From positions 1 to 41,374 of the forward strand of contig JAIECJ010000012.1 in assembly GCA_029068555.1 (NCBI GenBank): a stretch of 41,374 bases of DNA, written 5' to 3'. The position numbers and the translations under genes are program-made. Below the pieces are notes generated by a model. The model made no database searches, was not told the DNA's origin, and saw nothing but the letters and a program-made list of their open reading frames with translations. Source of the stretch: Lachnospiraceae bacterium (GTDB lineage Bacteria; Bacillota; Clostridia; Lachnospirales; Lachnospiraceae). Shown here piece after piece: positions 1-41,374 of this stretch; position 1 is the stretch's first letter, and each line of letters starts with the position of its first letter.

Positions 1-2
1 CC

Positions 3-1163
3 ATTCATTATGCGGGATTTGAGATGCATAGACGGATTCATAGGAATTTTCGGGAAAGAACACTTCCGACATTGGAAAGGGAATTGGAGCTGACAGGGTA
101 TTCGGAGGATGCAATCAATCATTTTCTGGGTGTCTGTGCAGGCTGGCTGCTTGGTCATACTCTGATAGAAGATCATGCAATTGTAGAAACTGAAGTGGTA
201 AGCCAGTGGGCAAATTTGCTGCCGGAAGAGGAACAGGCGGCGATGGGGCAGTTAATTAATCGGCTTTTAAATGATATGTTTCGTCTTGAGTCGCGGTTGG
301 TAAGTGACTGTTATGGCGGAGAAAAGTTTGGAGACGGGGTATACTACCGTTTAATTTATTGTTCAAAAGAAGGCAAAAAGTGGGAGTTTTTATTGGTTTT
401 TGAGGAGAAGCTCATTCTTGCTACGGTTGGCGGTATGATGGATAATCAGTCGAAAGCGCTTAGTACGATGCTGATGAATGCTGCCCGATATATTTCGAGA
501 CAATTTATTGACCAAATCAGGGGACATTTTCCAGACTCAGCTTCATATGAGATAAAAGAGGAACAATTATTGACCTATGATCAGTTTCAACATGTATTTG
601 AGAAACAGAATCCGCAGTTCAGTCTTTTGTTCGATACAGGTAAAGGCTATTTCGCATACTGTATGATAGCGCCGCATATGATTCAAAGCGAAGGCGGGAC
701 TGCGATTTTAGCAGATAATGCCATGGCTGAGGTGGAAAAATATCTGAATAAGAAAAAAGTGGAACAGGATGCAGTAAACCAAAAGAAGACAGTGCTTGTG
801 GTAGATGACTCTGAGTTTATGTTAAAGACGATGAAGGACTTGCTTGATACGGATTATAATGTTATGCTGGCGAAGTCCGGAATGTCCGCGATTAGAACTA
901 TCACTCTAAATCGTCCGGATTTGGTTTTGCTTGATTATGAAATGCCTGTCTGTGATGGTGGACAGGTTTTGGAAATGATTCGCTCAGAGGAGGAATATGC
1001 GGATATTCCTGTTATTTTCCTGACCAGCAGGGTTGACAGGGAGAGTGTGAAAAAGGTAATTAATTTAAAGCCAGAAGGATATCTGTCTAAGACCTTACAG
1101 CCTTCAGATGTAAAAAGAGAAGTGGATCATTTCTTTGAGAAGCGAAGTCGTAACAAAAAATAG
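3..1163 (+). CDS. Receiver-domain protein with unassigned N-terminal region (5' end open at window edge)
   Basis: The frame is open to the left edge, so the gene may start upstream; the first internal ATG is at 24, preceded only by a weak GGGA. Counting from that ATG, residues 255-375 form a CheY-like receiver: the acidic pair D261/D262 (VVDDSEF), phospho-acceptor D304 (LLDYEMP), T334 and K356. The first 250 residues are not a standard sensor or DNA-binding domain. The stretch LLFDTGKGYFAYC near residue 205 is faintly reminiscent of CheX-type phosphatase folds, but this is a weak impression. No output domain follows the receiver, so the protein probably signals by protein-protein contact in the cytoplasm. 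There is no evident operon partner: the next gene is about 100 bp away with its own leader. Confidence 0.8.
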   Translation: MHYAGFEMHRRIHRNFRERTLPTLERELELTGYSEDAINHFLGVCAGWLLGHTLIEDHAIVETEVVSQWANLLPEEEQAAMGQLINRLLNDMFRLESRLVSDCYGGEKFGDGVYYRLIYCSKEGKKWEFLLVFEEKLILATVGGMMDNQSKALSTMLMNAARYISRQFIDQIRGHFPDSASYEIKEEQLLTYDQFQHVFEKQNPQFSLLFDTGKGYFAYCMIAPHMIQSEGGTAILADNAMAEVEKYLNKKKVEQDAVNQKKTVLVVDDSEFMLKTMKDLLDTDYNVMLAKSGMSAIRTITLNRPDLVLLDYEMPVCDGGQVLEMIRSEEEYADIPVIFLTSRVDRESVKKVINLKPEGYLSKTLQPSDVKREVDHFFEKRSRNKK

Positions 1164-1220
1164 AAAAGTATGAATATTTTTCCTTTCTTGTCCATATAAT
1201 TTAATACATATAAAGAATAA

Positions 1221-1240
1221 ATAACAGTCTGGACTGTTAT
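1221..1240. promoter_or_regulatory. Perfect 9+9 bp palindrome, candidate operator
   Basis: ATAACAGTC and GACTGTTAT are exact reverse complements around a central TG. The dyad lies 15 bases upstream of the AAGGAG ribosome site of the next gene. TATAAT boxes lie both upstream (1195-1200) and immediately downstream (1240-1245), although neither has a convincing -35. The position suits a repressor or activator site; the regulator is unknown. Confidence 0.5.
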
Positions 1241-1268
1241 ATAATTGTATTTTGTAAGGAGAATGGAT

Positions 1269-1490
1269 ATGGCAAGAGGAGTAAAAAAAACATTACAGGA
1301 AAAGATTGCACAGAAGGAAGAACTCATTGATGCGCTGTCTACCAGAGTAAAGAAAGAAAGAGACGAGCTCAATGAACTGTTAGAGATGCAGAAGATGGAA
1401 GAACTTAATGAGCTTAGGATGGTTGTTCAAAAATCTGGCATGGAGATATCTGACATTATTCAGATGGCTCAGATGCAGGCGGCGCAGTAG
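1269..1490 (+). CDS. Small coiled-coil protein, unknown function
   Basis: 73 residues from the ATG at 1269, chosen because AAGGAG (1256-1261) sits 7 bases before it; an in-frame ATG at 1263 and a TTG at 1245 are poorly placed. The protein is strongly charged and heptad-like through residues 5-50 (runs of K/E with regularly spaced L, I and M), predicting a helical coiled coil, then ends in a methionine- and glutamine-rich tail (IIQMAQMQAAQ). No catalytic motif, signal peptide or membrane segment is seen. It is preceded by its own 20-bp palindrome and is not obviously co-transcribed with asnS, which has separate promoter-like sequences. General architecture recalls small helical proteins of mobile elements, but I do not recognise the family. 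Confidence 0.75.
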   Translation: MARGVKKTLQEKIAQKEELIDALSTRVKKERDELNELLEMQKMEELNELRMVVQKSGMEISDIIQMAQMQAAQ

Positions 1491-1555
1491 TCAGAAGTGT
1501 GGTTGAAAGGAATTGTAAATTTATAACAAAAATTTAAATAAAAGTCCAAACACAA

Positions 1556-1584
1556 TTGCGTACATAGCCTGAAAAGGGTATAAT
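1556..1584 (+). promoter_or_regulatory. Candidate promoter upstream of asnS
   Basis: TTGCGT at 1556-1561 and a perfect TATAAT at 1579-1584 are separated by 17 bases. An inverted repeat, AAAAGTCCA at 1540-1548 and TGGACTTTT at 1600-1608, brackets this promoter. Confidence 0.55.
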
Positions 1585-1614
1585 GGAAAGCAAAGTGAAT
1601 GGACTTTTTGCGTG

Positions 1615-1642
1615 TTGACAGGCGTAGTTTCTTCCATATTAA
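1615..1642 (+). promoter_or_regulatory. Second candidate promoter upstream of asnS
   Basis: A consensus TTGACA at 1615-1620 is followed after 16 bases by TATTAA at 1637-1642, about 45 bases before the asnS start. It could act with or instead of the promoter at 1556-1584. Confidence 0.4.
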
Positions 1643-1687
1643 GTTAAGATGAAATGAACAATTATGAAAAAAGAAAGGAAAAGCAAA

Positions 1688-3070
1688 ATGATAAACATAC
1701 GCGAATTATATCACAATTATAAGGAGTATGCGGATAAGGAGGTAACAATCGGAGGGTGGCTTAGAAGTAAAAGAGATTCCAAGACATTTGGTTTTCTGGT
1801 AATAAATGACGGTACATTTTTTGAACCGCTTCAAGTTGTATACAGTGATTCCCTGGATAATTTTACAGCTATTTCAAAGCTGAATGTGGGTGCGGCAATA
1901 ATTGCCACAGGAGTAGTGACACTTACACCAGAAGCAAAGCAGCCATTTGAGATACAGGCATCGAGAATTGAGATAGAGGGGGATTCTGCACCAGACTATC
2001 CGCTGCAGAAAAAGAGACATAGTTTCGAGTACCTTAGGACAATTTCGCATCTGAGACCGCGTACGAATACGTTTCAGGCAGTTTTCAGAGTGCGCTCGCT
2101 TTGTGCATATGCGATTCACAAATTTTTCCAGGAGAGGGATTTTGTATATGTTCACACACCACTTATTACAGGGAGTGACTGCGAGGGTGCAGGGGAGATG
2201 TTTCAGGTGACAACACTTGATTTAAAGAATCTTCCAATGGTGGATGGTCAGGTTGATTTTAGCAAGGATTTCTTCAACAAGCCCACCAATCTGACAGTAA
2301 GCGGTCAGCTGAACGGTGAGACGTATGCAATGGCATTTAAGAATATCTATACATTTGGACCTACATTCCGCGCTGAAAATTCCAATACCACACGCCATGC
2401 GGCAGAATTTTGGATGATAGAGCCTGAAATTGCATTTGCAGATCTCAGGGATGATATGATGCTTGCTGAAAATATGTTAAAATATATTATCAATTATGTG
2501 CTGGAAAAAGCTCCCGAGGAGATGGCATTTTTTAATCAGTTTGTGGATAAGGGACTGATTGAAAGACTTCAGCATGTGGCAAATTCCGAGTTTGGGCATA
2601 TTACGTACACAGACGCCATTACAGAGCTTGAGAAGTACAATGATACATTTGAGTATAAGGTGTCATGGGGATGTGATTTACAGACAGAGCATGAGCGTTA
2701 CCTGACAGAAAAGCTTTTTGGAAGACCAGTGTTTGTTACGGACTATCCAAAGGAGATAAAAGCATTTTACATGAAGCTGAATGAAGACCAGAAGACTGTT
2801 GCGGCTATGGACTGCCTTGTGCCGGGAATAGGGGAGATTATCGGCGGAAGCCAGAGAGAGGATAAGCTTGATGTGCTTGAAAAAAGAATGCAGGAATGCA
2901 GCCTGAATCCTGAGGACTATGATTTCTACCTTGACTTGAGACGCTACGGAAGTGCAAGGCATGCTGGTTTTGGTTTAGGTTTTGAGCGCTGCGTTATGTA
3001 TCTGACAGGAATGGGAAATATCAGGGATGTTATACCGTTCCCGCGAACAGTCAATAACTGTGAATTATAA
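1688..3070 (+). CDS. asnS: Asparaginyl-tRNA synthetase
   Basis: Class II aminoacyl-tRNA synthetase that charges tRNA-Asn with asparagine in the cytoplasm. The protein has 460 residues from the ATG at 1688, the usual family length. That start is preferred over the in-frame ATG at 1664 because AAAGGAAA lies just before it and the protein then begins [11 protein letters not shown]. An N-terminal OB-fold anticodon-binding domain ([19 protein letters not shown], about residues 20-100) is followed by the catalytic domain, with class II motif 2 around [17 protein letters not shown] and motif 3 around [15 protein letters not shown] at the C-terminus. The asparaginyl rather than aspartyl or lysyl type is supported by [13 protein letters not shown] and [12 protein letters not shown]. 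No T-box leader was recognised upstream; two ordinary promoter candidates are present. Confidence 0.97.
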
Positions 3071-3091
3071 GGCATGCCTTGATATAATTAT

Positions 3092-3204
3092 AGGAAATGC
3101 AAATATTATTTGCGTTTCCTCGCGCCGACCGCATGCCGCATAGCGGCATGCGGTCGTGCGCATCAATTATAGTAAACGGCAAATTCTTTTGTCGTCTACT
3201 ATAA
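3092..3204 (+). other. Three consecutive stem-loops between asnS and the next gene
   Basis: First hairpin: AGGAAATGCAAAT (3092-3104), loop ATT, ATTTGCGTTTCCT (3108-3120), 13 bp with one G-U pair. Second: CGACCGCATGCCGC (3126-3139), loop ATA, GCGGCATGCGGTCG (3143-3156), 14 perfect G/C-rich pairs. Third: TTATAGTA (3167-3174) with TACTATAA (3197-3204), extended inward by ACGGC with GTCGT. None is followed by a clear U-tract, so these are not classic terminators. A palindrome AAGGCATGCCTT overlaps the asnS stop at 3069-3080. The segment may be a structured 3' UTR, a processed RNA or extragenic palindromes. Confidence 0.6.
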
Positions 3205-3229
3205 AATATTAGGATTGGAGGCGGATTCT

Positions 3230-3580
3230 ATGGAGTCAGGGAGGACGAGAGAATCTATCATTGCGTGTACGATTAAGCATTTAATGGAGTCAGGGACAGT
3301 CACATATGAGACTTCTGGATGGGGGACCGGAGAAATTTCAATCAAATGCAGGTCAAATATAAAATGTGCGGAGGATTCTATGATTAAGGAGCTTGTCGCA
3401 TTGAAGGCAAGCGAGAGTGAGGTAAGCAGGGAGAATGTGGATGAATATGTCGTGAAAGCACTCGAGAAAAAACTGACTGACAACGAAATACACATTTTGA
3501 CTGTGAAAGAGAAAAAATATAGTAGGGCAAAGCGAAAGTTTCAGTTATGGAAGAATATGTATAAAAAGAAACAGAGCTGA
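3230..3580 (+). CDS. Small hypothetical protein with basic C-terminus
   Basis: 116 residues from the ATG at 3230, set by GGAGG at 3217-3221; a TTG at 3215 overlaps that ribosome site and is rejected. The family is not recognised. The N-terminal half is mixed alpha/beta-like and contains TSGWGTGEISIKC; the C-terminal half is helical and ends in a strongly basic tail (KEKKYSRAKRKFQLWKNMYKKK). A 13-bp direct repeat, ATGGAGTCAGGGA, at 3230-3242 and 3284-3296 encodes MESG twice. A second ribosome site, GGAGG at 3370-3374, precedes an in-frame ATG at 3380 that could yield a separate 66-residue C-terminal product. The gene is monocistronic, ending in a strong bidirectional terminator shared with the convergent gene. 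Confidence 0.75.
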   Translation: MESGRTRESIIACTIKHLMESGTVTYETSGWGTGEISIKCRSNIKCAEDSMIKELVALKASESEVSRENVDEYVVKALEKKLTDNEIHILTVKEKKYSRAKRKFQLWKNMYKKKQS

Positions 3581-3582
3581 GA

Positions 3583-3628
3583 GCAATAAAAATACAGAGC
3601 TGATATAACAGCTCTGTATTTTTATTGC
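3583..3628. terminator. Strong bidirectional intrinsic terminator
   Basis: A perfect 20-bp inverted repeat: the left arm 3583-3602 begins GCAATAAAAATACAG, the loop is ATATAA, and the right arm is 3609-3628. The A/T-rich outer half gives a U-rich 3' side on both strands, suiting the two convergent genes that end at 3580 (plus) and 3656 (minus). Confidence 0.9.
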
Positions 3629-3655
3629 ACAGACCTGTGCAGAGCAAATATGCCT

Positions 3656-6600
3656 TTATGCTGATTTATTATTTGTACTTTCTTTTTTATTGTTACCAGA
3701 GGTATTTTTTGAATGTTTTTTCTTGTTTGGCGTAACGTTCTTTGTTGTATTTTCAGTCTGATGCAGGTTCTGCTGCTTTGCTGTGTTTTTCTCAGCTTCC
3801 ATCGCCTGGTTCAGGTTTTTCTGAGCTGTGGAGAGCATCAGCTTGATACGGTTAAGCTGGTTAACCTCGGAAGCGCCCGGATCATAGTCAATGGCAACAA
3901 TATTTGCTTCAGGATGGCGTTTGCGGAGTTCTTTGATAACCCCCTTGCCAACTACATGGTTTGGCAGACAGCCAAAGGGCTGCGTACATACAATATTTGG
4001 CGTACCAGTATGAATCAATTCAAGCATTTCGCCAGTCAGGAACCAGCCTTCTCCTGTCTGGTTGCCAATAGATACAATTTCTTCTGCACTCTTTGCTGTT
4101 TCGTAGATATCAGCGGGTGGAATAAAGTGTTTGCTTGCAGCAAATGCTTCACTCATTGGTTTTCGAAGCATCTGGATTGCCTTAATGCCAAGTCTGCTGA
4201 TATCAGCGGCTTTCTTGCTGGTACCAAGATTATCTGCTTTGTACAACTGGTTGTAAAAGCAATAGAACATAAAATCCATCAAATCAGGTACGACTGCTTC
4301 TGCGCCCTCATGTTCAAGGAGTTCTACAAGCTGATTGTTTGCGGCCGGAGAGAATTTTACCAGAATCTCACCGACGACACCGACGCGTGGCTTTTTAATA
4401 TCAAGAACAGGGATAGCGTCAAATTCCGCAATCATTTCACGACACATTTTTTTGTAAGTATGAAATGACATATATTTACGGCCAAGGAAGTCACAGCATT
4501 TTTGAATCCATTTCTGATGCACTTCGTTTACGGAACCAGGAACAGCTTCGTAGGGGCGCATCCGGTATACACAGCGCATAAAGATATCACCAAAATTGAC
4601 GGCATATACTGCGCGGAGCAAAAGCATCGGCGTGAGTTTAAAGCCTGGATTGCTTTCCAGCTTTGAAAGATTAATTGAAATTACCGGAATATGCTGGTAA
4701 CCTGCCTTTTCCAGTGCGCGCCGGATAAATCCAATATAGTTGGTTGCACGGCAGCCGCCTCCTGTCTGTGACATTACGACAGCGAGATGGTCTGTATCGT
4801 ATTTCCCGGAAAGTACAGCTTCCATAATCTGACCGACAACTAGCAGAGACGGATAGCATGCATCATTGTTCACATATTTCAGTCCCATATCAATGCTGCC
4901 CCTGTTGTCATTATTTAAGACCACCAGGTTGTATCCACATCTTCGGAATGTCGGCTCTAAGAGGTCAAAATGTATCGGTGACATCTGTGGACACAGAATA
5001 GTATAATTTTTGCGCATCTCTTTTGTGAAGAGTACCCTGTTCATGCGGCTGGACTGTATGGTGCGTTCCTGATGACGCTGTTCGCGCACACGGATGGCGG
5101 AGAGCAGGGAACGGATGCGGATTCTTGCAGCGCCAAGGTTGTTCACTTCGTCAATTTTCAGGCAGGTATAAATCTTTCCAGAGCCAGTCAGAATATCATT
5201 TACCTGGTCAGTGGTGACGGCGTCCAGACCACATCCAAAAGAGTTGAGCTGGATCAAATCCAGATCGTCACGTGTTTTGACATAGCTTGCAGCGGCGTAA
5301 AGCCTGGAATGGTACATCCACTGGTCTGATACGATAAGGGGACGTTCGGGCTTTGCAAGGTGTGATATGGAATCCTCTGTAAGGACTGCAATACCATAGG
5401 AAGTAATTAACTCAGGAATACCATGGTTGATTTCGGGATCAATGTGGTAAGGGCGACCTGCAAGCACAATACCGCGTGTATGATTCTTTTCAAGGTATTC
5501 AATAACTTCCTCGCCTTTTCTGCACATATCCCTGCGCACATTGTCAAGCTCCTCCCATGCCGTATCCACAGCATCCCTTAACTCTGCAGAAGGGATGTCA
5601 GGAAACTCTTTTTCAAGCGCTTGCAGGATAAGTGACGGTTCCCTGAATGACATAAAAGGATTTTTGAATACAACTTCACCGCGGCCGATTGCCTCCACAT
5701 TATTTTTGATGTTTTCAGAGTAGGAGGTAACGATAGGGCAGTTGTAATGATTGTTTGCCTCATCAAACTCATTTCGTTCATAGAACAGCGCAGGGTAAAA
5801 GATAAAGTCAACCTTCTGCTGAATCAGCCATTCTACATGCCCGTGTGCAAGCTTTGCGGGATAGCATTCTGATTCACTGGGGATGGATTCAATACCCATC
5901 TCGTAAATCTTTCTGTTAGACAAAGGAGAGAGGACTACCTGATATTTCAGCTTTGTGAACAGAGTAAACCAAAACGGATAATTTTCATACATATTCAATA
6001 CTCTTGGAATACCGACGCGTCCGCGTACTGCCTCTGTGTCAGAGAGCGGTTCATAGGTGAATACGCGCTTTAACTTGTATTCAAAAAGGTTTGGAATCGA
6101 GCTGTCAGTCTTTGCCTTTCCAAGTCCACGCTCACAGCGGTTTCCGGATATGTAGCTTCTGCCGTCAGAGAACTTGTTGACTGTCAGGCGGCAGGAGTTT
6201 GTGCAGCCCTGACACTTTACAAGCGATGTGGTAAAGGCAAGCTCGTTAATCTGGTCAATTGTAAGCATGGTTGTCGCATTTTCCGGGGCAGCCTGATATC
6301 GTTCCCTTGCGATAAGGGCAGCGCCAAACGCCCCCATGATACCAGCAATATCAGGTCTGATAACTTCGCAGCTGGCAATTTTCTCAAAACTGCGAAGGAC
6401 TGCATCGTTATAAAAAGTACCGCCCTGTACGACGATATTTTTTCCGAGTTCACTTGCGTCAGACACCTTGATGACCTTGAATAGAGCATTCTTGATGACA
6501 GAGTAAGCAAGACCAGCAGAGATATCGGATACCTCCGCGCCTTCTTTTTGTGCCTGTTTTACTTTTGAATTCATAAAAACGGTACAGCGTGTACCAAGGT

Positions 6601-8044
6601 CAATCGGGTGCTTTGCAAAAAGAGCTGCCGTAGCAAAATCCTGAACACTGTAATTTAATGATTTCGCAAAAGTTTCGATAAAGGAACCGCACCCTGACGA
6701 ACATGCTTCGTTGAGCTGTACTGAGTCTACAGTCTGGTTTTTGATTTTAATGCATTTCATGTCCTGACCGCCGATGTCAATGATGCAGTCGACATCGGGA
6801 TTGAAGAATGCAGCCGCGTAGTAATGGGCAACTGTTTCCACTTCGCCTTCATCAAGCATAAATGCAGCTTTGAACAGCGCTTCGCCATAGCCTGTTGAGC
6901 AGGAATGTACAATTGCAGCATCACCAGGAAGCAGCCGGTAAATTTCCTGAATGGATGAAATTGCAGTTTTGAGCGGACTTCCGTTGTTGCTGCTGTAAAA
7001 TGAGTACAGAAGTGTTCCGTCCTCGGCAACGACGGCAATCTTCGTGGTTGTTGACCCTGCGTCAATTCCCAGAAAACATTTTCCATGATAATCCGCAAGT
7101 CTTGCATTCTTTACATGATGGGAGCCATGTCTTGTCCGGAAGCTTTCGTATTCTTCTTCATCAGAAAACAGAGGCTCCATGCGGGCAACTTCAAATTCCA
7201 TTTTAATGTCGGAAGAAAGTTTATCAACCATTTCTGACATTGAAAAATAGACAGTTTCTTTAGCATTAAGAGCAGAACCAATTGCTGCAAAAAGATGGGA
7301 GTTTGCAGCATCTATAATATGTTCCTCATCGAGTTTTAAGGTGCGGATAAATGCATTTTTCAATTCTGACAGAAAATGAAGCGGACCGCCCAGAAAGGCC
7401 ACATGACCGCGGATTGGCTTGCCACAGGCAAGACCGCTGATAGTCTGGTTTACGACCGCCTGAAAAATGGAAGCCGACAAATCTTCTTTCGTTGCACCTT
7501 CATTGATCAGTGGCTGGATATCGGTTTTTGCAAACACGCCGCAGCGTGCAGCAATTGTATATAGTGACTTGTAACTTTTCGCGTATTCATTGAGACCGGA
7601 AGCATCTGTCTGGATCAGGGAAGCCATCTGATCAATAAAAGAGCCTGTACCACCTGCGCAGATACCATTCATACGCTGCTCTACATTTCCCCCCTCGAAA
7701 TAGATAATTTTAGCATCCTCGCCGCCGAGCTCGATTGCGACATCTGTCTTCGGAGCAAGTTCCTGCAATGATGTGGAAACAGCGATAACCTCCTGCACAA
7801 AAGGCACACCAAGATGATTGGCAAGGGTCAGACCGCCAGAGCCTGTAATCATAGGATGGAGTGTCAGATTTCCAAGCTTTGTATATGCGTCCTTCAAAAG
7901 AGAAGAAAGCGTTTCGCGTATATTTGCGTAATGTCTCTGATAATCAGAAAAGAGAAGATTATGCTTTGCATCCAGTATTGCAACCTTTACAGTGGTGGAA
8001 CCGATGTCAATACCGAGTGTATAAAATTCCTTATTTTTATTCAT
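3656..8044 (-). CDS. Acyl-CoA dehydratase activase-related giant protein (two ASKHA ATPase domains plus HgdB-like region)
   Basis: 1462 residues from the start MNKNKEFYTLGIDIGS; an in-frame ATG 12 bases upstream sits almost on the AGAAAGG ribosome site. Domain 1 (about 8-270) and domain 2 (about 320-590) are BadF/HgdC-type ASKHA ATPase domains, each opening with GIDxGSTT. Each keeps the cysteine motifs that in HgdC hold an interdimer 4Fe-4S cluster: CAGGTGSF and ARCGVFAKTDIQ in domain 1, CSSGCGSF and GTRCTVFMNSKVKQ in domain 2. From about 606 (KCQGCTNSC) comes the conserved activase-associated region, and from about 1010 a part resembling 2-hydroxyglutaryl-CoA dehydratase components, ending in a conserved CTQPFGCLPNH stretch. 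The last 45 residues are a low-complexity K/N/T tail. Known family members power ATP-driven electron transfer to radical dehydratases; the substrate here is unknown and no separate dehydratase gene is nearby. Confidence 0.9.
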   Translation of the reverse strand: MNKNKEFYTLGIDIGSTTVKVAILDAKHNLLFSDYQRHYANIRETLSSLLKDAYTKLGNLTLHPMITGSGGLTLANHLGVPFVQEVIAVSTSLQELAPKTDVAIELGGEDAKIIYFEGGNVEQRMNGICAGGTGSFIDQMASLIQTDASGLNEYAKSYKSLYTIAARCGVFAKTDIQPLINEGATKEDLSASIFQAVVNQTISGLACGKPIRGHVAFLGGPLHFLSELKNAFIRTLKLDEEHIIDAANSHLFAAIGSALNAKETVYFSMSEMVDKLSSDIKMEFEVARMEPLFSDEEEYESFRTRHGSHHVKNARLADYHGKCFLGIDAGSTTTKIAVVAEDGTLLYSFYSSNNGSPLKTAISSIQEIYRLLPGDAAIVHSCSTGYGEALFKAAFMLDEGEVETVAHYYAAAFFNPDVDCIIDIGGQDMKCIKIKNQTVDSVQLNEACSSGCGSFIETFAKSLNYSVQDFATAALFAKHPIDLGTRCTVFMNSKVKQAQKEGAEVSDISAGLAYSVIKNALFKVIKVSDASELGKNIVVQGGTFYNDAVLRSFEKIASCEVIRPDIAGIMGAFGAALIARERYQAAPENATTMLTIDQINELAFTTSLVKCQGCTNSCRLTVNKFSDGRSYISGNRCERGLGKAKTDSSIPNLFEYKLKRVFTYEPLSDTEAVRGRVGIPRVLNMYENYPFWFTLFTKLKYQVVLSPLSNRKIYEMGIESIPSESECYPAKLAHGHVEWLIQQKVDFIFYPALFYERNEFDEANNHYNCPIVTSYSENIKNNVEAIGRGEVVFKNPFMSFREPSLILQALEKEFPDIPSAELRDAVDTAWEELDNVRRDMCRKGEEVIEYLEKNHTRGIVLAGRPYHIDPEINHGIPELITSYGIAVLTEDSISHLAKPERPLIVSDQWMYHSRLYAAASYVKTRDDLDLIQLNSFGCGLDAVTTDQVNDILTGSGKIYTCLKIDEVNNLGAARIRIRSLLSAIRVREQRHQERTIQSSRMNRVLFTKEMRKNYTILCPQMSPIHFDLLEPTFRRCGYNLVVLNNDNRGSIDMGLKYVNNDACYPSLLVVGQIMEAVLSGKYDTDHLAVVMSQTGGGCRATNYIGFIRRALEKAGYQHIPVISINLSKLESNPGFKLTPMLLLRAVYAVNFGDIFMRCVYRMRPYEAVPGSVNEVHQKWIQKCCDFLGRKYMSFHTYKKMCREMIAEFDAIPVLDIKKPRVGVVGEILVKFSPAANNQLVELLEHEGAEAVVPDLMDFMFYCFYNQLYKADNLGTSKKAADISRLGIKAIQMLRKPMSEAFAASKHFIPPADIYETAKSAEEIVSIGNQTGEGWFLTGEMLELIHTGTPNIVCTQPFGCLPNHVVGKGVIKELRKRHPEANIVAIDYDPGASEVNQLNRIKLMLSTAQKNLNQAMEAEKNTAKQQNLHQTENTTKNVTPNKKKHSKNTSGNNKKESTNNKSA

Positions 8045-8139
8045 GAAAATAACCATACCTTTCTCATAACAAAATAAAACTTAAAAAATAATTAGGTACG
8101 AACGGTCATATGAGTCGACCTTTTTAACACATATCTGCT

Positions 8140-8168
8140 ATTATACGACAGTGATTCCAAAAAGGCAA
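8140..8168 (-). promoter_or_regulatory. Promoter for the activase-like gene
   Basis: On the minus strand TTGCCT (8168-8163) and a perfect TATAAT (8145-8140) are separated by exactly 17 bases, giving a leader of about 90 bases before the start codon at 8044. The leader contains an 8-bp palindrome TCATATGA. Confidence 0.7.
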
Positions 8169-8223
8169 TAAAACAGTTGATTAAAAGTTATAGAAAAGAT
8201 TATACTTTTTTGGAAAAATTAGC

Positions 8224-8284
8224 TAGAGCGTGTTTGAAAAATGCTTTCTGCCAGATGGCTGGAATGGTTTTTATACACGTTCTA
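8224..8284. mobile_element. Miniature inverted-repeat element, 61-bp deletion derivative
   Basis: Bounded by TA at both ends. The left end matches TAGAGCGTGTTTGAAAAATG, followed by CTTTCTGCCAGATG; the right end TTTTTATACACGTTCTA is a decayed inverted copy. The same ends occur at 9339-9365, 9364-9527 and 10736-10760. No coding capacity. It lies between the divergent promoters of the activase-like and rhomboid-like genes. The rest of the 8045-8456 gap holds only those promoters and A/T-rich DNA. Confidence 0.7.
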
Positions 8285-8372
8285 ATATTATGTATATGTA
8301 TGAGCAGGAAAATCTGTACAATACGAAATTATTAAAAAAATATTATTTTTCAATTGGTTAAATTTAGATTGG

Positions 8373-8401
8373 TTTACATTTTTTGCACTGAATGCTATAC
8401 T
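8373..8401 (+). promoter_or_regulatory. Promoter for the rhomboid-like gene
   Basis: TTTACA (8373-8378), 17-base spacer, TATACT (8396-8401), with a TG at 8393-8394 making an extended -10. The start codon is 56 bases downstream. Confidence 0.65.
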
Positions 8402-8456
8402 GAAAAGGCAAGCGAAAAAAGACCGGTTTAAAAATGGAAAGGCAGGAAGAAAAAAC

Positions 8457-9338
8457 ATGAATTTTTTGAATAAAATGGAGAGAAAGTTTGGAAAATATGC
8501 GATACCGAATCTTTCCCTGTATCTGATACTGGGGTATGTGCTTGGATATATACTGGATTTTATTAGTCCGTCAGTCGTGGAGTTTCTGACACTGAATCCG
8601 TATCTGATACTTCATGGTCAGATTTGGAGGCTTGTCACATGGATTATTATACCGCCGTCAAGATTTGACCTGTTTACTCTTGTTATGTTGATGTTTTATT
8701 ACTCGGTGGGAACAAATCTTGAGAGGACATGGGGAATTTTTCATTATAATGTTTATCTTTTCATGGGTATGATTTTTACGATACTCGGAAGTTTCATGGT
8801 TATGGCATTAAGCTATGTTCCAGTGTTCAATATATACATGGCAAGAGAAGTTTACGGTGAGATGGCATATTTCCAGAATGTGTCATACAGCTTCAGCACT
8901 TATTTTGTAAATATGTCCATTTTTCTGGGATTTGCGGCTACATTTCCAGATGTACAGGTATTGCTGATGTTTATAATTCCCATAAAAGTCAAATGGATGG
9001 GAATAGCATATGGGGTGCTTCTTGCGGTACAGTTTTTGCAGGGGAATATCAGTTCGAAAATTGTTATCGGGGCGTCGCTCCTTAATTTTGTGGTTTTCTT
9101 CCTGATGACAAGAAGTGGGGTAGGGATGCGCATTTCACCGCGCCAGGTAAAAAGACGGCATGATTACAATAGGGAAGTGAAACGTGCGAAGCCTGCGAAT
9201 GTAGCGAAGCATAAGTGTGCGATCTGTGGTAAGAATAGTGAAGACAATCCCGAGGTGCAGTTCCGGTTCTGCTCTAAATGCAATGGAAATTATGAATATT
9301 GCCAGGATCATCTTTTTACCCATACACATGTAAAATAA
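8457..9338 (+). CDS. Rhomboid-like membrane protein lacking the catalytic motif, with C-terminal zinc ribbon
   Basis: 293 residues with about six hydrophobic segments between residues 15 and 225. The rhomboid hallmark after helix 1, GQIWRLVTWIIIPPS, is present, and a later segment (FATFPDVQVLLMFIIPIKVKWMG-like, near residues 160-185) follows the layout of bacterial rhomboid homologues. The helix-4 GxSG serine motif is missing: the equivalent region reads YFVNMSIFLGFAATFPD, so proteolysis is unlikely. The cytoplasmic tail (about 230-293) is basic, then has paired cysteines CAICGK and CSKC plus CQDH and a final THTH, a zinc-ribbon-like arrangement. A pseudo-rhomboid role in membrane protein handling is an inference. 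The stop codon directly abuts a mobile-element end at 9339. Confidence 0.8.
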   Translation: MNFLNKMERKFGKYAIPNLSLYLILGYVLGYILDFISPSVVEFLTLNPYLILHGQIWRLVTWIIIPPSRFDLFTLVMLMFYYSVGTNLERTWGIFHYNVYLFMGMIFTILGSFMVMALSYVPVFNIYMAREVYGEMAYFQNVSYSFSTYFVNMSIFLGFAATFPDVQVLLMFIIPIKVKWMGIAYGVLLAVQFLQGNISSKIVIGASLLNFVVFFLMTRSGVGMRISPRQVKRRHDYNREVKRAKPANVAKHKCAICGKNSEDNPEVQFRFCSKCNGNYEYCQDHLFTHTHVK

Positions 9339-9365
9339 CAGAAAGCATTTTTCAAACACGCTCTA
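9339..9365. mobile_element. Solo right end of the miniature element
   Basis: CAGAAAGCATTTTTCAAACA followed by CGCTCTA is the right terminal repeat of the same element family. It abuts the left end of the next copy with one shared TA (9364-9365), together forming a 52-base near-perfect palindrome (9339-9390, three mismatches per arm). As RNA this would make a strong hairpin just after the rhomboid-like stop codon and could help terminate transcription. Confidence 0.65.
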
Positions 9366-9527
9366 GAGCGTGTTTGAAAAATCATTCCTGCCATCTATAC
9401 GCCCCACTTTGCGTGATATTTGCACCAAATTCAGGTTACATAGCCCGCTATGCGCCCTTCATTTGGCACAAATCTCCCACAAATTGTGACGCACATCTGG
9501 CAGAAAGCATTTTTCGAACACGCTCTA
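9364..9527. mobile_element. Miniature inverted-repeat element, 164 bp, fullest copy
   Basis: Terminal inverted repeats of about 30 bp with few mismatches: left TAGAGCGTGTTTGAAAAATC... to CTGCCA at 9392, right TGGCAGAAAGCATTTTTCGA... to CGCTCTA at 9527. The ends are TA, as in the other copies. The interior is itself an imperfect inverted repeat (ATTTGCACCAAAT at 9418-9430 against ATTTGGCACAAAT at 9460-9472), so the whole element can fold into one long hairpin. It encodes nothing. The TA ends fit a non-autonomous element mobilised by an IS630/Tc1-type transposase encoded elsewhere; that is inference. Confidence 0.75.
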
Positions 9528-9566
9528 GTACGAATTTATGGGAGACATAAGGAACGGGGGATAAGT

Positions 9567-10310
9567 ATGGAATTAAATCAGACGAATTTTGCGATTATTC
9601 TAGAGCACTTGAAGGAAACTGCAAGATTTCAGGGAAATATGCTTACCAGCGCTGAGATAAGCGAGGCATTTGGTGAATGGAAGCTTGGGGAGACACAGTT
9701 TTCGCTAATACATGAGTATTTTAATAAAAATCATATAGGCATCGACGAGCCAGGGGATGCAGAAGAAAATTTATCGGGTGATGATGTGAATTTTCTTGAG
9801 ATGTACCTTGAGGAATTAAAAGAGCTTCCAGACGCATCAGACGGTGAAAAAAGGGCTGTGATGATGTCTGCACTTGCTGGTGACGGTTCTGCACAGGCAA
9901 GACTCGTCGAGATATTTTTGCCGCAGGTAGTGGAAATCTCAAAGCTTTATGCAGGGCAGGGCGCACTGATAGAGGACTTAATTGGAGAGGGAAATGTTGC
10001 GGCGGCTTCGGCAGTGACAATGCTGGAATGTGTAGAAAGTATTGAGGAGGTTGAAGGATTTATCGGGCGCATGATTATGGATGCAATGGAGGAATTTATC
10101 CGGGAGGATTCGGACAGCCATCAAATAGATGAAAACGTACTTGGCAGGGTTAATGATGTAAATGACAAGGCAAAAGAGCTCTATGACAGTTTTCTTAGAA
10201 AGGTAACGGTGAAGGAAGTGGCAAAGGAACTCGGAATTGCTGAGGAAAAAGTAAGGGAGGCAGTTAAATTTTCGGCGAATCATATTGATTATATCGAGAG
10301 TGAAGAGTGA
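9567..10310 (+). CDS. Degenerate sigma-70-like protein (region 1.1 and partial region 2)
   Basis: 247 residues from the ATG at 9567, behind AAGGAACGGGGG; upstream in-frame codons run back into the mobile element and are discarded. Residues about 25-60 (LTSAEISEAFGEWKLGETQ) resemble the N-terminal region 1.1 fold of primary sigma factors. Residues about 72-155 follow a region 1.2/2.1-2.2 pattern: FLEMYLEELKELP, a K/R-AxxGDGSAQARLVEIFLPQVV segment, then YAGQGALIEDLIGEGNVA. The aromatic region 2.3-2.4 needed to melt and read the -10 is not recognisable, nor is a full region 4; a short helix-turn-helix-like stretch (VTVKEVAKELGIAEEKVREA) lies near the end. The protein is acidic. It may bind RNA polymerase without acting as a normal sigma; the role is unknown. 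It is coupled to the next gene. Confidence 0.75.
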   Translation: MELNQTNFAIILEHLKETARFQGNMLTSAEISEAFGEWKLGETQFSLIHEYFNKNHIGIDEPGDAEENLSGDDVNFLEMYLEELKELPDASDGEKRAVMMSALAGDGSAQARLVEIFLPQVVEISKLYAGQGALIEDLIGEGNVAAASAVTMLECVESIEEVEGFIGRMIMDAMEEFIREDSDSHQIDENVLGRVNDVNDKAKELYDSFLRKVTVKEVAKELGIAEEKVREAVKFSANHIDYIESEE

Positions 10311-10312
10311 GT

Positions 10313-10738
10313 ATGGAAATACAAAACAATGACGATTTCAAATACGTTATACAAGATACTGGCTGTGTGTATTTTGGCAGAGAGCTGACCTATGATGAAG
10401 TGATGAATAGGAATGATGTGCCCTTTAAATTCAAGGCAGTTATCAACGCCCATATAGCAAGGGATACCAGCCTTGACAGCAGGATGACAGATCATATTTT
10501 AAAAATGACAGAAGAAGCGTTTTCCTTCCGCATTTATGAACAACTTAGGCTGACAATCAGAATTTGTTACAAGGAGCAGAAACGCTGCATTAACGGAAAA
10601 ACAAGGGACAAGTGGGTTCACAAGTCATGCCTGCTCAGACAGTTTTGCGGTGAGTATCGCGATAAGGTGAATGGGGGCAGTGTGATGATAGAGGAGATTT
10701 CCATATCAAAGCTGGCACTCATGGCGTTCAGTGTCTAG
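10313..10738 (+). CDS. Hypothetical protein coupled to the sigma-like gene
   Basis: 141 residues from the ATG at 10313; a GTG at 10307 overlapping the upstream TGA is an alternative that adds two residues. The tight junction indicates co-translation with the sigma-like gene. The family is not recognised. It is a soluble, mixed-charge protein with several cysteines (DTGCVYFG, RICYKEQKRC, SCLLRQFC) but no clear metal motif and no membrane segment. The stop codon TAG (10736-10738) is formed by the first bases of the miniature element at 10736-10760, so the original C-terminus may have been longer. The ending LALMAFSV is plausible but cannot be checked here. Confidence 0.7.
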   Translation: MEIQNNDDFKYVIQDTGCVYFGRELTYDEVMNRNDVPFKFKAVINAHIARDTSLDSRMTDHILKMTEEAFSFRIYEQLRLTIRICYKEQKRCINGKTRDKWVHKSCLLRQFCGEYRDKVNGGSVMIEEISISKLALMAFSV

Positions 10739-10760
10739 AGCGTGTTTGAAAAATGCTCTA
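10736..10760. mobile_element. 25-bp remnant of the miniature element
   Basis: TAGAGCGTGTTTGAAAAATG followed by CTCTA: the left terminal repeat joined to a 6-base inverted end (TAGAGC and GCTCTA), again with TA at both edges. It is the smallest member of the family seen here. It overlaps the stop codon of the upstream gene and lies 41 bases before the M16C peptidase start. Confidence 0.6.
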
Positions 10761-10801
10761 ATACAAAAATAATTATTTAAAATCAGATAGAGGAGAATGA
10801 A

Positions 10802-13729
10802 ATGAAAAAAATTGAGGAATTAAAGGCGTATGAAGTGATCGAGAAAAGACAGATTGATGATATCGGTTCTATGAGCTGGCTTTTACGGCATAAAAAAACA
10901 GGGGCAAGAATCGCGCTTCTGAGCAATGATGATGAAAATAAGGTATTTTATATTGGATTTCGCACACCGCCGACAGACTCCACAGGTGTTCCGCATATTA
11001 TAGAACATACAGTACTGTGTGGTTCCAGAGATTTTCCGGTGAAAGATCCGTTTGTGGAACTCGTCAAGGGTTCGTTAAATACTTTTTTAAATGCCATGAC
11101 TTATAGCGACAAAACTGTATATCCTGTTGCGAGCTGCAATGATAAGGATTTCCAGAATCTGATGCATGTGTATCTGGATGCAGTATTTTATCCAAACATA
11201 TACAATGAGGAGAAAATTTTCAGGCAGGAGGGATGGCATTATGAGATGGATGACGAGAACAGTCCAGTCACAATCAATGGTGTTGTTTACAATGAAATGA
11301 AAGGTGCATTTTCTTCACCGGATGATGTAAATGACAGGGAAGTTGTCAACTCGCTGTTTCCTGACACTGCATATGGAGTGGAGTCAGGCGGAGACCCCAA
11401 GGTAATCCCTGAACTCACATATGAACAGTTCCTCGAATTTCACGGAAGATATTATCATCCGTCAAACAGCTATATTTATCTGTATGGCAATATGGATATG
11501 GCAGAAAAGCTTGAGTGGATAGATGAAAAATATCTTAGTCAGTTCGATAAGATTGAGATTGATTCGTCGTTAAAGATGCAGAAGGCATTTGCGAAACCTG
11601 CCATGATTTACAAGGAATATCCCATAATGGAAGGGGAGTCTACGGAAAATAACACATATCTTTCATATAATACAGTAGTGGGGACAAGTCTGGACAAGGA
11701 GCTTTATTATGCAATGCAGATACTTGAATATGCTATATGTTCTGCTTCAGCGGCACCCTTAAAGCTTGCACTGATACACAAAAATATTGGTACAGAGGTG
11801 TATACAGTGTATGATAATGGTATTTACCAGCCATATTTCTCGATTGTTGCAAAGAATGCAGATGTCTCGCAGCGAGATGCGTTCGTTGCGACTGTGGAGA
11901 GTGAGCTTTCCCGCATTGTAAAAGAAGGTATAGATAAGAAATCACTGCTTGCAGGTTTGAATTATTATGAATTTAGATACAGGGAGGCGGATTTTGGCTC
12001 CTATCCCAAGGGACTTATATATGGACTTCAGATGTTTGACTCGTGGCTTTATGATGATAATATGCCATTTGATATGATTGAGGCGGTTGAAGTTTTTAAA
12101 GACTTAAAGAAAAAAATTGACACAGATTATTATGAAAAACTGATAGAGAAATATCTGATTAATAATCAGCACAAATCTGTTGTTGTCGTGGCGCCAAAAG
12201 AGGGACTGGCTGCAAAGGAGGAGAAAGAGCTTGCCGAACAGCTTGCCGCATACAAGGCTGGGATGACTGCAGATGAAGTAAAGCGGATTGTAGATGATAC
12301 GAAGGCGCTGCATGCGTTTCAGGATGCAGAGGATGCGCCGGAGGATATTGCCAGGATACCAGTGCTGACAAGAGATGATATCAAAAAGGAAGAGGAAGGT
12401 TTTGTCAACGATATGCGCAGCATCGGTGACACAAAGGTTCTGTTCCATGATGTCCAGACAAATGGGATTGCTTATATTAAGCTGATATTTGACGCTGGCA
12501 GCATACCTGCTGATTTGTTTGCCTATATTGGGATTCTGAAAAATGTACTTGGTTTTGTAGATACAGACAAATATAGCTTTGGGGAACTTTTCAACGAGAT
12601 GAATATTCATACGGGTGGGATAGGAGGTACAGTCAATACCTATGTAAATGCAAAGAAGCTTGAAGAGTACAAGCTTACCTTTGAGATGAAGACGAAAGCA
12701 ATGTATGAGGAGCTTCCTGCAGCGTTTGATATTATTACAGAGATTATGACGGCATCAAAGTTTGATGATGAGAGCAGGATTCTTGAGATCCTTGAAGAAT
12801 TGAAATCAAGGCTGCAGGCAAATATGACATCGGCAGGTCATACAGTGGCAGCAGTCCGGGCAATGGCGTATTTTAGTGAGACAGCGCAAGTGTCGGAACT
12901 TGCGAGCGGACTTCCCTGCTATCGTATATTGGAGAAATACACAGCTGATTTTGAAGCAAAGAAGGGCGAACTGTTACAGAAGCTTTCGGAGCTTGCCAAA
13001 TGCGTTTTCCGACCGGAAAACCTTATGGTAGACATTACTGCAAGTGAGGAAGGATTTGAAAGAATAAAAGATCTTGTCCCGAAAATGAAAGCAAAATTAT
13101 TTACGGAACCAGTGAAAAAAGAACAATTTAAACTCATGCCTGAAAAGAGAAATGAGGGCTTTTCTACATCGGCACAGGTACAATATGTGTGCAGGGCAGG
13201 CAATTTTACCACAAATACAGATTATGAATATACTGGGGCATTAAAGGTACTAAAAGTAATACTTGGCTATGATTATTTGTGGCTTAATGTGCGCGTAAAA
13301 GGCGGAGCATATGGCTGTATGTGCAATTTTGGAAAGACGGGAGACAGTTATCTTGTCTCTTACAGGGATCCAAACCTCAGGAAGACGATTGACGTTTTTG
13401 AGAAGACAAGTAATTTCCTGAGGGAATTTACGGTTGACGAACGGACAATGACTAAATACATTATAGGAGCCATAAGCGACATGGATGTTCCGTTGACACC
13501 CGCTGGAAGAGGCGCACGCTCGTCGTCAGCCTACTTGACAAACACTGATTTTGCAGAAGTGCAGAAAGAGCGTGATGAGGTGCTTTCGTGCAGCCAGGAG
13601 GATATCAGAGCACTTGCGGGCTATCTTGATGCCATTATAGGGCAGGAGGCTGTGTGTGTTGTAGGTAACAGCCAGTCGATAGAGGAAAATAAAGAGATAT
13701 TTATGAATGTAGAGAACCTTTTTCGTTAG
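10802..13729 (+). CDS. M16C (presequence protease / insulinase-family) zinc metallopeptidase
   Basis: 975 residues, the length typical of the single-chain M16C family. The inverted zinc motif HxxEH is H65-I-I-E68-H69 (TGVPHIIEHTVLCGS), followed by the family's FPVKDPFVELVKGSLNTFLNAMTY signature and the downstream glutamate region NGVVYNEMKGAFSS that supplies the third ligand. The C-terminal half (from about residue 520) is the non-catalytic repeat that closes the peptide chamber, including the conserved VKGGAYGC. There is no signal peptide, so the enzyme should be cytoplasmic, degrading oligopeptides. AGGAGA just before the ATG fixes the start. The gene begins 41 bases after a mobile-element remnant; its promoter is not obvious. 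Confidence 0.95.
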   Translation: MKKIEELKAYEVIEKRQIDDIGSMSWLLRHKKTGARIALLSNDDENKVFYIGFRTPPTDSTGVPHIIEHTVLCGSRDFPVKDPFVELVKGSLNTFLNAMTYSDKTVYPVASCNDKDFQNLMHVYLDAVFYPNIYNEEKIFRQEGWHYEMDDENSPVTINGVVYNEMKGAFSSPDDVNDREVVNSLFPDTAYGVESGGDPKVIPELTYEQFLEFHGRYYHPSNSYIYLYGNMDMAEKLEWIDEKYLSQFDKIEIDSSLKMQKAFAKPAMIYKEYPIMEGESTENNTYLSYNTVVGTSLDKELYYAMQILEYAICSASAAPLKLALIHKNIGTEVYTVYDNGIYQPYFSIVAKNADVSQRDAFVATVESELSRIVKEGIDKKSLLAGLNYYEFRYREADFGSYPKGLIYGLQMFDSWLYDDNMPFDMIEAVEVFKDLKKKIDTDYYEKLIEKYLINNQHKSVVVVAPKEGLAAKEEKELAEQLAAYKAGMTADEVKRIVDDTKALHAFQDAEDAPEDIARIPVLTRDDIKKEEEGFVNDMRSIGDTKVLFHDVQTNGIAYIKLIFDAGSIPADLFAYIGILKNVLGFVDTDKYSFGELFNEMNIHTGGIGGTVNTYVNAKKLEEYKLTFEMKTKAMYEELPAAFDIITEIMTASKFDDESRILEILEELKSRLQANMTSAGHTVAAVRAMAYFSETAQVSELASGLPCYRILEKYTADFEAKKGELLQKLSELAKCVFRPENLMVDITASEEGFERIKDLVPKMKAKLFTEPVKKEQFKLMPEKRNEGFSTSAQVQYVCRAGNFTTNTDYEYTGALKVLKVILGYDYLWLNVRVKGGAYGCMCNFGKTGDSYLVSYRDPNLRKTIDVFEKTSNFLREFTVDERTMTKYIIGAISDMDVPLTPAGRGARSSSAYLTNTDFAEVQKERDEVLSCSQEDIRALAGYLDAIIGQEAVCVVGNSQSIEENKEIFMNVENLFR

Positions 13730-13730
13730 T

Positions 13731-13754
13731 AAACGCCTTTTTGCAGGGCGTTTT
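13731..13754 (+). terminator. Weak intrinsic terminator after the M16C peptidase
   Basis: AAACGCC (13731-13737), 9-base loop, GGCGTTT (13747-13753), ending in a short T-run. Only 7 bp of stem, so some read-through into era is likely. Confidence 0.5.
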
Positions 13755-13795
13755 GAAGCACAATATCAGAAATGTAATGTAGAACGGAGATAAGA

Positions 13796-14698
13796 ATGAA
13801 CGAAAAATACAAATCAGGTTTTGCAGCACTGATAGGCAGACCAAATGTAGGAAAATCAACACTGATGAACTGCCTGATTGGACAAAAGATAGCAATAACC
13901 TCCAAAAAGCCGCAGACCACACGAAACCGTATACAGACTGTATATACATCTGACGAGGGACAGATCGTGTTTGTGGATACGCCTGGGATTCACAAAGCAA
14001 AGAATAAACTTGGCAGTTATATGGTCAATGTGGCGGAGCATAGCCTGCGTGAGGTAGATGTCATACTGTGGCTTGTGGAGCCGACAGACTATATTGGTGC
14101 AGGTGAGCAGCACATAATAGAGCAGCTGAAAAAAGTAAAGATTCCGATTATTTTAGTAATCAATAAGATAGACACTGTGAAAAAAGAACAGCTTCTCGGA
14201 TATATTGACACTTATAGGAAGGAGCTTGATTTTGCAGAGGTTGTTCCTGTGTCCGCACTCAAAAGTGATAACACGGATGTTTTGATAGAGCAGATTATGA
14301 AGTATCTGCCTTACGGACCGGCATTTTATGATGAGGATACGATAACCGATCAGCCTACCAGACAGATTGTGGCGGAACTTATCAGGGAAAAAGTGCTTAG
14401 AAGCATTGACGAGGAGATTCCGCATGGTGTGGCTGTGACAATTGAGTCCATGAAATATAGAAAAAAGATTGTGGATATTGATGCTTCGATTATCTGTGAA
14501 CGGGATTCACACAAGGGAATTATTATCGGAAAGGGCGGTTCCATGCTCAAGAAAATTGGTTCCATGGCGCGCCCTGAGATTGAGGATTTACTGGAACAGC
14601 ATGTCAATCTGCAGTTGTGGGTGAAGGTCAAAAAAGACTGGCGTGACAGTGATTTCCTTATAAAGAATTTTGGCTATGACCCCAAAGATAATGAATAA
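13796..14698 (+). CDS. era: GTPase Era
   Basis: 300-residue ribosome-assembly GTPase that binds the 3' end of 16S rRNA in the 30S subunit. The N-terminal GTPase domain shows G1 GRPNVGKS (14-21), the switch region KKPQTTRNRI, G3 DTPGIHKAK, and G4 NKID. The C-terminal KH domain contains the Era-specific GIIIGKGGSMLKKIG loop and ends with the conserved VKVKKDWRDSDFLIKNFGY. GGAGATAAGA before the ATG fixes the start. It is followed by yqzL and recO, the standard Firmicutes order. Confidence 0.98.
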   Translation: MNEKYKSGFAALIGRPNVGKSTLMNCLIGQKIAITSKKPQTTRNRIQTVYTSDEGQIVFVDTPGIHKAKNKLGSYMVNVAEHSLREVDVILWLVEPTDYIGAGEQHIIEQLKKVKIPIILVINKIDTVKKEQLLGYIDTYRKELDFAEVVPVSALKSDNTDVLIEQIMKYLPYGPAFYDEDTITDQPTRQIVAELIREKVLRSIDEEIPHGVAVTIESMKYRKKIVDIDASIICERDSHKGIIIGKGGSMLKKIGSMARPEIEDLLEQHVNLQLWVKVKKDWRDSDFLIKNFGYDPKDNE

Positions 14699-14731
14699 AA
14701 TTGTCCTATAAGCACACCCTATTCTTGAATA

Positions 14732-14760
14732 CAGATTGAAAATTTATCATTTTTAATCTG
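14732..14760 (+). other. Hairpin between era and yqzL
   Basis: CAGATTGAAAAT (14732-14743) pairs with ATTTTTAATCTG (14749-14760), 12 bp with one G-U pair and loop TTATC. There is no following U-tract; it may partially terminate transcription or protect the upstream mRNA end. Confidence 0.45.
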
Positions 14761-14794
14761 CATAGCATGCAAAACAGAAAGGGCAGGGACGTAA

Positions 14795-14974
14795 ATGCAC
14801 GAGGATGGATGGAGCCGGTTTATGCAGACGGGACAGGTACACGATTATCTGGCTTACAAGGGGCATCCTGATATGGAAAAAGCCGAGAGTAAGGCAGGAG
14901 AGATACATGAGTATGGGGACACAGGATTTTGTAATACTGACAGGGATGATTATAAAAGCAGAACCCTTGGGTGA
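14795..14974 (+). CDS. yqzL: YqzL-like small protein between era and recO
   Basis: 59 residues (MHEDGWSRFMQTGQVHDYL...), a frame different from recO. The pattern W-x-x-F-x-x-TG-x-V-x-x-YL-x-YK over residues 6-22 matches the short YqzL family, which sits in exactly this place between era and recO in Bacillus and relatives. AAAGGGCAGGGA lies just upstream. The C-terminal 23 codons overlap the start of recO by 68 bases; this tail (from about residue 36) is unlike YqzL and may be a lineage extension. Function is unknown; the overlap implies translational coupling to recO. Confidence 0.7.
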   Translation: MHEDGWSRFMQTGQVHDYLAYKGHPDMEKAESKAGEIHEYGDTGFCNTDRDDYKSRTLG

Positions 14975-15569
14975 ATACGACAGGAGAGTGGTAATTCTCA
15001 CGAAAGAAAGGGGGAAAATATCGGCCTTTGCCAGGGGCTCAAGGAGACCCGGCAACAGGCTGATGGCGCCTACCAATCCGTTTTCTTTTGGGCAGTTTAA
15101 ATTGTATGCGGGCAGAAGTTCTTACAATATGCTGGATGCAGATATATCCAACTATTTTGAGGAGCTCAGGCAGGATTTTGCCGGTGCGTATTATGGAATG
15201 TATTTTTTAGAAATATGTGATTATTATGCGAGGGAAAATAATGACGAAACGGGCATGCTGAAACTTCTGTATCAGTCGCTCAGGGCGTTGGCAGCGTCTA
15301 ATTTTGAGAATAAACTTGTGCGGTATATATTTGAGATAAAGTCCATTATGTTAAACGGAGAGTTTCCAGGCATAAATCAGAAAGACAAGCTTATGGAATC
15401 GACGGTTTATACGATTGATTACATAGTAAAAACACCTGCTGAAAAGCTTTTTTCGTTTCAGGTAAGGCCTGAAGTTTTGAATGAATTGGGGATTTTTAGT
15501 GGGAAGATATGCAAAAGAATGATCGATAAGAATTTTAAAAGTCTTGAAATACTTGAAAATATTGATTAA
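14907..15569 (+). CDS. recO: DNA repair protein RecO
   Basis: 220 residues from the ATG at 14907, placed by AGGAG at 14896-14900; an in-frame ATG at 14805 would add 34 residues that do not look like RecO and belong to the overlapping yqzL region. The N-terminal OB fold is clear (TGMIIKAEPLGEYDRRVVILTKERGKISAFARGSRRP), followed by the helical domain. RecO loads RecA at gaps with RecR and RecF. The zinc-finger cysteines found in some RecO proteins are not visible; only isolated cysteines are present, and the protein is somewhat shorter than the Bacillus form. A promoter for the next gene overlaps its 3' end. Confidence 0.93.
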   Translation: MSMGTQDFVILTGMIIKAEPLGEYDRRVVILTKERGKISAFARGSRRPGNRLMAPTNPFSFGQFKLYAGRSSYNMLDADISNYFEELRQDFAGAYYGMYFLEICDYYARENNDETGMLKLLYQSLRALAASNFENKLVRYIFEIKSIMLNGEFPGINQKDKLMESTVYTIDYIVKTPAEKLFSFQVRPEVLNELGIFSGKICKRMIDKNFKSLEILENID

Positions 15570-15581
15570 GTTGTTTATAAT
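15553..15581 (+). promoter_or_regulatory. Promoter for the lipoprotein (and glyQS)
   Basis: TTGAAA (15553-15558), 17-base spacer, TATAAT (15576-15581), overlapping the recO stop region. It gives a leader of about 100 bases to the lipoprotein start. Confidence 0.6.
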
Positions 15582-15689
15582 AAGACGCAGAACTTTTGAA
15601 AAATTTAATATTTTGTGATTGTTTAGTGATCTAAGGTGCTATTTTTTCTGGATTTGGACAATTACATTGGTATGGATATGGAGATGAAA

Positions 15690-16343
15690 ATGAAGAAATC
15701 TATGAGGGCAGGGAAAACTTTATTTCTGATAGTTTGCTTTTGGGTGATGGGGATAACGGCATGTGGTGAAAAAACGCAGGAAAGTGCGGGGGAGGAATCT
15801 GCAGTGTCATCCATTTCGGTCAACAAAGATGGAAGTATATCAAGCAGGATTGTTGAGGATTTTCGTGAGAGCTATTATGATGCCGGTGGGCTAAAATCCA
15901 TGATTGAGTCTGCAATTGCTGACTATAAGGTACAGGATAGTACGGCACAGGTAACGTTAAAAAAATGTGAAGCTTCGGATGGCAGTGTAAACGTTCTTAT
16001 GGAGTTTGCCGATTATAAATCTTATTCAGGATTTAACGGAGAGGACTTTTTTGCAGGGACAATACAGGCGGCGAATCAGGCAGGATTTGACCTGAATGTC
16101 ACTTTGCAGGCAGTATCTGACAACGCTGATTTAACAAGTGTTTCCAAACCGGAACTTCTGGGAATGGGTGACAGCCATATTGTTATCCTTGAGGCGGCAG
16201 AGACTGACGGCGCAGAGGTACAGTCGATTCGCATTAATTGCTTTGATGAGATTCTGTATGCTGGCGAGGGTATTACGGCTGTAGGAAAAAAGAGTGCAGA
16301 TGTGACACTTTCCAGCGGATATGGAATTATTGTATTTAAATAA
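15690..16343 (+). CDS. Putative lipoprotein of unknown function
   Basis: 217 residues from the ATG at 15690, chosen because GGAG (15680-15683) is 6 bases away and the signal peptide then starts MKKSMRAGKTLFL; earlier in-frame GTG and ATG codons at 15636-15684 are less well placed. The signal peptide ends in a lipobox, GITAC, with C25 as the predicted lipidated residue, so the mature protein should be anchored to the outer face of the membrane. The mature part has a small acidic/serine linker, then an alpha/beta domain without a recognised family. It is followed 42 bases later by glyQS and may share its transcript. Confidence 0.8.
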   Translation: MKKSMRAGKTLFLIVCFWVMGITACGEKTQESAGEESAVSSISVNKDGSISSRIVEDFRESYYDAGGLKSMIESAIADYKVQDSTAQVTLKKCEASDGSVNVLMEFADYKSYSGFNGEDFFAGTIQAANQAGFDLNVTLQAVSDNADLTSVSKPELLGMGDSHIVILEAAETDGAEVQSIRINCFDEILYAGEGITAVGKKSADVTLSSGYGIIVFK

Positions 16344-16385
16344 ATTGGTGAGAGTAAAAAAATAAAATAGTTAGGAGAGCACGAA

Positions 16386-17777
16386 ATGGAGAAAACATTA
16401 GACAAAATTGTAGCACTTTCAAAAAGCAGGGGGTTTGTATATCCCGGTTCAGAAATTTATGGCGGACTTGCCAATACATGGGACTATGGTAATCTCGGAG
16501 TTGAGTTAAAAAACAATGTAAAAAGAGCATGGTGGCAGAAATTTATTATGGAAAATCCATATAATGTGGGAGTGGACTGTGCGATCCTCATGAATCCACA
16601 GACATGGGTTGCGTCAGGTCATCTTGGCGGATTTTCAGATCCGCTTATGGACTGCAAGGAGTGTCACGAAAGATTTAGGGCGGACAAACTGATTGAAGAT
16701 TACGCGGGTGAAAACAGTATTACATTGGAGAAACCGATTGACGCGTTTTCACAGGAAGAAATGAAGAATTTTATTGAAGAGAAGAATATTGTCTGTCCAA
16801 CCTGTGGTAAGCACAATTTTACAGATATCCGCCAGTTTAACCTGATGTTTAAGACTTTTCAGGGTGTGACGGAGGATGCAAAGAATACAGTCTATTTGAG
16901 ACCGGAGACGGCACAGGGAATTTTTGTTAACTTTAAAAATGTACAGAGAACTTCGAGAAAAAAGATTCCGTTTGGTATTGGACAGATTGGAAAATCATTT
17001 AGAAATGAGATTACACCAGGTAATTTTACGTTTAGAACCAGGGAATTTGAGCAGATGGAACTTGAGTTCTTCTGTGAGCCGGGTACTGACCTTGAGTGGT
17101 TTCAGTATTGGAGAGGTTTTTGTCGTGACTGGCTGATTAACCTGGGCATTAAGGAGGAGGAGATGCGTCTGCGCGACCATGCGCCAGAGGAGCTTTGCTT
17201 TTACTCAAAGGGCACAACAGACATCGAATTTTTATTTCCGTCAATTGGCTGGGGTGAGCTTTGGGGAATTGCTGACAGAACGGATTATGACCTTACACAG
17301 CACCAGAATACATCGGGACAGGATATGTCTTACTTTGATGATGAGAAAAAAGAAAAATATATACCATATGTTATTGAACCATCTCTTGGTGCAGACCGTG
17401 TAGTGCTTGCGTTTTTATGCGCAGCCTATGATGAGGAGGAAATTGGAGAGGGGGACGTAAGGACAGTCCTTCACTTCCACCCAGCGATTGCACCTGTAAA
17501 AATAGGTGTGCTACCTTTGAGTAAGAAACTCAACGAAGGTGCGGAGAAAGTATTTACACAGCTTTCCAGAAAGTATAATTGTGAGTTTGACGACAGAGGA
17601 AACATCGGCAAGAGATACCGCCGTCAGGATGAAATCGGCACACCATTCTGTGTTACATATGATTTTGAGTCAGAGCAGGATCATGCGGTTACCGTCCGCT
17701 TCCGTGATTCCATGGAGCAGGAACGTATCAGGATTGATGATCTTGACGCTTACTTTGCAGATAAGTTTGTATTCTGA
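16386..17777 (+). CDS. glyQS: Glycyl-tRNA synthetase, single-chain type
   Basis: 463-residue class II synthetase of the homodimeric (archaeal/eukaryotic-like) type found in many Firmicutes, not the alpha2-beta2 GlyQ/GlyS form. Diagnostic segments are [22 protein letters not shown] at the N-terminus, a zinc-ribbon-like pair CKECHE and [31 protein letters not shown] around motif 2, and [10 protein letters not shown] at motif 3. The C-terminal anticodon-binding domain carries [31 protein letters not shown] precedes the ATG. No T-box leader was found; transcription probably comes from the promoter before the lipoprotein gene. Confidence 0.97.
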
Positions 17778-17862
17778 TAAGCTCTATGAATAAATAATTA
17801 TGTGATACAGATACAAACGCCTATTAAAGATATATTGTGCAAAGGCACAAATTTGCAGGAAT

Positions 17863-17890
17863 TTGGCTACTGCATGAAGGCTATTATAAA
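17863..17890 (+). promoter_or_regulatory. Candidate promoter for alaS
   Basis: TTGGCT (17863-17868), 16-base spacer, TATAAA (17885-17890), 31 bases before the GTG start. Upstream at 17835-17850 is a small hairpin, TTGTGC and GCACAA around AAAG. The promoter is only moderately close to consensus. Confidence 0.4.
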
Positions 17891-17921
17891 ACATAAACAG
17901 ATTAAATTTGGAGGAATTGTT

Positions 17922-20579
17922 GTGAAAAACTATGGAGTAAATGAGCTTCGGAGAATGTTTCTTGAATTCTTCGAGAGCAAAGAACATCTGGCGATGAAAA
18001 GCTTTTCGCTGGTGCCGCACAATGACAACAGCCTGTTGATTATCAATTCAGGAATGGCGCCCTTAAAACCTTATTTTACGGGACAGGAAATACCGCCGAG
18101 ACGGCGTGTCACAACATGCCAGAAGTGTGTCAGGACAGGTGATATTGAAAATGTTGGTAAGACAGCGAGACATCTTACATTTTTTGAAATGCTTGGCAAT
18201 TTTTCGTTTGGTGATTATTTTAAGCACGAGGCGCTTGCGTGGAGCTGGGAGTTTTTGACAAAGGTAGTCGGACTTGATCCGGAGAGATTGTATCCGTCCA
18301 TTTACTGTGAGGATGAGGAAGCTTACAATATATGGGTAAACGAGATTGGTGTGCCAGCTGAAAAGATAACACGTTTTTATCGTGATCCGGAGACAGGCGA
18401 ATGTGACAATTTCTGGGAGCATGGTGCAGGTCCCTGTGGTCCCTGCTCGGAAATTTACTATGACAGGGGTATCAAGTATGGATGTGGCAGGCCGGACTGC
18501 AAGGTAGGATGTGACTGTGACCGTTACATGGAAGTATGGAACGATGTATTTACACAATTTGAGGGAGATGGTAAGGGTCATTATGAGGAACTTGCACAGA
18601 AAAATATTGATACTGGTATGGGACTTGAAAGACTTGCGGTAGTCGTTCAGGATGTTGATACTGTATTTGATATTAACACGATGAAAGCAATTCGTGACAG
18701 AATTTGCGCAGTTGCGGGAGTAGAATATCAGAAGGATGAGAAGAATGACGTTTCAATCAGGCTGATTACGGATCATATCCGTTCTGCAACATTTATGATA
18801 TCAGATGGTATTATGCCAACAAATGAAGGGCGCGGGTATGTACTCAGACGCATTATCCGGCGTGCAGCGCGCCATGGAAGGATGCTTGGCATAGAGGGTA
18901 CATTTATGGCTGATTTTGCCAGGACGGTTATTGATGAGTGTAAGGACGGTTACCCGGAGCTTGATGAGAAAAAGGATTTTATATTTAAGGTATTGACGCA
19001 GGAAGAAGAGAAATTCAATAAGACGATTGACCAGGGGCTTGCAATCCTTTCCGATATGCAGGATAAGATGCAGGCAGCGGGAGAGAAAGTCCTTTCAGGA
19101 GAGAATGTATTTAAATTGTATGACACGTATGGCTTCCCTGTAGACCTCACACATGAGATATTGGAGGAAAAAGGGTTTTCCATTGATGAAGACGGGTTCA
19201 ATGCAGCCATGGAGGAACAGCGCACAAAGGCAAGAAAAGCGCGTAAAGAGACAAACTATATGGGCGCGGACGCGACGGTATATGAGTCAATTGATCCTGC
19301 TATAACATCGTCGTTTGTCGGATATGATAAATTGGAAGCTGTATCAAAGATATCTGTATTAACAACGGACAGTGAGCTTGTTGAGGCGCTTTCTGACGGG
19401 GAAATCGGAACGATTATCGTAGATGAGACACCATTTTATGCTACCATGGGTGGTCAGCAGGGTGACAAGGGTATTATCACTGCGGCATCTGGTGAGTTTG
19501 CTGTGGAGGATACGATTAAACTGCTTGGCGGAAAGGTCGGGCATATCGGTAAGGTGATGCGCGGTATGATTAAAGTGGGCGATACGGTTACACTGCATGT
19601 AGATGAAACACTCCGCGCAAAAATCTGCAAAAATCATTCTGCAACGCATTTACTGCAGAAAGCGCTCCGCGAAGTACTTGGAACACATGTACAGCAGAAA
19701 GGTTCTTACCAGGACGCAGAGCGTACAAGATTTGACTTCAGCCATTTTGAGGCAATGACTGCTGACGAGCTTGTGGCAGTTGAGAAGATGGTCAATGAGA
19801 AGATAGCTGAGAACATTGCTGTTGATACACAGGTTATGACGATGGATGAGGCGAAAAAGACAGGTGCTATGGCCTTGTTTGACGAAAAGTATGGAGAGAC
19901 AGTGCGCGTTGTGTCGATGGGGGATTTTTCCAAAGAGTTCTGCGGTGGTACACATGTAAAGAGCACAGGGGATATCACTGTGTTTAAGATTGCATCCGAA
20001 AGTGGTATTGCAGCAGGTGTGCGCCGTATTGAAGCACTTACCGGAGATAATGTGCTGGATTACTACAAAAATATAGAAAATGAACTGGAGGCGGCAGCAA
20101 AGGCAGCAAGGACAACGCCTGCTAATTTAATTGATAAAATTGAGCACATGATGGCAGAAATCAAGATGCTTCAGGGCGAGAATGAGTCTTTGAAAAGCAA
20201 AGCAGCAAAGGAAGCGCTTGGTGATGTCATGAATCAGGTGACAGAAGTGAAAGGTGTGAAGCTTCTCGCTGCAAGGGTTGACGGAGTGGACATGAATGGT
20301 CTGAGAGATTTAGGTGACCAGCTTAAGGCGAAACTTGAAGAAGGTGTTGTGGTGCTTGCATCCGGTGTTGACGGCAAGGTGAACCTTGTGGCGATGGCTA
20401 CGGATGGTGCAATGGCAAAGGGTGCCCATGCAGGAAACCTTATCAAGGGAATTGCCGGACTTGTAGGCGGTGGCGGAGGCGGACGTCCCAACATGGCACA
20501 GGCAGGCGGAAAGAATCCGGATGGAATTGAAAAGGCAGTCGCGGAAGCAAAAACAGTTCTTGAGGGACAGATAAATTAA
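17922..20579 (+). CDS. alaS: Alanyl-tRNA synthetase
   Basis: 885 residues from a GTG start at 17922, fixed by GGAGG at 17910-17914 and by the family's conserved beginning (V)KNYGVNELRRMFLEFF; the upstream in-frame ATG at 17802 has no ribosome site. The catalytic domain shows the class II motif region RRRVTTCQKCVRTGDIENVG and EMLGNFSFGDYF. The editing domain retains the zinc-binding set HSATHLLQKAL (HxxxH) and CGGTHV (CxxxH), so mischarged Ser/Gly tRNA can be cleared. The C-terminal DHHA1-type domain ends in a glycine-rich GGGGGGRPNMAQAGG. Length is normal. Candidate promoter at 17863-17890. Confidence 0.98.
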   Translation: MKNYGVNELRRMFLEFFESKEHLAMKSFSLVPHNDNSLLIINSGMAPLKPYFTGQEIPPRRRVTTCQKCVRTGDIENVGKTARHLTFFEMLGNFSFGDYFKHEALAWSWEFLTKVVGLDPERLYPSIYCEDEEAYNIWVNEIGVPAEKITRFYRDPETGECDNFWEHGAGPCGPCSEIYYDRGIKYGCGRPDCKVGCDCDRYMEVWNDVFTQFEGDGKGHYEELAQKNIDTGMGLERLAVVVQDVDTVFDINTMKAIRDRICAVAGVEYQKDEKNDVSIRLITDHIRSATFMISDGIMPTNEGRGYVLRRIIRRAARHGRMLGIEGTFMADFARTVIDECKDGYPELDEKKDFIFKVLTQEEEKFNKTIDQGLAILSDMQDKMQAAGEKVLSGENVFKLYDTYGFPVDLTHEILEEKGFSIDEDGFNAAMEEQRTKARKARKETNYMGADATVYESIDPAITSSFVGYDKLEAVSKISVLTTDSELVEALSDGEIGTIIVDETPFYATMGGQQGDKGIITAASGEFAVEDTIKLLGGKVGHIGKVMRGMIKVGDTVTLHVDETLRAKICKNHSATHLLQKALREVLGTHVQQKGSYQDAERTRFDFSHFEAMTADELVAVEKMVNEKIAENIAVDTQVMTMDEAKKTGAMALFDEKYGETVRVVSMGDFSKEFCGGTHVKSTGDITVFKIASESGIAAGVRRIEALTGDNVLDYYKNIENELEAAAKAARTTPANLIDKIEHMMAEIKMLQGENESLKSKAAKEALGDVMNQVTEVKGVKLLAARVDGVDMNGLRDLGDQLKAKLEEGVVVLASGVDGKVNLVAMATDGAMAKGAHAGNLIKGIAGLVGGGGGGRPNMAQAGGKNPDGIEKAVAEAKTVLEGQIN

Positions 20580-20608
20580 ATTTTATGAAAAATAATCCAA
20601 AAAAACTA

Positions 20609-20636
20609 TTGACGTGTGCGCAATATGTGATATAAT
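20609..20636 (+). promoter_or_regulatory. Strong promoter for rpsU
   Basis: TTGACG (20609-20614), 16-base spacer, and TATAAT (20631-20636) preceded by TG at 20628-20629, an extended -10. The leader of about 70 bases ends in two purine-rich stretches, GGAGGGAGG and AGGTG. Confidence 0.8.
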
Positions 20637-20712
20637 CATAAATGTGCAATTAAGTATACCCGAACAGTCTGGCACACAATAATAGGGCTGGAGGGAGGTT
20701 AGGTGTGATAGC

Positions 20713-20889
20713 ATGTCAAATGTAATCGTTAAAGAAAACGAGACTTTGGATAGCGCTTTACGTAGATTTAAAAGAAGTTGCGCTAAAGCCGGAATTCAGC
20801 AGGAAATCCGCAAAAGAGAGCATTACGAAAAGCCAAGCGTAAAACGCAAGAAGAAGTCGGAAGCAGCTAGAAAACGTAAATATAATTAA
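20713..20889 (+). CDS. rpsU: Small ribosomal subunit protein bS21
   Basis: 58 residues, [20 protein letters not shown] through a strongly basic C-terminus ([16 protein letters not shown]). This is the complete S21 family signature, including the KRSCAKAGI and [12 protein letters not shown] segments. S21 binds the 30S platform and helps initiation by supporting the anti-Shine-Dalgarno region. AGGTG at 20701-20705 is the nearer ribosome site. It has its own consensus-like promoter and a strong terminator, so it is probably highly and independently expressed. Confidence 0.97.
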
Positions 20890-20906
20890 TTTTTATTAAT
20901 TGAATC

Positions 20907-20937
20907 AAAATCCTTGGCTGTTTCGCCAAGGATTTTT
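20907..20937 (+). terminator. Intrinsic terminator of rpsU
   Basis: AAAATCCTTGGC (20907-20918), loop TGTTTC, GCCAAGGATTTT (20925-20936) then T: a 12-bp perfect stem with a U-tract. Confidence 0.9.
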
Positions 20938-20955
20938 GCGTGAGGGGTGGGATTA

Positions 20956-21582
20956 TTGGAAAAAATATCTATTTGGCTGGCAAAGTACCAAGTGGCAGGA
21001 TATGATATGTATCATATTGTGGCGTGCTTTTTCCTTTTTAGTATTATTGGATGGATGGTAGAATCTGTCTATATGTCTTTGTGTAACAAGAAAATTACCA
21101 ACAGGGGATTTATGACGGGACCGTACTGCCCGATTTATGGTGTTGGGGCAACGTTGGGGTATATCATATTACACCCATTGGCGCATAATATTGCAGCATT
21201 GTACATAGTAGGGGCGTTGCTTGCCACCTTATTTGAGCTTATAGTAGCAAAATTAATGATGCGGCTGTTTGGCGAGGTCTGGTGGGATTACAATGATAAG
21301 TTTTGCAATTACAAAGGAATGGTCTGTCTGGAAAGCACGCTGGCATGGGGACTGTATGCAGTGGTTATCATAACATTTTTATTTGAAAAGGTGATTCGTT
21401 TTGTGGACAGATATCCCAGGGCATGGGGGCTTAAGACGATTGCACTGGTTTTGGCGATGGGCATACTGGATTTTGGTTATCATTTTTCCATGTCAGTTAA
21501 AATTGATGAGGACATGCGGGAAGAGATTATCGGGAAAAAGGATGAAATTGTGGATTTTTGCCATAGATTAATCGGAAGATAG
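20956..21582 (+). CDS. CmpB-type putative ABC-transporter permease-like membrane protein
   Basis: 208 residues with about five or six hydrophobic segments. It matches the CmpB-like family named as putative ABC transporter permeases, with the conserved GWMVESVYMS, NRGFMTGPYCPIYGVGA and WWDYNDKFCNYKGMVCLESTLAWG stretches. No ATPase partner is adjacent and the function is not established. The TTG at 20956 is preferred because GAGGGG lies 8 bases before it; a GTG at 20947 falls inside that ribosome site. It lies directly after the rpsU terminator, so expression may be by read-through or a weak promoter not identified. Confidence 0.82.
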   Translation: MEKISIWLAKYQVAGYDMYHIVACFFLFSIIGWMVESVYMSLCNKKITNRGFMTGPYCPIYGVGATLGYIILHPLAHNIAALYIVGALLATLFELIVAKLMMRLFGEVWWDYNDKFCNYKGMVCLESTLAWGLYAVVIITFLFEKVIRFVDRYPRAWGLKTIALVLAMGILDFGYHFSMSVKIDEDMREEIIGKKDEIVDFCHRLIGR

Positions 21583-21602
21583 CTGATAAATAATTGTTTG
21601 GG

Positions 21603-21632
21603 AAGAATATCGAAAATCGGTATTCTTTCTTT
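21603..21632 (+). terminator. Intrinsic terminator after the CmpB-like gene
   Basis: AAGAATATCG (21603-21612), loop AAAAT, CGGTATTCTT (21618-21627), followed by TCTTT. 10-bp stem with one G-U pair. Confidence 0.75.
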
Positions 21633-21729
21633 ATGAATAGGGAATTCTGAAGAGAGAGTTTTGATAGTCTGCAGTAAAAGCTGGGAAAAAGTCATTTTGA
21701 AGCAGTCATATACGATACAAAACCAGCAT

Positions 21730-21759
21730 AGACTTCATAATAAGTAAGGTATGAGGTCT
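21730..21759 (+). promoter_or_regulatory. Hairpin covering the ribosome site of the D,D-carboxypeptidase gene
   Basis: AGACTTCATA (21730-21739) pairs with TATGAGGTCT (21750-21759), 10 bp with one G-U pair. The right arm contains GAGGT (21753-21757), the only well-spaced Shine-Dalgarno for the ATG at 21765, so the fold would hide it. Confidence 0.45.
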
Positions 21760-21764
21760 GCTTT

Positions 21765-22994
21765 ATGAAAAGTGTCAGGCAAAGGAAATACAATAAAATA
21801 TATAAAAGAATATATAGCATCATTTCAGTCGCAGTATGCATTGCATTATTATGTGGCAGTGCAGTTTTTGCTGAGGAGGGTGCATCACAGGGCAGCGCAG
21901 TAAATTCTACGGCTCTGACCTTGGCATCACCGTCCGCGATACTGATGGAGGCGTCGACAGGAACCGTTTTGTTTGAGAAAAATCCTGATGAGATACGCAG
22001 TCCGGCAAGTATTACAAAGATTATGACATTGCTCCTTACGTTTGAAGCCATTGAAAAGGGAAGGATAAAACTTGAGGATGAGGTGTGTACAAGTGCCTAT
22101 GCAAAATCAATGGGAGGTTCACAGGTCTTTCTTGAAGAAGGAGAGATACAGACAGTAGACACGCTCATCAAATGCATCACAGTGGCAAGCGGAAATGATG
22201 CATCTGTGGCGATGGCAGAATACATAGCTGGGAGCGAGTCGGAGTTTGTCAATATGATGAATGAAAAAGCGGCGAAGCTAGGCATGACAAATACACATTT
22301 TCTTGACTGCTGCGGCCTAAGTTCTGACAGCTCGCACCATACAACTGCAAGGGATGTGGCAATCATGTCAAAGGAGCTGATTACCAGATATCCACAAATA
22401 TATGATTACACAAAAATCTGGATGGAAGATATCACTCATGTGACAAGGCAGGGAAGTAAGCCGTTTACGTTGTCAAGTACCAACAAGCTGCTCAAACAGT
22501 ATCAATGGACAACAGGCTTAAAGACAGGTTCAACGAATGCGGCAAAATACTGCTTTAGTGCGACTGCAAATAAGGACGGAATTGATTTGATTGCTGTTGT
22601 TATGGGGGCTCCTGACTTTAAAATCAGGTTTGCAGAGGCGCGGAGTCTTTTGGAATATGGATTTGCCATGACCAGACTGTATGTGGATGAAAATAGGGAG
22701 CCGTTAAATAATGTTCCTGTAACAGGCGGCAAGGCGGAATTTCTTGCAGTGGAGCCAAAAGGCGCTTTCCGCTATCTTGATACGACCGGAGCGGATTTTA
22801 GCCAGATTGAAAAGAAGTATCAGTATTCGGAAGCGGTGGCAGCGCCTGTTGAGGAGGGGACAGAGGTCGGACATATCAGTTACAGTCTTGGTGGTAAGGA
22901 AATTGGCAAAGTTGCCATTATAACTTCTGAGGCAGTGGAAAAGGCGTATTATATAGACTATCTGAAGAAGATATTTATGAAATATTTGATATAA
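21765..22994 (+). CDS. D-alanyl-D-alanine carboxypeptidase (peptidase S11, PBP5-like)
   Basis: 409 residues. A secretion signal with hydrophobic core IISVAVCIALLCGSAVFA and likely cleavage after residue 36 is followed by the S11 catalytic domain. The three penicillin-binding motifs are S82-I-T-K85, S142-G-N144 and K253-T-G255. A C-terminal beta domain (about 290-380) and a final helix (YYIDYLKKIFMKYL) fit the PBP5 layout, in which the tail anchors the enzyme to the membrane. It trims the terminal D-Ala of peptidoglycan stem peptides. The metallophosphoesterase gene follows 33 bases later. Its ribosome site lies in a hairpin (21730-21759). Confidence 0.95.
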   Translation: MKSVRQRKYNKIYKRIYSIISVAVCIALLCGSAVFAEEGASQGSAVNSTALTLASPSAILMEASTGTVLFEKNPDEIRSPASITKIMTLLLTFEAIEKGRIKLEDEVCTSAYAKSMGGSQVFLEEGEIQTVDTLIKCITVASGNDASVAMAEYIAGSESEFVNMMNEKAAKLGMTNTHFLDCCGLSSDSSHHTTARDVAIMSKELITRYPQIYDYTKIWMEDITHVTRQGSKPFTLSSTNKLLKQYQWTTGLKTGSTNAAKYCFSATANKDGIDLIAVVMGAPDFKIRFAEARSLLEYGFAMTRLYVDENREPLNNVPVTGGKAEFLAVEPKGAFRYLDTTGADFSQIEKKYQYSEAVAAPVEEGTEVGHISYSLGGKEIGKVAIITSEAVEKAYYIDYLKKIFMKYLI

Positions 22995-23027
22995 GAGCAT
23001 TGCTGGAGCAGGGGAGAATCAACTAAG

Positions 23028-23897
23028 ATGCAAAGTATATTGGGAATAGGTATTCTTATTATTATCATAATGGCTGTTGCGCTTTTGGCAGTTGGTATTA
23101 TAGACGGAAACAGGTTTGTGACGGTAAGGGAGGAATTCTGTCTTTCAGGTCTGACAAAGGAATGCAGGTTCGTGTTGATATCCGATCTTCACAACAAGGT
23201 ATACGGAAAGAAAAATGACAAAGTCATTGATGCTGTCCGAAAGATAAATCCGGATTTTATTATATTGGCAGGAGATCTTGTCACATCAAAAGCAAGTGAG
23301 GACATGACGCCAGGCATAGAGCTGGTGAAGGCTCTGGGCAGGGATTACAGGATATATTACGGGCTTGGAAACCATGAAACAAAGCTAAGACAGTGTCCTG
23401 ATAAGTTTGATGATAAGTTTGACAGGCTCAAAGCCGGGGTAAAAGATAAAAATGTCATATTGCTTGAGAATGAGTCCGTTGATATACCTGAATATCATAT
23501 CAGGGTGACAGGACTGGATTTGGATTTGAAATATTTTGCGCATTTCAGAATCAGGAGGATGGAAGATGCATATCTGGAAAAGACACTTCCAAAATATGAT
23601 AAAACCAAATGTAATATTCTGATAGCACACAACCCTGATTATTTTGCGGATTATGCCCAGTGGGGGGCGGATTTGGTATTGTCAGGTCATGTCCACGGAG
23701 GAATTATGCGCCTTCCGTTTCTGGGCGGTGTCATAGCGCCCTCTTACAAAATATTTCCGAAATATGACGGGGGTGTATTCAAATCAGGAAAGTCCGTAAT
23801 GCTGCTAGGGCGCGGAATGGGATCACATACAATACCGTTTCGCTTCTTTAATCCGGCGGAATTATATGATGTGACACTGAGAATAAAATACGAATAA
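23028..23897 (+). CDS. Membrane-anchored metallophosphoesterase
   Basis: 289 residues. One N-terminal transmembrane helix (IGILIIIIMAVALLAVGII) precedes a calcineurin-like phosphoesterase domain. All metal motifs are visible: DLHNK, GDLV, GNHE, IAHNPD and GHVHGG, as in the YkuE/YkoQ-type enzymes whose catalytic domain faces outward or lies at the membrane. The substrate cannot be read from the sequence; related proteins act on lipid-linked or nucleotide phosphates. It lies 33 bases after the carboxypeptidase gene and is likely co-transcribed, ending just before a terminator-like hairpin that precedes scpA. Confidence 0.92.
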   Translation: MQSILGIGILIIIIMAVALLAVGIIDGNRFVTVREEFCLSGLTKECRFVLISDLHNKVYGKKNDKVIDAVRKINPDFIILAGDLVTSKASEDMTPGIELVKALGRDYRIYYGLGNHETKLRQCPDKFDDKFDRLKAGVKDKNVILLENESVDIPEYHIRVTGLDLDLKYFAHFRIRRMEDAYLEKTLPKYDKTKCNILIAHNPDYFADYAQWGADLVLSGHVHGGIMRLPFLGGVIAPSYKIFPKYDGGVFKSGKSVMLLGRGMGSHTIPFRFFNPAELYDVTLRIKYE

Positions 23898-23906
23898 CAG
23901 TTTGCA

Positions 23907-23935
23907 TTGCATTTTCCCTCAAATCTATGTAAAAT
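23907..23935 (+). promoter_or_regulatory. Candidate promoter for scpA
   Basis: TTGCAT (23907-23912), 17-base spacer, TAAAAT (23930-23935). Its expected start point near 23942 lies inside the loop side of the hairpin described at 23916-23990. Confidence 0.45.
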
Positions 23936-23990
23936 AAAAAGATACAGTTATTGCCATCTCTTTTATTTTGACTTAGATTTGGGGGTTTTT
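23916..23990 (+). promoter_or_regulatory. Terminator-like hairpin pairing with the scpA ribosome site
   Basis: CCCTCAAATCTA (23916-23927) pairs with TAGATTTGGGGG (23974-23985), one G-U pair. An inner AAAATAAAA (23931-23939) pairs with TTTTATTTT (23961-23969). TTTTT follows at 23986-23990 and the scpA ATG is at 23993. The GGGGG strand is the scpA Shine-Dalgarno, so transcripts arriving from upstream would either terminate or hide the ribosome site. Confidence 0.55.
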
Positions 23991-23992
23991 AT

Positions 23993-24742
23993 ATGGGCTT
24001 GTCCGTGAGACTGGAAGTATTTGAGGGACCATTGGATCTGTTACTTTATTTGATTGAAAAAAATAAGATAGATATCTATGATATACCCATTGTGGTTATC
24101 ACGGAACAGTATCTGGACTATATCCGGAATATGCAGACAGAGGACATGAACGTCATGAGCGAGTTTCTCGTGATGGCAGCGACGCTTCTTGACATTAAAT
24201 GCAGAATGCTCCTCCCAAGGGAAGTCAATGAGGAAGGGGAGGAAGAAGATCCAAGGGCGGAGCTGGTACAGAAGCTCCTTGAGTATAAGATGTATAAGTA
24301 TATGGCACTTGAACTTCGCGATAAGCAGGTGGATGCGGCTAAGAGCTGGTTTAAAAAACCCATGCTGCCCAGGGAGGTTATGGACTACCAATATCCCATA
24401 GACTACGAGGAACTTGCAGGTGATGTTGATCTGACAAAGCTGCATGAGATATTCAAATCTGTCATGAGGCGTCAGGAGGATAAGATTGACCCAATTAGAA
24501 GCCAGTTTGGAAAGATTGAGAAAGATGAAATCAACCTGGAGGAAAAGCAGGGGTACATAGAAGAGTATGTCAAAAATCACAGGCGATTCAGTTTTCGGAG
24601 TCTCTTGGAAAAGCAGGGAAGCAAGATGGAGGTCATCGTTACATTTATGGCGATACTGGAAATGATGAAGCAGGGTATTATCTCGATTGAACAGGAGGAA
24701 ACTTTTGCAGATATTATTATCACGTCGAGCCTTGCAGCATAA
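23993..24742 (+). CDS. scpA: Segregation and condensation protein A
   Basis: 249-residue kleisin subunit of the bacterial SMC condensin. The N-terminal SMC-neck-binding domain is clear (LEVFEGPLDLLLYLIEKNKIDIYDIP), followed by ITEQYLDYI, and the C-terminal winged helix (VTFMAILEMMKQGIISIEQEE) contacts the SMC head. Middle residues 75-190 are acidic and variable, as usual. Length is normal. GGGGG at 23981-23985 is its ribosome site, embedded in a hairpin. scpB follows 26 bases later. Confidence 0.97.
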   Translation: MGLSVRLEVFEGPLDLLLYLIEKNKIDIYDIPIVVITEQYLDYIRNMQTEDMNVMSEFLVMAATLLDIKCRMLLPREVNEEGEEEDPRAELVQKLLEYKMYKYMALELRDKQVDAAKSWFKKPMLPREVMDYQYPIDYEELAGDVDLTKLHEIFKSVMRRQEDKIDPIRSQFGKIEKDEINLEEKQGYIEEYVKNHRRFSFRSLLEKQGSKMEVIVTFMAILEMMKQGIISIEQEETFADIIITSSLAA

Positions 24743-24768
24743 TGGATGAATAAAAAGGTAATTAAGAT

Positions 24769-25350
24769 ATGGAAGAAAAAAAGATAATGGCCGTGATAGA
24801 GGCAGTGCTTTTTGCCATGGGTGATTCAGTGGAGATATCAAGATTGAATCATGTACTTGAGATATCAGAAAAGGAAATTCGGGAAATCATTGCCAAAATG
24901 AATGACAGATACAAAAGACAGGACAGGGGAATTTATATTGCAGAGCTTGAGGATGCAGTGCAGTTGTGCACAAAGCCTGAGCTGTATGAGTATCTGATTA
25001 AGGTGGCAAAAGCGCCTAGAAAATATGTTTTATCGGATACACTGCTGGAAACACTTTCCATTATTGCATACAAGCAGCCAGTGACAAGACTTGAGGTTGA
25101 AAAAATACGAGGAGTGAGTTGTGATCACGCAGTGAATCGCCTTCTTGAATTTAATCTGATACAGGAGCTTGGCAGACTTGATGCGCCAGGGCGTCCATTG
25201 CTCTTTGGTACTACAGAGGAGTTTCTGCGAACGTTTGGCGTCAAGTCGTTAGGGGATCTTCCTATATTGAATCCGGAGCAGATAGAGGATTTCCGTAAAC
25301 AGGCAGAGGAGGAGGCTGGCGAGATGCCAGAATTGAAAGTGGAGATTTAG
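24769..25350 (+). CDS. scpB: Segregation and condensation protein B
   Basis: 193-residue partner of ScpA with two winged-helix domains. Typical segments are IEAVLFAMGDSVEISRLN at the start, LSDTLLETLSIIAYKQPVTRLEVEKIRGVSCDHAVNRLLE in the second domain, and GRPLLFGTTEEFLRTFGVKSLGDLP near the end. With ScpA and SMC it organises newly replicated origins. The stop codon at 25348-25350 touches a GTG of the next gene, so the downstream regulator may be read from the same transcript. Confidence 0.97.
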   Translation: MEEKKIMAVIEAVLFAMGDSVEISRLNHVLEISEKEIREIIAKMNDRYKRQDRGIYIAELEDAVQLCTKPELYEYLIKVAKAPRKYVLSDTLLETLSIIAYKQPVTRLEVEKIRGVSCDHAVNRLLEFNLIQELGRLDAPGRPLLFGTTEEFLRTFGVKSLGDLPILNPEQIEDFRKQAEEEAGEMPELKVEI

Positions 25351-25382
25351 TGGTAACCGATCTGGCAGCAAGGGGGATTGCT

Positions 25383-26315
25383 ATGACATATGAAAATGGA
25401 GAAATGATGACAGATGGCAGTGTGGCGGGGAAAATACTGGATTCAGCTATTGAAATTATAAATCGTGAAGGATATGAAAACCTTACTATCCGCAGGGTAG
25501 CAAAAGAAAGCGGATGCTCCAATTCAGCAATTTACCAGCAGTTTAAGGACAAGAATGCATTGGCAGGGGCAGTAGCAGCGCTACAGGCTAAGCCTTTTCT
25601 TTCTATAATGGATGATGCATATGTAAAGGAGGCGGCTTTTTGTGTCAATTTTGAGAAAATTACGGGAAAGCTGCTTGAGAAGCTGTATTCTTTCGAACCG
25701 GAGGAGATTCATATGCAGGTGGTTTATCATGGTAATCTTGGTCTGAGTGAAAATCCGTTTGTGCTGCAGATAGAGAAGTATTTGAAAAATGCCATGGCTC
25801 GCGGTGAGATTGAAGTGAAAGATACAAGAGAAACAGCATTTTTGCTTTTGGCTTCTTTCTGGGGGTTAGTTCAAATGCTGCAGGGAGATAGGGGCTGCGA
25901 TGTAGATGAGGCAAAGAAGCTTTTGCAGGCGCAGAACCGAATGTTGTACAGGGGAATTTGTGCTGCAAAGGACGAAAATTTGTTGTGGGACAGGCTAAGG
26001 GAAACGGGCGTGGAAGTGGATAAGGCACTGGAACGCATGAAAGGAAATAAGAAAGCGTACAAGTGTTTTTTGAAAGAATATTTTGAAGACCCTGATTTTG
26101 TAAGTCTGGAAAAAGAAATCCGTGCTGGAAATGCGAGGAGTGCATTTGAATATGCACATGGGCTAAAAGGAATTGCGGCGAATCTCGGACTTGACGGGGT
26201 GCGGAATAAACTTGGTATTCTTGTGGAAATTTTACGTGCCGGTGGAGTGGAAGGTGCACTGGAGACGTATTATGATGTAATGGAAGCATGTAGTGTGGTG
26301 ACCATGCTGTTATAG
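25383..26315 (+). CDS. TetR-type DNA-binding domain fused to a C-terminal Hpt phosphotransfer domain
   Basis: 310 residues from the ATG at 25383, set by AAGGGGG 6 bases upstream; a GTG at 25350 touching the scpB stop is a longer alternative. Residues 16-62 are a TetR helix-turn-helix (ILDSAIEIINREGYENLTIR, then AIYQQFKDKNAL), followed by a helical ligand/dimer domain to about 195. Residues about 225-310 are a histidine phosphotransfer domain: EDPDFVSLEKEIRAGNARSA, then the signature AHGLKGIAANLGL with H259 as the predicted phosphorylated residue. TetR proteins normally end after the ligand domain; joining one to Hpt implies DNA binding controlled by a phosphorelay, or a branch that passes phosphate to the receiver encoded 49 bases downstream. 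Both domain calls are clear from sequence; the mechanism is inferred. Confidence 0.88.
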   Translation: MTYENGEMMTDGSVAGKILDSAIEIINREGYENLTIRRVAKESGCSNSAIYQQFKDKNALAGAVAALQAKPFLSIMDDAYVKEAAFCVNFEKITGKLLEKLYSFEPEEIHMQVVYHGNLGLSENPFVLQIEKYLKNAMARGEIEVKDTRETAFLLLASFWGLVQMLQGDRGCDVDEAKKLLQAQNRMLYRGICAAKDENLLWDRLRETGVEVDKALERMKGNKKAYKCFLKEYFEDPDFVSLEKEIRAGNARSAFEYAHGLKGIAANLGLDGVRNKLGILVEILRAGGVEGALETYYDVMEACSVVTMLL

Positions 26316-26364
26316 ATAGCGACAGCTGGGTGCCGCGTGGTTACTGGAATGGAGTAAGTAAAAG

Positions 26365-26778
26365 GTGGAGAAAAAAAGCAAAATACTTGTGGTAGATGAT
26401 AAGGGAATTGACCGATATATGCTGGGCTGTATTTTTCGGGAAAAATATGAAGTTGTGGAAGCATCCGGGGGACAGGAGGCAATCAAATTAATAACAGGAT
26501 TATCAGATGTACTTTCAATAGTTCTGCTTGATATTGTTATGCCTGAGGTAGATGGTTTCGATGTGCTTGAGTATATGAAGAAAAAAGAGATCCTGAGCAC
26601 CCTTCCGGTGGTAATTGTCACAGATGATGATTCGGAGGAGACAACCATCAGAGCATTTGAGTATAATGTAGCAGATATCGTGATAAAGCCATATGAGCCA
26701 AGAATTATTAAAAGACGGGTAGAAAATATTATAGAACTGTACATATATAAAAGAAAGGAACGTCTGTATGGGGGTTAA
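26365..26778 (+). CDS. Stand-alone response-regulator receiver
   Basis: 137 residues from a GTG start preceded by GGAG. It is a complete receiver with D11/D12, phospho-acceptor D56 (LLDIVMP), T86 (VIVTDDDS) and K108 (VIKPYEP), and only a short basic tail after it; no DNA-binding or enzymatic output. It lies 49 bases after the TetR-Hpt gene and overlaps the uridine kinase gene by 11 bases. The likely partner is the adjacent Hpt domain (as phosphate donor or acceptor). Single-domain receivers often act as phosphate shuttles or bind a target protein directly. Confidence 0.92.
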   Translation: MEKKSKILVVDDKGIDRYMLGCIFREKYEVVEASGGQEAIKLITGLSDVLSIVLLDIVMPEVDGFDVLEYMKKKEILSTLPVVIVTDDDSEETTIRAFEYNVADIVIKPYEPRIIKRRVENIIELYIYKRKERLYGG

Positions 26779-27424
26779 ATCAACAATGCCTAATCTGGAA
26801 AGTGAGAGAAAACGAAAAATTTGTGTGCTTGGAGTGGCAGGAGGTTCCGCCTCGGGAAAGACTACGATTATCAAAAAGTTGAATGAGTATTTTGGAAATG
26901 ATATTGCAGTAATCAGTCATGATAATTATTATAAGGCACATGATGACATGCCGTTTGAGGAGCGGACAAGACTCAATTATGACCACCCAGATGCTTTTGA
27001 GTCGGAACGTATGGCGGAGGATGTCCGGAGGCTGATAAAGGGCTACGACATTGAGATGCCGACATATGATTATTGTATGCATACACGGGCAGATAAAACG
27101 GTGATTGTAGAGCCGAGACAGGTTATCATTCTGGAAGGAATACTGATACTTGAAAATCGTGAACTCAGGGATTTGATGGATGTAAAAATATATGTGGACA
27201 CAGATGCAGATGAAAGACTGATACGTCGAATCAAGCGCGACATGATAGAGAGAGGCAGGAGCATAGAGTCTATTGTTGCGCAATACAGTGAGACAGTAAA
27301 ACCAATGCACGAGGAATTTGTGGAGCCATCCAAAAAATATGCGGATATTATTATACCAAGAGGAGGGGAAAATGTTCCCGGACTTGAGATGCTGACAACT
27401 TACCTGACAAAGATGCTGAAATAA
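26768..27424 (+). CDS. udk: Uridine kinase
   Basis: 218 residues. The P-loop GGSASGKTT is near residues 24-32. It is followed by the uridine kinase hallmarks ISHDNYYKAHDDMPFEERT and NYDHPDAFE, the YDYCMHTR substrate segment, LEGILIL and the lid region RRIKRDMIERGRS. It phosphorylates uridine/cytidine in pyrimidine salvage. The ATG overlaps the receiver gene by 11 bases and has AAAGGA 8 bases upstream, so translation is coupled. A nucleoside-salvage enzyme inside a signalling cluster is unusual but may simply reflect operon position. Confidence 0.93.
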   Translation: MGVKSTMPNLESERKRKICVLGVAGGSASGKTTIIKKLNEYFGNDIAVISHDNYYKAHDDMPFEERTRLNYDHPDAFESERMAEDVRRLIKGYDIEMPTYDYCMHTRADKTVIVEPRQVIILEGILILENRELRDLMDVKIYVDTDADERLIRRIKRDMIERGRSIESIVAQYSETVKPMHEEFVEPSKKYADIIIPRGGENVPGLEMLTTYLTKMLK

Positions 27425-27487
27425 ATAAGATATCAAGTACAGATATAAGGTGATGGGAAGATACGGACGGTTACAAGGGGATAACAG

Positions 27488-29293
27488 ATGAAAAGAAAGC
27501 ATGAGCTGTTTGGATTTTTGCGCAAATCCGGTATACGCAGACAGCTGTATACCATATATATACTTGCCGTATTTCTGCCTGTAATATTAATCGGTATCTT
27601 TCTGGTAAGCAATACCTATAAGCTGCTGACAAGTTATCACAGGGATTTACTTGAGTCGGATAATCTTCGTGTGAGAACAATACTTTTTGAGATAACAACC
27701 CAGGCTTATAATATTTCTGAAGAACTGTCTTTTAATGAGGAGGTGCTTTCTGTCCTGAAAGGAAAGTATCTTTCAGAGGAAGACTTTGTTGGCATGGTGA
27801 ATGCACATTCCTCTATGGTTGACAATTACATGTATCATTATACAGAAATTGAAAAGATAGACATCTACTGTGATAATCCTGATATATACGCATATAAGCA
27901 GTATCACGGTGTAGATAGTACAGTTGCAGAAACAGACTGGTATCAGAGGGCAGTATCGCAAAACAGCGTGTTTTGGAAAGAAATAGAGAATATCGACGAA
28001 CATAACAACCGATATTGGGGCCTGTGTCTGGTAAGGAGAATTCCGCTTGTTAACTCCAGGCATAATGCCGTTCTTGTGATACGTATCAGTGATAATTACC
28101 TGAAAACGCGTATCAATAGCCAGGAATACCGAAATAGTGTGTCGGTTGATAAGGGTGTTGTGTTTTATGCATCAGACAGGGAGGACTATGGCAAGACGCA
28201 ATTGATTGATATTGATTATGATGAAAATTATTTTCAATACATAGGGAGTAAAAAGATAAAAAATCATACTTGTTTTGTCGGCGTGTCTACACTTCGCCTG
28301 TATCAGTCTGATTCAAGGATTTATATTTGCACAATCAATGACAAATCGTATGATAATATCAGGAGTATTATTGAGACCTGCCTGGTTATAATTATGCTGG
28401 CAATACTGGTTCCCGGTGTTCTGATACATTTTTTTACCATATACTTTACAGGGCGCGTGTCAACGCTTCGGCATGTGATGCATCAGGCAAGTAATGAGGA
28501 TTATGATTTTGAGGAGATTGTCCGTGGCGGTGATGAACTTTCAGAAGCATTTGCAGACCTTGAAGTCATGGTGCAGAGAATCAAGGAAAAAGATGCGCTT
28601 ATGTACAAGACAATGCTGAATGAGCAGGAGCTTGTCAATGAGCAGCAGAAAATGGAATTTAAGATGCTTGCAAGCCAGATTAATCCGCACTTTCTGTATA
28701 ATACGCTGGAAACGATACGCATGAAGGCATATACGGCAGGTGACAAAGAAGTTGCAACTACCATAAAACTTTTGGGAAAATCTATGCGGTATGTGCTGGA
28801 AAACAATGGTACAGCTTTTACATCCCTCCAGAACGAGCTGAATCATATAGAAATATACATGAAGATCCAGAAACTCCGGTTTGGTGAAAAGTTTGACTAT
28901 ACATTTGTGATTGATGATGGCATTGATATAAGCAAATGTATTACACTTCCGCTTTTGTTACAGCCCATTGTTGAAAACGCAGTTCTGCATGGTTTGGAAG
29001 AAAAAGAGACGGGTGGGATGGTTACACTTAGAATCAGCCATGCGGTTAAAAGTGGGATTTGTATCGCGGTGTCTGACAATGGCTGTGGAATGAAGCAGGA
29101 GACATTGGCGCGTCTGCGGGCGGATATTGTGACAAGAAATCCTGACAAAAAGGAGAGCATTGGGTTATATAATATTAACCAGAGGGTAAAACTCTGTTAT
29201 GGAAATGAGTATGGGTTGTCGATTGATTCTGTGCGCGATAAGGGGACAACAATCGCATTGCATTTACCGCAAAAAGTGTATCATGATATTTAA
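27488..29293 (+). CDS. YesM-type (LytS/His_kinase family) sensor histidine kinase
   Basis: 601 residues. Transmembrane helix 1 (about 19-42), an extracellular sensing region to about 295 with a Cache-like composition, helix 2 (CLVIIMLAILVPGVLIHFFT), then a HAMP-like linker. The cytoplasmic kinase is of the His_kinase type: H401 in INPHFLYNTLE, then PLLLQPIVENAVLHGLEE (N box), SDNGCGM (G1) and GLYNINQRVKLCYG. Such kinases pair with YesN-type AraC regulators to control carbohydrate uptake; the matching regulator is at 34626-36209, beyond the transporter genes. AAGGGG precedes the ATG. A strong terminator follows, so the ABC operon has separate transcription. Confidence 0.94.
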   Translation: MKRKHELFGFLRKSGIRRQLYTIYILAVFLPVILIGIFLVSNTYKLLTSYHRDLLESDNLRVRTILFEITTQAYNISEELSFNEEVLSVLKGKYLSEEDFVGMVNAHSSMVDNYMYHYTEIEKIDIYCDNPDIYAYKQYHGVDSTVAETDWYQRAVSQNSVFWKEIENIDEHNNRYWGLCLVRRIPLVNSRHNAVLVIRISDNYLKTRINSQEYRNSVSVDKGVVFYASDREDYGKTQLIDIDYDENYFQYIGSKKIKNHTCFVGVSTLRLYQSDSRIYICTINDKSYDNIRSIIETCLVIIMLAILVPGVLIHFFTIYFTGRVSTLRHVMHQASNEDYDFEEIVRGGDELSEAFADLEVMVQRIKEKDALMYKTMLNEQELVNEQQKMEFKMLASQINPHFLYNTLETIRMKAYTAGDKEVATTIKLLGKSMRYVLENNGTAFTSLQNELNHIEIYMKIQKLRFGEKFDYTFVIDDGIDISKCITLPLLLQPIVENAVLHGLEEKETGGMVTLRISHAVKSGICIAVSDNGCGMKQETLARLRADIVTRNPDKKESIGLYNINQRVKLCYGNEYGLSIDSVRDKGTTIALHLPQKVYHDI

Positions 29294-29322
29294 AAGTGCT
29301 GTGTAACGCAGCGCTTTTTTTT
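29292..29322 (+). terminator. Intrinsic terminator after the sensor kinase
   Basis: AAAAGTGCTGTG (29292-29303), loop TAA, CGCAGCGCTTTT (29307-29318), two G-U pairs, then TTTT. The stem overlaps the stop codon. Confidence 0.88.
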
Positions 29323-29352
29323 ATGCATACAGTCACTTAGTGCAGTGAAAAT

Positions 29353-29407
29353 TGTCAGCAGGAACTGACAGGTCTGCGCAGAGGAAGTATGTCGCTTAAG
29401 CGGCGCA
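29353..29407 (+). other. Structured segment upstream of the sugar ABC operon
   Basis: Two neighbouring folds: TGTCAG (29353-29358) with CTGACA (29365-29370), and TGCGC (29375-29379) with GCGCA (29403-29407) enclosing the perfect palindrome CGCTTAAGCG (29393-29402). It does not match a riboswitch consensus I know. It lies upstream of the likely operon promoter, so it is more likely an extragenic palindrome than a leader. Confidence 0.4.
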
Positions 29408-29485
29408 CGGAGATTGTAAAAATTAAATATGCATAAAAAAAGTGATGTAAATTGTAATTAATTTTTTCAGTATTTTTACATAAAT

Positions 29486-29520
29486 TTAACCATTATAATA
29501 AAGTTATCACAAATGGTTGT
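29486..29520 (+). promoter_or_regulatory. Promoter region of the sugar ABC operon with flanking inverted repeat
   Basis: A perfect TATAAT at 29494-29499 lacks a good -35, typical of an activator-dependent promoter. AACCATT (29488-29494) and AATGGTT (29512-29518) form an inverted repeat overlapping the -10 and the expected start point. The YesN-type AraC regulator encoded at 34626-36209 is the obvious candidate regulator. Confidence 0.45.
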
Positions 29521-29552
29521 GAAGGAATAAATAACAGGAAGGAAGTAGAGAT

Positions 29553-30989
29553 ATGAGTAAGGAAAAGATTGCAGATAAGCTGTATGTCGTGCTGAGAGTA
29601 TTCTATATTCTGGCGTTCGTGCTGCTGTTTATCCCAGCGCTGAATCCTGCGAGAATCAGTGAACTGATTCCACAGACGGCTTCCGTGTTCACTTGCGGCA
29701 CCTCATATGGCACCTTGACGCAGAATTTTGCCAGAGCATTTAGCAGAGGCTGGGTTGGTACACTGACACTGCAGATGGTATTTGGCGGCTGCCTGTGTAT
29801 CATCCTTGGATTTGTGGCGGCGGGAGCTGGCGGTTGTATGTCACTTGGCACTACTAAATTGAAAAAAATCGGTATGATACCGTCAATTATTGGTGCAGTA
29901 GTGGCATTTGCAGGATGTATGATGATTAACTGGGCGGCTACGGATATCAAGGGAACACCAAAGCCGGACAGAATTAACCCGATGGATCCCCAAAATCTCA
30001 CATTCTATATTATTTTGTGTGTGGCAATGCTTGTATTATCCATTGTGATTTTCTTCTGCCTGCCTAAGGTGGAAAAGGATGAGAAATGTTATATTGAGAC
30101 AAAGTATCAGTTGTTTCTGCTGCTTCTGCCGTTTTTGGCGCTTTGCATTGTGTTTGCTTATCTGCCGTTGCTTGGATGGCGGTATGCGTTCTTTGACTAC
30201 AAGTCAGGCGATACGTTGTCGATGGACAATTTTGTTGGTCTGAAATGGTTTTCGTTTTTATTTCAGAATGAGGCGACAAGGGCTGATCTGGTGCGTGTAC
30301 TGAGAAATACTCTTGCGATGAGTGGACTTGGTCTTGCCACAAGCTGGTGCTCCATGGCATTTGCAATTCTGTTATGTGAGATTAAGAGTTTGAAATTTAG
30401 AAGATTTGTTCAAACGTTTACGACGATTCCAAACTTCATCAGCTGGGTGCTTGTATATGCTGTTGCATTTGCTATTTTCTCGACGGATGGATTTGTAAGC
30501 TCGCTGCTGGTAAATGCAGGAACAATGGAGACTGGTACAAACTTTCTGATGGATAACTCCCATATGTGGATTAAAATGCTTGCATGGGGGATGTGGAAAG
30601 GTTTAGGATGGAATGCCATTATTTACATAGCGGCAATCTCAGGTATTGACCAGCAGCTCTATGAGGCGGCTTCTATTGATGGTGCAGGGCGTTTCCAGAA
30701 AATGTGGAATATTACGGTTCCGAGTCTGGTTCCGACCTTTATGGTACTGCTGATTATGGCAATTGCCGGTATTTTAAGCAATGGTATGGATCAGTATCTC
30801 GTATTTGAGACACCATACAACACAGATACCATTACAGTGTTAGACCTCTATGTATACAAACTTGGTATCAATGGCGGCAGGGTTCCATTGGCAACTGTAG
30901 TAGGTATGTTTAAGTCAATCGTCAGCGTTGTTCTACTCTTTGGGGCAAATAAGATTTCAAAGACAGTACGCGGCGAGAGCATCATGTAA
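29553..30989 (+). CDS. Carbohydrate ABC transporter permease (LplB/UgpA-like) with extra N-terminal membrane region
   Basis: 478 residues, about 150-170 longer than usual for the family. Residues about 15-175 carry four additional hydrophobic segments (around LAFVLLFIPAL, GGCLCIILGFVAAGAGGC, IPSIIGAVVAFAGCMMI and FYIILCVAMLVLSIVIFF) not found in standard LplB-type permeases. From about 188 (YQLFLLLLPFLALCIVFAYLP) the normal six-helix permease begins, with the cytoplasmic EAA loop YEAASIDGAGRFQKMWNITVPSL that contacts the ATPase. It should form the channel with the next permease. AGGAAGG precedes the ATG. First gene of the transport operon. Confidence 0.93.
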   Translation: MSKEKIADKLYVVLRVFYILAFVLLFIPALNPARISELIPQTASVFTCGTSYGTLTQNFARAFSRGWVGTLTLQMVFGGCLCIILGFVAAGAGGCMSLGTTKLKKIGMIPSIIGAVVAFAGCMMINWAATDIKGTPKPDRINPMDPQNLTFYIILCVAMLVLSIVIFFCLPKVEKDEKCYIETKYQLFLLLLPFLALCIVFAYLPLLGWRYAFFDYKSGDTLSMDNFVGLKWFSFLFQNEATRADLVRVLRNTLAMSGLGLATSWCSMAFAILLCEIKSLKFRRFVQTFTTIPNFISWVLVYAVAFAIFSTDGFVSSLLVNAGTMETGTNFLMDNSHMWIKMLAWGMWKGLGWNAIIYIAAISGIDQQLYEAASIDGAGRFQKMWNITVPSLVPTFMVLLIMAIAGILSNGMDQYLVFETPYNTDTITVLDLYVYKLGINGGRVPLATVVGMFKSIVSVVLLFGANKISKTVRGESIM

Positions 30990-31003
30990 GGGAGGTGAAT
31001 GGA

Positions 31004-31972
31004 ATGGCAATGACAAAACAGGAAAAGCTTGACAAAAAGGCAGAGAAGGAATACGAAAAGAAACATCAGAGGCAGTATCGCATGAGTGCCGGCGACTGGG
31101 TTTTTGAGATTATCAACCATGCTTTTTTTCTGATATTTACAATACTTTGTATCTTTCCGTTCTACTATATCTTTATCAATACAATTAGTGATAATGATTT
31201 GGTCAGAAAAGGTGCCATTAACTTTTTGCCACAAGGAATCCATATTCAGAACTATGTTTCCATGTTCAATGTAAATGATGTCGGAACAGCGTTGGTTGTC
31301 ACTGTTGGAAGGACATTTCTCGGAACGGTGCTGATGGTTATGGCTTCTGCGTTTGTGGGATATCTGGTGACAAAGCAGGAGATGTGGTGCAAGAAGATTT
31401 GGTACAGATGCCTGATTATCACAATGTATTTCAATGCAGGTCTGATTCCATGGTACTTGAACATGTCAATGCTGGGGCTGACCAACAGCTTTTGGGCATA
31501 CATCATTCCAGGTATCGTAGCTCCTTACAACATTATCCTTGTAAAGACGTATATCGAGTCGATTCCGGGAGAGCTAGAGGAGAGTGCAAAGATGGATGGT
31601 GCTACTTATATGACCGTGTTTCGAAAAATCATATGGCCGCTTAGCAAGCCAATCCTTGCTACAATCGCAATTTTCGGTGCGGTAGGCAATTGGAACTCGT
31701 TTACGGATTCCTTGATTTTGATGCCGGATGCACCGCAGCTTCATACATTGCAGCACAAGCTGTATACATATCTGAACGCCGCTTCCAACTTAAAGAGTGT
31801 CATGAACTCAGGCGCTGGAACAATATCAGGCGCAGCGGCAGCGAATGTGCTGAATGCCAAGACAATTAAATATACAATATCAATGGTTACTGTACTGCCT
31901 ATCCTGATGGTATATCCGTTTATGCAGAGATATTTTGAAAAGGGTATTATGCTCGGTGCAGTAAAAGGTTAA
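31004..31972 (+). CDS. Carbohydrate ABC transporter permease (YtcP/LplC-like)
   Basis: 322 residues from the ATG at 31004, with GGAGGTG 6 bases before it; a GTG at 30995 lies inside that ribosome site. The N-terminus is highly charged (KQEKLDKKAEKEYEKKHQRQ), then six hydrophobic segments follow, with the EAA loop LEESAKMDGATYMTVFRKIIWPLSKP. It is the second half of the importer channel. No ATPase gene is present in the window, so a shared MsmX-like ATPase encoded elsewhere is expected. It starts 15 bases after the first permease. Confidence 0.94.
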   Translation: MAMTKQEKLDKKAEKEYEKKHQRQYRMSAGDWVFEIINHAFFLIFTILCIFPFYYIFINTISDNDLVRKGAINFLPQGIHIQNYVSMFNVNDVGTALVVTVGRTFLGTVLMVMASAFVGYLVTKQEMWCKKIWYRCLIITMYFNAGLIPWYLNMSMLGLTNSFWAYIIPGIVAPYNIILVKTYIESIPGELEESAKMDGATYMTVFRKIIWPLSKPILATIAIFGAVGNWNSFTDSLILMPDAPQLHTLQHKLYTYLNAASNLKSVMNSGAGTISGAAAANVLNAKTIKYTISMVTVLPILMVYPFMQRYFEKGIMLGAVKG

Positions 31973-32042
31973 GACATTGGTGTTACGGTACCATACAAAC
32001 TGGTATTTTATATAACACGTAAAAGGAAAAGGAGGATTATTT

Positions 32043-33875
32043 ATGAAATTCAAAAAAGTACTATCACTCGTACTCATATCTGCAATGACATGTTCACTTG
32101 CGGCATGTAGTGGTTCGACAACGACGACCTCGCAGAACAATGCAGATACCGTAACAGATAATACAGACACGGACAAGGCAGCAGACGCAGACAATGCGGC
32201 TGAACCAGGTACGGCAGCTGGAACAGCTGATGCAGACACAACAGACGGGGATGTTAAGGAAGCGGATTTGTCAGATATCATTCCTGATGAGACTGTGACG
32301 CTTACGGTTTACTCACAGCTTTCCAACTATGAAGGCGAGCAGATCGGATGGTTTGCTGATATCATGAAAGAGAAGTTTAATGTGAAGCTGAATATTATCA
32401 GTAATGGTGACGGTGTATTTGATACACGTATGGAATCAGGAAATCTTGGTGACATCGTGCTTTTTGGCTCTGACGGTGACGAGTATACACGTGCATATCA
32501 GAATGGCATGCTTTTCGACTGGAATGAGGATGATATCTTGTCCGATTATGGTCCATATATCAAGTCCCATATGGCGGATGCGCTTGACAAGAATGCCGCG
32601 ATATCGGATGGAACAGTATACGGGTTTGGATTTGATGTGGCTTCTGGTGCTGGACAGTACGGTGAGTTTGACTATCATCCGGATATTCGTTATGACCTTT
32701 ATAAGCAGATTGGAAGCCCGGAAATCAATGAGTTAGAGGATTATGTCGATGTACTCAAGCAGATGAAAGAAGCCTGCCCGACATCTGATTCCGGAAAGGA
32801 AACATATGGCGTTTCCCTCTTTAAGGACTGGGATGGCAATATGGTAATGTTTGTGAAAGCGACGGCAACAAATTTCTTTGGATTGGATGAGTTCCAGTTT
32901 GGTTTCTATGACGCAGACACAGGCGCGTTCGAAGACTGCTTACAGGAAGGCGGGCATTATGAGAGATGCCTGAAGTTCTACAATACATTGTATCAGCAGG
33001 GGTTGTTGGATCCGGACTCTATGACACAGGGGTATGACGGATGTATGGAGGACTATCAGGACGGCGGTGCATTTTTCTGTATCTTTAACTGGATGGGCGC
33101 TACACAGTACAACACAAATGAGCATATGGCTGAAGGCAAGAAACTTCTTCCTGTTGCGGCTAAAAATCAGGACACTTTAGTTTATGGCCTGGGACAGAGT
33201 GGAAGCAATCGTATTTGGTCGATTGGTGCGAAGTCGCAGTATCCGGAACTTTGTATGGCAATCATTAATTACCTCTGCACGCCAGAAGGAAGGCTTGACT
33301 ATGAGTATGGTCCTCAAGGCGTATGCTGGGAGTGGCTTGATAATGGCAAGGCGGAATTGACAGACTTTGGTCTGGACTGCAAGGCACTTGCAGCAAGGGA
33401 AGACAAGGTAATGCCGGCGCCGTATTCAGGACTTTGGGATGACGGCTGTCCGCAGATGAACAACACGACATGGTCACTTAATACAACAATTCCTGATGGT
33501 GTTGACGGTCAGACATTCAATTTCAAGTACTGGGATAAGTATCTTTCGCTGGATGTTGACAAGGCAGAGCAGGAGTGGAGAGCAGATATGGGTGTAGATT
33601 CCTACACAGAATATATGACACAGTTTGATTATTCTATTTCCCTTCCACACAGCTATGCAGAGAGCATAAAGTCAGATGAGCTTGCCACAACATGGGAGCA
33701 GGTAAAGACATGTATCCAGAATGGTTCATGGCAGGCAATCTACGCAAAAGATGATTCCGAATTTGAGTCTATCGTTGCGAAGATGCGTGCAGATGCTGAC
33801 AGCTACGGTTATCAGGAGTGCATCGAGTGGTGCGAGAATGAAGCGGCTCTTAGAAAGGCAGCAGAGTACGAATAA
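32043..33875 (+). CDS. Extracellular solute-binding lipoprotein of the sugar importer
   Basis: 610 residues. The lipoprotein signal ends LAAC with C22 lipidated, followed by a long T/D/A-rich linker (about 23-75) that holds the binding domain away from the membrane. The remainder is a large family 1-type binding protein: TLTVYSQLSNYEGEQIGWFA at the domain start and RYDLYKQIGSPEINELEDYV further on. AAGGAGGA gives very strong translation. It follows the permeases after 70 bases containing a small hairpin. A paralogue is encoded at 36359-38098, sharing the GWF, DLYKQ and FFKDWD-type landmarks. The bound sugar is unknown; length and context suggest an oligosaccharide. Confidence 0.94.
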   Translation: MKFKKVLSLVLISAMTCSLAACSGSTTTTSQNNADTVTDNTDTDKAADADNAAEPGTAAGTADADTTDGDVKEADLSDIIPDETVTLTVYSQLSNYEGEQIGWFADIMKEKFNVKLNIISNGDGVFDTRMESGNLGDIVLFGSDGDEYTRAYQNGMLFDWNEDDILSDYGPYIKSHMADALDKNAAISDGTVYGFGFDVASGAGQYGEFDYHPDIRYDLYKQIGSPEINELEDYVDVLKQMKEACPTSDSGKETYGVSLFKDWDGNMVMFVKATATNFFGLDEFQFGFYDADTGAFEDCLQEGGHYERCLKFYNTLYQQGLLDPDSMTQGYDGCMEDYQDGGAFFCIFNWMGATQYNTNEHMAEGKKLLPVAAKNQDTLVYGLGQSGSNRIWSIGAKSQYPELCMAIINYLCTPEGRLDYEYGPQGVCWEWLDNGKAELTDFGLDCKALAAREDKVMPAPYSGLWDDGCPQMNNTTWSLNTTIPDGVDGQTFNFKYWDKYLSLDVDKAEQEWRADMGVDSYTEYMTQFDYSISLPHSYAESIKSDELATTWEQVKTCIQNGSWQAIYAKDDSEFESIVAKMRADADSYGYQECIEWCENEAALRKAAEYE

Positions 33876-33900
33876 GATTCATATTTTGAATGATAAATTT

Positions 33901-33929
33901 ATGGGGCTGTCAGTAACTGATAGCCCCAT
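33901..33929 (+). terminator. Hairpin between the binding protein and YesL-like genes
   Basis: ATGGGGCTGTCAG (33901-33913), loop TAA, CTGATAGCCCCAT (33917-33929), one G-U pair. The following U-tract is short, so it probably terminates partially and protects the abundant binding-protein mRNA. Confidence 0.65.
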
Positions 33930-33950
33930 TTCTGAATAAGGAGTTTTGGA

Positions 33951-34577
33951 ATGAGTGGATTTTTTAGTATTGATGGCGGATTGTATCGCTTTCTTAGCAA
34001 GTTCTGGGATTTGGTCAAGTTAAATTTTATGTGGCTTTTATTTTCGCTGCCCATCGTCACGATTGGCGCGTCGACAGTTGCAGCTTACAGTGTTGCAATG
34101 AAGATGGTTGATGATGAGGAGGGCTATGTTGCGAGAAGCTTCGTCAGAGCGTTCAGGGCAAATTTAAAACAGGGTACGGTTATGGGGCTGATATTCCTTG
34201 TGGCGACTTATGCCATCTATCTTGACTATGAAATTAACCGAGTGTCCGAGGAAGGTTCCATCATACTGATTGTAGTTGGAATTGTATCAGCATTTGTATA
34301 TGTGACGGCCATGCTGTATGCATTCCCGCTTCTTGCCCGATACGAAAACGGCATTGTCGCAACGATACAGAATTCAATGGAGATTTCAAGAAGATATTTT
34401 GGCAGGACATTGATGATAGCAGCGTTGCTATTTGCCGAGTATGTGATATTTCATTTCAATACGGTTTTGATGTGCTTTGGGCTGTTGTTTGGTGCAGCGT
34501 TTGCGATTTTTACAGTCGCAGCATTTTCCAAGAGAATTTTTCAGGAAATAGAGAAAGAACCGGGGGCGGTAAGATAA
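33951..34577 (+). CDS. YesL-family (DUF624) membrane protein
   Basis: 208 residues with about five hydrophobic helices. It matches the YesL family: an N-terminal GLYRFLSKFWDLVKLNFMWLLFSLPIVTIGAST, then FVRAFRANLKQGTVMGL. These proteins are commonly encoded with YesM/YesN and sugar ABC genes; their exact role is unproven. AAGGAG lies 9 bases before the ATG. The stop codon lies inside the loop of the operon terminator. Confidence 0.9.
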   Translation: MSGFFSIDGGLYRFLSKFWDLVKLNFMWLLFSLPIVTIGASTVAAYSVAMKMVDDEEGYVARSFVRAFRANLKQGTVMGLIFLVATYAIYLDYEINRVSEEGSIILIVVGIVSAFVYVTAMLYAFPLLARYENGIVATIQNSMEISRRYFGRTLMIAALLFAEYVIFHFNTVLMCFGLLFGAAFAIFTVAAFSKRIFQEIEKEPGAVR

Positions 34578-34591
34578 TCCTCCGGTTCTTT
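34554..34591 (+). terminator. Terminator of the sugar ABC operon
   Basis: AAAGAACCGGGGG (34554-34566) pairs with CCTCCGGTTCTTT (34579-34591), 13 bp with one G-U pair; the YesL-like stop codon is in the loop. The A/T end gives a U-rich 3' side. Confidence 0.8.
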
Positions 34592-34600
34592 GCTATAACA

Positions 34601-34628
34601 TGGGCACCCATAGGAAAAGCTTTTCCTA
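34601..34628 (-). terminator. Palindromes at the 3' end of the YesN-type gene
   Basis: TAGGAAAAGCTTTTCCTA (34611-34628) is a perfect 18-bp palindrome including the minus-strand stop codon, followed by TGGG and CCCA (34601-34610). They lie between convergent genes and may terminate minus-strand transcription; the zero-loop geometry makes this uncertain. Confidence 0.4.
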
Positions 34629-36209
34629 CTCGATTACGGTTTCATCCAGTTTTAACTGCTTGCGGTATTCCGCAGGGCTGATACCAACGTATTTCTTAAA
34701 CTTCTTATGGAAATAGTCTACATTTTTATAGCCCACCTGTTCAGACACTTCATATACTTTCATATTTTTCTGCTCGAGAAGCTTTTTGGAATGCTCAATA
34801 CGCCTATGGTCAACATAGGAGTTGAAGTTTTCCCCGATTGCCTTTGTGAAGAGTTTGCCGAGATATGCGCTGTTGTATCCGAAAAGCGGGGCAATGGTTT
34901 CGAGCTTGATATTGTTCTGGTAATTGTTGTCAATGTAATAAAGGATGTCATCAAGGATAGAATCCCTCGGCGAGCTGTCGTTGCTGTCCATTATGGATTT
35001 TACCTGCCCTGAAATGTATAGAATAATCTCATACAGGTAATGGCAGTTGTCAATGTGGTCTATGATGACAGAGTTGGAGGGGAATGACACGCGTGAACTA
35101 TTGTATATTTTATGTATATTTTCCTTTAGCTGAAGGAAAAGGTCCGTGAGAAAAAGCTTGACGGATTCAATGGAGCTGTCCACATTGTAAAGGTATTCTT
35201 CAAGGGAGAAGAATGTAGAGGCAATCTGTTTACGGTTGTTTGCCTGCAGGTAACTTACCAGGGCATCACAGTATTCGTGAAGTTTGTCGTCATGGATCTG
35301 TCTGTTGTGTGAGGTTACGGCGGGCAGTTCTTCATATCCCAGTGTATGCTGACCCTGAATACAGAAAAAGCGTCTCTTTATCAATGTATAGGCTTCCTCA
35401 TAAGAGAGGTAGATTTCATCAAGGTTTTCGACTGGGCGGCCATATGCGAGAAAGAGAGAGTCCATAGGGCTTCCTGCCTGAAACTCTGCCTTTTCATAGT
35501 GGCGCAGAAATTCTTCAAACCGCCTGAGCGCAAAGGATCCTTTTAACAAAATCACATTTTTATTGTTCTCCTCAAAGTGCTCAAAGGAGTGATTTCCGCT
35601 GTTGGTAATATTTAGCAGATCAGCAAAATGATAGCTTTTGTCTTCAGGAGACAAACCGAATTTTTCATAAATCACAACCTGATAGACATCAAAGACAAGC
35701 TCCATGCTTTGGAAGTCTGTGGAGGAGAGACTTGTTATGCCATCTTTCTTCCAGATACCAGTGACCAGTTCGTGAAGAATCACATTTTTGGCTTTTTTGC
35801 GGTAAAGTGCAATATTATCCGATTCTTTGTGCTCCTGTTCCAGACTCTCCTTTATCGTGTTGATGGCATCCAGCAGTTCGTCCTCGTCGATTGGTTTCGT
35901 CAGATAATACTCCACGCCGTAACGGATGGCAGCCTGCGCATAAGAAAAGTCGGAGTACCCGCTCAGGATGATAAACCTGCCGTTATAACCCTGCTCGCGC
36001 GCAATCCGGATGATGTCGATACCAGTAAGCTTCGGCATACGGATGTCCAAAAGAACAAGGCTGGGCTTGTCTTTTAAGATGCAGGAGAGCGCTTCCTCGC
36101 CATTTGCTGCTTCACCGCATAAAGTAAAGCCGAGTTTTTCCCAGTCGAGAATGCATTTGAGCCCATCGCGTATATTTTTTTCATCGTCGGCTATCAATAA
36201 AGTTTCCAT
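34626..36209 (-). CDS. YesN-type response regulator with AraC DNA-binding domain
   Basis: 527 residues from the ATG at 36209 (GGGG 6 bases before); a TTG one codon upstream is rejected. Receiver at 1-120 with D8/D9, phospho-acceptor D55 (LLDIRMP) and K105 (YYLTKP). The middle (about 125-410) is the variable YesN linker domain. The C-terminal AraC/XylS double helix-turn-helix covers about 425-525, including APLFGYNSAYLGKLFTKAIG and VSEQVGYKNVDYFHKKFKKY, ending VGISPAEYRKQ. It is the natural partner of the YesM-type kinase at 27488-29293 and probably activates the two binding-protein/transport units. It is convergent with the ABC operon and divergent from the second binding protein. Confidence 0.96.
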   Translation of the reverse strand: METLLIADDEKNIRDGLKCILDWEKLGFTLCGEAANGEEALSCILKDKPSLVLLDIRMPKLTGIDIIRIAREQGYNGRFIILSGYSDFSYAQAAIRYGVEYYLTKPIDEDELLDAINTIKESLEQEHKESDNIALYRKKAKNVILHELVTGIWKKDGITSLSSTDFQSMELVFDVYQVVIYEKFGLSPEDKSYHFADLLNITNSGNHSFEHFEENNKNVILLKGSFALRRFEEFLRHYEKAEFQAGSPMDSLFLAYGRPVENLDEIYLSYEEAYTLIKRRFFCIQGQHTLGYEELPAVTSHNRQIHDDKLHEYCDALVSYLQANNRKQIASTFFSLEEYLYNVDSSIESVKLFLTDLFLQLKENIHKIYNSSRVSFPSNSVIIDHIDNCHYLYEIILYISGQVKSIMDSNDSSPRDSILDDILYYIDNNYQNNIKLETIAPLFGYNSAYLGKLFTKAIGENFNSYVDHRRIEHSKKLLEQKNMKVYEVSEQVGYKNVDYFHKKFKKYVGISPAEYRKQLKLDETVIE

Positions 36210-36245
36210 CAAATTCCCCGCTCCCTATATGTAATATATATTGAA

Positions 36246-36279
36246 TTGTTCCATAAATTTGATATAGTATAATTATAAT
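36246..36279 (+). promoter_or_regulatory. Promoter region for the second binding lipoprotein
   Basis: TTGTTC (36246-36251), 16-base spacer, TATAAT (36268-36273), with a second TATAAT at 36274-36279. The gap 36210-36358 between divergent genes is very A/T-rich and presumably contains sites for the adjacent AraC-type regulator. Confidence 0.5.
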
Positions 36280-36358
36280 AAAAAATAGTTTTTAAATGTT
36301 TAATAATAGTATAAGTGAGTAAAATAGGATTGTCAATCCAGGAAGAGAGTGGTTGAAA

Positions 36359-38098
36359 ATGAATAAAAAACAACGATACCGAATTACGTCAATTTGTCTT
36401 TTGGTGGTATGCTGTTTGAATTTCTCCGGTTGTGCCGGCATGAGGGGAAATGCTGGCTATCTGACAGCGCTGAATGCAAACGATTGTCCATATAAGGAAT
36501 TTATTGTCGTGGATGTATTTGATTTTTCTGCGAATTATCAAGGAATTCAGTCAGGATGGTTTGGGGAAGTAGTCAGAAAGAAGTTTAATATGGAATTGAA
36601 TATTATAGCGCCCAATATGACCAAAGGCGGGGACACTCTTTTTGAAGTGCGCGTAGCAGCAGGTAACCTGGGTGACCTTATCATATGCAAAGGCGTGAAT
36701 GGCCAGTTGCAGGAACTGGTAAATGCAGGGCTGATATACAACATGGAAGATGAATTGCAGGGAAAAAATATTATGCGTTATCAGGATGCAATTGAGAATC
36801 TAAATAGTAGTGTAGAACAAGACGGGATCTACGCAATTCCGTCTCAAGTGTCGGCCAATGGATTCGATGTGCCGAGTGAGGGAGTTGAACCTGTATATGG
36901 ACCTTATATCCGCTGGGATTTGTATAAACAGCTGGGATATCCTGAGGTAGATACATTAGAAGACCTTCTGCCTGTGTTAAAACAGATGCAGGAGCGATAT
37001 CCGGCTGCGGAAAATGGTGCAAAAACCTATGGTTTTTCTTTTTTTAAGGACTGGGATGACAACATGATGAACGCAATCAAACAGCCCTGCTGCATGTATG
37101 GATATGATGAATATGGAGTGGTGCTTGCAAAGGCGGATGGATCAGACTACCAGAGTATTATTGAGGATGACTCAGTATATGTGCGTATGTTGAAGTTTTT
37201 CTATGAGGCAAATCAAATGGGACTGATTGATCCGAAGTCGGCAAATCAAAACTATGATCAGTGCTTCGAAAAGTATAGGGATGGGCAGATTTTTTTCTCG
37301 CCCTGGCCGTGGCTTGGGAAATCCGCCTTCAATACAATTTCCAACGTGGAGCAGGGTAAGGGGTTTATGGTGGCGCCTGTCAAGGATATGCAGATTTATT
37401 CATATGGGTGTTATCCATATGGAAACCAGAACAGTATCATAGCAGTCGGTTCGCAGTCTGCGGATCCAGAGAGGCTTGTGGATTTTATTGACTGGCTTTA
37501 CTCTGAAGAGGGCATCATGTTAAACGGAGCCAGTCTCTCCGGGGCCGCAGCAGGACCTGAGGGACTGACATGGGAAATGAAAGAAGATGGTCCCAGCCTT
37601 ACGGATTTTGGCAGAGAAGCTTTACTAAATGGAGGTGAAGTTGAAATGCCGGCGGAATATGGCGGAGGAACATGGGAATCAGGAATTTCAGCACTGAATT
37701 ATAAGGCTGTGGTACAGTGCGAAAAAAATGATAGAGGATTTCACTATTATTATGAACTATGGGACAGTGTGAGGGCGCTTGACACATCTGTGCTTGTCGA
37801 AGACTGGAGGAAAAAAATGAATGCAGATACTACGATGGAGTATCTGGAGAAAAACGATATGCTCCTGGTTGCGCCGGGAATGCTGTATACTGCTTCAGTG
37901 GAGACGGCGGAACAGACAGCGATACGCTACCAGTGCAAACGTGCAATACAAAATTATTCGTGGGAAATGGTGTTTGCTCCTGACAGTCAGCGTTTTGAAG
38001 AACTTTTGGACGAGATGCAGGCGACAGTCAAAAGTTATGGATATGATGTGATTTTGGAATATGACATGACACATGCGAAAATAAAAAGTCAGTTCTGA
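36359..38098 (+). CDS. Second extracellular solute-binding lipoprotein
   Basis: 579 residues from the ATG at 36359, behind GGAAGAGAG; a TTG two codons earlier is less likely. The lipoprotein signal ends FSGC with C25 lipidated. It is clearly paralogous to the product of 32043-33875: both contain GWF followed by an [FI]xxKFN-type segment, DLYKQ[LI]G, LKQM and F[FK]KDWD, and a similar C-terminal layout (EDWRKKMNADTTMEYL against QEWRADMGVDSYTEYM). It lacks the long T/D-rich linker of the first. It is transcribed away from the YesN-type gene with its own promoter. It may feed the same permeases a different sugar or act as a sensor subunit; both are inference. Confidence 0.93.
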   Translation: MNKKQRYRITSICLLVVCCLNFSGCAGMRGNAGYLTALNANDCPYKEFIVVDVFDFSANYQGIQSGWFGEVVRKKFNMELNIIAPNMTKGGDTLFEVRVAAGNLGDLIICKGVNGQLQELVNAGLIYNMEDELQGKNIMRYQDAIENLNSSVEQDGIYAIPSQVSANGFDVPSEGVEPVYGPYIRWDLYKQLGYPEVDTLEDLLPVLKQMQERYPAAENGAKTYGFSFFKDWDDNMMNAIKQPCCMYGYDEYGVVLAKADGSDYQSIIEDDSVYVRMLKFFYEANQMGLIDPKSANQNYDQCFEKYRDGQIFFSPWPWLGKSAFNTISNVEQGKGFMVAPVKDMQIYSYGCYPYGNQNSIIAVGSQSADPERLVDFIDWLYSEEGIMLNGASLSGAAAGPEGLTWEMKEDGPSLTDFGREALLNGGEVEMPAEYGGGTWESGISALNYKAVVQCEKNDRGFHYYYELWDSVRALDTSVLVEDWRKKMNADTTMEYLEKNDMLLVAPGMLYTASVETAEQTAIRYQCKRAIQNYSWEMVFAPDSQRFEELLDEMQATVKSYGYDVILEYDMTHAKIKSQF

Positions 38099-38199
38099 TG
38101 CAGCATATTATGCCGAACAAATCTTTATATGTAAGGCAGGAGATTGAACTGCAGCAATTGATGACAACGTATCAGATGGAGATTTGGACAAGTAAAATG

Positions 38200-38230
38200 T
38201 TGTGATTTTTAACTGACGGGGTAATATAAT
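38200..38230 (+). promoter_or_regulatory. Candidate promoter for the PPK2 gene
   Basis: A perfect TATAAT at 38225-38230 lies 28 bases before the start codon; the best -35, TTGTGA at 38200-38205, has a long 19-base spacer. The rest of 38099-38257 shows no convincing feature. Confidence 0.45.
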
Positions 38231-38257
38231 CAAAGTGTTGAGAAAGGGGCTGATAAA

Positions 38258-39739
38258 ATGCTGGAAAAAATTGATTTAACAAAAAAACTTGATAAAAAGG
38301 TGTACAGAGAACGCATGGATGAACTGGAACCCCGAATTGCTTTTTTGCAGAGAGAGATGAAAAGCAAAGGGGTTCCGGTGATAATTGTATTTGAAGGATT
38401 TGACGCAGCCGGAAAAGGGACGCAGATTAACAGGCTGATACAGACCCTTGACCCGAGAGGGTTTACAGTATATTCCACGGACGCGGCGACAAAGGAGGAA
38501 CGGCTGCATCCGTTTCTGTGGCGCTTCTGGACAAAAACGCCGGAAAAGGGACGCATTGCAGTGTTTGACAGAAGTTGGTACCGCAAGCTTCTGGTAGACC
38601 GATATGAGAAAGAAACTTCCAAAAAGGAGGTTCCGATAATACTGGATGATATTAATGTTTTTGAGAAGCAGTTGACGGACGGGGGAACGCTGATAATTAA
38701 ATTTTTCCTTGACATATCAAAACGCGAACAGAAAAAGCGTTTTAAGAAGCTGTTGGATAACAAGTCGACAAAATGGAGGGTGACAGCAGAAGATTTGGAC
38801 AGGAACAAACATTTTGACGATTATTTCAAGATGGCGGATGAGATGCTGATAAAGACAGACAGCGAGTATGCGCCATGGACAATCATAGAGGCGGAGGACG
38901 ACAATTATGCCACAATTAAGATACTTTCAAAGGTAGAACATATTTTAGAGGAGCGATATAAAAAGGAATGCCAGGTGAAAGAGGAGGAAATTGACGGCAG
39001 ATTTGACAATGCGGATTGGAATAAAAGTGTACTCAAAAAAGCTGATCTTTCAAAAAAACTCGGAAGAAAAGAATATGACAGGAGGCTGTCTGAACTACAA
39101 AAAAAACTCCGTTATCTTCATAGTGAGCTTTATGCCAGAAGAATTGCTGTGGTGCTTGCTTTTGAGGGATGGGATGCAGGGGGGAAAGGCGGGGCAATTA
39201 AAAGACTTACAAGGGCGCTGGACCCAAGAGGTTATACGGTAAATCCGACCAGCTCCCCTAATGACATTGAGCGGGCGCATCATTATCTATGGCGTTTTTG
39301 GACAAAAATGCCGAAGGATGGCCACATAGCCATTTTTGACCGGACATGGTATGGCAGAGTTATGGTGGAACGTATCGAGGGATACTGCACTACACTGGAT
39401 TGGCAGCGTGCATACAGGGAGATGAACCAGATGGAGAGCCAGCTGGTTCATCATGGTGCAGTTGTGCTGAAATTCTGGCTTCATATTGATAAAGAGGAAC
39501 AGGCAAAGCGTTTTAAGGACAGGCAGGAAAATCCGGAAAAAAGCTGGAAGATTACAGATGAGGACTGGAGGAACCGGGAAAAGTGGGATTTGTATGAGAA
39601 AGCTGTTGATGAGATGATAGTAAAGACATCTACATCAGAGGCACCCTGGATTATTGTGGAGGGAAATGATAAGTATTACGCGCGCATCAAAGTTCTTGAA
39701 ACGGTGGTGAATGCACTGGAAAAAAGATTGAAGATGTAA
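38258..39739 (+). CDS. pap: Polyphosphate:AMP phosphotransferase (tandem PPK2 domains)
   Basis: 493 residues with two PPK2 domains in tandem, the architecture of polyphosphate:AMP phosphotransferases, which make ADP from AMP using polyphosphate. Domain 1 (about 1-235) has Walker A GFDAAGKGTQ, the lid RLHPFLWRFWTKTPEKG and Walker B VFDRSWYRKLLVDR. Domain 2 (about 255-490) has GWDAGGKGGA, ERAHHYLWRFWTKMPKDG and IFDRTWYGRVMVER. Both keep the basic and acidic residues expected for catalysis, so neither is obviously dead. The enzyme is cytoplasmic. AAAGGGG precedes the ATG. It is monocistronic by spacing. Confidence 0.95.
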   Translation: MLEKIDLTKKLDKKVYRERMDELEPRIAFLQREMKSKGVPVIIVFEGFDAAGKGTQINRLIQTLDPRGFTVYSTDAATKEERLHPFLWRFWTKTPEKGRIAVFDRSWYRKLLVDRYEKETSKKEVPIILDDINVFEKQLTDGGTLIIKFFLDISKREQKKRFKKLLDNKSTKWRVTAEDLDRNKHFDDYFKMADEMLIKTDSEYAPWTIIEAEDDNYATIKILSKVEHILEERYKKECQVKEEEIDGRFDNADWNKSVLKKADLSKKLGRKEYDRRLSELQKKLRYLHSELYARRIAVVLAFEGWDAGGKGGAIKRLTRALDPRGYTVNPTSSPNDIERAHHYLWRFWTKMPKDGHIAIFDRTWYGRVMVERIEGYCTTLDWQRAYREMNQMESQLVHHGAVVLKFWLHIDKEEQAKRFKDRQENPEKSWKITDEDWRNREKWDLYEKAVDEMIVKTSTSEAPWIIVEGNDKYYARIKVLETVVNALEKRLKM

Positions 39740-39771
39740 ATTGTGAATTGGGATAATTTGCAGATGTCATA

Positions 39772-39800
39772 ACATATATTTTTATGGAGCCTTATATAAT
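39772..39800 (+). promoter_or_regulatory. Candidate promoter for the second carboxypeptidase
   Basis: TATAAT at 39795-39800, 18 bases before the ATG at 39818, without a recognisable -35. The closeness to the start codon leaves only a very short leader, so an upstream promoter is also possible. Confidence 0.3.
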
Positions 39801-39817
39801 AGGGAAGATAAAAATTT

Positions 39818-41092
39818 ATGAAAAATAGAATCTTTTTTCCGCATTTTGCTAAGACGGTAGCAGCAGTTGTTATGATAATAACAGTATTCTTTGCGCAGCC
39901 GCCGTTAAACGTTCAGGCTGACGAGCCAAATATCAGACTTTATGCGAAAGCTGCGGTGCTCATGGATGCAGATTCGGGCAGAGTACTGTATGACCACTGT
40001 GGCGACGAGCAGCTTGCCATGGCAAGCACCACGAAGATTATGACTCTTATTGTGACACTGGAAAATGCCAGTCTGGAGGATACCGTGACAGTGTCCTCCT
40101 ATGCAGCTTCCATGCCGCCAGTGCATCTGGGGATGCGAAACGGGGAACAATACCGCTTAAAGGATTTATTGTTGTCTCTTATGCTGGAATCGCACAATGA
40201 CTCCGCTGTTGCGATTGCGGAGCATGTAGGCGGGGATGTAGAACAGTTTGCAGCGCTCATGAACCACAAAGCCGCAGAGATAGGCTGTGAAAATACATAT
40301 TATATAACCCCGAATGGACTAGATGCGGCCAAAGATGAAAAATTTCATTCGACAACAGCAAGGGATTTGGCACTGGTTATGGCATACTGTGTCACGAAGT
40401 CCCCACAGAAAGAGACCTTTCTGGAAATTACAAGGACACCAAACCATTCCTTTACAGATATTTCAGGCAAGAGAAGTTTTTCCTGTGTAAACCACAATGC
40501 ATTCCTGAATATGATGACGGGGGCGCTTTCAGGGAAGACAGGTTTCACTGCAAAAGCAGGGTACTGCTATGTCGGAGCGCTCAGACGAGACGGAAAAACA
40601 TTTGTGGTGGCGCTTCTGGCATGCGGCTGGCCAAACCACAAGACATACAAATGGAGCGATACAAGAGCGCTTATGGAGTATGGGCTGACTAACTACAATT
40701 ATCGCAGTTTTGATGAGATTGAGATTCCTGCTGCAACATTGGATAAGGTAGTTGTAAGCAATGGACAGACTGGAAAAATAGGTGAAAAAATATATATGCC
40801 GGTAGAAATAGAAGCAGATGAGACAGGAGCGGGAAAAGCAAATGACGGGCTTTTAATGCGTGAGGACGAGAAGGTGACCATTACACTGCAGAAAGTGAAA
40901 GCTCTTACTGCACCAGTGCGGAAGGGGCAGAAGATAGGATATTTAAGTTACATGGTTGGCAATAAGGAATGGAAGCGTGTATGCCTTGTGACAACAGAAG
41001 ATATTAAGGCAGTTGACTTTAAGTGGTGTATTCGCCAGGTGGTGCAGAAGTGGCTTTTCGGTGACTGTCCGGACGCCAATGCAGATGGTTGA
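39818..41092 (+). CDS. D-alanyl-D-alanine carboxypeptidase (peptidase S11, second copy)
   Basis: 424 residues. The signal peptide has the core VAAVVMIITVFFA and likely cleavage near residue 34 (VQA). S11 motifs are S70-T-T-K73, S125-H-N127 and K240-T-G242. The SHN form of the second motif and the insert CVTKSPQKETFLEITRTPNHSF resemble DacF/DacB-like, sometimes sporulation-linked, members rather than the SGN-type enzyme at 21765-22994; the assignment to sporulation is only a suggestion. A C-terminal beta domain and a helix (FKWCIRQVVQKWLFGD) would anchor it to the membrane. The ribosome site is weak (GGGAAG, 13 bases away). Confidence 0.94.
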   Translation: MKNRIFFPHFAKTVAAVVMIITVFFAQPPLNVQADEPNIRLYAKAAVLMDADSGRVLYDHCGDEQLAMASTTKIMTLIVTLENASLEDTVTVSSYAASMPPVHLGMRNGEQYRLKDLLLSLMLESHNDSAVAIAEHVGGDVEQFAALMNHKAAEIGCENTYYITPNGLDAAKDEKFHSTTARDLALVMAYCVTKSPQKETFLEITRTPNHSFTDISGKRSFSCVNHNAFLNMMTGALSGKTGFTAKAGYCYVGALRRDGKTFVVALLACGWPNHKTYKWSDTRALMEYGLTNYNYRSFDEIEIPAATLDKVVVSNGQTGKIGEKIYMPVEIEADETGAGKANDGLLMREDEKVTITLQKVKALTAPVRKGQKIGYLSYMVGNKEWKRVCLVTTEDIKAVDFKWCIRQVVQKWLFGDCPDANADG

Positions 41093-41095
41093 GAT

Positions 41096-41168
41096 GCATC
41101 AAGCCATCGCGAAGCGATTATGCATGGCTTGATGCCTGTAACAGGAAGCCGAAGGCTGAACTGTTACA
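41096..41168 (+). repeat. Two tandem extragenic palindromes after the carboxypeptidase gene
   Basis: First: GCATCAAGCCAT (41096-41107) with ATGGCTTGATGC (41124-41135), enclosing TCGC-GAA-GCGA. Second: TGTAACAG (41137-41144) with CTGTTACA (41161-41168), enclosing GCC-GAA-GGC. Both are nested stems with GAA loops. They follow the stop codon by a few bases and may end or protect the transcript, although a U-tract is missing. Confidence 0.65.
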
Positions 41169-41216
41169 AAAAGTGAGTGAAAAACAAAAAAATTACTAGG
41201 CGTATAGAATAATATA

Positions 41217-41225
41217 TGTTATACT
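41217..41225 (+). promoter_or_regulatory. Extended -10 promoter candidate for the last gene
   Basis: TG at 41217-41218 and TATACT at 41220-41225 form an extended -10; no -35 is evident. It would give a leader of about 100 bases containing the hairpin at 41234-41273. Confidence 0.35.
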
Positions 41226-41233
41226 AAAATAGA

Positions 41234-41273
41234 CGTAATTTTCATATAATAGATGCATTATATGAAAATTGCG
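41234..41273 (+). promoter_or_regulatory. Long A/T-rich dyad upstream of the last gene
   Basis: AATTTTCATATAAT (41237-41250) and ATTATATGAAAATT (41257-41270) are exact reverse complements around AGATGC; CGT and GCG extend the stem to 17 pairs with one G-U. It could be an operator (a TATAAT lies in the left arm) or an mRNA leader hairpin. Confidence 0.5.
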
Positions 41274-41334
41274 CAAAAAGTGTTATTTTATTTATTTAAA
41301 AGTAATTAAAAAATATAAAAATGGAGGTCATAAA

Positions 41335-41374
41335 ATGAGTACTACTTCAAGTTTGGCAAGTAAAAGAATTGAAT
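41335..41374 (+). CDS. Start of an unidentified gene, cut by the window edge
   Basis: ATG at 41335 with an ideal GGAGGT (41323-41328) 6 bases upstream. Only 13 codons are visible: MSTTSSLASKRIE. The Ser/Thr-rich start recalls N-termini of flagellar hook-associated proteins such as FliD in related bacteria, but this is far too little sequence to assign. Confidence 0.7.
   Translation, partial: MSTTSSLASKRIE

Follow-up and report, generated by a model that had tools for sequence, protein, structure and literature searches.

A TetR-Hpt fusion co-inherited with a single-domain receiver in one genus of Lachnospiraceae: a putative phosphorelay-controlled repressor

TetR proteins are a model of one-component regulation outside phosphorelays. 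Repressors of this family such as QacR, Bacillus subtilis FadR/YvdT and KstR have an N-terminal helix-turn-helix, a helical domain and palindromic operators at their promoters. In phosphorelays the output is normally carried by the last receiver, and histidine phosphotransfer (Hpt) proteins such as Pseudomonas aeruginosa HptB, Caulobacter ChpT (by function) and the Lachnospiraceae Hpts encoded beside REC-HD-GYP genes stand alone. Phosphorelays leading to small RNAs are known from the Vibrio LuxU-LuxO-Qrr-LuxR pathway, which includes a TetR-type regulator, and from Gac/Rsm, and it is LuxO or GacA that binds DNA in these relays. Single-domain response regulators, either CheY-like or of the MrrA type, consist of a receiver only and are described as acting by protein contact (PMC5964349, PMC12471899). 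Hybrid kinases borrowing a separate Hpt are likewise described (PMC12471899). According to PMC3018481, most phosphotransfer genes are orphans; for those that are grouped, it describes a unit of response regulator plus phosphotransfer gene.

In a contig of a Lachnospiraceae bacterium (JAIECJ010000012.1; 41,374 nucleotides analysed, hereafter the window), these elements are combined in another manner. The protein described here resembles TetR one-component repressors in the features named above, its palindromic operators being presumed, but it is longer by about 110 residues, which form an Hpt domain, and is accompanied by a co-inherited receiver gene; it shares the fold and the histidine of stand-alone Hpts, but here the Hpt bears a DNA-binding output. 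The receiver, unlike CheY-like proteins and MrrA, occurs where this fusion of Hpt and DNA-binding part occurs, rather than tracking a kinase or a motor, and unlike in the Vibrio and Gac relays, Hpt and TetR lie in one protein, which would bind RNA promoters directly. No description of a TetR-Hpt fusion was found in searches of one open-access library.

The fusion gene (25383..26315, plus strand, with an alternative GTG start at 25350) encodes 310 residues and stands behind scpA-scpB (23993..25350, plus strand), the upstream genes of a presumed operon, which are fixed neighbours outside the regulatory device itself. The preliminary description had proposed a TetR-type regulator fused to an Hpt domain, and each part of this architecture was recovered. 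The N-terminal TetR_N helix-turn-helix (residues 18-64, 25434..25574) matches PF00440 with an E-value of 4.5e-12 and a score of 46 bits against a curated cut-off of 24, a cut-off exceeded in all 13 full-length members of the family. Regarding the middle part, helices are predicted to span residues 57-196 (AlphaFold model, pLDDT 86.8), of which residues 86-196 (25638..25970) correspond to the TetR-type helical ligand/dimer domain; the best Foldseek matches are TetR proteins aligned over about 190 columns with TMt values up to 0.80, and the 50 listed matches are, by name or as we take them to be, TetR-type regulators, or an unnamed Rhodococcus protein (3on2). A TetR_C family match was obtained in only 1 of 17 members. 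With a pTM of 0.58, the relative placement of the TetR and Hpt halves in the model is not firm.

The C-terminal residues 199-310 (25977..26312) are predicted to form a helical bundle with the fold of Hpt proteins. Against PF01627 the window protein scores 20.6 bits, or 22.9 when the C-terminal part is taken alone, under the cut-off of 24.6; nevertheless this cut-off is reached by 15 of the 17 aligned members (26.2-34.7 bits), with locus L014 at 23.5. The predicted phosphorylated histidine, H259 (codon 26157..26159), aligns with the histidine of AHSFKG in HptB, and H259-x-x-K262-G263 is invariant in 17/17 aligned members; of the two outcomes named beforehand as speaking against the fusion, a lack of any Hpt profile hit and a histidine not conserved among homologues, neither occurred. 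Both domains of the fusion are real and H259 is conserved.

A spacer of 49 bases (26316..26364) separates the fusion gene from a second gene on the same strand (26365..26778), which encodes a single-domain receiver of 137 residues (PF00072, 1.3e-19). As had been proposed, this receiver is intact: it lacks an output domain and possesses the full set of acidic pair, Asp, Thr and Lys. Indeed, D56, the predicted phosphorylation site (codon 26530..26532), and T86 are present in 14/14 rows of the alignment, and D11, D12 and K108 in every row covering those positions, showing that the active site is conserved. Another receiver of the window is located at the C-terminus (residues 257-366) of a 379-residue open reading frame (24-1163), whose N-terminal part has no Pfam match at E-values up to 1e-4.

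The distribution of these genes was followed in 38 genomes of the genus, 36 of which, including the window's own, were searched directly, while two (G060 and G061) were judged from their scpB loci. The fusion occurs in 14 of them (46-64% identity, one copy being cut by a contig end), and a receiver orthologue (64-72% identity, the next matches reaching at most 48%) occurs in exactly the same 14. The receiver directly follows the fusion in 13; in the remaining genome, G001, the fusion stops at a contig end and the receiver opens another contig, followed by udk. In G018, the receiver is split across two frames. Among the 34 genomes in which scpB was found, 13 have fusion and receiver, 16 have neither, and five (G016, G060, G022, G023 and G061) have the Hpt half alone, directly after scpB and without receiver; in none of these 34 was a TetR half seen without the receiver or a receiver without the TetR half. 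TetR half and receiver are inherited together, and this strict co-inheritance, a check proposed in the preliminary description, supports the functional tie between them. Even in G033, whose ScpB is 97% identical to that of the window, the gene order is scpB-udk-yesM with fusion and receiver both absent; the junction fits a deletion, although its left part is also common to G010, which has neither gene.

Outside the genus, no full-length fusion other than that of the window's own genome was found in samples of the order (392 genomes), the family (397) and the phylum (398), searched with strict E-values and at most five candidates scored per genome; the other matches were to the Hpt half or, in one case, to the TetR half. 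An alignment query against GTDB contigs retrieved 15 loci, all titled Lachnospiraceae, comprising 13 fusions and two lone Hpts, one of them from Lachnospiraceae bacterium A4, while a related-locus search of the same contigs with the single window protein gave no match. In a plasmid collection, the fusion protein retrieved distant stand-alone Hpts only. Among the genomes examined, the full fusion is seen in one genus only.

Since the receiver is lost with the TetR half even where the Hpt stays, it appears to serve the TetR half. Because it accompanies this half, the most likely reading, to which we assign a probability of about one in two, is that the fusion is a TetR-family repressor whose DNA binding is set by a phosphorelay via its own Hpt domain, with the adjacent receiver as dedicated partner. 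In such a scheme, the receiver would dock on the Hpt helix round H259 and either hand phosphate to this histidine or remove it, both directions being conceivable, and phosphorylation or docking would alter DNA binding. The same dependence of the receiver on the TetR half is predicted if the Hpt is a docking platform only, H259 carrying no phosphate and the binding of the phosphorylated receiver alone switching the TetR part; however, H259, K262 and the GLKG and NLGL residues round the histidine are invariant in fused and lone forms alike, as expected for phosphotransfer, and we regard pure docking as quite improbable.

A tree built from ScpA, ScpB and a phosphoesterase of 34 genus members and seven outgroups places the fusion genomes at basal, scattered positions, with weak support (28-74) at several inner nodes. 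A single clade of fusion genomes is rejected (AU p 1.7e-26), and so is a clade uniting every fusion genome with the lone-Hpt ones (p 6e-5). Monophyly of the lone-Hpt genomes is not rejected (AU p 0.50), one and two origins both fitting. The tree of the 112-residue Hpt is unresolved within the genus and does not reject a single fused-Hpt clade (p 0.52). As the fusion genomes do not form a clade, parsimony points to a joint loss of the pair in G033, in the lone-Hpt group or groups and in the clades having neither gene. The reading that fits best is hence that the ancestor of the genus had fusion and receiver and that they were repeatedly lost, TetR half and receiver always together, horizontal transfer being a conceivable alternative history. 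A recent insertion of the fusion into an Hpt-only ancestor is not favoured, given the basal position of the fusion genomes and the rejection of one fusion clade. A TetR protein of G529 that matches the TetR half, considered as pre-fusion partner, proved to be an ordinary TetR of 200 residues beside flavodoxin-like genes, with no adjoining Hpt seen. In the Hpt tree, the lone Hpts beside scpB (L015, L016, L017, L087 and L094) have long branches, which may reflect changed partners.

Stand-alone relatives of the Hpt provide a further view of its past. In 6 of the 14 loci examined, a REC-HD-GYP gene adjoins the Hpt gene or lies within two genes of it. In three loci (L037, L040 and L106), an upstream gene encodes about 710-740 residues with an HATPase-like motif, that of L037 being CheA-like and also containing an Hpt match; L039 has two upstream genes that are HATPase-like and bear receivers. 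Searched with a profile of the window receiver, the six REC-HD-GYP receivers gave E-values of 6e-36 to 3e-45, and the other regulators near the Hpts about 1e-15 to 5e-23; however, L176 and L178, which are single-domain receivers, reach similar values (about 1e-42), and another type of REC-HD-GYP gives about 1e-18 only. With REC-HD-GYP genes near the Hpts and their receivers among the closest relatives of the window's, the Hpt and the receiver type found here appear to be long-standing partners. Unlike these loci, the window has a TetR part on the Hpt and a receiver without output domain.

Four basal genomes (G030, G024, G021 and G001) give the fusion gene its own promoter, TTGACA-17-(A/C)ATAAT, directly followed by two AACnnnGTT dyads 21-22 bp apart (the second dyad of G024 reads GACnnnGTT). 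The strict pattern derived from these promoters occurs at five places in the 38 genomes (about 145 Mb), compared with a chance expectation of 0.2-0.3 under a simple base-composition model; these are the four source sites, by construction, and one site in G014 (contig C63). A relaxed pattern gave 13 rows in six fusion genomes, corresponding to 12 distinct places (with 2 control matches), namely three fusion promoters and nine places elsewhere, and 12/12 sit right after TTGAC and a -10-like box. In the nine non-fusion places and in that of G014, these boxes are spaced as in the fusion promoters, as judged with a loose regular expression. The G014 site is not a chance match but the promoter of a predicted RNA of the target type at the serA locus, in a genome (78% complete) where neither fusion nor scpB was found. 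At the fusion gene itself, the operator pair is absent from the eight derived genomes with readable upstream region, the window's included (that of G018 is cut off), and from basal G011. In the window's group, the fusion gene lies behind scpB with no visible promoter, and the region before scpAB in derived genomes showed no palindrome common to them. An extra AACnnnGTTC dyad is present between the -35 and -10 boxes of the RNA promoter at the serA locus in G021 (L188, 2160-2230) and G014 (L167, near 3449).

The same promoter-operator unit as at the fusion gene stands before ten non-coding transcripts predicted in seven genomes. Of these, one belongs to the window's own genome (L184, G000:C211:1000-12000, from about 5417 down to 5220 on the minus strand, near serA; its promoter is at about 6386-6416 of G000:C211), and the others are found at L185, L186, L187, L188, L189, L190, L191, L192 and L167. 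These predicted transcripts are intergenic, have no conserved open reading frame that could be seen and are rich in GTGTAAAAGG, most of them also in TTGGGG(G)A repeats; GTGTAA is present 1-11 times per stretch compared with 0.1-0.6 in shuffles, and GTGTAAAAGG occurs outside the RNA loci only once in each of three loci (1.25 Mb of loci, duplicates included). The RNA predicted in the window's own genome has a fold z of -5.5 and a 16-pair hairpin at its end. A terminator scan found a sense-direction terminator-like site in one of three RNA loci (G021:C151) and none in G000:C211 or G024:C46. Promoter scans returned an 11-of-12 match at the expected place in 4/4 regions; since promoter-like matches were not rarer in shuffles (1-4 per region compared with 0.9-2.3, near chance in A+T-rich stretches), the weight lies on the shared promoter-operator arrangement. 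Rfam searches of the ten loci at the gathering threshold gave tRNAs only, and a search of plasmid and phage collections with one of the RNAs (G024:C46) returned nothing. A CsrB-like titration through GGA motifs is not claimed, as GGA barely exceeds dinucleotide shuffles. The ten predicted transcripts thus constitute a candidate new small-RNA family. Moreover, the motif GTGTAAAAnGGGAA, a single copy of the RNA repeat, stands directly 5' of the receiver gene in the fusion/receiver spacer of 6 of 13 readable genomes (L003, L004, L005, L007, L009 and L010); it was not found in the window's own spacer.

Because autoregulation is common in TetR proteins and the KstR motif is alike, the TetR-Hpt protein is the predicted binder of these dyads, its dimeric TetR part binding the paired AACnnnGTT operators just after the -10 box of its targets. 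The sites could instead belong to another regulator, for instance of the LytTR type, controlling both the fusion gene and the RNAs, a possibility compatible with the other readings that we hold to be somewhat doubtful. LytTR-type response regulators recognise 9-bp repeats of a period similar to the 20-23 bp seen here, and a site is kept in the window's own genome despite a recognition helix unlike that of the basal proteins (residue 52 is V or M in these and Q in the derived ones, including the window's). However, each site is itself a dyad just after the -10 box, in the position of a repressor, and the TetR-family KstR recognises TnnAACnnGTTnnA (PMC1995591). If the TetR-Hpt protein is the binder, its targets would be the family of short predicted non-coding RNAs and, in basal species, its own gene. 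Points that weigh against this are the lack of the operator at the fusion gene in the window's group and in basal G011, the difference at residue 52 of the recognition helix, and the target-type promoter of G014. The boldest part of the reading is this RNA regulon: a phosphorelay whose DNA-binding output is borne by the Hpt instead of the receiver, in which receiver phosphate would set the state of a TetR repressor directly controlling a multi-copy regulon of GTGTAAAAGG-repeat RNAs without Rfam match, together with its own gene in basal species, and in which the repeat motif of some receiver leaders would feed back on receiver synthesis. Taken as a whole, it is a tentative proposal that we judge unlikely in all its parts at once.

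Regarding the origin of the phosphate, the window's own genome contains 8 Hpt, 33 HisKA and 86 receiver matches, and HisKA and receiver share one reading frame in 12 cases, counted by contig and frame length (C26, C35, C122, C138, C154, C167, C177, C207, C208, C216, C229 and C237). An Hpt match of their own is present in two of these frames (C122 and C154) and missing in 10, which means that orphan hybrid kinases exist in this genome. The preliminary description had named a hybrid kinase encoded elsewhere as a possible phosphate source; such kinases are indeed present, but none of the 12 frames is tied to the TetR-Hpt/receiver pair and no specific donor could be singled out. We infer that a hybrid kinase encoded elsewhere and lacking an Hpt of its own is probably the primary source of phosphate. 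The adjoining YesM-type kinase, considered as donor, is rejected as a linked partner by its distribution across the genus: G033 has the kinase without the pair, in G016 and G060 the kinase stands behind a lone Hpt, and in G002, G034, G030, G024, G021 and G011 it does not adjoin the pair. It is grouped with genes for transport and for a YesN-like regulator (34626-36212). The whole block (27488-38098: YesM kinase, transporter genes, DUF624 protein, solute-binding protein and minus-strand YesN-like AraC regulator) lies between scpB and dacF, and in several genus members dacF directly follows scpB, Hpt, receiver or udk.

The same kinases could be served in another way, the Hpt half being the working part that shuttles phosphate between orphan hybrid kinases and receivers, while the TetR half only sets the amount of fusion and receiver by ligand-sensitive autorepression and phosphate leaves DNA binding unchanged. 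Besides the 10 hybrid frames without Hpt match, the operator at the fusion promoter in four basal genomes suits this explanation, as does the persistence of the Hpt half in five genomes, where it must be of use without the TetR half. Nevertheless, the receiver disappears with the TetR half even where the Hpt stays and, the operator pair being absent from the fusion gene in the eight readable derived genomes, autorepression through it is not the sole role there; we consider this explanation unlikely.

Compared with what had been claimed for this locus, two points are added: versions reduced to the Hpt exist, and a likely operator can be given together with target promoters. Through the promoter-operator unit that these share, the idea of a phosphorelay-controlled repressor becomes testable, since the unit points to DNA targets and to a candidate family of small RNAs in gut Lachnospiraceae, and the five genomes having the Hpt but neither TetR half nor receiver are natural controls. 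The fusion with its co-inherited receiver suggests an unusual wiring, by which a phosphate signalling chain would lead straight to a gene switch. If true, the pairing of a DNA-binding Hpt and a receiver inherited with it would link phosphorelays to one-component regulation and would represent a natural design for phosphate-tunable repressors.
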